Source: Bernardetiaceae bacterium (GTDB taxonomy: Bacteria > Bacteroidota > Bacteroidia > Cytophagales > Bernardetiaceae). Taken from it: 35,808 bases of DNA. Position 1 is the stretch's first letter. Each line of letters begins with the position of its first letter. Position numbers and translations under genes: made by a program. Shown here piece by piece: positions 1 to 35,808 of this stretch. The notes below the pieces were generated by a model, which was not told the origin of the DNA, did no database searches, and worked only from the letters and a program-made list of their open reading frames with translations. The stretch covers positions 1 to 35,808 of the forward strand of contig JAFIER010000207.1 of assembly GCA_020832465.1 (NCBI GenBank), in the 5' to 3' direction.

Positions 1-941
1 CGCCTTTTCATGAGGCTTTTATAAATGCTTTTTCGGATAGATTGGAAGGCAAAGTAGCTTCTGTCCCCACTTTTATTAGTCTGAGCAGTTGGTTGCATGG
101 CTTAAATACAAGCCTCGGACAGTCATTCTTTGAGCACACGGCACAAATACTTTTCTGCGGTGAGAAAAAAGAGTTTACAACAAGAAAACAGAATAACTTA
201 CGCATTGACCAGAGTCAAAAAAATGCGATTGCCGACATAATAACAGACTTGAGCAATGGCAATAGAAAACCCTCTTTGGTGCGAGAAAACAAAATAATTT
301 TTACACAGCCCATAGAAGGTAATTTGGTAGAAGGAACAGATTTTACTGCTGATGTTTTTTCTGAAGAGGCAAAGCAGGTGATCTGCGTCGAAATAAAAAC
401 CGTAAAGCCCAATAAAAGTGTTTTTAAAAGTGAAAAACAAAAAATTTTAGAAGCTAAAGCGGCATTGCAAATCAAATATCCAAAAAAGGACATCAAATAT
501 TTCTTAGCCTTTCCCTTCGACCCACTTAGCGAAACACCCTACGGCTATGACAAGCAGCGTTTTATGCGTTATAGTGTAGGTTTTAGCAAGTATTTTGATG
601 AAGCCGAAATTTTATTGGCGAGCGAGTTTTGGGATTATATCTCCGGTGTTTTGCACACGATGGAATCTATTATTGATATTATAAATGCCATTGCAACACC
701 TCTTTTTATGAAAGAATTAGCCTTCCTATCCGAGCCGCAAAATACAAAAACGCATAAAAATGCCTATTTAGATTTACTACAAAAATGGTTCTTATACCGA
801 GAACACCAGCTCCTAACTCAACCTGCAAAAAACAAAACCGATACTAAAACCCAAAAACTACTCAATCAATCTTGCTTCCGAAACGGAGAATATAATTCTG
901 AAAGGCTGTTAAGATTGCTTCAAAGTAGTAATATAATTTAG
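1..941 (+). CDS. TdeIII-like type II restriction endonuclease, 5'-truncated by window edge
   Basis: The reading frame is open to the left edge of the window, so the gene is partial: upstream of the first possible TTG start (position 42) the frame reads PFHEAFINAFSDR without a stop. The visible part is about 313 residues. The N-terminal pattern (PFHEA, then SLSSWLHGLNTSLGQSFFE) resembles the TdeIII family of type II restriction enzymes. The central GTDFTADV followed about 14 residues later by CVEIKTVKPN fits a PD-(D/E)xK nuclease core (D ... ExK). Family knowledge suggests cleavage of double-stranded DNA at a short palindromic site; TdeIII itself is known for GGNCC, but the specificity of this protein is not readable from sequence. 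A partner cytosine methyltransferase would be expected just outside the left edge. The gene is convergent with kynU and ends next to a 33-nt hairpin repeat. The family assignment is from pattern memory and should be treated as likely. Confidence 0.7.
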   Translation, partial: PFHEAFINAFSDRLEGKVASVPTFISLSSWLHGLNTSLGQSFFEHTAQILFCGEKKEFTTRKQNNLRIDQSQKNAIADIITDLSNGNRKPSLVRENKIIFTQPIEGNLVEGTDFTADVFSEEAKQVICVEIKTVKPNKSVFKSEKQKILEAKAALQIKYPKKDIKYFLAFPFDPLSETPYGYDKQRFMRYSVGFSKYFDEAEILLASEFWDYISGVLHTMESIIDIINAIATPLFMKELAFLSEPQNTKTHKNAYLDLLQKWFLYREHQLLTQPAKNKTDTKTQKLLNQSCFRNGEYNSERLLRLLQSSNII

Positions 942-965
942 AGGGGAAGACAATCAATAGAAATT

Positions 966-998
966 AGAAATAACATTTCTCAAAGAAACGCTATTTCT
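966..998. repeat. 33-nt hairpin module, class A (copy A1)
   Basis: Arms AGAAATAACATTTCT and AGAAACGCTATTTCT around loop CAA. The flanking AATT/AATT lengthens the stem. It lies in the 68-bp convergent gap between the restriction gene and kynU, so it may serve as a bidirectional transcript end. Confidence 0.85.
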
Positions 999-1009
999 AA
1001 TTTTGTTAT

Positions 1010-2293
1010 CTAATTTTTAAAAAGCGTCTTAGCGATTTCATAAAATCTAAAACAATCGCTATATGAATTGTATAAGGGTGCTGGCGCTATGCGAATGACA
1101 TCAGGCTCCCTCCAATCAGCTACTACATCTTGCGCTGTGAGTGCATCATACAATTTGCGTCCGTCTTTTTTGGCGACAAGCGAGAGCTGCGCACCGCGCT
1201 GTTCGGGATTTTGTGGTGTGATATAAGTAAGAACTTCTCCAAATTCTTCATTGAGTTTTGCGATAAGGAAGGCTAAATAGCCCGTAAGCTCAACACTTTT
1301 TTTGCGAATTTCAGACATACCAACTTCATCAAAAATGGCTAATGAAGCTCTATGCGCCGCCATTGGCAATATTTGTGCATTGCTAAGCTGCCAGCCATCG
1401 GCGCCAGGCATAGGAATAAAACCTTTTTTCATTTCGAAGCGAGCGGCTTCGTCATGTCCCCACCAGCCTGCTAATCGTGGAATTTCTTTATTATTTGCGT
1501 GCTTTTCATGTACGAATACACCTGACGTACCTCCAGGACCAGAATTGAGGTATTTGTAAGTGCACCAAACAGCAAAATCTACATTCCATTCGTGTAGTGA
1601 TAATTCTATATTTCCAGCAGCATGGGCTAAGTCATATCCTACATTTGCGCCTACTTCATGGGCTGCTTTGGCAATGCTTTTCATATCAAAAACCTGCCCC
1701 GTATAATAGTTTATTCCCCCGAGCATAACTAAGGCAATATGCTCTCCTTCTTTTTTGATTAAGTCTATAATATCTTCGTTTCGGATATATGATTCTCCCT
1801 TTCTTGGTTTGATTTCAAGAATGGCTTCATCGGGTTCGTAGCCGTGCAGGCGTGCTTGACTTTCGACGGCGTATTGGTCGGAGGGGAAAGCAGAGGCTTC
1901 TATCAAAATCTTAAACCGTTGCTTTGTAGGGCGGTAAAAGGAAATCATCATGAGGTGTAAATTGACCGTGAGGTTGTTCATAATGACTACTTCAATGGGC
2001 TTTGCCCCTACGATGCGTGCGGCAGCTTGTCTCAAAAAATGATGGTAATAAAGCCAAGGGTTTTCAGCTTCGAGGTGTCCATCTACGCCCCATTTTTTCC
2101 ATTCTTCGAGTTCTTTATTGACGTATTCGCTTAGATTTTTGGGTTGCAATCCTAAGGAGTTGCCACACAAATATACTTTTTCTTGTCCTTTATCATTTTT
2201 AGGAAAATAAAAGCGATTGCGGTAAGCGTGTAAGGGGTCTTTTTGGTCTGCCTTTTTGGCAAATTCTCGTGTAGCTTGATAGTCTTGGGTCAT
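1010..2293 (-). CDS. kynU: kynureninase (L-kynurenine hydrolase)
   Basis: A PLP-dependent enzyme that cleaves L-kynurenine to anthranilate and alanine, or 3-hydroxykynurenine to 3-hydroxyanthranilate, in tryptophan breakdown or the aerobic NAD route. Using the Met at 2293 (MTQDYQATREF) the protein is 427 residues, the usual length; an upstream Met at 2323 would only add an Asn-rich tail, so the shorter start is preferred. The PLP lysine lies in CTYKYLNSGPGG (about residue 247), preceded by the DLAHAAGN cofactor motif (about 221). AGWWGHD and GADGWQLSNAQ match the conserved substrate-site region of kynureninases. It follows hemE on the same strand with a roughly 100-bp gap holding a hairpin, so it is probably a separate transcript. 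No other kynurenine-pathway gene is in the window. Confidence 0.96.
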   Translation of the reverse strand: MTQDYQATREFAKKADQKDPLHAYRNRFYFPKNDKGQEKVYLCGNSLGLQPKNLSEYVNKELEEWKKWGVDGHLEAENPWLYYHHFLRQAAARIVGAKPIEVVIMNNLTVNLHLMMISFYRPTKQRFKILIEASAFPSDQYAVESQARLHGYEPDEAILEIKPRKGESYIRNEDIIDLIKKEGEHIALVMLGGINYYTGQVFDMKSIAKAAHEVGANVGYDLAHAAGNIELSLHEWNVDFAVWCTYKYLNSGPGGTSGVFVHEKHANNKEIPRLAGWWGHDEAARFEMKKGFIPMPGADGWQLSNAQILPMAAHRASLAIFDEVGMSEIRKKSVELTGYLAFLIAKLNEEFGEVLTYITPQNPEQRGAQLSLVAKKDGRKLYDALTAQDVVADWREPDVIRIAPAPLYNSYSDCFRFYEIAKTLFKN

Positions 2294-2330
2294 TTTTAAT
2301 GAGTTATTGTTATTGGTAATCAAAGGATTA

Positions 2331-2368
2331 ACAAAAACAACCTTTCAATTGAGAAATGTTGTTTTTGT
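2331..2368. terminator. hairpin between hemE and kynU, likely hemE terminator
   Basis: Inverted repeat ACAAAAACAAC / GTTGTTTTTGT with a 16-nt loop. On the minus strand the distal arm supplies a T-rich tract right after the hemE stop, as in an intrinsic terminator. Stem is AT-rich, so strength is uncertain. Confidence 0.5.
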
Positions 2369-2397
2369 TTTTAAGCTAAATTCGTAACTGCTGTGCG

Positions 2398-3438
2398 TTA
2401 CTTTGCATTTTTTTGCGAATATTTTTTTACGGTCTGTATAAAGTATTTTACTTTATCTGGGTCTGTATCAGGATATACACCGTGTCCGAGGTTAGCAATA
2501 TGTTTATGATTTCCAAAAGCATCGATCATAGCTTTAGTTTGATCTTCTATGCTTTGGTACGATCCGTAAAGTGCGCAGGGGTCGAGGTTTCCTTGTAATA
2601 CTTTATTTTCTCCGATGAGCTTACGCGATTCGGCAATATCCATATTCCAGTCTAATCCTACCACTTGGCAGTTTAGTTTGCCCATAGCTTGACGTGCAAA
2701 ATAAGCCCCTTTTGCGAATACAGTAACAGGTACTTCTGTAATGGCATTACAAATTTGGTCAATATATTTTAACGAAAATCGTTCGTATTGTGCTGGTGGC
2801 AGAATACCTGCCCAAGAGTCAAATATTTGTACTAAATCTGCGCCTGCTCGGATTTGATTTTTGAGATAAGCAATCGTAGCAGCGGTAATTTTTTCTAAAA
2901 AATTTTCAGCAAAACTAGGATTTTGATAAAAAATTCGGCGTGCTTTTGAAAATGTTTTTGAGCCAGAGCCTTCAATCATATAAGCAAAGATAGTAAAAGG
3001 CGCGCCTGCAAAACCAATAAGAGGCACTCTGCCGTTGAGGTTTTTTTTCGTTAGGCTAATGGCATCATATACGTAAGTTAGATTATCAGCGGCTTCTTCG
3101 CCTAAGAGTTTATTTAAATCAGCTTCGCTTTCAACTGTTTTTGGAAAATAAGGACCTCTTTTTTCTATCATTTCATAGGGCAATCCCATAGCTTCTGGGA
3201 TAACCAAAATATCTGAAAAAATAATAGCCGCATCTACGCCCAATAAATCTACGGGCTGAATAGTAACTTCGGCAGCGTGCTCGGGCGTGCGTACTAATTC
3301 TATAAAACCGCTTAAGCTATTGCGTACTGCTCTATACTCTGGCAGAATACGCCCCGCTTGCCGCATAAGCCATACAGGGGTGCGCTCCGTCTGCTCACCA
3401 CGGGCGGCACGTAAAAAAAGGTCGTTTTGTAGTTGCAT
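2398..3438 (-). CDS. hemE: uroporphyrinogen decarboxylase
   Basis: Decarboxylates the four acetate side chains of uroporphyrinogen III to give coproporphyrinogen III in cytosolic heme biosynthesis; needs no cofactor. The 346-residue length is typical. The N-terminal signature [18 protein letters not shown] carries the arginines that bind the substrate carboxylates, and [18 protein letters not shown] holds the catalytic aspartate (the Asp in FSDI). [26 protein letters not shown] and the C-terminal [12 protein letters not shown] are further family signatures. All key residues appear intact. It is transcribed away from the SET-domain gene across a 415-bp divergent gap and sits upstream of kynU on the same strand. 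Other heme genes are not in the window. Confidence 0.98.
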
Positions 3439-3853
3439 CTAAGTCTTAGTATGTATGAATTTTAAAATGATGTACTTTTTGTGCATCGCTATTTTTATAA
3501 GCAAAAATAAAACTAAACGCTAAATTACTAAAAAAACTCGATACTAAGACTGCTTAAAGCGTTAAAAATTAGAAATAAGGTTAAAGATTATCCTCTTTGA
3601 TTTACGATATGCTTTTGTAAGTAGCTTAGCTATTAAGCATAAGCTTTCACAAAGGAATATTATGGCTAATATCTTTTCCAACATCTACAAAGCGCTCATC
3701 TCTGTTCAAAAATTTAGACGTTGATAATGGCTTTGTTTCTCACATAAAAAATATTGCATTATTGGAATTTTTTCTATGCCTTAGTAGTTTTTAGCGCATC
3801 TTTTTAGATGGTATTATTAAAAGAATTTTTACACACTAATTGATTTTATCAAT
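3439..3853. other. 415-bp divergent intergenic region between hemE and the SET gene
   Basis: AT-rich. It must hold the promoters of hemE (minus) and the SET-domain gene (plus). A CAAAAATA string near 3503 matches the complement of the Bacteroidota -7 element TAnnTTTG in hemE orientation, but no matching -33 element was found. No copy of the 33-nt hairpin, no terminal-inverted-repeat element and no convincing gene were seen. A 20-codon ATG frame at 3661 is noted but not supported. Confidence 0.5.
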
Positions 3854-4504
3854 ATGATTCACCCCAACACAGAGTTGCGTTTTATTAGCTCAGCAATAGG
3901 CTATGGCGTTTTTGCAGTCTCTTTTATTCCTAAAGGCACTATTGTATATGTCAAAGACAGTTTGGAAATAGAGGTAAGCCCCAAAAAATATGACAAATTA
4001 GATACCTATGCTAAAGCAGTGGTTGATAAATACTCGTATCGGGACGAGCGCGGCTTTCGCATTATCAGCTGGGATTTTGCCAAATATGTAAATCATTCTT
4101 GTAATTATAACACCATCAGTACGGGCTATGGATTCGAGATTGCTATTCGGGATATTGAGGTTGATGAGCAGATTACTGATGAGTATGGCATTTTTAATTT
4201 AGAGCAAAATTTTAGTTGTAGCTGTGGTAGTGCGCAATGCCGTGGGCAAATCAAACCTACGGATTTTGATACTTATGCCACACTTTGGGATAGCCAAATA
4301 AAAGATGCCTTACAGTATTATGCACGAACCCCTCAGGATTTAGCTATTTATATTCCACCCAAGCTACAAAAGCAACTTAACAACTACTTACAAACAGGCA
4401 CTTATTATCGCTCTATCAAAAACTTACAACATAAAAATCATGACAATGTGTTGGAAACGAACAACCCTGCTATGCCTTTTTATCTTCAGGATTGTCAGGC
4501 TTAG
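3854..4504 (+). CDS. SET-domain protein (putative lysine methyltransferase)
   Basis: A 216-residue stand-alone SET protein. Visible motifs are GYGVFA (about 16-21, start of the SET fold and SAM site), YVNHSCNYNT (about 78-87, the NHSC cofactor motif), ITDEYG (about 107-112, with the Tyr typical of the catalytic site) and a post-SET-like cysteine cluster CSCGSAQC (about 122-129) that could bind zinc with the NHSC cysteine. The family transfers methyl groups from SAM to protein lysines; bacterial members are less studied than eukaryotic histone enzymes and their targets are mostly unknown. The C-terminal 80 residues resemble no domain I recognise. The gene stands alone between hemE and msrA with no obvious substrate gene beside it. 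Confidence 0.85.
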   Translation: MIHPNTELRFISSAIGYGVFAVSFIPKGTIVYVKDSLEIEVSPKKYDKLDTYAKAVVDKYSYRDERGFRIISWDFAKYVNHSCNYNTISTGYGFEIAIRDIEVDEQITDEYGIFNLEQNFSCSCGSAQCRGQIKPTDFDTYATLWDSQIKDALQYYARTPQDLAIYIPPKLQKQLNNYLQTGTYYRSIKNLQHKNHDNVLETNNPAMPFYLQDCQA

Positions 4505-4577
4505 GATATTAGGGATTTGCCTATGAAAACAAGCAGGAAAAACCTGCTCATAGCGCTTATATTTTAGTATCTATTTT

Positions 4578-4656
4578 TCCATAGCGTGGAGTTTGTAGTC
4601 CAAGTATTTGAAGGCTATAGACTATTTCCTAAGCTGGTGCTTCGGGCTACAGCTAT
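4578..4656. repeat. degenerate palindromic repeat fragment (class G)
   Basis: Contains CATAGCGTGGAGTTTG, close to the palindrome at 29300-29331, and CTTCGGGCTACAGCT, the exact reverse complement of a 15-nt stretch at 32737-32751. It looks like a decayed or composite copy of repeats found elsewhere in the window. Confidence 0.45.
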
Positions 4657-4664
4657 AAAATTTT

Positions 4665-4697
4665 AGCACTAACGGTTCTGGCCGAACTGTTAGTGCT
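4665..4697. repeat. 33-nt hairpin module, class B (copy B1)
   Basis: Arms AGCACTAACGGTTCT and CGAACTGTTAGTGCT around GGC, extended outward by AAAATTTT on both sides to a stem of over 20 bp with one G-T pair. It lies in the convergent gap between the SET gene and msrA and may end both transcripts. Confidence 0.85.
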
Positions 4698-4763
4698 AAA
4701 ATTTTATTAAACATCTGCCGGCTACGCTCGCGCCCTCGACACTATAAAAAAAATGAACTTAGC

Positions 4764-5447
4764 TTAGTCTTGTGTTTGTTTTTTGAGTCGGTGCTTAAAC
4801 TCTTTTCTAAATTTCTGTACCTTTGGATTAATGACAAAGCTACAGTAAGGTTGGTTGCCGTTATTGGCAAAATAATCTTGGTGGTAGTCTTCGGCTTCAT
4901 AAAAAACGCCAAGAGGTGATATTTCTGTAACGATGGGGTCTGCCCATAAGTCAGAAGCATCTGTTTCTTTAAGGGATTTTTCGGCAATCTTTTTTTGCTG
5001 TTCGTTTTGATAAAAAATAGCCGAGCGGTACTGTGTACCTTTGTCGTTTCCTTGCTGGTTTAGGGTCGTTGGGTTATGCGTATGCCAAAAGACTTCGAGT
5101 ATATCAGCAAAGCTAATGACTTGAGGGTCGAAATATACTTGCACAACTTCGGCATGTCCTGTGGTGCCATTGCATACTTCGCGATAAGCGGGGTTCTTGA
5201 CGTGGCCTCCGGTATAGCCAGAGACAACTTTATGCACGCCTTCTACTTCTTGATATACGGCTTCTACGCACCAAAAACAACCGGCACCAAGCGTGGCGAT
5301 TTCGAGGTTTGAGAGGTTTTCTGAATTTTGCATATTGATTTTTTGATTTTCCTTTGAAGAGTGAAGCGGTGTGCAAGCGGCGATGCTACCTATAAGCAAC
5401 AAAGCAACTTGGCACCACGCCAATATAAAAATAATTTTTTGTGTCAT
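4764..5447 (-). CDS. msrA: peptide methionine-S-sulfoxide reductase, lipoprotein form
   Basis: Reduces methionine-(S)-sulfoxide in proteins. The catalytic motif GCFWC is at about residues 57-61, followed by the family blocks VSGYTGGHVKNPAYREVCNGTTGHAEVV and a C-terminal AEDYHQDYFANN that helps form the active site. The 227 residues include an N-terminal extension: a hydrophobic segment (about 5-21) ending in SIAAC, which reads as a lipobox with Cys25 as the lipidated residue. This places the enzyme outside the cytoplasm, anchored to a membrane, where it would repair oxidised envelope proteins. No MsrB domain is fused. The resolving cysteine is not obvious at the extreme C terminus; Cys residues in the VCNG and PYCSF segments are candidates. 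It is convergent with the SET gene. Confidence 0.95.
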   Translation of the reverse strand: MTQKIIFILAWCQVALLLIGSIAACTPLHSSKENQKINMQNSENLSNLEIATLGAGCFWCVEAVYQEVEGVHKVVSGYTGGHVKNPAYREVCNGTTGHAEVVQVYFDPQVISFADILEVFWHTHNPTTLNQQGNDKGTQYRSAIFYQNEQQKKIAEKSLKETDASDLWADPIVTEISPLGVFYEAEDYHQDYFANNGNQPYCSFVINPKVQKFRKEFKHRLKKQTQD

Positions 5448-5949
5448 AATTTGTTTTATAAAAAGACAAACAAGTTTTAAAGGGCATTCTAAAACGACCT
5501 ATAAGGTAACTTCATGCGATACAATTTCGTTTAATAAAAAAGCAAAACACCTCAAAAATTTAGTCTCTTGCTTAGGCAATGGTGAAAGTTTTTAGTTTAT
5601 TTATCTTAAATTTGCAATCTATAAAAAAAAATAGTAGTTTTCGCTATGAATTGTTCGTACACCAAATGTTGTATAAGCAATATAGGTCCAGTAGTACGGG
5701 TGCATTTCAAAACTATGCGGTTTGTGTTTGGTGGGGACAGCAAACACGGCGAGCGTAGTTGTTTTAAGACAGTAGCTTATGCTACTGCGTAAATATGAAT
5801 TGCACCCAGTAGTGCTCAAAGTTTTTTAGTACTTTGTAGTGCCATATTCCATGAGCAAGGATTAGCAAGCAATTATTCACATAATTAAGAACAAACTCAT
5901 TACGATTTTTGCGTTTAGCTGTATCATTCATATTTTTAAGTTGTAACTC
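5448..5949. other. divergent intergenic region with an inserted 108-bp element
   Basis: About 500 bp between msrA (minus) and the coiled-coil gene (plus). The only structure recognised is MITE-like element D1 at 5698-5805 with its flanking direct repeats. The outer parts are AT-rich and presumably carry the two promoters, but no complete -33/-7 pair was recognised. Confidence 0.5.
5698..5805 (+). mobile_element. MITE-like element D1 (108 bp)
   Basis: Starts GGGTGCATTTC and ends GAATTGCAC, giving imperfect terminal inverted repeats. Flanked by 10-bp direct repeats CCAGTAGTAC (5688-5697) and CCAGTAGTGC (5806-5815), 9 of 10 identical, as expected from target-site duplication. It holds an internal hairpin (GTGTTTG ... 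CAAACAC) and AGTAGC-TTAT-GCTACT. No coding capacity. Nearly identical to D2 at 8388. Confidence 0.8.
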
Positions 5950-6795
5950 ATGAAAAACGGTTTCTCATACCCCCCTACTAATTGGGTCAAATATGTAATA
6001 GCTATTATCCTGCTTGCGGCGGTCGTGGCGTATTTTGTAACGTTAGCCTCTTCCTCCTCTGTGGATAAAAGCGAAATCGATAAAGAGTTTTTGCTTCAAG
6101 ATATTCAAATGGCCAATAAAGAAAATTTGCGCAAAATAGAAGACCTCCAAGCCCAACTCAAAGAGGCTGAAGAAAAACAAAAAAAATTAGAAAAAGAAAA
6201 CGAAAAAAAACAAGCCCTACTAGATAATAAAGGCGACCAAATTACAAATAAGCAAAGCGATATCGATGAATTACAAAATCAAATACGCGAGCTTAAATCT
6301 GATAAACAACGCCTCCACGAAATTATAGATAGCAGAGGCAATGAAGTTAAATCTTTAAGCGAACGCAATAAAGAACAAAACGAACTGCTCAAATCTACAC
6401 AAGAGCAACTCCGAACCTCACAAGAAGACTATCAAAAAGAACGAAAAAACTCACAAGATAGCCAACAAGAACTCAAACTTTTGCAAGAAAAATATAATAC
6501 CATAGAGACAGAACACCGAGAAACACAACGACAATTTACACAAATGATGAGTGAAATTAGCCAGCTCAAAGTAGAGCTTAATCAAGCTAAAATAGACCTC
6601 AATGATGCACAAACCGAACTCAAAATTATGAAAGGCATTCAAAGCCAAACTACGGCAAACCTGCCCACACAGCAACAGCTCAACACAGGCAGCAACCAAA
6701 CAGACAATGACAGCAACAATGCACTCAAAATTGTAGCTATTGTATCGGTTATTGTTATGTTTATTGTGTTTGTCGTATATATGTTACATAATTAA
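5950..6795 (+). CDS. coiled-coil protein with a transmembrane segment at each end
   Basis: 281 residues, family not recognised. An N-terminal hydrophobic helix (about 14-33) is followed by a long Glu/Lys/Gln-rich heptad region (about 38-230), a Gln/Asn/Thr-rich linker (about 231-256) and a C-terminal hydrophobic helix (about 258-279) ending only a few residues before the stop. The two membrane segments imply that the whole coiled coil lies on one side of the membrane, or that it spans between two membranes; the sequence does not decide. Low Cys and no catalytic motif suggest a structural or scaffolding role. The next gene on the same strand also ends in a membrane helix, but a 314-bp gap with an inserted element separates them, so co-transcription is uncertain. 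The Met at 5950 directly precedes the hydrophobic segment and is a good start. Confidence 0.8.
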   Translation: MKNGFSYPPTNWVKYVIAIILLAAVVAYFVTLASSSSVDKSEIDKEFLLQDIQMANKENLRKIEDLQAQLKEAEEKQKKLEKENEKKQALLDNKGDQITNKQSDIDELQNQIRELKSDKQRLHEIIDSRGNEVKSLSERNKEQNELLKSTQEQLRTSQEDYQKERKNSQDSQQELKLLQEKYNTIETEHRETQRQFTQMMSEISQLKVELNQAKIDLNDAQTELKIMKGIQSQTTANLPTQQQLNTGSNQTDNDSNNALKIVAIVSVIVMFIVFVVYMLHN

Positions 6796-6847
6796 AACTT
6801 GAGCGATAAAAGCAGGCGGGTGCACGACAACTTTGCTAAATTAGCCC

Positions 6848-6880
6848 AGAAATAACATTTCTTAAAGAAATATTATTTCT
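6848..6880. repeat. 33-nt hairpin module, class A (copy A2)
   Basis: Arms AGAAATAACATTTCT and AGAAATATTATTTCT around TAA, one G-T type mismatch. Lies within element E1, 18 bp before copy B2. Confidence 0.85.
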
Positions 6881-6898
6881 ATAATTAACTAAGCATCA

Positions 6899-6931
6899 AG
6901 CACTAACAGTTTTCTCAAAACTGTTAGTGCT
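6899..6931. repeat. 33-nt hairpin module, class B (copy B2)
   Basis: Arms AGCACTAACAGTTTT and AAAACTGTTAGTGCT around CTC, a perfect 15-bp stem. Relative to other copies the inner pairs have changed on both sides (TTTT/AAAA), so pairing is kept. Within element E1. Confidence 0.9.
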
Positions 6932-7109
6932 GAAACTATCTAAACCGATTTACCAACTTGACGTACACCCAAGCAGGCTATGAGTGCTAAATTTTTGAAC
7001 TCTTATTCTTCTTATCTTATTGATTTTTTAGCGCGCAGCAGGGCACAGGCTGCGTTATTGAAATAACTAAAAACAACTACTTCTTTACCTTGAAACATCT
7101 ATTATACTA

Positions 7110-8222
7110 ATGGCTGATTATTTGAGTGAAAAAAAAGACGATAGCAAAGACCGAATCATTTGCAACAACTGCGGTGCATCGCTAAAATTTGCACCAGGTA
7201 CGACTTCGCTGGCTTGCAACTACTGCGGTGCCAAAAACGAAATTGTATCTCAAAATGCAGATGTAATCATAGAAGAGCATGACTTCCTCGAAACTTTGCG
7301 CAAAGGATTAAGTGTGCAGCAGGAGCGCACAGTAGCTACTGCCGACTGTACCGCTTGTGGCGCTATAACCACCATGCCACCTAATGTAACCTCGACAGAG
7401 TGTGCTTTTTGTGCGACACCTATAGTCATCAAAGGCGGAACGCTCAACGAAACATGCGTGCTACAGCCCAAATCCTTATTACCCTTTGCCATAGACCAAA
7501 AACAAGGGCAGGAACGATTTAAAAACTGGATATCAAGCCTTTGGTTTGCACCCAATAACCTCAAAAAAGCCGCTTCTGTATCCGAAAAACTCAAAGGTAT
7601 GTATATCCCCTATTGGACTTACGATAGCCAAACTTACACGATATACAGAGGTGAACGTGGTACTAACTATACTGTAACAGAAACCTATACCGATTCTGAC
7701 GGCAAAACGCAAACACGCCAAGTAACTAAAATCCGTTGGACGCCCGCCTCCGGCAACATCGATCTATTTTTTGATGACGTACTTGTCTTAGCAAGCCATT
7801 CATTGCCCTACGAGCATGCCGAAAATCTTGCACCTTGGGATTTGCCAGATCTTGTACCCTTTGATGAACAGTATATCACTGGATTTCAAACCGAAATTTA
7901 TCAAGTAGATTTGGAATCTGGGTTTACCGTAGCCAAAAATAAAATGGAAGAAAAGCTAAAGGTTGCTATTAAAAGAGACATCGGTGGAGACCACCAGCGC
8001 ATTCACCACATGGACGTTGATTTTCAAGATATTACATTTAAACATATTTTGCTACCCATTTGGATTAGTGCATATAAGTACAACAAAAAAGTATATCGTT
8101 TTCTTATCAACGGACGCACCGGCAAAGTACAAGGCGAGAGACCTTATAGCGCTATCAAAATTGCACTCGCTGTAATTGCTGTATTGGCAATTATTTTTGC
8201 ACTCTATTACTTCTCTCAATAA
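7110..8222 (+). CDS. double zinc-ribbon protein with C-terminal membrane anchor
   Basis: 370 residues. Two four-cysteine zinc ribbons are visible: CNNC...CNYC (Cys18, 21, 36, 39) and CTAC...CAFC (Cys80, 83, 98, 101). A middle domain follows with a conserved-looking stretch (YWTYDSQTYTIYRGERG, then RWTPASGNIDLFFDDVLVLAS) known from bacterial proteins often named TFIIB-type zinc-ribbon or PriA-like; those names reflect the ribbon only, and no helicase or replication domain is present. A hydrophobic helix (about 350-368) ends the protein, so it is probably tail-anchored with the ribbons in the cytoplasm. Function is unknown; a role in recognising a protein or nucleic-acid partner at the membrane is inference. 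The upstream neighbour also has a C-terminal membrane helix. Confidence 0.8.
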   Translation: MADYLSEKKDDSKDRIICNNCGASLKFAPGTTSLACNYCGAKNEIVSQNADVIIEEHDFLETLRKGLSVQQERTVATADCTACGAITTMPPNVTSTECAFCATPIVIKGGTLNETCVLQPKSLLPFAIDQKQGQERFKNWISSLWFAPNNLKKAASVSEKLKGMYIPYWTYDSQTYTIYRGERGTNYTVTETYTDSDGKTQTRQVTKIRWTPASGNIDLFFDDVLVLASHSLPYEHAENLAPWDLPDLVPFDEQYITGFQTEIYQVDLESGFTVAKNKMEEKLKVAIKRDIGGDHQRIHHMDVDFQDITFKHILLPIWISAYKYNKKVYRFLINGRTGKVQGERPYSAIKIALAVIAVLAIIFALYYFSQ

Positions 8223-8230
8223 TTGCGAAA

Positions 8231-8325
8231 CACTTCTACTATACTTGTGCTAAACAGCACTAACAGTTCTCAGAGAACTGTTAGTGCTGTTTCTTAGTGC
8301 TTATTGGTAAATGTATAGTAGTATG
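8231..8325 (+). mobile_element. MITE-like element F1 carrying hairpin B3
   Basis: Right end AATGTATAGTAGTATG is the complement of the F-family terminus CATACTACTATACATT; the left end CACTTCTACTATACTT is a diverged match. Flanks ATTGCGAAA (8222-8230) and ATTCGGGAA (8326-8334) agree at 6 of 9 positions, a weak trace of a target duplication. Inside is a class B hairpin instead of the class A hairpin of F2 and F3. Confidence 0.55.
8256..8288. repeat. 33-nt hairpin module, class B (copy B3)
   Basis: Arms AGCACTAACAGTTCT and AGAACTGTTAGTGCT around CAG, a perfect 15-bp stem extended outward by AACAG.../...CTGTT-like flanks. It lies 34 bp after the zinc-ribbon gene within element F1. Confidence 0.9.
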
Positions 8326-8387
8326 ATTCGGGAATGAAAAAATTAGCATCAAAATACTAACCTATAGCTCACGCATTACTAAGCAAG

Positions 8388-8495
8388 GGGTGCATTTCAA
8401 AACTATGCGGTTTGTGTTTGGTGGAGCCCCAAACACGGCGAGCGTAGTTGTTTTTAAGACAGTAACTTATGCTACTGCGTAAATATGAATTGCAC
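8388..8495 (+). mobile_element. MITE-like element D2 (108 bp)
   Basis: Same length and about 95 percent identical to D1, differing by one small deletion near the internal hairpin and a compensating T insertion. Flanked by perfect 10-bp direct repeats ACTAAGCAAG (8378-8387 and 8496-8505), strong evidence of insertion by transposition. Ends GGGTGCATTTC and GAATTGCAC. Non-coding. Confidence 0.85.
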
Positions 8496-8505
8496 ACTAA
8501 GCAAG

Positions 8506-8744
8506 CCCACTACTTACTTATCAAACCCAAGTAAACTACTAATTCATCATAATTTGCATAAAAAAAATGAAAAGTTGTTTTCAAAACATTTTCCCTGCAT
8601 TTTATTTTATAAATAATGTTTATTTTTGCAACTTTATATACTGATTTTGCATCTAATAAAAAAGTTACGTTACAATCTGCCTTTAGGCAGTTTTACTATT
8701 TATAACTAAATCATATCTTTTTTGCTTAATACTTTAATAAGACT
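8506..8744. other. AT-rich upstream region of the fatty-acid hydroxylase gene
   Basis: Holds a TATTTTTG at 8621-8628 that matches the Bacteroidota -7 element TAnnTTTG, but no TTTG lies at the right distance upstream. Together with F1 and D2 it fills the 522-bp gap between the zinc-ribbon and hydroxylase genes. Confidence 0.35.
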
Positions 8745-9374
8745 ATGTCTGCAACAGAAACTTCCTTCAAACCCAAGAACTCCAAAAGCAAGGCTATTTT
8801 TAATAGCTCTTTGTTAGAAAAATTATCGCGCACACATATTTCAGTGCCGTTGACAATTTTTTATGTAAGCTCGGCTGCTTTTGTAGCCTACGGGATTACG
8901 CAAACCTCATTAAGTACTGCCGTTGTAGCGGGCCTATTCGTAGCGGGGTTTGTATTTTTTACGCTTTTTGAGTACGTTATGCACCGTTTTTTATTTCACA
9001 TGGCGCCTACCAATAAGGTGAAGAAGACGATTCAATACTCCTTTCATGGTGTGCATCACGAGTTTCCAAAAGATAAAACGCGCCTTGCTATGCCCCCACT
9101 TTTAAGTACGGCACTTATGCTTACACTTTTGGGTGGATTCTATGTAGCTATTGGCGATTATACTTTTGGATTTTTACCCGGCTTTTTAACAGGCTATGCA
9201 AGCTATCTTTGTGTGCATTACGTAGTGCATGCCTTCCGACCACCCAAAAATATTTTTAAAGTTCTTTGGGTGCATCACGGTATTCATCACTATAAAGACC
9301 ATACTGTTGCTTATGGTGTATCCTCTCCTTTTTGGGATTGGGTATTCCGAACTATGCCTAAAAAACAAGCCTAA
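8745..9374 (+). CDS. fatty acid hydroxylase superfamily protein (FA2H/sterol desaturase type)
   Basis: A 209-residue di-iron membrane enzyme. The histidine boxes are complete: HRFLFH (80-85), HGVHH (101-105), HYVVH (158-162) and HHGIHH (177-182). Hydrophobic segments at about 33-75 and 118-160 make paired membrane spans with the histidines on the cytoplasmic face. The order and the HGVHHEFPKDKTRL block are most like fatty-acid 2-hydroxylases (FA2H/Scs7), which add a hydroxyl to the alpha carbon of the fatty acid used in ceramide. In Bacteroidota, sphingolipids with 2-hydroxy acyl chains are known, so this is a reasonable role here, but a carotenoid or sterol-like substrate cannot be excluded. 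No cytochrome b5 domain is fused. No other sphingolipid gene is in the window. Confidence 0.87.
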   Translation: MSATETSFKPKNSKSKAIFNSSLLEKLSRTHISVPLTIFYVSSAAFVAYGITQTSLSTAVVAGLFVAGFVFFTLFEYVMHRFLFHMAPTNKVKKTIQYSFHGVHHEFPKDKTRLAMPPLLSTALMLTLLGGFYVAIGDYTFGFLPGFLTGYASYLCVHYVVHAFRPPKNIFKVLWVHHGIHHYKDHTVAYGVSSPFWDWVFRTMPKKQA

Positions 9375-9494
9375 ATAAGATAATCTACACAAATAAAATT
9401 TAAACATTTATCCGTGTGGATTGCCATAAATTCAAATAAAAGTGTTAATTTGCTGACTATTACATTTATTTATTTCAGTTTTAACACTTTTATT

Positions 9495-9971
9495 ATGCAA
9501 AAGTTTATTACACAATTTTTGATTTTTACGGTTCTTGTACTTACTTTTTCAGCCTGTGGCAACAAAGACGATGACGGCGCACCCGCTGATATTGATGACT
9601 CCATGCGCGATGCACTTGTAGGTGCTTATACTTTACGTGTTGCCTCTGGCGATTTAGTAGCAAACGGTCCGATGACGATTAGCAAAGATGCTGACAATGC
9701 CGACCGTATCATTATGCGATTCGAAGCAACAGGCGCAACGCTACACGGCTCGGGTATTATGAGCGTAGCCAATGGTTATGTTTTCAATATTGTAAGAGGA
9801 GATTTTCAACTTACTGATGGTCAATCTGTTACCGTAGTAGGTAGCGGTGTAGTTGATGTAGGAGATAACTCTTACGACGCACTCTTTGCTACTGGCGATA
9901 ACTCGCTAACTATGGGCTTTATGGTAGAAGGACAGCCTGAAACAGAAACAAATGTTGTGGGTATAAGATAA
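9495..9971 (+). CDS. small putative lipoprotein, family unrecognised
   Basis: Starting at the ATG at 9495, the protein is 158 residues with a clear lipoprotein signal: MQKFITQFLIFTVLVLTFSAC, Cys21 being the lipidated residue. An in-frame GTG at 9414 would bury the signal behind 27 extra residues and is rejected. The mature part begins with an Asp-rich GNKDDDGAPADIDDS linker, then a Gly/Thr/Asp-rich region of alternating polar and hydrophobic residues that suggests a beta-sandwich or small barrel. It is probably exposed on the cell envelope. It follows the hydroxylase by 120 bp and is closed by a strong terminator at 10012-10045, so it likely ends that transcript. No enzyme motif is visible. 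Confidence 0.8.
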   Translation: MQKFITQFLIFTVLVLTFSACGNKDDDGAPADIDDSMRDALVGAYTLRVASGDLVANGPMTISKDADNADRIIMRFEATGATLHGSGIMSVANGYVFNIVRGDFQLTDGQSVTVVGSGVVDVGDNSYDALFATGDNSLTMGFMVEGQPETETNVVGIR

Positions 9972-10011
9972 ATAAGTTAACTTATCTATCCACAAATGCT
10001 AATTTTACTTA

Positions 10012-10045
10012 AAAAAAGCCTTTGCATGCACGTAAAGGCTTTTTT
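10012..10045 (+). terminator. intrinsic terminator after the lipoprotein gene
   Basis: Stem AAAAAAGCCTTT / AAAGGCTTTTTT (12 bp) with a 10-nt loop. The distal arm is the T tract. It can act in both directions but only the plus-strand gene ends here. Confidence 0.85.
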
Positions 10046-10112
10046 GCTTGTTTTGTAGTTTTTAGTTCCCAGAACTAATTTGATTTAATTCATTCTAAAA
10101 CACACCAATAAA

Positions 10113-10937
10113 GTGCAAGAAGAAAATCCGAAAACAGAAGAAGGTGCAAATAATGTGCTTATAGAAAAAGAAAAACCATTAGTATTGCGTGCCGAGGGCT
10201 TAATCAAACGTTACAAAGGTCGTACTGTTGTCAATGGCGTTTCTATTGAAGTTAAACAAGGCGATATCGTAGGGCTTCTCGGTCCGAATGGGGCGGGCAA
10301 AACCACGTCTTTTTATATGATTGTAGGATTAGTCAAACCCAATGAAGGTGCTGTATATCTCAATCAAAAAGAAATTACGCACCTTCCTATGTATAAAAGA
10401 GCCAAACTTGGCATCGGCTACCTCGCACAAGAAGCATCGGTTTTCCGTACACTTACAGTGGAAGAAAATATCCTCGCCCCCTTACAAATGATGAACTATT
10501 CCAAACAAGAACAACAAGAACGTATGGAATCGCTCATCGAAGAATTTCGTTTGCAAAGATTTCGCAAAACGCAAGGAAAACTACTCTCCGGAGGCGAAAG
10601 AAGACGTACTGAAATTGCAAGAGCATTGGCTACAGACCCCAAGTTTATCCTACTCGATGAACCTTTTGCAGGAGTAGATCCTATTGCAGTAGAAAATATC
10701 CAAGTGCTCGTTGCACAGCTCAAAAAGAAAAATATTGGCGTTCTTATTACAGACCATAATGCCAATGAAACTTTATCTATCACTGATTACGTATATATAA
10801 TGTTTGAAGGGCAACCCTTTACCTCTGGTACACCCGAAGACGTAGCAGCTGATAAGCGAGTCAAAGAACTCTATTTTGGTAGGCAATACGAGTACAGACG
10901 AAAAATATTTACAGAAGAAGACTTTAGAGACATATAA
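10113..10937 (+). CDS. lptB: LPS export ABC transporter ATP-binding protein
   Basis: The ATPase that drives the Lpt bridge carrying lipopolysaccharide from the inner to the outer membrane; it pairs with LptF/LptG, not seen here. Walker A GPNGAGKTT (57-65), Q-loop region YLAQEASVFRTLTVEENI (103-120), signature LSGGERRR (158-165), Walker B FILLDEP (178-184) and the H-loop His in ITDHN (about 215) are all intact. The Q-loop and signature wording are characteristic of LptB. The start is GTG at 10113, giving about 25 residues ahead of the ABC fold, a bit longer than E. coli LptB. The C-terminal tail (about 250-274) is charged. It begins a tight operon: the nitroreductase starts 6 bp after its stop and the AsmA-like gene 9 bp after that. 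Confidence 0.96.
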   Translation: MQEENPKTEEGANNVLIEKEKPLVLRAEGLIKRYKGRTVVNGVSIEVKQGDIVGLLGPNGAGKTTSFYMIVGLVKPNEGAVYLNQKEITHLPMYKRAKLGIGYLAQEASVFRTLTVEENILAPLQMMNYSKQEQQERMESLIEEFRLQRFRKTQGKLLSGGERRRTEIARALATDPKFILLDEPFAGVDPIAVENIQVLVAQLKKKNIGVLITDHNANETLSITDYVYIMFEGQPFTSGTPEDVAADKRVKELYFGRQYEYRRKIFTEEDFRDI

Positions 10938-10943
10938 AAAACA

Positions 10944-11534
10944 ATGGAAAAACAACAACAAGCTCAAACAATGCGTGCGCTTATTCGAAGCAGACGCACC
11001 ATATATCCCAATCAATATACAGGTGAAATTATCCCTGACGAGCAAATTCGTGAACTACTTATAGATGCGACTTACGCGCCTAATCATGGGCGAACAGAGC
11101 CTTGGTATTTTTTTGTATTTTCAGGAGAAGCAAGGGCAGAACTTGGTGAGTTTTTAGCAACGACTTATACAGAAATTACACCCGAAGATAAGTTTAAAAA
11201 ACACAAACCTGAGGAGTATCGTCAGCGCATGACCTTAGCTTCTCATATTATAGTCCTTGCTATGAAAAGAGGCGATAACCCACGCATTCCCGAAATTGAA
11301 GAGGTCGAAGCCGTAGCTTGTGCTGTGCAAAATTTGCAACTCAGCGCACACGCTAACAGCTGGGCAACCTACTGGAGCAGTGGTGCTATTGCCTATCACG
11401 AAAAAACAAAAGAGGCTTTTGGATTGAGAGAGCAAGACAAAATTTTAGGTTTTTTGTACGTGGGCGTACCCAAAGAAGCAGCGCCAGTACAATCGCGCGC
11501 GCCCATAGAAACGAAAGTAGATTGGAAAAAATAA
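10944..11534 (+). CDS. nitroreductase family protein (YdjA-like)
   Basis: A 196-residue FMN-dependent oxidoreductase of the small single-domain type. The FMN-binding start RSRRTIYPNQYTGEIIPDEQIRELL, then YAPNHGRTEPWYFFVF (about 46-61) and the C-terminal DKILGFLYVGVPKE are the usual landmarks. The APNHGRTEPW wording is typical of the YdjA-like branch. Family members reduce nitro groups, quinones or related compounds with NAD(P)H; the natural substrate here is unknown. It sits between lptB and the AsmA-like gene with single-digit spacing on both sides, so it is co-transcribed, though a direct role in envelope assembly is not implied by the sequence. Confidence 0.9.
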   Translation: MEKQQQAQTMRALIRSRRTIYPNQYTGEIIPDEQIRELLIDATYAPNHGRTEPWYFFVFSGEARAELGEFLATTYTEITPEDKFKKHKPEEYRQRMTLASHIIVLAMKRGDNPRIPEIEEVEAVACAVQNLQLSAHANSWATYWSSGAIAYHEKTKEAFGLREQDKILGFLYVGVPKEAAPVQSRAPIETKVDWKK

Positions 11535-11543
11535 TACAAAAAT

Positions 11544-14500
11544 ATGAAAATCTTTAAGAAAAAAAATATCATTCGCTTTGTATTGATAAGTGTATTGCTG
11601 TTGTTAATCGCTGCATCTATTGCGCCTTATATATTATACAAAAATCAAGATTTAATTGCTGAAAAAGTAACTGAAAAGCTCAATGAAATGCAAGTTGGGC
11701 ATACAACGCTCGGCGAACTTTATATCTCGCCGTTCAAAAATTTTCCCTATATTTCCGTTGATTTAAAAAATTTAAAATTTTACTCCTCCAATGACGAGAG
11801 CCAGCGTCCCGTCTATGCTTTTGAAGACGTATATATCGGATTTGATGCCTGGCAACTCCTGCGTGGAGAATATACCATCAAAAAAATTGTCGTACAAAAT
11901 GGCGAACTTCACGTCATTCGTTTTGAAGATGGTAGCATAAACCTTATGCTGGCCAAAGAAATGAATATCAAGGATTTGAAAGATGAAATTGAACAAGCAG
12001 AGCAAGACGAAAATAATCATTTTCATTTGGACTTGAAAGAAATCGAGCTCGTTAATGTTTTTATAAAAAAAGAAGACAGAGTGGAGGGTAATTTAATACA
12101 AATACAAGTTCAACAAGCAAAAAGTAAGTTTGCCTACAACAAAGACTTTATTGATAGTCATTTAGATATAGATTTCGAACTTGTCGATTTGAGTTTGCAT
12201 AATATGGATTTTTTTGTGCATAAACATATCAATATCTCTTCTGACGTGCATTACAACCTCAAGAGTAATTATTTGGATATCGACCCGAGCAAACTTCGCA
12301 TCGAAGGTGGAGTTTTTGGCTTAGAAGGGCGTATTGATATAGAAAATGATATGTATATGGACTTACAAGTAATAGGTCAAAAACCTGATTTTAAACTCAT
12401 TACATCTTTTGCACCCCAAGATGTATATGAAAAGCTGGAGCACTACCGCAACGAGGGTGAGGTTTATTTCAACGGTACGATTCAAGGCAAGGCTATTGAT
12501 GACTCGCCAAAGATAGAAATTGAGTTTGGGTGCAAAGATGCGCATTTTATCAATCCTAATGCAAATAAATCTATTCGCGATTTGAGCTTCTCGGGGTTTT
12601 ATACCAACGGAGAGGAGCGTAGCCTCAAAACCTCCGAGCTATACCTTGAAAATTTAAGTGGCAAACCCGAAGAGAGTTTTATCAAAGGAAGTTTTCATGT
12701 CAAAAATTTTGAAGACCCTTATTTTTCCATTGATTTACATTCCAACCTCAATCTTGTTTCTCTCTATGAACTTTTCGAACTCGATATGGTAAAAAACCTC
12801 AAAGGGCAAGCTATTATTGATATGAATATCGATGAGCTACTCGACTACGAAAACATAGACAAAGTATTAGGAAAGCTCAAAGACGGTACGAACAGCCGTA
12901 TTATACTCAAAAATGTCAGTTTTTATGCGCCTGATTATTATCCACACCCTATTAAAAATCTGAACGCAAAAGCGAGCTTTGTAGAGGGCAAATTACAAAT
13001 TGATTATTTTAATGTCGAAATTGAAGATTCAAAATTAGAACTCTCTGGGCTTGTGTCTAATCTAACCTCTCTTTTGCACGGTAAAGATGCCGAAGTAGAG
13101 GCTGTTTTGAAAGGAAAATCCAAAAAATTAAATCTGCCCGTACTTTTAGCCTTTGATTCGGCACTCGCCGCCACTACCAATGAAGTAGTAAGCGACTTAG
13201 TTTTTGATATGAAATTCTTGACTAATACAAAGTATTTGCGCCAAGCTGATGGCATTCCACAAGGAGAATTTTTAGTCGATAGTTTGTATTTTAAACTAAA
13301 AAATTATGCCCATACTTTTCATGATTTTTATATAGCTATCCTCATAGACGAGAATGATATTCGCGTAAAACGTTTTCACGGTGAGATTGATAAAAGTGAT
13401 TTTGACTTAGATGCCTATCTCAAAAACTATCACGCTCTGCTCCCTAATCACGAAGCTAAGCCTATTGAATTTTATATAGATATCAAATCTAATAATTTGA
13501 TATTCAATGATTTACTAACTTATAAGGGTGTTAATTACCTTCCAGAAGAGTACAAAGACGAGACCTTAAAAGATTTTGAAGTCGAGGCTACGCTTAATAT
13601 CAATAGTGCGGATTTGCTCGCTGGCGACTGGTTCAAACATACAGATTTAAAACTTAAAGATTTGCATGGCAAGTTTCGCCATCACAAGCTCAAAATTCGT
13701 GAAGTGCACGGCGATTTGAGCATGCGCGAGGGCAATCTTAGGGTTAAGAATTTTATGGCTAAATTAGGCAAATCAGACCTCAAACTCGATGCCCAACTTT
13801 TCAATTATTTTGATAGCCTAAAGCCCGCCAGTGGAAAGGTCAAGTTGTATGCGCAAAATTTAGATATTGATGAAATTATAAATTACGAAGAGCCAAAAAC
13901 AGCCACAGATTCTGCACTTGCAAGTAATCATGATAGTGTTTTCAATATTTTTAGTGTTGATTTTCCCAACCTCGAGATCGAGGCTAAAATAAGTGATATG
14001 ACTTATCATAAATATCATTTTACAAATCTTGAGACCAAAATGCGTAGCACAAGCAATCATTATTTGCATATCGATAAACTTGATTTTGATGCTGCTGATG
14101 GGCATATTGATATCAAAGGGTACTTTAACGGTTCGGACCCCACGCATATTTATTTCTCAAGCGAAATCAAAGTAGATAATACCGATATTGACAAGCTGTT
14201 TTTTAAATTTGATAATTTCGGTCAGGATTATTTATTGCAAGAAAATATACACGGCAGGCTTAGTGGTTTTGTCAAGTCTAAGGTACGCATGCACTCTGAT
14301 TTAGTACCTTATTTGGAGGAGACTGAGGCGCATGCGGAGGTGAGCATTAAAGATGGCAGTTTAGTAAATTTTCCTGCTTTTGAGGTACTTGCAGATTATA
14401 TGGGTGATAAAAATTTAAAAAATGTACGTTTTGGCGAGCTTACAAATGTTTTTGATATAAAAAAAGGCAAAATAGAAATTCCACGTATGGAAATTAGCTC

Positions 14501-14804
14501 TACTTTGGGGTATATGTATATCTCTGGTTCTCAAAATTTTGATTTAAATATGGATTATATCATTGAAGTTCCATTTAAGCTTGTAAAGCAGGCGGCTTGG
14601 CAGGCAATGTTTAAGAAAAACAAAAAAGCCGCAGAGGATTTGCAAGAGTTAGAGCGCGAAGAAGAGGCTATTCAAAGCTCAGATCCTGATAAAAATGCAG
14701 CGATGCTAAGTATTAATATCTTCGGTACGCCCGATAATTTTGATTTTAAAATCGGAAAAGGAAAAAAAGCAAGACAAAAACGAGAAGAACAAACTACAAA
14801 ATAA
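11544..14804 (+). CDS. AsmA-like/TamB-type envelope protein
   Basis: 1086 residues with one N-terminal membrane helix (about 9-31) after a Lys-rich start, then a very long periplasmic region. The first part (GHTTLGELYISPFKNFPYISVDLKNLKFYS) is the typical AsmA N-terminal domain, and the later region (VSIKDGSLVNFPAFEVLADYM, then FDIKKGKIEIPRMEISSTLGYMYISGSQNFDLNMDYIIEVPFKL) is the AsmA C-terminal domain. Repeated short beta-strands with alternating hydrophobics suit a hydrophobic-groove bridge like those of AsmA, TamB and YhdP, which carry phospholipids between the membranes. Co-transcription with lptB fits outer-membrane lipid transport. The C terminus is highly charged (about 1030-1086). It ends at two small hairpins and element F2. 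Confidence 0.88.
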   Translation: MKIFKKKNIIRFVLISVLLLLIAASIAPYILYKNQDLIAEKVTEKLNEMQVGHTTLGELYISPFKNFPYISVDLKNLKFYSSNDESQRPVYAFEDVYIGFDAWQLLRGEYTIKKIVVQNGELHVIRFEDGSINLMLAKEMNIKDLKDEIEQAEQDENNHFHLDLKEIELVNVFIKKEDRVEGNLIQIQVQQAKSKFAYNKDFIDSHLDIDFELVDLSLHNMDFFVHKHINISSDVHYNLKSNYLDIDPSKLRIEGGVFGLEGRIDIENDMYMDLQVIGQKPDFKLITSFAPQDVYEKLEHYRNEGEVYFNGTIQGKAIDDSPKIEIEFGCKDAHFINPNANKSIRDLSFSGFYTNGEERSLKTSELYLENLSGKPEESFIKGSFHVKNFEDPYFSIDLHSNLNLVSLYELFELDMVKNLKGQAIIDMNIDELLDYENIDKVLGKLKDGTNSRIILKNVSFYAPDYYPHPIKNLNAKASFVEGKLQIDYFNVEIEDSKLELSGLVSNLTSLLHGKDAEVEAVLKGKSKKLNLPVLLAFDSALAATTNEVVSDLVFDMKFLTNTKYLRQADGIPQGEFLVDSLYFKLKNYAHTFHDFYIAILIDENDIRVKRFHGEIDKSDFDLDAYLKNYHALLPNHEAKPIEFYIDIKSNNLIFNDLLTYKGVNYLPEEYKDETLKDFEVEATLNINSADLLAGDWFKHTDLKLKDLHGKFRHHKLKIREVHGDLSMREGNLRVKNFMAKLGKSDLKLDAQLFNYFDSLKPASGKVKLYAQNLDIDEIINYEEPKTATDSALASNHDSVFNIFSVDFPNLEIEAKISDMTYHKYHFTNLETKMRSTSNHYLHIDKLDFDAADGHIDIKGYFNGSDPTHIYFSSEIKVDNTDIDKLFFKFDNFGQDYLLQENIHGRLSGFVKSKVRMHSDLVPYLEETEAHAEVSIKDGSLVNFPAFEVLADYMGDKNLKNVRFGELTNVFDIKKGKIEIPRMEISSTLGYMYISGSQNFDLNMDYIIEVPFKLVKQAAWQAMFKKNKKAAEDLQELEREEEAIQSSDPDKNAAMLSINIFGTPDNFDFKIGKGKKARQKREEQTTK

Positions 14805-14826
14805 ATTTTTGTTGTTGTAAGCTTTG

Positions 14827-14880
14827 CCACAAATAAATTTGTGGGCTTAATCGATTAAAACCCACGATTTTAACCGTGGG
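14827..14880. terminator. two small hairpins after the AsmA-like gene
   Basis: First CCACAAAT-AA-ATTTGTGG (14827-14844), then CCCACG ... CGTGGG (14861-14880). The T-runs are modest, so termination is plausible and not certain. The second hairpin provides the left copy of the direct repeat flanking element F2. Confidence 0.5.
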
Positions 14881-14884
14881 AGCT

Positions 14885-14977
14885 CATACTACTATACGTT
14901 TTTTATGAAAAAATGGGCTTAGAAATAACATTTCTCAAAGAAATGTTATTTCTGGCTAGCGAATGTATAGTAGTATT
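14885..14977 (+). mobile_element. MITE-like element F2 carrying hairpin A3
   Basis: Left end CATACTACTATACGTT and right end AATGTATAGTAGTATT are terminal inverted repeats of about 16 bp. Direct repeats GTGGGAGCT (14876-14884) and GTGGGAGGT (14978-14986), 8 of 9 identical, flank it. The core is the class A hairpin. It lies in the convergent gap between the AsmA-like gene and a methyltransferase. Confidence 0.75.
14921..14953. repeat. 33-nt hairpin module, class A (copy A3)
   Basis: Arms AGAAATAACATTTCT and AGAAATGTTATTTCT around CAA, a perfect consensus copy, in the core of element F2. Confidence 0.9.
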
Positions 14978-15034
14978 GTGGGAGGTAAAAAGCCGTATAA
15001 ATCTTAACCATAAAATTTAGTACCTTACAAAATA

Positions 15035-15829
15035 TCAGTTTTTGTAAGGTACTAAAACTTTCTGTGCGGTAAAAAGCAAGTCATTATCCCATAGTCCGTA
15101 TTTAAAAGATGTGGCTGCATCGGCATTTTTTGCCCATTCACAAACTTCTACTTTAAACCCTTCTCTTGCCACGACGCTATCGAAATTTCGCCCATAAAGC
15201 CGCACATGGTCGTGCTGCCCGAAAGCTTTTTTGCGCTCTTCAGGTGTTGTCAGACTCCAGTCTTCGTAAGTATCGGGGAGGTTCATATCCATAGGCACGA
15301 GCAAGATGGCAGTACCCTCAGGCGTGAGCGTGCGCCTAATTTCGGCTAAGGCTTTTTTGTGCTCAGGAATATGCTCGAGCACGTGTGAGCAAACAATTAA
15401 ATCAAATCTGTCATCGGGCTCGGGCAAATCCGTAAGGTCATAATTTCGTGTAATTTTGGGATACTCATCATAGCCTTCCTCAAACTTATCGCAGGGAATA
15501 TACTCGGCATCTTTGAGCTTAGAAAAAATAGCAAACATAGCGGGCTCGGGTGCTACGTGTAAGATGCTGTATTTTTTGCCTTTTGTTTTTGCCTCTTGAA
15601 TTTTATCCAAAATTCTGAAATCGTTTTTGAGATAATGCCAAGTAAGTCTGTGCCGCTCAAGCGAATGACAAACTGGACAATAGCTATTATGACGAGGAGG
15701 ATTGCCGTAGGGATAAAAAGTAGCCAAGTGGCTATCACAGCAGTTGCAATACACATTACTGCCACGCAATACTTTGCGAAATAAAAAACGTTTGAGCGCG
15801 GGAGGTAAAAGTTTGGCAATAGAAGACAT
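15035..15829 (-). CDS. class I SAM-dependent methyltransferase with N-terminal zinc-ribbon-like cysteines
   Basis: 264 residues. The N-terminal part holds CNCC (about 28-31) and CPVC (about 51-54) followed by HSLERHR, a cysteine cluster likely to bind zinc and typical of a group of Bacteroidota methyltransferases near glycan loci. The methyltransferase fold follows: ILHVAPEPAMF (motif I, about 89-99), EYIPCDKF (acidic end of strand 2), and FDLIVCSHVLEHIPE (motif IV, about 142-156), then GTAILLVPMD. It belongs to the type 11 methyltransferases; the acceptor is unknown. It is divergent from the T9SS protein gene and convergent with the AsmA-like gene, so it appears to be a single-gene transcript. 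Confidence 0.88.
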   Translation of the reverse strand: MSSIAKLLPPALKRFLFRKVLRGSNVYCNCCDSHLATFYPYGNPPRHNSYCPVCHSLERHRLTWHYLKNDFRILDKIQEAKTKGKKYSILHVAPEPAMFAIFSKLKDAEYIPCDKFEEGYDEYPKITRNYDLTDLPEPDDRFDLIVCSHVLEHIPEHKKALAEIRRTLTPEGTAILLVPMDMNLPDTYEDWSLTTPEERKKAFGQHDHVRLYGRNFDSVVAREGFKVEVCEWAKNADAATSFKYGLWDNDLLFTAQKVLVPYKN

Positions 15830-16156
15830 AAGCTAAAATCAATTAGATTCAATGGATTTCAAAAATACAATAAAAATAGTAAATATAAAACTGATATGTA
15901 ATAATTTTTTCAAAAATAACTTAACTTAAAAATATAAATTCCGTCTTTAATCAATAGAAAAAAATATTTATTTTGCAACAATCACTGTTTTATACAGAAA
16001 AAGTAGAATAAGACAATAAATTTTAATTTTATGAGTTTTATTGTAAAAACATATAATTTGATTTTTTATTTGGTATATTTACAATCATAAAAAACTAAAT
16101 AATATCAAATAGATATTTTGAAAATACCTTTTTTTATTTTATATTTAAGATTATTT
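15830..16156. other. AT-rich divergent promoter region
   Basis: 327 bp between the methyltransferase (minus) and the T9SS protein (plus). Very AT-rich. CAAAAATA near 15860 matches a minus-strand -7 element, and TTTG strings at about 16060-16080 lie upstream of TATATTTA, but neither has a partner at the expected distance. No repeat or hairpin module seen. Confidence 0.4.
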
Positions 16157-18673
16157 ATGTTTACAAAAAAATTCACTATTTTATTATTACTAATTTTCAC
16201 CTGCATATATATGCATATAGGTGTTTTAGAAGCACAAGTTCGCTATGTGCGTCCAACTGCCTCCGGTACAGGAGATGGCTCTTCTTGGGCAAATGCATCT
16301 AATAATTTACAAGCTATGATTGATATATCACCTGCTGGTGGGCAAGTTTGGGTAGCTGCGGGTACATACAAACCACAGGCTTATCCTACAGGCTGTATTG
16401 ATTGTAGTACAGGTGGTGCTGATGGCGTTATAAGTAATCGTGATTATGCTTTTTCTTTAAAGTCTGGTGTGGAGGTCTATGGAGGCTTCCAAGGCACAGA
16501 AACGGTCATTACCGACCGAAATATTGATGCTAACGAAACTATATTGAGTGGTGATATTGGTATTATAGGCAATAATAGTGATAATTGCTACCATGTAATA
16601 GTTGCAATACTTACAGGAGTAGGGCAGAGTGCATATCTCGATGGTTTTACGATTCGTGATGGCAATGCTAATGGCAACGAAACATTTACCAACGTGAATG
16701 GTGTACACGATATAAGAAATGACTTAGGTGGTGGCATCTATACCCGTAATCAAAACGGTGGCACTCACATTTATAAAAACAATAAGTTTGTCAATAATTG
16801 GGCTAACTGGGGAGCTGCTATCTATTTATATAATTTTAATGGGGGGACGCAGAGCTGTTTTAATAATATTTTTGCTCATAATGTAGCTAACCAAGGCGCC
16901 GGGATTCGTATGTATAATTTAGAAGGCGATTTTTTTTGCACGAACAATACCTTTTATAACAACTCTGTTAGTAATGAAGGTGCTGGCGTCCACGCTTTTA
17001 ATGGTAGTGCCACTTGCGTACAAAAGTATAGAAATAATATATTTTGGGGGAATTTGTTAGGCGGTACTACAGATGTGCTTGGTGCAGATATTTTTAAAGC
17101 AAATAATAATGGTATTTACGATGTTGCATATTGTTTAATGCAAGCTAACAGTTCGTTTAGCGAGGGGATAAGCATAATTAACAATGTAGATCCACTATTT
17201 GTAGATCAAGCCAATGATGATTTTCGTTTGCAAGATTGCAGCCCTGCTATAAATACTGGAGATAATATCGCAGCAACTTCTCTTACAAGAGATAGAGATG
17301 GAAATCCTCGCATATTTACCGAAACTCCGACAGGGCAGGTAGATATGGGAGCCTATGAAAATCAAAATACGATACCTCGTATCGAAATTCAAGGAGATGG
17401 CTATGCCATACCTAATGCAAGCACTACCACACAGGCACTTAACAAAACTGACTTTGGCGTTTTTGCAAATTGTGAGCCTGGGCGGACACATACATTTACG
17501 ATTCAGAACTTAGGCACAGATATATTTAGCTTTACCACTACCCCTATAATCTCAATTACAGGAAGTGGTAGAGAGGCATTTGCTGTAGCCACATCTCCAC
17601 CTAATATGATAAGCCCAGGTAGTACGGCTTCTTTTCAAATTAGATACCAGCCCTCAGCCATAGGCATACACGAGGCTACTGTATCTATTCCAATTAGCCA
17701 TTGTGCTTCTTACACCTTTAAGATAAAGGGAGAATTAGAAGAAGACCAGACTCCTCCAAGTCTTACGCCACAACCCAATTATACACGTACAGTAGATCAA
17801 GGAACTTGTTTTACTCGTGGCGGCATACCTAATGCTAATGCAACTGATAATTGCACGGTAGTGTCTTATGAATATGTACTCACAGGTGCTACAACAGGTA
17901 CATATAACTCACTTGTAGATGTAAATTTCAATGCCGGCATTACAAATGTAAGTTGGACAGCAACTGATAATTCAGGAAATACTTCACCCCATAGTAATTT
18001 TACAGTAACTGTAAAAGATATTGTTTTGAGTTACTCAGCAGCTGAATTTAACGAGGATACTACGAATAATGGTAGCATAGGAGACACAATTATAATTTCT
18101 ATACCTTGTCCAATTTTCTCTGGCAATATAGGAGATGAATTTGTAGGTAACTGGGCATCATTAAATAATGTCCCTGATGGTTTAACTCCATCGCTCACTA
18201 AAATTGATAATCAAACCCTACAGTTTATTCTTGCAGGGAAAGCCAATGCACATGATTCCATAAACTCTATTACTAACCTTACACTGGTCTTTGAAGATGA
18301 GGCGTTTATTGATATTGGCGCTGATTATTTTATAGGAAGTACACGAGACAATATTAAAATTACTTTTAATGATCCTACTGACAGCGGCGGTATTACAGCT
18401 AAGGAATCTGATTTCTATAGCGAGGTACTTATCTATCCAAACCCCACAAATAGTTTTATAAAAATAGCTAATTTGTCTCAGGTATTTACAAACGAATCAG
18501 TTATACTAAAAGTTTACGACGCACTTGGTCGTTTGATAATGCAAGAGTATTTTTCTCCAAACAAAATTCAGAATGATATTCAATTGAATATTAGTGGATT
18601 GGCTAATGGTAGCTATACACTTCATTTGCAAAGTACAAAACAAACTATAGTAAAAAAGGTGATCAAAGAATAG
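16157..18673 (+). CDS. secreted beta-helix protein with T9SS type A sorting domain
   Basis: About 838 residues from the ATG at 16157, which opens a signal peptide MFTKKFTILLLLIFTCIYM ... EAQ; an in-frame TTG at 16118 would only add a tail. After RYVRPTASGTGDGSSWANA, a right-handed beta-helix of the choice-of-anchor Q type runs to about residue 400, ending in FRLQDCSPAINTGDN and VDMGAYENQ. Next come an abnormal-spindle/HYDIN-like beta domain (TFTIQNLGTDIFSF, about 435-530), a HYR-like domain (ATDNCTVVSYEY ... VSWTATDNSGN, about 540-625), a further beta region and a C-terminal T9SS sorting domain (VLIYPNPTNSFIKI ... GSYTLHLQSTKQTIVKKVIKE). It is exported through the outer membrane and anchored or released at the surface. 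Glycan binding or adhesion is an inference. Confidence 0.9.
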   Translation: MFTKKFTILLLLIFTCIYMHIGVLEAQVRYVRPTASGTGDGSSWANASNNLQAMIDISPAGGQVWVAAGTYKPQAYPTGCIDCSTGGADGVISNRDYAFSLKSGVEVYGGFQGTETVITDRNIDANETILSGDIGIIGNNSDNCYHVIVAILTGVGQSAYLDGFTIRDGNANGNETFTNVNGVHDIRNDLGGGIYTRNQNGGTHIYKNNKFVNNWANWGAAIYLYNFNGGTQSCFNNIFAHNVANQGAGIRMYNLEGDFFCTNNTFYNNSVSNEGAGVHAFNGSATCVQKYRNNIFWGNLLGGTTDVLGADIFKANNNGIYDVAYCLMQANSSFSEGISIINNVDPLFVDQANDDFRLQDCSPAINTGDNIAATSLTRDRDGNPRIFTETPTGQVDMGAYENQNTIPRIEIQGDGYAIPNASTTTQALNKTDFGVFANCEPGRTHTFTIQNLGTDIFSFTTTPIISITGSGREAFAVATSPPNMISPGSTASFQIRYQPSAIGIHEATVSIPISHCASYTFKIKGELEEDQTPPSLTPQPNYTRTVDQGTCFTRGGIPNANATDNCTVVSYEYVLTGATTGTYNSLVDVNFNAGITNVSWTATDNSGNTSPHSNFTVTVKDIVLSYSAAEFNEDTTNNGSIGDTIIISIPCPIFSGNIGDEFVGNWASLNNVPDGLTPSLTKIDNQTLQFILAGKANAHDSINSITNLTLVFEDEAFIDIGADYFIGSTRDNIKITFNDPTDSGGITAKESDFYSEVLIYPNPTNSFIKIANLSQVFTNESVILKVYDALGRLIMQEYFSPNKIQNDIQLNISGLANGSYTLHLQSTKQTIVKKVIKE

Positions 18674-18727
18674 ATCTATCAATAGGCTGATACACATTTG
18701 TGGTTAGCTAGCATAAAACTTTTCAAT

Positions 18728-18765
18728 AAAAAAAGACAGGACGTGCACGTCCCTGTCTTTTTTTT
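18728..18765 (+). terminator. strong intrinsic terminator after the T9SS protein gene
   Basis: AAAAAAAGACAGG-ACGTG pairs with CACGT-CCCTGTCTTTTTTT with one bulged C, followed by more T. It fills the space before the glycan operon and can act in both directions. Confidence 0.9.
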
Positions 18766-18888
18766 ATTTCCCTTGTTTTTGCCCATATAAGCTTAACCAG
18801 AAGCCTTTTATCTATGACATTATTCACAAATAACTTCTAATCCTTCAGAAGAGCCTTTGTAAAATTATCTTTTTAACCCAGAGTCCAT

Positions 18889-18896
18889 TACCTTTG
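18889..18896 (+). promoter_or_regulatory. possible -7 element of the glycan operon
   Basis: TACCTTTG matches TAnnTTTG exactly and lies about 75 bp before the likely glycosyltransferase start. The nearest upstream TTTG (18856) is 29 nt away, too far for the usual -33 spacing, so support is weak. Confidence 0.3.
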
Positions 18897-18971
18897 TACT
18901 TATACTATTGTGCAATGTTATATACACTATACATAGCTTTACACTCAAATTATCATACACGCCTAAACAAT

Positions 18972-20180
18972 ATGAAAATTCTTTTCCTCACCCACTACGC
19001 ACTCCTTTACGGTGCAAATCGTTCACTATTGGCTTTAGTGCAATTTTTACAGCAGCAAGGCGAACAGGTTTGTGTGTGCGTAGGCGAAGATGGAGATTTT
19101 GTGCGCCTTCTATCTGAAAAAAACATTCCTTATATGCAAATTGATTTTGCCGTAGCGATGCACTACGAACCTGCCCACGAACCTTTTTGGAAAAAAATAT
19201 TGCGAAAAGCATATAGCAAATTTTTAATACTGAAACGCCACTTACAAAACCGAAAAGCTATCCAGCGCATCACCAATGAAATTCAAAAAGAGGGCGAAAA
19301 CTACGATTTTGTTTATTCCAATTCCACCATCTTTGATATAGGGCATGACCTCGCCCAAAAGCTAAATATAGCGCACGTACAGCATTTGCGTGAATTTGGA
19401 TATGATGATTATATGTTTCGTCCTGATAGAAGCATGACTTACCACAGGCGCAGGCTTGCCGCCGCGGATTTAAAAATTTGTATCTCCAAAGCGATTCAAA
19501 ATTACTATTTTCCCAAAGCTGATGCACATACTTTTTGGGTCTATAATGGTGTATTTACAGCCTCCGAACTGCACAATATTGAGCAAAATCCCAAACCCAA
19601 GAGGTCAGAAAATAGCTTTCTACTCATCGGACTTATCCACCCCAATAAAGGCACGCATCAAGCGATTGAAGCCTTAGCTATGCTCAAGCAAATAGCTCAT
19701 ACTCGTTATAAAAATCTCAGGCTTCACATTGCGGGGCAGTGCAATGTCAAAGGTTATATGCAGCGATTAGAGCAGCTCATTGCAACCTATAACTTAGAAA
19801 ATAACGTCGTTTTTTTGGATTTTGTGTCCGAACCGCGCAAACTTTACCAGCAGGCAACAGCAGTGCTTGTCTGCTCACAAAAAGAGGGCATGGGCAGAGT
19901 AACGGCAGAAGCTATGGCACTCCATACGCCTGTCATTGCCCGAAATAGCGGGGCAAGTGCCGAGCTTATCGAGCATGGCAAAACGGGCTTGCATTACGAG
20001 AGCACACAAGAACTAAGCGCACAAATGCTTTGGGCGTTAGAAAATCCGCATATTATGGAAAATATGGCTGAAAAAGCTTATCGTTTTGCCAAAGAAAATT
20101 TTATTGTAGAGCGTTACGCGGGGCGCGTACATGAGCTTTTGATTCAAACAAAAAAACGTACCATTAAGCATACAAAATAA
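18972..20180 (+). CDS. glycosyltransferase family 4 protein
   Basis: 402 residues from the ATG at 18972 (MKILFLTHYALLYGANRSLLAL), chosen because the first beta strand and glycine loop of the GT-B fold begin there; an in-frame TTG at 18894 would add 26 unrelated residues. The N-terminal half has the acceptor domain. The C-terminal half has SFLLIGLIHPNKGTHQAIEAL (start of the donor domain) and the nucleotide-sugar site EGMGRVTAEAMALHTPVIARNSGASAELIEHGKTG with the E-x7-E pattern of GT4 retaining enzymes. It would add a sugar from a nucleotide donor to a lipid-linked or cell-surface glycan. It is the first gene of a three-gene operon, directly followed (no gap) by a flippase. Confidence 0.93.
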   Translation: MKILFLTHYALLYGANRSLLALVQFLQQQGEQVCVCVGEDGDFVRLLSEKNIPYMQIDFAVAMHYEPAHEPFWKKILRKAYSKFLILKRHLQNRKAIQRITNEIQKEGENYDFVYSNSTIFDIGHDLAQKLNIAHVQHLREFGYDDYMFRPDRSMTYHRRRLAAADLKICISKAIQNYYFPKADAHTFWVYNGVFTASELHNIEQNPKPKRSENSFLLIGLIHPNKGTHQAIEALAMLKQIAHTRYKNLRLHIAGQCNVKGYMQRLEQLIATYNLENNVVFLDFVSEPRKLYQQATAVLVCSQKEGMGRVTAEAMALHTPVIARNSGASAELIEHGKTGLHYESTQELSAQMLWALENPHIMENMAEKAYRFAKENFIVERYAGRVHELLIQTKKRTIKHTK

Positions 20181-21527
20181 ATGAAAGTAAAAAATGGCTT
20201 TGGCTTACTTAAAGGATTTAGCATTGAGGCAATCAGGCGTTATGTCTCGCAAGCTTTTTGGCTTATTTTAGAAAAGTTTGTGCGTCTCATCTTTGGATTA
20301 GGCGTAAGTATGTTTCTTTTGCGCTACTTAGGTGCTGAGCTTTTTGGTAAGCTGAGCTATGCACAAAGTGTAGTTACGCTTTTTTTGCCTATTGCTACTT
20401 TCGGACTTACAGAGGTCATTACCAAAGAACTCTTGATTGGAAAAAACAAAGAGGAGGAGGTCTTAGGGACTTCACTCTTTTTACGCTTTATAGGAAGTTT
20501 GCTTTTTCTTATTTTGGTTAATCTTTTTACGTGGTTTTATGAGCAGGATACGGAAAAATCGCTTTTGATTTTTGTCATGTCTTTGGGCAATTTTTTTATA
20601 TTCTTTGATGTTTTTATGTATTTTTTTCAGGCGCAGGTCAAGAGCAAATCCGTCCTCCGCCTTCAGATTTTATCTATTGTATTATCTTCGGGTGTTAAAT
20701 TGGCATTTATCTATTGGGAAATGCCTTTAATTTATTTTGCTATTGCGCTATCCATAGAGGCGTTTCTCAATGCTTTTATTTATTTTTTCTATTACGGTAT
20801 CACGAGTAACAACTTTTTTAAATGGCAAATCAATGCTACTGCACAAAAACGGCTTTTACGTGTATCGCTTCCTTTATTACTCAATAACGCATTGGCTATT
20901 ATTTATATGCGCACGGATCAAGTAATGATAGATTATTTTTTAGACGACTTTGCCAATGGCTACTATGCCGCTGCCGTAAAAATCAATGAAATTTGGTATG
21001 TAGTGCCTATGATGCTTTCTACTACAGTTTTTCCAGCAGTGCTAAGGGCAAAGGCAACTTCTGATACCTTATACCAAAAGCGTTTGCAACAACTTTTCGG
21101 AGGCCTGGCGTGGCTTGCTATTGCTGTGGCTATTTTTTTTTATTTTTCTGCCGAGTATGTGGTCTTAATTTTTGGAGGGCAAGAATATTTAGCCTCCGCT
21201 GCTGTATTACAGATTTATGCTTGGGCAGGTATTTTTGCCTCTTTAGGTTTGGCTGGTGGCAAATGGCTTTATAGCGAAAGTTTAGAACGCATTATTTTTT
21301 TTCGCACGCTTTTAGGTGCTATTTTGAATGTAATACTTAATATCTGGCTTATTCCTTTGAAAGGTATAGAGGGCGCAGCTTGGGCATCGCTCATATCCTT
21401 AGCCGTAGCGCAAGTATTTAGCAATGCTACACATAGGTTATTATTCCCACTTTTTAAGTTACAAATGCGCGCTTTTTTGTTACCTTTGCAGTTAATTAAG
21501 CAAAAAATAAGTCCACGAAAATCATGA
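20181..21527 (+). CDS. Wzx-like polysaccharide flippase (oligosaccharide flippase family)
   Basis: 448 residues, very hydrophobic, with around 12-14 predicted membrane helices. The N-terminal FGLGVSMFLLRYLGAELFGKLSYAQSVVTLF and the LLLNNALAIIYMRTDQVMIDYFL region are typical of the polysaccharide transport (MOP/MATE) superfamily, which flips undecaprenyl-linked oligosaccharides to the periplasmic face. The ATG at 20181 begins immediately after the glycosyltransferase stop codon, and the last bases overlap the next gene by ATGA, so translation is coupled along the operon. With the neighbouring glycosyltransferase this points to a surface polysaccharide or O-antigen-like unit; the polymerase is not in the window. 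Confidence 0.92.
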   Translation: MKVKNGFGLLKGFSIEAIRRYVSQAFWLILEKFVRLIFGLGVSMFLLRYLGAELFGKLSYAQSVVTLFLPIATFGLTEVITKELLIGKNKEEEVLGTSLFLRFIGSLLFLILVNLFTWFYEQDTEKSLLIFVMSLGNFFIFFDVFMYFFQAQVKSKSVLRLQILSIVLSSGVKLAFIYWEMPLIYFAIALSIEAFLNAFIYFFYYGITSNNFFKWQINATAQKRLLRVSLPLLLNNALAIIYMRTDQVMIDYFLDDFANGYYAAAVKINEIWYVVPMMLSTTVFPAVLRAKATSDTLYQKRLQQLFGGLAWLAIAVAIFFYFSAEYVVLIFGGQEYLASAAVLQIYAWAGIFASLGLAGGKWLYSESLERIIFFRTLLGAILNVILNIWLIPLKGIEGAAWASLISLAVAQVFSNATHRLLFPLFKLQMRAFLLPLQLIKQKISPRKS

Positions 21528-22231
21528 AAATCTTACAGAGATACCTTCAAAAAATAGACTACCATCGCTTTAATACCATTGAGCGACTCAACGATATTTA
21601 CGCCACAGAAGTATTAAGTGAGCTTTTGCATCAAGGCGAGTACTTACCGACATCACGTTCTGCACTTTCGCATCATTCCATTGCGGTAGTTTTGAACGAT
21701 ATTATCATCAACAAAAGACATCAAATTTTGGAGTTTGGCTGTGGAATATCTACCGTACTTATGGCAAGGCTTTTTGCTAAAAACCAAATTCCCGCCAAAG
21801 TAATATCAGTAGAAGAAGATGAAAATTGGTTGGCTATCATTCAACAAATTATACAAAAAGAAGACCTTAGTAAGTATGTAGATTTTGTGCTTGCACCCTT
21901 AAAACCAACTCCACATGCCCTTGAAAATAACCGATGGTATGATACTGAAGCACTTATGGCCGTACTCAAAAATAGCAAACCTATCAATCTTATTTTAGTA
22001 GATGGACCTACTGCCTATCGCAAAGATATAAGCAAAGCACGATATCCTGCACTGCCCGTAGCCTATGAGTTTTTGTCTGAAAACTTTGTAGTTTATCTCG
22101 ATGATACCAATAGAACAGGCGAGCAGTACATTCTCAAAAAATGGGCAAAGGCATATAAACTCAAATTCATCAGAGCCAATCAAACCATTTCTTATGCCGT
22201 AAAAGGCGAGGCTTATAACGCTATTCTATAA
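21524..22231 (+). CDS. SAM-dependent methyltransferase-like protein of the glycan operon
   Basis: 235 residues. A Rossmann-type methyltransferase fold is visible: ILEFGCGISTVLMARL (about 68-83, motif I), VISVEEDENWL (about 95-105, acidic strand-2 end), INLILVDGPTAYRKD (motif IV-like, with a DGP in place of the usual DPP) and NFVVYLDDTNRTGEQYILKKW. The DGP and late LDD pattern is seen in small-molecule or sugar methyltransferases and in proteins of unknown activity. It overlaps the flippase stop by ATGA, so it belongs to the same transcript and may modify the same glycan. The target is not readable. It converges on the M23 peptidase with only 8 bp between stop codons and no terminator hairpin. 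Confidence 0.82.
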   Translation: MKILQRYLQKIDYHRFNTIERLNDIYATEVLSELLHQGEYLPTSRSALSHHSIAVVLNDIIINKRHQILEFGCGISTVLMARLFAKNQIPAKVISVEEDENWLAIIQQIIQKEDLSKYVDFVLAPLKPTPHALENNRWYDTEALMAVLKNSKPINLILVDGPTAYRKDISKARYPALPVAYEFLSENFVVYLDDTNRTGEQYILKKWAKAYKLKFIRANQTISYAVKGEAYNAIL

Positions 22232-22239
22232 AAAAAATT

Positions 22240-22917
22240 TCACGCTCCTATCCATAGTAAATTTGCATCGGGGCAAAGGTCGAGGTAGTAATCTTTTTCG
22301 CTTTTGGGTGCTACGCCGATAAAATCGCCCTGCTTGCCCTGCATATCTTTAATAATTTGAAAATGCAAATGAGGCACCCAATTGCCATTCTCTGTGCGGT
22401 CGCCAATAGTACAAAAAAATGTACCCTTAGGAATCACATAGCCTACACTCAAATGCTCGATAGACTCCAAACTCAAATGACCATAAAGCGTATAAAAAGT
22501 AACACCTTCCAGCTCATGTGCTAAAACAATCGTTGCACCGTAATCACCAAAACTATCATTATTAGCAAAACTGTGCACCTCAGCATCGAGCGGTGTAGCA
22601 ATCCTTTCACCAGCCATAACCCATACATCAATTCCCAAATGAATCGAGCGCGATTCGCCCTCGCCAGTAGCAAATACTTCGCTGCGCTCGTACATATCGC
22701 GCTCCTCGCCATACCCCCCTATGCCATAATAAGCGTCCGCATTGCGAATCGTATCAAAAATATAGGTTTCCATGGCTTCATAATCATCGGGATTTAACCG
22801 CTTTAAATCAGGATTGTGTTTTGATAAATCAATAGGGCATGCCTTCTTATAAAAGTATTTTATAGGTAGCATCGGTGCAAGACTCTTATGATGTTTTACC
22901 AATAATTCTTCAAGCAT
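22240..22917 (-). CDS. M23 family metallopeptidase
   Basis: About 225 residues from the Met at 22917 (MLEELLVKHH), preferred over the start at 22974 because the extra N terminus is basic and non-hydrophobic and is not a signal. LytM-type zinc ligands are visible: SIHLGIDVWV (His and Asp) and WVPHLHFQI (the HxH pair), with LYGHLSLES between them. Such enzymes usually cut peptide cross-links of peptidoglycan. No signal peptide or membrane helix is visible, which is odd for a cell-wall hydrolase; the protein may work on another substrate or use a non-standard export route. The upstream gap to uvrC holds hairpin A4. Confidence 0.87.
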   Translation of the reverse strand: MLEELLVKHHKSLAPMLPIKYFYKKACPIDLSKHNPDLKRLNPDDYEAMETYIFDTIRNADAYYGIGGYGEERDMYERSEVFATGEGESRSIHLGIDVWVMAGERIATPLDAEVHSFANNDSFGDYGATIVLAHELEGVTFYTLYGHLSLESIEHLSVGYVIPKGTFFCTIGDRTENGNWVPHLHFQIIKDMQGKQGDFIGVAPKSEKDYYLDLCPDANLLWIGA

Positions 22918-22983
22918 AAAAAATCGTAATTTATAGTTTTGTAATTTATAACGAATATCCGTACGAATACACATTAGGCAATC

Positions 22984-23016
22984 AGAAATAACATTTCTTT
23001 GAGAAATGTTATTTCT
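22984..23016. repeat. 33-nt hairpin module, class A (copy A4)
   Basis: Arms AGAAATAACATTTCT and AGAAATGTTATTTCT, perfect, with loop TTG, the reverse complement of CAA, so this copy sits in the opposite orientation to most. Between uvrC (upstream) and the M23 gene. Confidence 0.9.
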
Positions 23017-23091
23017 GGCCTTAAAATATGAAAAAATATGCAGGTTTCGGCAATAAAAACTAAAATTTTATTGAATTGCCCCCTGTGAGTG

Positions 23092-24903
23092 CTATGAACC
23101 TTCTTTGAGCGCATGTTGCACAATTTTAGCCTTAGCTACGCCTACCACTCTTGCAATTTCTTTTTCGTTGGCTTGTTTTATTTTATCTATCGAACGAAAA
23201 TGTAAAAGCAGTTTTTCAGCCGTTTTTGCGCCTATTCCGTTGATATCTTCCAAGCTGTTTTTGAGTGCGTTTTTGCTTCTCATATCTCTATGAAATGTAA
23301 TAGCAAAGCGATGGGCTTCGTTTCTTAGATGTTGAATAAGACGTAAAGATGGCGATTTTTTACTGATATAATGCGGTTCTGAGTCGCCAGGAAAATAAAT
23401 TTCTTCGAGTCTTTTGGCAATACCTACAATAGTCATTTTGCCATAAATATCTAAGTCTTTGAGAGCTTTTACGCTTGCGCTAAGTTGGCCTTTTCCACCA
23501 TCTACAATAACTAAATTAGGCAAGGGACTACGCTCCTCGAGCAACCTGCGATAACGCCGATACACAACCTCATACATAGAAGCAAAATCGTCAATACCCT
23601 CTACGGTTTTAATATGAAATTTACGATAATTTCGCTTCGAAGGTTTGCCATTGAGAAAGCAAACCATAGAAGATACGGGGTTCGTACCGTGTAAATTTGA
23701 GTTATCAAAGCACTCAATATGCAAAGGCAGCTCTTTGAGTCCTAAATCTTTTTGTAAAAGTGCTACAACATTTTGCTCTTGTTTTTTTTGTGCAAAAGCC
23801 TCTTTTTTGCGCAGTTTTTCTTTTTTAAAAAGTGTAACATTTTTTAGGGAAAGCTCTTCTAAACGCTTTAAATCTCCAATTTTAGGTACGTGCCATTCTA
23901 CATCAGGTAGCGAAATATCAAGGTCTATATTGCTTATAATACGCTTGGCAGTACTGTTATAACGATTGCGAAAATCTATGACCACTAAATCTAAAATCTC
24001 GGCATCAGTCTCCTCGAGCTTTTTGCGATAAGCATCATTTTCGGCATAGACAATACCACCGTCCTCGATGCGCAAATAATTGACATAGGCATTAGCCTCA
24101 TCGGAAATAATTGTAAAAACCTCTACATCAGAAACACTGGGGTTCGTTACCATAGATTTACTCTGGTAGTCGTCAAGTGCATTGAGTTTTTCTTTAAAAC
24201 GCTGTGCAAGCTCAAACTGTAAATTTTGTGCTGCAATTTTCATTTTTTCTTTAAAATATTGCTTAGCCACACCGAGTTTTCCTTTCAAAATATGCCGAAT
24301 TTGACTAATATCTTTATCGTAATCCTGCTCGCTTTGCAGCCCTACGCAGGGTCCTTTACAGTTTTTGATGTGATATTCTAAGCACACTTTAAATTTACCA
24401 TTTTCTACATTGCTTTGGCTGAGGTGATGCGTGCAGGTGCGAATTGTATAAAGTTTGCGCACCAGCTCCATGAGTGCATTGAGCGTGCGCCCGCTTGTAT
24501 AAGGACCGTAGAACTCCCCCTTTCCTTTAATGGGATTACGTGTGCTATAGACCTGTGGAAAAGGTTCATTTGTAATACAAATATAGGGATAGCTTTTGCC
24601 ATCTTTGAGCAAAATATTATACTTCGGTTGGTGGGTTTTGATAAGGTTATTCTCGAGGAGTAGTGCATCGACTTCTGTATTGACGACGGTTACGCTAAGG
24701 TCTGCAATTTCGCGCACAAGCTGGCGAGTTTTGCGGTCTTTAGTATGCGATTTTGTAAAATAACTACTGACCCTTTTTTTGAGGTGCTTGGCTTTGCCCA
24801 CATAAATAACCTTACCTTGCTCATCTAAGTAGCGATAAACACCAGGCTGTATGGGTAAATTTCGGATTTTTTCTTTAAGTTCGGTTTCGTAAGCACTAAG
24901 CAT
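23092..24903 (-). CDS. uvrC: excinuclease ABC subunit C
   Basis: Makes both incisions flanking a bulky lesion after UvrA and UvrB load, in nucleotide excision repair. The 603 residues are the standard length. Order: GIY-YIG nuclease at the N terminus (GVYRYLDEQGKVIYVGKAKHLKKRVSSYF, about 21-49), a cysteine-bearing segment CLEYHIKNCKGPCVG (about 174-188), UVR motif (about 200-245), the RNase H-like C-terminal nuclease (IECFDNSNLHG, then LVIVDGGKGQL), and tandem helix-hairpin-helix motifs (INGIGAKTAEKLLLHF, then VVGVAKAKIVQHALK). All expected catalytic residues look present. Its upstream gap holds element F3. Confidence 0.98.
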   Translation of the reverse strand: MLSAYETELKEKIRNLPIQPGVYRYLDEQGKVIYVGKAKHLKKRVSSYFTKSHTKDRKTRQLVREIADLSVTVVNTEVDALLLENNLIKTHQPKYNILLKDGKSYPYICITNEPFPQVYSTRNPIKGKGEFYGPYTSGRTLNALMELVRKLYTIRTCTHHLSQSNVENGKFKVCLEYHIKNCKGPCVGLQSEQDYDKDISQIRHILKGKLGVAKQYFKEKMKIAAQNLQFELAQRFKEKLNALDDYQSKSMVTNPSVSDVEVFTIISDEANAYVNYLRIEDGGIVYAENDAYRKKLEETDAEILDLVVIDFRNRYNSTAKRIISNIDLDISLPDVEWHVPKIGDLKRLEELSLKNVTLFKKEKLRKKEAFAQKKQEQNVVALLQKDLGLKELPLHIECFDNSNLHGTNPVSSMVCFLNGKPSKRNYRKFHIKTVEGIDDFASMYEVVYRRYRRLLEERSPLPNLVIVDGGKGQLSASVKALKDLDIYGKMTIVGIAKRLEEIYFPGDSEPHYISKKSPSLRLIQHLRNEAHRFAITFHRDMRSKNALKNSLEDINGIGAKTAEKLLLHFRSIDKIKQANEKEIARVVGVAKAKIVQHALKEGS

Positions 24904-25013
24904 AAGGCAAATTTCATGATTTTTGGTTATAAAACCACAGTCTTGAATTTTTGTTTGTGTACTAAACCAAAGTAGCAGCGGGGGCGGGTAAACAGTATTT
25001 TAATGTTTTTGCT

Positions 25014-25101
25014 CATACTACTATACATTTTTCCCTGTGGGCTTAGAAATAACATTTCTCAAAGAAATATTATTTCTATATGAAGAATGTCCAGCAGTAT
25101 G
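25014..25101 (+). mobile_element. MITE-like element F3 carrying hairpin A5
   Basis: Left end CATACTACTATACATT and right end AATGTCCAGCAGTATG are terminal inverted repeats. Flanking direct repeats GTTTTTGCT (25005-25013) and TTTTTTGCT (25102-25110) agree at 8 of 9 positions. The core is the class A hairpin with GGGCTT before it, as in F2. Confidence 0.75.
25045..25077. repeat. 33-nt hairpin module, class A (copy A5)
   Basis: Arms AGAAATAACATTTCT and AGAAATATTATTTCT around CAA. Core of element F3, between the uvrC start and the 3' end of an LVIVD-type lipoprotein gene. Confidence 0.88.
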
Positions 25102-25212
25102 TTTTTTGCTAAAATAGGCATTAGCACCTAACACATCTTACAGATATATGTTATGTACTCATGCCTAATTAGTTGTTTGCGTCTATAATTAGCTGGACGG
25201 ACTTTTGCGGGC

Positions 25213-25992
25213 TTAGTCTCGGTTTATGGCTATTGTACTTAGCCAGTCGAGCGTTCCTTCGGGCTGATATTCATACTGAAAAAGTCCGTCGTTGCCTACG
25301 AGTAACAGGTGTTTTCTATCTTTTCTGACAATGACATCAAAAGCATTGATATTGTTTATGGTGCGCAAAGGTGTGAAGTTTCCGCCATCAATATTAAAAA
25401 CTTTGAGTCCTACATCGCCATCACAAATAAAGAGTAAATTTTCATCGATACCTAATCCATAAGGACCAGAGAGCGGGAAGCTACCTACTTGAAATGGATT
25501 GCGCGCATCGCTAATATCTATAGCTTGCACTTCGTTTATAGCTTCAAAGTTACAATCTCTTCCACTTCTCAAAGTTACATACGCATAATTACCCTCGGCT
25601 ACGACGGGGTCGCAAGCGGTGATATGCTCGTAGTTAGAGAGAAATGTAGGATTATCTGGGCTAAACCTGATGTCGTAGATAAACATACCTGCCATAGAGC
25701 CAATAAAAAGTCTGTTTTGATAAGGAAAAATAGTTTCTATATCAAATCCTACTTGTACACTTTGTACAAAATTAGGCTGTTCGGCATTTTCTATATTAAA
25801 AACTCTTAGATTATTTCTATCTACGGTATAGAGCCTATCCGCTGCAATTGTAAATCGCGCCATTGAGCCGCCTTGCCCGCCGGGCATAGCACTTGCAGAA
25901 TCTGGATTTCCACGGAAGTCAGTGTCATGAGAGTCGCAACTCCACATGAGAAATACACAACAAATGAAGTAAAAAAACTGTGATATTTTCAT
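25213..25992 (-). CDS. LVIVD-repeat lipoprotein (propeller-like)
   Basis: 259 residues. A short signal ends at LMWSCDS, with Cys19 as the likely lipidated residue. The body has repeated units of about 40-45 residues such as ADRLYTVDRNNLRVFNIENAEQPNFV, QNRLFIGSMAGMFIYDIRFSPDNPTFL, EGNYAYVTLRSG ... AIDISDARNPFQVG and ENLLFICDGDVGLKVFNIDGGNFTPL. This is the LVIVD pattern (display, then 'is in state X', then name and value) of likely beta-propeller proteins at the Bacteroidota cell surface. Four to five repeats are visible, fewer than a full seven-blade propeller. It is 24 bp downstream of a related lipoprotein, so the two are probably co-transcribed. Function is unknown. Confidence 0.85.
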   Translation of the reverse strand: MKISQFFYFICCVFLMWSCDSHDTDFRGNPDSASAMPGGQGGSMARFTIAADRLYTVDRNNLRVFNIENAEQPNFVQSVQVGFDIETIFPYQNRLFIGSMAGMFIYDIRFSPDNPTFLSNYEHITACDPVVAEGNYAYVTLRSGRDCNFEAINEVQAIDISDARNPFQVGSFPLSGPYGLGIDENLLFICDGDVGLKVFNIDGGNFTPLRTINNINAFDVIVRKDRKHLLLVGNDGLFQYEYQPEGTLDWLSTIAINRD

Positions 25993-26016
25993 GATAATTA
26001 TAGGGTATAGGTAAGT

Positions 26017-26529
26017 TTAATCGTTTTTAGGTATCCATTCTACGATATAGCCTTTGGTGCTATCATGTTCGTAATAGAGACCATCTGGGGGGAAAAGGCG
26101 ATTGGCTTGTGGAAAAGCTTCTGCTATGCGATGTACTTCTCTGGGTTGCTCTGGGTTGGTAATATCAATGGCTACAAGGTCGACGACGTTATCGACATAA
26201 AGAATATTATTTTTGACTGCCATATCTACGCAGCCAGGTACTTCGATAAACGCCAACGGACGGGGCGAACGCGGGTTTCTGTTATCAAAAATATGCACAC
26301 CCTTGAGCTGCTCGTTGATAAACAAATAAGGATCTCTGACATAGATTTTTCCCGGTTTTTTGAGGGGCTGTGCAGGCTTTTTTTGTATAGAACTATTCAG
26401 CGCACTGCGTGTAATATACAAAGGTTCAAATTCAGTGGGTTTGCCCGGCACTACCTCTTCGCTCAGATTATAACAAGCAGTTACCCCGAGCAGAAGCAGG
26501 CAATAGGTAAGAAGTTTTAGTTTTGACAT
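26017..26529 (-). CDS. short LVIVD-type lipoprotein
   Basis: 170 residues with a lipoprotein signal LLLLGVTAC (Cys19). One or two repeat units like those of the downstream protein are visible: DPYLFINEQLKGVHIFDNRNPRSPRPLAFI and NNILYVDNVVDLVAIDITNPEQPREV. The length suggests a partial propeller that may complement the downstream partner, though physical pairing is inference. It is first in the pair and has a candidate promoter upstream at 26579-26607. The central region (about 50-80) is Pro/Lys-rich, possibly a tether. Confidence 0.82.
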   Translation of the reverse strand: MSKLKLLTYCLLLLGVTACYNLSEEVVPGKPTEFEPLYITRSALNSSIQKKPAQPLKKPGKIYVRDPYLFINEQLKGVHIFDNRNPRSPRPLAFIEVPGCVDMAVKNNILYVDNVVDLVAIDITNPEQPREVHRIAEAFPQANRLFPPDGLYYEHDSTKGYIVEWIPKND

Positions 26530-26578
26530 ACATTTGTAGTAAAGCGTTATTTAAATAAAAAATGACTAAGCAAATTAC

Positions 26579-26607
26579 CAAAAATAGCTTTTAATAATTA
26601 CTGCAAA
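26579..26607 (-). promoter_or_regulatory. candidate Bacteroidota promoter of the LVIVD pair
   Basis: On the minus strand TTTG (complement of CAAA at 26604-26607), a 17-nt spacer, then TATTTTTG (complement of CAAAAATA at 26579-26586). This fits the Bacteroidota -33 TTTG and -7 TAnnTTTG consensus at the short end of the spacing range, about 50 bp before the start codon. Confidence 0.4.
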
Positions 26608-26650
26608 GACGCTTTAATTCAATTTACTGTTGCATGCCATGAGGTAAAAA

Positions 26651-27595
26651 TTATTTGAGTTGGCTTAGATTTTTAAGAATACTTGTTATCGCTACCAAAT
26701 CTTTAAAAAAGCTTGTAATGCTATGCTGGGCAGTGAAAGCCGTGTACATATCAAATGTAAAAATATCGCGTCCAAAATCCAGCGCAATAAAGACCTGATT
26801 ACCTAAAAAAGAAAGAGATAGCGCACCCTGAGTTTCGCGTTCAAAGCGCAATATTATATCCAATAAATCAGCACTTAGCTCACGGCGGGCTTGAATAGGA
26901 TCTTCGGCATAGACTACAAACTCATCATTAAAACCCGGGAAACGTATAGTTACAAACTCACCTAAATTCGGATTATAACGCTGCATCTCCTCGCCTAAAA
27001 TGCCAAAATGCTTCGATAGCTTATTAGGCAAAATAAGAATAGGAGTTTTGAAAGATATATGAAGCGTAGCCGCACAAAAAATACCCTTAAATATGATTTC
27101 GCTACGCTGATCCTTATCCTCTCCGAAAACGTGCCTTACATCTAACTCCGAAAACTGAAAAGGAATCGTTCCTACATACCCCTGCACCATATCATCACCA
27201 CTATAATGATCGGGCTGATAAGCAAATAAACGACTCTCTTCAAAAATATCAAAAATAATAAAATCATCAGGGTCATAAGCTGTTTTAGGATTGACAAAAC
27301 TCACAATCTCGCTCACCACTAATACTTTAAAATCCGCCTCTAAGCTCTCCGTATTCTGAAAATAACGAAAACCTAAGCCCGCAAGTACGCTTATAGGTAT
27401 AAAAAGCAACCAAGACAACCAGTAAGGGATTATCTGAAAAAAAGCCATCAAAAATATAATAACCACAAAAAATAAAGCCATTGAAATAATCGCAATCTGA
27501 GCCGTAACCATAGACTTGCGTCGCTTTTCTAAGGACGCTAAGGCTTCGCTAAGCTCCTGCGATTTAAACTCCTCGAACTCTTCCAAAGTACGCAT
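26651..27595 (-). CDS. DUF3137 membrane protein
   Basis: 314 residues. Two adjacent hydrophobic helices near the N terminus (about 32-53 and 57-77) follow a charged coiled start (EEFEEFKSQELSEALASLEKRRK). The remainder matches the DUF3137 family by pattern: SRLFAYQPDHYSGDDMVQGYVG, then IPFQFSELDV, IIFKGIFCAATLHISFKTPILILPNKLSKHFG and DEFVVYAEDPIQARRELSADLLDIIL. Members are membrane proteins of unknown role in many bacteria. The soluble domain is probably cytoplasmic. It lies downstream of pyruvate kinase, separated by hairpin A6. No function can be assigned. Confidence 0.85.
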   Translation of the reverse strand: MRTLEEFEEFKSQELSEALASLEKRRKSMVTAQIAIISMALFFVVIIFLMAFFQIIPYWLSWLLFIPISVLAGLGFRYFQNTESLEADFKVLVVSEIVSFVNPKTAYDPDDFIIFDIFEESRLFAYQPDHYSGDDMVQGYVGTIPFQFSELDVRHVFGEDKDQRSEIIFKGIFCAATLHISFKTPILILPNKLSKHFGILGEEMQRYNPNLGEFVTIRFPGFNDEFVVYAEDPIQARRELSADLLDIILRFERETQGALSLSFLGNQVFIALDFGRDIFTFDMYTAFTAQHSITSFFKDLVAITSILKNLSQLK

Positions 27596-27667
27596 ATATA
27601 CATCTTGATTTGATTCAGAACAAATTTGCCTTTTTAGGTTGCCTTACTGCCCGCGCTTTCATTCCTT

Positions 27668-27700
27668 AGACATAACATTTCTTTGAGAATTATTATGTCT
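27668..27700. repeat. 33-nt hairpin module, class A variant (copy A6)
   Basis: Arms AGACATAACATTTCT and AGAATTATTATGTCT around TTG, extended outward by CCTT/AAGG. The outer pair has changed on both sides (AGACAT/ATGTCT), so the long stem is kept. Between pyruvate kinase (27726) and the DUF3137 gene. Confidence 0.8.
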
Positions 27701-27725
27701 AAGGAGCTTACTAACCAGCTCAACG

Positions 27726-29156
27726 CTAATGCTGTGTAAGTTTTAGTACATTTGTTTTGAGTTTTTTGTTAATAGGCATACTTGCCATATTGATAAAATG
27801 GTCTCCTTTTTCTAAAAAACCTTTTTCAGATAAAATCGCTTGTGTATCGGCAAAGGTGGCATCAGTAGATTCAAATTTGTTGTAATAATAAGCCCTTACG
27901 CCCCATACCAAGCTCATAATATTGAGCAGTCTGGGGTTTCCTGTAAAGACAAATATGCGCGCCCTTGGGCGATACCCCGCCAATTGAAAAGCTGTATAAC
28001 CAGATTGTGTCATGGCTATCATTGCTTTTGCATTCGTGCTCTCTGCAAGGCGGCAGGCTGTCTGTACTAAATTTTTACTTGTAAAATCAGGATCATTATC
28101 AGGAATATTGTAATAACGATTATAAATTTCATCGGCATTGATTTCTATCGAATGAATCGTACGCACCATACTTTTGATAACTTCTATGGGATACTTACCT
28201 ACGGCAGTTTCGCCACTGAGCATAAGCGTATCTGCACCGTCCATAACAGCATTGGCTACGTCGTTAGTCTCGGCGCGCGTAGGACGTGGATTTTGAATCA
28301 TAGAATCCATCATTTGAGTAGCTATAATAACTGGTTTTCCTCTAAAATTGCACTTCTTGACAATGTTTTTTTGTACAATAGGTACTTCTTCTGGTGGAAT
28401 TTCAACGCCTAAATCTCCACGAGCCACCATAATAGCATCAGAAGCATCGATAATTTCATCGATATTAGCAACAGCTTCGGGGCGTTCTATTTTAGCAATA
28501 ATGCGTGTATCTTTGCCTTCTCTATCGATAATTTTTCGCATATTTTCCATATCCTTTGCAGTGCGAACAAAAGAGAGTGCTACCCAATCCACCTCCTGCT
28601 CAAGCCCAAAAAGCAAATCTTTATGGTCTTTGGGTGTAAGCGACGCAGCTGATATATTCGTATCTGGAAGATTCATGCCTTTGCGGGATTCTAATAAACC
28701 CCCATAAATGACTTTTGTAAAGATTTTTTTATCCTCAACCTTAATCACTTCAAGCTCGAGCTTTCCGTCATCAATTAAAATGCGATTTCCAGCCACGACA
28801 TCATCGGGAAGTGCTTCATAAGTAGAACTGACTTCTTGAGCGTTGCCTACAAATACTTTATCAGTGCGAATACAAATTTCCTGACCTTCAACAAGCGGTA
28901 TTCCACCTTCTTGTACTTCTCCTATGCGAATTTTAGGACCTTGCAAATCTTGTAAAATTCCGATATTATAATCAAAAGTTTTATTGATTTCTCGGATATG
29001 CTTAATTACTTGTGCGTGTACATCATGCGAGCCATGCGAAAAATTGAGACGGAAAACATCTACACCTGCTACAATCAATTGTAGAATTTGCTCACGAGTC
29101 TGACTTGCGGGTCCGATAGTAGCTATAATTTTGGTTTTATTGAAAAAAGGGCGCAT
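27726..29156 (-). CDS. pyk: pyruvate kinase
   Basis: Catalyses the last step of glycolysis, phosphoenolpyruvate plus ADP to pyruvate plus ATP. At 476 residues it has the length of the usual bacterial enzyme without an extra C-terminal domain. Signatures in order: TKIIATIGPASQTREQI (start of the barrel), RLNFSHGSH (about 36-44), GIPLVEGQEICIRTD (B domain), VDWVALSFVRTAKDMEN, IIAKIERPEAVANIDEI (the catalytic lysine block), MVARGDLGVEIPPEEVP (metal and substrate ligands) and TRAETNDVANAVMDGADTLMLSGETAVGKYP (about 290-320). All look intact. It is followed by hairpin A6 and preceded by a long gap with hairpin A7 and a palindrome, so it is probably monocistronic. Confidence 0.98.
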   Translation of the reverse strand: MRPFFNKTKIIATIGPASQTREQILQLIVAGVDVFRLNFSHGSHDVHAQVIKHIREINKTFDYNIGILQDLQGPKIRIGEVQEGGIPLVEGQEICIRTDKVFVGNAQEVSSTYEALPDDVVAGNRILIDDGKLELEVIKVEDKKIFTKVIYGGLLESRKGMNLPDTNISAASLTPKDHKDLLFGLEQEVDWVALSFVRTAKDMENMRKIIDREGKDTRIIAKIERPEAVANIDEIIDASDAIMVARGDLGVEIPPEEVPIVQKNIVKKCNFRGKPVIIATQMMDSMIQNPRPTRAETNDVANAVMDGADTLMLSGETAVGKYPIEVIKSMVRTIHSIEINADEIYNRYYNIPDNDPDFTSKNLVQTACRLAESTNAKAMIAMTQSGYTAFQLAGYRPRARIFVFTGNPRLLNIMSLVWGVRAYYYNKFESTDATFADTQAILSEKGFLEKGDHFINMASMPINKKLKTNVLKLTQH

Positions 29157-29253
29157 TATGAATATGTATTATGATTTAATTTGATAATTAGGTAGTGTAC
29201 CACCAAATGTGCAAGGCTTCATTTCCATAGCATAAAGTATCTGACTCCTTTTT

Positions 29254-29286
29254 AGAAATCATATTTCTGACAGATATGTTATTTCT
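29254..29286. repeat. 33-nt hairpin module, class A (copy A7)
   Basis: Arms AGAAATCATATTTCT and AGATATGTTATTTCT around GAC, with two mismatches in the inner part. TTTT before and AA after extend it. Followed by GCCCA, the complement of the TGGGC that precedes the module in F2 and F3. Confidence 0.75.
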
Positions 29287-29299
29287 AAGCCCATGTTTG

Positions 29300-29331
29300 C
29301 ATAGCATCGGGTTTGCAAACCCCACGCTATG
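29300..29331. repeat. 32-bp palindrome (class G)
   Basis: CATAGCATCGGGTTTG faces CAAACCCCACGCTATG with no loop and 14 of 16 pairs; its centre GGGTTTGCAAACCC is perfect. A related half-site CATAGCGTGGAGTTTG lies at 4578. Confidence 0.7.
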
Positions 29332-29570
29332 AAAAGTATATACTGATATGATGCTTTTTTAACGCCAAATGCGTAAATTCACGTATCAAAAGTCGGCTGA
29401 CTTCACTACAAACACTTAGCTATGGAAAAAGACCAGCTTAACCACATGACAAAAATACATCTACCTATGATTTGTACCCTCAAATTGCGCAATAAATCTT
29501 TTGATTACAAATTTTAGCCTCAAAAACTTACAAGGATTCTCTTTTTGTTTGCATAAAAGTCATGCAAGAC

Positions 29571-30143
29571 CTACAATTGCGCTAAAAAATCCGCTACTTT
29601 ACGAAGCGCTTTAGCCCTATGGCTGAATTTATTTTTTTCTGCTAAGGACATTTCTGCAAAAGTAAGCACCTCGCCCTCGGGCAGAAAAATGGGGTCGTAA
29701 CCAAAGCCGTCCGTACCTCGACTTTCCTCTAAAATACGACCCTTTGCAATGCCCTCAAACTGATGCGCTTTGCCTTCCCAAAATAAAGTCATAACCGTGC
29801 GAAATTGCGCCTCCCGCAACAAGTCCGGACCTAACTCCGCAAGCAATTTTTGTATATTGGCAAGGCTATCACGGCTACCCGAATAAAAAGCTGAATCTAC
29901 ACCAGGCGCATCGCCTAAAGCAAAGACTTCTAAGCCCGTGTCATCAGAGAGGCAGTTAATTCCATAATGCTCAAAAACATAGGCAGCTTTTTCTTCTGAG
30001 TTGCCCTCGATAGTACCTCTTGTCTCGGGCAAATCAACATCGCAGCCTATATCCTGTAAGCTCACTAACGCAATAGTAGGTGGCACAACAGCCCGTATTT
30101 CTTTGATTTTATTCGGATTATTAGAAGCAAGGCAAAGTTTCAT
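29571..30143 (-). CDS. rdgB: RdgB/HAM1 family XTP/dITP diphosphatase
   Basis: Hydrolyses non-standard purine nucleotides (dITP, XTP, ITP) to the monophosphate and pyrophosphate, keeping deaminated bases out of DNA and RNA. 190 residues, normal length. The N-terminal LASNNPNKIKEI, then GNSEEKA (usually GNAxxKA), LSDDTGLEVFAL (metal-binding Asp pair), GFGYDPIFLP and the C-terminal SHRAKAL are all present. The family motif APGVYSARYAG reads APGVDSAFYSG here, so a usually aromatic residue in the substrate pocket is replaced by Asp; whether this changes activity is unclear. The Met at 30143 begins directly with MKLCLASNN, the expected start. It is divergent from the thioesterase. Confidence 0.96.
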   Translation of the reverse strand: MKLCLASNNPNKIKEIRAVVPPTIALVSLQDIGCDVDLPETRGTIEGNSEEKAAYVFEHYGINCLSDDTGLEVFALGDAPGVDSAFYSGSRDSLANIQKLLAELGPDLLREAQFRTVMTLFWEGKAHQFEGIAKGRILEESRGTDGFGYDPIFLPEGEVLTFAEMSLAEKNKFSHRAKALRKVADFLAQL

Positions 30144-30285
30144 ATTTTTGGATTTTGAGTTATTAAACTTTCTAAATTTACATACAAATTTAGAAAATTG
30201 AACGCTTAAAATCGTAAAATTGCATTTTTTTTAGCAAATTTGTAATTATACTGATTTTTCACAACCTAAAAAAAAAATTAATAGT

Positions 30286-30702
30286 ATGCAAGCAGAGTAT
30301 CATAGTACAGATATAACCGTAAGGGGTTATCATTTAGATGTATATCAACACGTAAATAATGCGCGTTATTTAGAGTTTTTAGAGGAGGCTCGTTGGGCTT
30401 ATTTTGGGGATAGCATTCATTCAGATTATTTTGCCAAGAACAAATTAGCGTTTATTGTAGTGAATATCAACATTAACTATCGCTATCCCGCTACATTGGG
30501 GCATATATTAGAAGTGCGCACTTCGCTCAAAGATATTGGCAAAAAAAGTGTAACGGTTTTGCAAGAGATTTATCTAAAAAATAGCGATACGCTTGTGGTT
30601 TCTGCCGATGTTGTTTTTGCATTGTTAGACCAGAAAGTCGGGCGTGCAGTAGCTATTAGCGATGAGCTACTCGAGGTCTTAAACTTGGAACGCACTACCT
30701 AA
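30286..30702 (+). CDS. acyl-CoA thioesterase (4HBT/YbgC-like hotdog family)
   Basis: 138 residues of single hotdog fold. The signature VRGYHLDVYQHVNNARYLEFLEEARWAYF (about 12-40) is the classic 4HBT active-site region, with Asp18 as probable catalytic acid in a D-x-x-x-HVNN arrangement; the aspartate is followed by VYQH in place of the common xxGH. Homologs release free acids from short- and medium-chain acyl-CoAs or from acyl carrier protein; the substrate here is unknown. It is convergent with the BrxA gene and separated from it by hairpin B4. Confidence 0.92.
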   Translation: MQAEYHSTDITVRGYHLDVYQHVNNARYLEFLEEARWAYFGDSIHSDYFAKNKLAFIVVNININYRYPATLGHILEVRTSLKDIGKKSVTVLQEIYLKNSDTLVVSADVVFALLDQKVGRAVAISDELLEVLNLERTT

Positions 30703-30720
30703 GCAGATTTTGCAAAGTCA

Positions 30721-30753
30721 AGAACTAACAGTTTTTTAGAAGCTGTTAGTTCT
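30721..30753. repeat. 33-nt hairpin module, class B (copy B4)
   Basis: Arms AGAACTAACAGTTTT and GAAGCTGTTAGTTCT around TTA, with outer TCA/TGA extension to 39 nt. It occupies the 66-bp convergent gap between the thioesterase and brxA and is the best candidate for a shared terminator. Confidence 0.85.
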
Positions 30754-30768
30754 TGATTTTTATTTGAT

Positions 30769-31185
30769 TTACTTACAAAACTCTTCAAAAACACCTTGCA
30801 AATGCGCAGCTATCATATCAGGTGTGCGCCCTTCGATATGATGACGCTCCACGACGTGCGCTACTTGCCCATCTTTAAAAAGTGCAATAGAAGGCGATGA
30901 AGGTGGATAAGGTAGCATAAACTCACGCGCTTTTTGTGTAGCAGCGGCATCAACACCCGCAAAAACAGTAGCTAATTTATCAGGCTTTACGCTTGAGTTT
31001 TGTACTGCCATTTTTACACCCGGACGTGCCGACCCTGCAGCGCAACCACATACAGAATTAACAACCAAAAGGACAGTGCCTTTTTCATTTAAAAGCGACT
31101 CAACAGCCTCTGGAGTCTCAATATTAGCAAAACCCGCAGATACAAGATCTGCTTTCATGGGCGCTGTTAATTGTTCTGGATACAT
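30769..31185 (-). CDS. BrxA/BrxB family bacilliredoxin
   Basis: A 138-residue thioredoxin-fold disulfide exchanger. The CGC active site lies in VNSVCGCAAGSARPGV (Cys46 and Cys48), the hallmark of the YphP/YqiW family, which in Bacillus removes bacillithiol from protein cysteines. Whether this organism makes bacillithiol is not known from the window, though many Bacteroidota do. VFAGVDAAATQKAREFMLPYPPSSPSIALFKDG (about 75-107) is the usual middle. In Bacteroidota the gene is commonly found beside suf genes, as here: it follows sufT by 58 bp on the same strand and probably shares its transcript. The start at 31185 gives MYPEQLTAPM, matching the family N terminus. Confidence 0.94.
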   Translation of the reverse strand: MYPEQLTAPMKADLVSAGFANIETPEAVESLLNEKGTVLLVVNSVCGCAAGSARPGVKMAVQNSSVKPDKLATVFAGVDAAATQKAREFMLPYPPSSPSIALFKDGQVAHVVERHHIEGRTPDMIAAHLQGVFEEFCK

Positions 31186-31243
31186 AATATATGTGTATTT
31201 TTTGTATGAATAATTGAAAAAAGAAAAAAATATGAATCAGGAT

Positions 31244-31582
31244 TTACATAAACCCTAATGTAAGCCTTGCGGCTTCGCTCATCATTTCTTGTGTATAAGG
31301 AGGGTCAAAGGTAATCTCGACCTCCGCTTCTGCGACACTTTCCAATGCAGATACTTTTTGCTTTACCTCTGTTGGAATCTCCTCTGCCGAAGGGCAATTA
31401 GGTGAGGTAAGCGTCATGAGGACATGCACATTCGCTTTATTAGGTATGATTTCACTGACATTAATTTCGTAAATCAAACCTAACTCATAAATATCAATAG
31501 GTATCTCAGGGTCGTAAATCCCTCTAATGACCTCTATAACTTGGTCGCGTACGGATTGTGATTCTTGTTGTTCTGCTGCCAT
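31244..31582 (-). CDS. sufT: SUF-associated DUF59 protein (SufT/MIP18 family)
   Basis: A small, 112-residue MIP18-like protein that helps mature iron-sulfur enzymes, thought to act in delivery of clusters. The conserved YDPEIPIDIYELGLIYEI (about 23-40) and LTSPNCPSAEEIP (Cys63, the reactive cysteine) are present, followed by the EITFDPPY motif (about 89-96). It lies between sufE and brxA on the same strand, in the usual Bacteroidota order. A 488-bp gap separates it from sufE, much longer than expected for this cluster and filled by hairpin A8 and inserted element D3. Start ATG at 31582 gives a short charged leader. Confidence 0.92.
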   Translation of the reverse strand: MAAEQQESQSVRDQVIEVIRGIYDPEIPIDIYELGLIYEINVSEIIPNKANVHVLMTLTSPNCPSAEEIPTEVKQKVSALESVAEAEVEITFDPPYTQEMMSEAARLTLGFM

Positions 31583-31694
31583 AATTTGTATTGTTATTTA
31601 GACTAATTACAATGATTTGCGTCAAGCTATAGCCTTCAACGCTTAAGTACCAACAAATAGCATTTGTTTATGTTTGGGTTTGGGTTTGAATTTT

Positions 31695-31727
31695 AGAAAT
31701 GACATTTCTCAAAGAAATGTTATTTCT
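31695..31727. repeat. 33-nt hairpin module, class A (copy A8)
   Basis: Arms AGAAATGACATTTCT and AGAAATGTTATTTCT around CAA. Flanks AATTTT and AAAATT lengthen the stem to over 20 bp. It lies in the sufE-sufT gap. Confidence 0.9.
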
Positions 31728-31800
31728 AAAATTGAAGCGTGCTCAAAACCTTATCTTGTTATGTGCCTTACACATAACAGCTTTGATTAGCTACAAAAGG

Positions 31801-31913
31801 GGGTGCGTTTTATATTGTAACATCATCTCATGCCCCCCAAAACTATTCTCCCTGTAGTTGGTGTCCGCACCAAACACTACAAACACCAACTTAGGTAATT
31901 TTGAAATGCAACC
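31801..31913 (-). mobile_element. MITE-like element D3, inverted and diverged
   Basis: Begins GGGTGCGTTTTA and ends GAAATGCAACC; on the minus strand this is a diverged copy of D1/D2, sharing the GCATTTCAAAA start and GTGTTTGGTG core. Direct repeats CTACAAAAG flank it at 31791-31799 and 31914-31922 (9 of 9). The internal TTGGTG-TCCG-CACCAA hairpin sits where D1 has GTGTTTG ... CAAACAC. Non-coding. It lies in the middle of the suf cluster. Confidence 0.65.
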
Positions 31914-32028
31914 CTACAAAAGTAAGAAAAATTAAGCGAACTAAGTGCTTATCTTAAGGCATATTCATTAAAAATCAAGAAAAAACAAGGCTAACGTAAA
32001 TTTTTTACTTTTTTCATGGAAAGCCTTA

Positions 32029-32060
32029 GCCATCATATTTTGTCAAAAAATATGATGGCC
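32029..32060. terminator. hairpin after sufE
   Basis: GCCATCATATTTT pairs with AAAATATGATGGC over a short loop. It lies 11 bp past the sufE stop on the minus strand but lacks a strong T tract, so its role as terminator is tentative. Confidence 0.5.
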
Positions 32061-32070
32061 ATGCCTAATT

Positions 32071-32514
32071 TTATACCTTTTGTGTAGCATTTTCTTGTGC
32101 TTGATAAGCAAGTGCAAACATTTTCATTTGCTTTATCATGGCGTTAAGCCCATTAGAGCGATTCATAGAAAGCAACTGCGCAAGTCCGATTTTTTCAGCA
32201 AAATAAAGTTCGCTTTTAAGCACTTCTTCGGGCGTATGCCCTGAAAGGATTCGGATAAGTAAGCTAATAAGCCCCCTTACAAGGATAGAATCAGAATCAG
32301 CACGGTAATGAATCGTATTGGATTGCTTTTCGGTAACGAGCCATACCTTAGACTGACAGCCCTTGATAATATTTTTATCAATTTTATGCACTTCTTCTAC
32401 GCCCTCGAGTTTTTTACCCAATTCTATGATGTAATTGTATTTATCGCTTTTAGATTCGAGAAATTCAAAATCTTCGATAATTTCGTCTTGAACGTTTTTT
32501 ATGCTTTGAGACAT
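32071..32514 (-). CDS. sufE: SufE family Fe-S assembly protein
   Basis: Accepts persulfide sulfur from the cysteine desulfurase SufS and passes it to the SufBCD scaffold. 147 residues, standard length. The accepting cysteine is Cys53 in IIKGCQSKVWLV, and the neighbourhood FEFLESKSDKYNYIIELGKKL (about 17-37) matches the family start. ILVRGLISLLIRILSGHTPEEVL and AEKIGLAQLLSMNRSNGLNAMI are the usual C-terminal helices. It is the first of three minus-strand genes sufE, sufT, brxA; sufB, sufC, sufD and sufS are outside the window. The upstream gap to the radical SAM gene holds several repeats. Confidence 0.95.
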   Translation of the reverse strand: MSQSIKNVQDEIIEDFEFLESKSDKYNYIIELGKKLEGVEEVHKIDKNIIKGCQSKVWLVTEKQSNTIHYRADSDSILVRGLISLLIRILSGHTPEEVLKSELYFAEKIGLAQLLSMNRSNGLNAMIKQMKMFALAYQAQENATQKV

Positions 32515-32536
32515 TGTGATAATTTTTTAGTTTTGA

Positions 32537-32631
32537 GTGATTCAGTAATTTAAGGTATTTGGTCTAAACACCAAACACGGCGAGCGCAGTGCGCTTAGTT
32601 TTATAAGATTATGCTAAAATATGAAATACAC
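32537..32631 (+). mobile_element. degenerate MITE-like element D4
   Basis: The right half (CCAAACACGGCGAGCG, then TTATGCTA and TATGAAATACAC) matches D1/D2; the left half is shortened and diverged. The internal hairpin is kept as TTTGGT-CTAAAC-ACCAAA. No direct repeats are recognisable at the ends. Confidence 0.45.
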
Positions 32632-32738
32632 CCCTCGTGATAATCTTTATTGTGCTTCATACTACGCTATACATTTGCCAGGTGTACGTCAAGTTGGCAA
32701 ATCAACTTAGATAGTTTCAGCCTTCACAGTTTTTAAAG

Positions 32739-32801
32739 CTGTAGCCCGAAGATCCAAGCTTCGGAAGTGGCTTATAACGAAGCTGGAGCTTCGTACTACA
32801 G
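32739..32801. repeat. 63-bp nested palindrome (G2)
   Basis: Outer arms CTGTAGCCCGAAG and CTTCGTACTACAG pair at 11 of 13. Inside are two smaller hairpins, CCGAAG ... CTTCGG and ACGAAGCT-GG-AGCTTCGT. The arrangement, a palindrome made of palindromes, resembles the plan of the 33-nt modules. Confidence 0.55.
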
Positions 32802-32830
32802 GCAATAAAGATATTAGATGTCAAATTTTT

Positions 32831-32863
32831 AGAAATGACATTTCTGACAGAAATGTTATTTCC
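32831..32863. repeat. 33-nt hairpin module, class A (copy A9)
   Basis: Arms AGAAATGACATTTCT and AGAAATGTTATTTCC around GAC, near the right end of element E2. Confidence 0.8.
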
Positions 32864-33027
32864 GAGATAATTTAGCAAAATTGTCGTACACCCGTTTATG
32901 CTAAGTCTAACAAAGGCATTGCCTAAAAAGTTATAAGAGATGCGCGCATCGAGATTTAGACATTAGCCTTAACATACAAATTAACGTAATAAAAATCTTG
33001 TTATAGCTTTTTCTCTCCGTCTAATTT

Positions 33028-34050
33028 TTATGCCCATACTTTTGTACCTTCGGTGCAGTTCTTACAAATATCTATTTTACTTCTTGCTAATAGCAATTGT
33101 TGTCTAAAATGTTGATAAGCCTCGCTGTTCCATACTTCGGTAAACGATTGTTTTTGAAGGTTTCCGAGTCGGTGCTGTGCATCTTTATCAAAACAACAGG
33201 GGACGACCTTTCCGTCCCAAGTAACGACGCAGGAGTGCCACATTTTCCAACAGCTATGTTCGAGCTTATTTTTGAAGTAAAATTTTCCATCATTACCGAG
33301 TTTGTAGCGGGCGTATTTTTCTTGTGTAGGCACAAACTCGTGGGCATTTTCGTAGTCATAGATTTGTGCGGTTTTGATACCTACGGCATCTACACCCATT
33401 TTTTTACCGAGTTTTTTGATGTCCTCGATTTGATGTTCGTTGTGCTTAAAAACAATAAACTGTAAAATAATATGTGGAGTTTTGCGCTTGAGTTTTTTTC
33501 GATAATAAAGCAGATTTTCTACGCCTTTTATGACTTTATCGAGCCTTCCACCGATTCGGTATTTTTCGTAGCTCTCTTGGTCTGCACCATCAACAGATAT
33601 AATAAGCCTATCTAATCCAGAAGCTACGGTGCGTTCTGCATTTTCCTTATCCAAATAATGGGCATTGGTAGATGTTGCAGTATAAATATTTTTTTGATTA
33701 GCGTAAGCGACCCAGTCAAGGAAATTTTTATTTAAATAAGGTTCACCTTGAAAATAAAAGAGCAAATACCAAAGGGTAGGTGCAAGCTCATCAACAATTT
33801 GATACAAAATATCACCATCACCTCCCCCAGTAGGGCGTGAAAACTGCCTCAGACCACTCGGGCAGTGCGGACATTTAAGGTTACAAGTCGTTGTAGGTTC
33901 GTAGGCTACGCTAATAGGTAAGCCTCGAATAAGAGGGCGACGTTTGCGCTTGGCATTGTAATAACTCCAAAGAATTTGCCTTGCATTCTCTATGCGTGGT
34001 GCACTGGCTTTAGACATCAAGTTAAGCGCATCATTAAATTGAAATATCAT
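33028..34050 (-). CDS. radical SAM/SPASM domain protein
   Basis: 340 residues. The radical SAM cluster is CNLKCPHC (Cys56, 60, 63) after VAYEPTTT, which should bind a [4Fe-4S] cluster and SAM to make a 5'-deoxyadenosyl radical. The barrel continues with FYFQGEPYLNKNFLDW (the GEP element) and LIISVDGADQESYEKYR. The C-terminal SPASM region has Cys267, 274, 285, 286, 329 and 332 (CWKMWHSC ... PCCFD ... CKNC), suitable for one or two auxiliary clusters. SPASM enzymes often modify peptides (RiPP maturases, sulfatase activation) or carry out sugar chemistry; no precursor peptide is evident nearby. This wording, with a VTWDGKVVPCCFD segment, is common in Bacteroidota enzymes of unassigned role. Confidence 0.9.
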   Translation of the reverse strand: MIFQFNDALNLMSKASAPRIENARQILWSYYNAKRKRRPLIRGLPISVAYEPTTTCNLKCPHCPSGLRQFSRPTGGGDGDILYQIVDELAPTLWYLLFYFQGEPYLNKNFLDWVAYANQKNIYTATSTNAHYLDKENAERTVASGLDRLIISVDGADQESYEKYRIGGRLDKVIKGVENLLYYRKKLKRKTPHIILQFIVFKHNEHQIEDIKKLGKKMGVDAVGIKTAQIYDYENAHEFVPTQEKYARYKLGNDGKFYFKNKLEHSCWKMWHSCVVTWDGKVVPCCFDKDAQHRLGNLQKQSFTEVWNSEAYQHFRQQLLLARSKIDICKNCTEGTKVWA

Positions 34051-34134
34051 AGTGAAGTGGATAGTATTAAAGGCTTATATTAAAAATTATTGCATTTGAT
34101 TTGAGTCTTATAACACACGACTTTAAACTCGGCT

Positions 34135-34221
34135 CGTGCTACGATACATTCACCAGCCAGCAATAACTTGGCTCAAAGAAATATTATTGCTGAGCTACTT
34201 TAGCAAAGTTCTCGTACACCC
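34135..34221 (+). mobile_element. hybrid F/E element with hairpin A10
   Basis: Left end CGTGCTACGATACATT resembles the F terminus CATACTACTATACATT (13 of 16), while the right end TAGCAAAGTTCTCGTACACCC is the E terminus. The core holds hairpin A10. No direct repeats were found at the flanks, so the ends may be recombined or decayed. Confidence 0.4.
34159..34191. repeat. 33-nt hairpin module, class A variant (copy A10)
   Basis: Arms AGCAATAACTTGGCT and AGAAATATTATTGCT around CAA. Outer pairs are kept through changes on both sides (AGCAAT/ATTGCT) but the inner pairs are broken. The only copy in a divergent gap. Confidence 0.6.
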
Positions 34222-34290
34222 GCTGAACGCAATAATGGTTATTGTTGCGCAAATTTTATTTTATTTTAAAACAAATACAAAGACAAATAG

Positions 34291-34322
34291 TTTGTATTCT
34301 GTTTTTTAAATCCTTACTTTTG
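34291..34322 (+). promoter_or_regulatory. Bacteroidota-type promoter
   Basis: TTTG at 34291-34294, a 20-nt spacer, then TACTTTTG at 34315-34322, an exact match to the -33 TTTG and -7 TAnnTTTG consensus at ideal spacing. It should drive the downstream small-protein genes. The transcript start would be near 34328, which argues against the TTG at 34327 as a start codon. Confidence 0.65.
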
Positions 34323-34407
34323 TGTATTGAATAGGCGCAAAGTCATTTTTTTGTATTTTGTTGTTATAGGGTCATCACCTCTATGTTTTTTATATTCCTT
34401 TTGTTTT

Positions 34408-34845
34408 ATGTTGTTTTACTATCTATCTAAGAAGTCATTAGCAGATTCAGTGCATAAAGTTTTGCGCTGGGTTTCGTTCTTGCTTGCTTTGCATATTCTA
34501 AACTTTAGTTTAGATGTGTCTGATAGTTTGTTTTATGGACAGCCCCTACAACATCAAATACAAACCGAGGACACTTCTATCAACGAAATAGAAAGTGTTA
34601 TGGAGTTCGTACTCGAATGCGTATTAGATATAGAAGACGCTATTCCCGAGCACGATGAGGGCGACAACCAAAATCCTTTAAAGACCTTAACTGTGGTATA
34701 TTGGTTTGTAAATAATTTTGAACCATTAAGCCTATCGCTATTTCAAGATTGGAGTTTGCGTAAAGCCCTACAAATTCCTCATTACTTGCTTTCACTTCTT
34801 AATGGCATATCCGATGTGCCTTATACGCCTCCCAAGCAATGCTAA
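34408..34845 (+). CDS. small protein with N-terminal hydrophobic segment, unknown function
   Basis: 145 residues from the ATG at 34408; the frame is open to a TTG at 34327, but the promoter places the transcript start there, so the ATG is preferred. A hydrophobic stretch VLRWVSFLLALHILNFSL (about 18-35) acts as a signal or membrane helix. The following part is acidic (INEIESVMEFVLECVLDIEDAIPEHDEGD), then has a Trp- and Leu-rich end. The family is not recognised. It precedes a small membrane protein and an outer-membrane barrel gene on the same strand, though hairpin B5 lies in between. A periplasmic or envelope location is an inference. Confidence 0.6.
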   Translation: MLFYYLSKKSLADSVHKVLRWVSFLLALHILNFSLDVSDSLFYGQPLQHQIQTEDTSINEIESVMEFVLECVLDIEDAIPEHDEGDNQNPLKTLTVVYWFVNNFEPLSLSLFQDWSLRKALQIPHYLLSLLNGISDVPYTPPKQC

Positions 34846-34915
34846 TTTTTTTTAGTTGCTACTCATGTGTTATTATTTTCGGGTAGTCTTAAAGATGTAA
34901 TGCTCAAAGTCTTTC

Positions 34916-34948
34916 AAAACTAACAGTTCTCAAAGAACTGTTAGTTCT
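34916..34948. repeat. 33-nt hairpin module, class B (copy B5)
   Basis: Arms AAAACTAACAGTTCT and AGAACTGTTAGTTCT around CAA, the class B counterpart of the class A consensus. One mismatch at the outer end. Between the two small-protein genes. Confidence 0.85.
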
Positions 34949-35004
34949 AAGCATTACTTGTTATACACTACCTATTTTCGTAAACCCCTGTTTGGCAGGT
35001 TATT

Positions 35005-35298
35005 ATGATTATAAAAATCATGTTTAAGCGCTATTTTCTACTTATTTATTTTTCAGGCTCGAGCTTGCAAAAGCATATCTGCTTTGTGTACTTATTCTTC
35101 TTGTGCCATGCTGTAGGTATTCTATGCTTTGTGGCGCTTATGCTTTTCTATGATTATCAAAGCAAAAGCAGTTTTTTATGGATTGCCATTGTAGTTTTGG
35201 TATGCTTGCTTGTCAGTAGTCTGATTTATTTTAGCATTAAAAAAATCAAACAATTATGCGTATTTATAAATCAATTATTATCGGATTTTGCTTTTTAG
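35005..35298 (+). CDS. small membrane protein, unknown function
   Basis: 97 residues. Two hydrophobic helices (about 24-48 and 54-76) and basic ends; possible starts are the ATG at 35005 or at 35020. The last 43 bases overlap the start of the next gene in another frame, so translation may be coupled. No motif recognised. It sits between the acidic small protein and a barrel protein gene, which suggests an envelope-related role, but that is context only. Being short and rich in hydrophobic residues, it could also be a non-coding stretch; the overlap with a well-supported downstream start lowers confidence. Confidence 0.45.
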   Translation: MIIKIMFKRYFLLIYFSGSSLQKHICFVYLFFLCHAVGILCFVALMLFYDYQSKSSFLWIAIVVLVCLLVSSLIYFSIKKIKQLCVFINQLLSDFAF

Positions 35299-35808
35299 CT
35301 ATAATTTGGAGCGCGCAAGCTCAAGAAACAGCTTCCTCAGATATTAGGGGAGTATCTTCTGACGATACGACAAAAAATCAAATCGGTATCGAGAAGCTCA
35401 AATATATCAAACAGCCGGGATTAGCCAATGCTGCTTCTAAAATCTACTCGGCAGACCGTCGCTATTCTATTAGTGGTTTTTTGGAGTTTAATAATGTCAA
35501 TTATATGAGTGAAAAAAATATAGGTGATGATATTGAGCTTTACTACACGGGTCTTTATCGGTCTGGGACTTATTTGGGTTATAAAATTACGGACAGGCTT
35601 ATCTTCAACTCTGAGTTGCAACTGGAGTTTGTGCACGACCGTGCCGAGGAGTGGCATTTTGAGTTTAACTTAGAATTGCTTTTAGACTATCTTTTTAGCA
35701 AGGAGTTCAATGTACGTATAGGTAATTTTCCTGTGCCGTTGGGTTATGTCAATGTTATGGAGGAGCCTACTGCTTTTTATTCTGTAAATCGTCCTGAGCT
35801 TGAGCGCA
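35256..35808 (+). CDS. outer-membrane barrel protein, N-terminal part (cut by window edge)
   Basis: 184 residues visible from the ATG at 35256, still open at the right edge. The signal peptide is clear: MRIYKSIIIGFCFLAIIWS followed by AQAQE, with signal peptidase cleavage likely after AQA. A Ser/Asp/Lys-rich linker precedes a beta-rich region (YSISGFLEFNNVNYM, YYTGLYRSGTYLGYKITDRLIFNSELQLEFVH, FEFNLELLLDYLFSKEFNVRIGNFPVPLGYVN) whose alternating pattern and aromatic belts fit a porin-type outer-membrane barrel. RIGNFPVPLGYVN resembles phosphate-selective porin-like proteins. Substrate unknown. It overlaps the previous small frame by 43 bp. Confidence 0.8.
   Translation, partial: MRIYKSIIIGFCFLAIIWSAQAQETASSDIRGVSSDDTTKNQIGIEKLKYIKQPGLANAASKIYSADRRYSISGFLEFNNVNYMSEKNIGDDIELYYTGLYRSGTYLGYKITDRLIFNSELQLEFVHDRAEEWHFEFNLELLLDYLFSKEFNVRIGNFPVPLGYVNVMEEPTAFYSVNRPELER

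What the first reader, a model, noticed from the sequence alone, without database searches (positions are those of the whole stretch)
5698..8495. Two near-identical 108-bp elements with 10-bp target-site duplications
D1 (5698-5805) and D2 (8388-8495) have the same length, the same ends (GGGTGCATTTC and GAATTGCAC) and about 95 percent identity. D2 is flanked by perfect ACTAAGCAAG repeats and D1 by CCAGTAGTAC/CCAGTAGTGC. Different duplicated targets at two sites show independent insertion. The size, lack of coding and inverted ends fit a MITE; a 10-bp duplication points to an IS4-like transposase, which is inference.
Basis: partly seen in the sequence, partly recalled or inferred. Interest (0 to 1): 0.7.

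Follow-up and report, generated by a model that had tools for sequence, protein, structure and literature searches.

The report
Small jumping DNA repeats, ISKra4-type
The two repeats are real copies of a small gene-less mobile element that recurs dozens of times in this bacterium, and they were most likely moved by an ISKra4-type transposase rather than the IS4-type enzyme first guessed.

Summary
D1 and D2 are real copies of one MITE family (F1), but the boundaries and the enzyme guess were wrong. BLAST finds 40 places in the 4.6-Mb genome (a capped count). Two F1 copies interrupt repeats whose uninterrupted versions exist elsewhere in the genome. Two contigs end inside a longer element whose end matches the MITE's right end at 20 of 21 positions and encodes the C-terminus of an ISKra4-type transposase; complete ISKra4-type ISs of other Bacteroidota have similar ends and mostly 8-bp duplications. 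D1 and D2 are therefore most likely non-autonomous derivatives of an ISKra4-type IS; the IS4 guess is not supported. This is a new member of a known kind. The genome also carries at least three other MITE families; 52 of 60 candidate copies enclose one 33-bp palindrome, found about 1,000 times here and at 6 places in 18 relatives.

The parts
5698..5807 (+). F1 MITE copy D1, 110 bp, TIRs GGGTGCATTTC / GAATTGCACCC
5690..5697 (.). left 8-bp target duplication of D1, AGTAGTAC
5808..5815 (.). right 8-bp target duplication of D1, AGTAGTGC (one mismatch)
8388..8497 (+). F1 MITE copy D2, 110 bp; last bases CAC instead of CCC
8380..8387 (.). left 8-bp target duplication of D2, TAAGCAAG
8498..8505 (.). 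right 8-bp target duplication of D2, TAAGCAAG
32555..32633 (+). relic of a third F1-like copy: hairpin 1 and right end only, no left end
6818..6970 (+). F2 MITE, 153 bp, ends GGGTGCACGACAA / TTGACGTACACCC, perfect 8-bp duplication AAGCAGGC, two 33-bp palindromes inside; ends resemble an ISKra4-type IS of Bernardetia
32680..32893 (+). F2-like element, 214 bp, no target duplication (5 of 8 positions mismatched), so decayed or recombined
34882..34972 (+). F3 MITE, 91 bp, ends GGTAGT / ACTACC, perfect 8-bp duplication TATTTTCG, 33-bp palindrome inside
14885..14977 (+). F4 element, ends like CATACTACTATACATT / AATGTATAGTAGTATG, 9-bp duplication with one mismatch, 33-bp palindrome inside; uninterrupted counterpart of the site that F1 copy L021 interrupts
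25014..25101 (+). F4 element, 9-bp duplication with one mismatch, 33-bp palindrome inside

Best explanation
D1 and D2 are copies of a 110-bp MITE, the non-autonomous derivative of an ISKra4-type insertion sequence. The transposase (a DDE enzyme of the Mutator superfamily, the p-MULT 4 group of PMC3942029) would bind the roughly 21-bp ends in trans, cut the target with an 8-base stagger and insert the element, leaving 8-bp duplications. Shown: the ends, the 8-bp duplications, many copies, uninterrupted counterparts of two interrupted repeats, and a longer element in the same genome with the same end next to an ISKra4-type transposase C-terminus. Inferred: that this transposase moved the MITEs, and that a complete copy exists or existed (its body and left end were not found in this assembly).
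For: 42 BLAST matches at 40 places in the own genome, capped. TIR excess 157+155 against 41+26. 8-bp duplications: 20 perfect, 27 at most one mismatch, of 46. IS 3' ends on contigs C26 and C67 and a decayed copy on C17. Their frame matches NCBIfam ISKra4 transposase best (E 1.4e-23, next family 0.0073), and a profile of the long frames of nine foreign ISs finds these same three places (best E 3.5e-29). MITE right end against own IS end 20 of 21; MITE left end against the ends of 12 foreign ISs 11 to 19 of 21. Of 48 foreign loci examined, 15 gave inverted ends (at least 14 of 20, a limit I set on seeing the output) with a perfect 8-10-bp repeat; among the 12 from Bacteroidota the longest perfect repeat is 8 in nine, 9 in two, 10 in one. 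Joined flanks of F1 copy L021 align without a gap to window 14898-14974 (69 of 77), those of L006 to L201 (66 of 72). PMC3942029, section 11: elements of this transposase superfamily make repeats of 8 or 9 bp and have 18-39-bp IRs.
Against: No complete autonomous copy was found: both good IS ends stop at contig ends after 264 bp. NCBIfam scores are below the curated cut-off of 205 bits (83.7 for the 82-aa fragment, 160.7 for the 306-aa relative in G010). 19 of 46 paired-end copies lack an 8-bp duplication at one mismatch or better. 33 of the 48 foreign loci gave no acceptable complete IS by my script. The left end of the own IS is unseen. No comparison of strains of the species was possible.
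Confidence: 0.92

Rival explanations
1. MITE moved by an IS4-like transposase with 10-bp duplications.
For: Perfect 10-bp repeat at D2 and a near-perfect one at D1.
Against: 10 bp perfect in 3 of 46 copies, as expected from chance extension of 8 bp; the IS with the same end is ISKra4-type.
Confidence: 0.02
2. A REP-like palindromic repeat spread by a RAYT (Y1) transposase.
For: The element is rich in hairpins (z -5.5 and -5.9), and the genome has three Y1 transposase matches, one in a frame of 235 aa.
Against: 8-bp duplications, which Y1 enzymes do not make (recalled); the 235-aa gene is flanked by different small palindromes built on CACCCTTTAGGGTG. The flanks of the two shorter Y1 genes were only scanned for inverted repeats.
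Confidence: 0.02
3. The copies are now kept as functional structured RNA or hairpin elements, whatever their origin.
For: Stable three-way fold of D1 (108 nt) on both strands. On 28 copies double changes exceed most shuffles (6 pairs against a mean of 2.7, reached in 7 of 500; covariation score 0.061 against 0.055, reached in 24 of 500) and the score exceeds slid versions (0.011-0.044).
Against: Slid versions give as many double changes (2-7 pairs, 2-10 cells, against 6 and 6), and the tool warns that related rows can exceed shuffles without structure. I take this as no convincing support.
Confidence: 0.06

Closest known systems
ISKra4 family / p-MULT 4 (ISAzba1, ISMich2 and ISKra4 groups), PMC3942029 (section 11 and passages read)
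   Same: Transposase C-terminus, GGGTG ends, 8-9-bp duplications; the 12 complete relatives found in Bacteroidota are 1.1-1.3 kb, ten of them with a short frame of about 70 aa before the long one.
   Different: F1 has no transposase gene and is 110 bp; no full-length copy found in this assembly.
MITEs of other Bacteroidota: Porphyromonas gingivalis (PMC4596501, search listing only), Cardinium MITECca01 (PMC9769881, passages)
   Same: Short, non-coding, with terminal inverted repeats.
   Different: MITECca01 derives from ISCca4 of the IS982 family; the parent of the P. gingivalis MITE was not looked up.
Mosaic intergenic repeats such as BOX, RUP and SPRITE of S. pneumoniae (PMC10969869, passages) and REPs with target palindromes (PMC3733652, passages)
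   Same: Several repeat families inserted into one another in intergenic DNA.
   Different: Here families with different ends enclose one common 33-bp palindrome.

Membership tests
MITE | Short (70-300 bp), no coding capacity, terminal inverted repeats | tested here: met
   110 bp, so at most 36 codons, and no ORF of 100 aa or more overlaps either copy; 11-bp TIRs, about 21 bp with mismatches
MITE | Target-site duplications at different sites | tested here: met
   8 bp perfect in 20 of 46, at most 1 mismatch in 27 of 46
MITE | Ends shared with an autonomous element in the same genome | tested here: inconclusive
   Right end shared at 20 of 21 positions with IS 3' ends on C26 and C67; IS body and left end not found
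MITE | Mobility shown by experiment or strain comparison | not testable with these tools
   One genome per species; only within-genome uninterrupted sites
ISKra4 family (parent IS) | ISKra4-type transposase | tested here: met
   Best NCBIfam family for the 82-aa fragment, E 1.4e-23 against 0.0073 for the next, though under the curated cut-off
ISKra4 family (parent IS) | Duplications of 8 or 9 bp | tested here: met
   Seen at the MITEs and at foreign ISs; not seen at the own IS, of which one end only is assembled
ISMich2 group | Two ORFs joined by a -1 frameshift | tested here: inconclusive
   Of 12 complete Bacteroidota relatives, 6 have the long frame in -1 to the short one, 4 in the other frame, 2 show no pair (my reading); own IS not testable
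IS4 family | 10-13-bp duplications (recalled) | tested here: not met
REP with RAYT | Palindromes linked to a Y1 transposase gene, no duplication (recalled) | tested here: not met
   8-bp duplications; the one RAYT-sized gene has other palindromes

The most novel reading that the evidence does not exclude
Several MITE families with different ends in one genome have converged on, or exchange, one 33-bp palindromic core. In fetched loci F3 (20 of 20 candidates), F4 (12 of 14), F2 (20 of 26) and part of F1 (13 of 53 candidate pairs) enclose it; it occurs at 1,002 places in the genome, and its arms covary. On this reading the palindrome is a selected module, for example a two-way transcription terminator or a protein site, that makes MITE insertions tolerable, and MITEs are its vehicle. 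Caution: F3 and F4 were noticed because they flank the palindrome, so families without it may have been missed.
Probability: 0.3. Interest if true: 0.62.

Novelty: new member of a known kind. Interest (0 to 1): 0.38.

Why it matters
It ties a MITE family to the ISKra4 family. I did not see that link in print within a narrow search: (ISKra4 with MITE) listed four papers, two of which I checked by passages and two not at all; the MITE review PMC10969869 does not contain the word ISKra4 in its main text, and PMC3942029 does not contain MITE. More broadly, the genome carries an estimated 500 or so recognisable MITEs of four families, most candidate copies of three of which enclose the same palindrome, which makes it a good system for asking why bacterial MITEs carry hairpins.

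Tried and rejected
Rfam scan of the window: no family reached its threshold. Covariation of the F1 fold: not convincing (numbers under the rivals). Pfam: the 82-aa fragment had one match, to an unrelated family at E 0.18; the 306-aa relative matched UPF0236 at 2.8e-05, just under its cut-off. PF00872 (Mutator/IS256 transposase) as a parent of F3: no match in the own genome, so the parents of F3 and F4 stay unknown. RAYT as the source of the 33-bp palindrome: the RAYT-sized gene has other palindromes. A strong bias of the palindrome to gene 3' ends in the element-centred sample (23 palindromes in convergent against 4 in divergent gaps) shrank in pieces picked without looking at repeats (16 palindromes in 23 convergent gaps, 12 in 26 divergent ones), so a pure terminator reading is weak. 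F1 in 59 genomes (own included): only the own genome had element-length matches; one relative had a 46-bp hairpin match at 79%. Other-genome loci as a control (372 kb) gave no F1-F4 element with a duplication, but 15 F1 and 2 F2 end pairs without one; ten of the 15 are one spot in copies of a Hymenobacter IS. Uninterrupted sites: of 47 joined flanks 8 gave a hit across the junction; two are clean (L021, L006), L007 aligns with gaps, L004 is a self hit, and L065, L082, L002 and L005 (69-80% identity) were not looked at further. Naming the species: records of the own genome are left out of the named collection; it is probably another genus in the family of Bernardetia (inferred: G010, same family, and L131, a Bernardetia MAG, show an IS with the same ends and the same duplication). 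Paper listings on Bernardetia, Hugenholtzia and Eisenibacter showed nothing on such repeats by title or abstract. The plasmid search with the G010 transposase found 51 records, all under 60% identical, many cyanobacterial, several annotated ISKra4.

Full report
Observation. D1 and D2 are present as described. The window is a whole contig of a 4.6-Mb, 289-contig genome. BLAST with the 108-bp D1 gives 42 matches at 40 places (two elements give two pieces each); 29 cover nearly the full length at 84% identity or better, the rest are shorter or more diverged; 40 of 177 first-look candidates were scored, so this is a lower bound. Aligning the flanks shows that the true ends are GGGTGCA[A/T]TTC and GAATTGCACCC, so the element is 110 bp. 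Pairing ends (at most 2 mismatches each, 3 in all) in the loci fetched by then gave 53 candidate pairs, with perfect flanking repeats in 20 at 8 bp, 1 each at 4, 6 and 9 bp, and 0 at 5, 7 and 10-13 bp. D1 duplicates AGTAGTAC/AGTAGTGC, D2 TAAGCAAG.

Uninterrupted sites. Some F1 copies sit inside other repeats. I joined the flanks of 47 copies in a script, one 8-bp stretch removed; 8 gave a hit across the junction. Two are clean: L021 aligns without a gap to the F4 element in this window (14898-14974, 69 of 77 identical), and L006 (whose duplication is offset by one base) to L201 (66 of 72). L007 aligns only with gaps, L004 hits itself, the other four were not examined. This is within-genome evidence for insertion; strain comparison was not possible.

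Parent. Contigs C26 and C67 end 264 bp inside an element that begins with the same end; a decayed copy lies on C17 beside another F1-like element. The frame read inward is a transposase C-terminus, best matched by NCBIfam ISKra4 (E 1.4e-23, below the curated cut-off). A profile of the long frames of nine foreign ISs finds these same three places and no other (best E 3.5e-29). A scan of named genomes found 93 places and kept the best 80, of which 71 are from Bacteroidota by title. I ran 48 of the 80 through a script for complete elements, leaving out 32 in which the match lay near an end of the locus or which I had not listed; 15 of 48 gave inverted ends of at least 14 of 20 with a perfect 8-10-bp repeat, 12 of them from Bacteroidota; 33 gave nothing acceptable. 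Over 21 bases the ends of those 12 match the MITE left end at 11 to 19 positions and the right end at 12 to 19; the own IS end matches the MITE right end at 20. The 12 are 1.1-1.3 kb, ten with a short frame of about 70 aa before the long one; the frame relation is -1 in six and not in four, so membership of the ISMich2 group is open. PMC3942029 (section 11 read, other passages seen) reports repeats of 8 or 9 bp and IRs of 18-39 bp for this superfamily.

Structure. D1 (108 nt) folds into a three-way junction on either strand (z -5.5 and -5.9). On 28 aligned copies double changes exceed most shuffles (6 pairs against 2.7; 7 of 500 reach it) but not the slid controls (2-7), so nothing beyond descent from one hairpin-rich ancestor is needed. 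Nine copies of 130-131 bp have, in place of hairpin 2, a 33-bp palindrome, decayed in some.

Location. Of 47 F1 elements one lies inside an ORF of 100 aa or more and three overlap one in part. Neighbours: codirectional 22, divergent 7, convergent 6, one side unknown 11.

Wider context. The palindrome (AGAAATAACATTTCT-NNN-AGAAATGTTATTTCT and related forms) occurs at 1,002 places in the genome at up to 3 mismatches, 0 in the reversed control, 6 in one relative and 0 in the other 17 genomes of that search. In 65 distinct forms (of 80 copies) its arms covary: 67 double-changed cells against 20 in shuffles and 3-22 in slid versions; the number of pairs with a double change, 8, is reached by 70 of 500 shuffles. 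The copies were collected with a palindromic pattern (up to 4 mismatches), which favours paired cells but does not dictate which letters go together. Three further element families enclose it in the fetched loci: F2 (ends GGGTGYACG[A/T]CAA, 8-bp duplication perfect in 11 of 26 candidates), F3 (91 bp, ends GGTAGT, perfect in 17 of 20, nearly identical ends) and F4 (ends CATACTACTATACATT, 9-bp, perfect in 4 and at most one mismatch in 8 of 14). In the window plus twelve pieces of large contigs (positions picked without looking at repeats, not at random; 272 kb) 33 elements of F1-F4 have paired ends and a duplication with at most two mismatches; the reversed sequence gave none (one end pair), and 372 kb of other genomes none (15 F1 and 2 F2 end pairs without duplication). 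Without the window this is 27 in 236 kb, hence about 500 per genome. F2's ends resemble those of a complete ISKra4-type IS of Bernardetia. Of 80 palindromes in that sample 27 lie in elements with a duplication, 11 in end pairs without one, 42 in neither (looser end criteria, under which F1 and F2 are not cleanly separated). Of those 42, 12 have flanks that prolong the stem by 3 or more pairs, against about 3.4 with shuffled flanks.

Verdict. A well-supported MITE family of ISKra4 type, a new member of a known kind. The palindromic core common to several MITE families is the more unusual observation and is left as the novel reading.

Noticed in passing
window, e.g. 8256-8288, 14921-14953, 22984-23016, 30721-30753; genome-wide: 33-bp palindrome AGMAMTAACAKTTCTnnnAGAAMTGTTAKTKCT at 1,002 places in this genome (reversed control 0), 6 in one relative, 0 in 17 others; its arms covary.
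   Followed up: partly
window 34882-34972: F3, a 91-bp MITE with ends GGTAGT/ACTACC and 8-bp duplications perfect in 17 of 20 candidates, so probably young; parent transposase not found.
   Followed up: partly
window 6818-6970: F2, a 153-bp MITE with perfect duplication AAGCAGGC; ends like a complete ISKra4-type IS in a Bernardetia MAG.
   Followed up: partly
window 14885-14977 and 25014-25101: F4 elements, ends like CATACTACTATACATT, 9-bp duplications; parent unknown.
   Followed up: partly
own genome, e.g. L037 1585-1611: Hairpin GTGTTTGGTGnnGACACCAAACACGGC occurs 125 times at up to 3 mismatches in the own genome, also outside F1; three near-matches in two relatives of the family.
   Followed up: partly
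L229 1060-1767 (G000 contig C105): RAYT-sized Y1 transposase gene (235 aa) next to a methylase-like frame (named by eye), flanked by its own small palindromes built on CACCCTTTAGGGTG.
   Followed up: partly
L115 1099-1220 (Hymenobacter sp. IS2118): 122-bp stretch with ends GGGTGTAATTCAAAACTACGC / ACGTATTTTTGAATTACACCC near an ISKra4-type IS: possibly a similar MITE in Hymenobacter; no duplication seen.
   Followed up: no
G000 contig C9, 34288-34805: GGGTGC[T/G]TTTC recurs at 34288, 34543, 34669 and 34795 (steps 255, 126, 126): probably a tandem repeat, not a MITE.
   Followed up: no
window about 32740-32810; L201; L214: Another palindromic repeat built on GAAGCTGGAGCTTC, itself the target of an F1 insertion (L006).
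   Followed up: no
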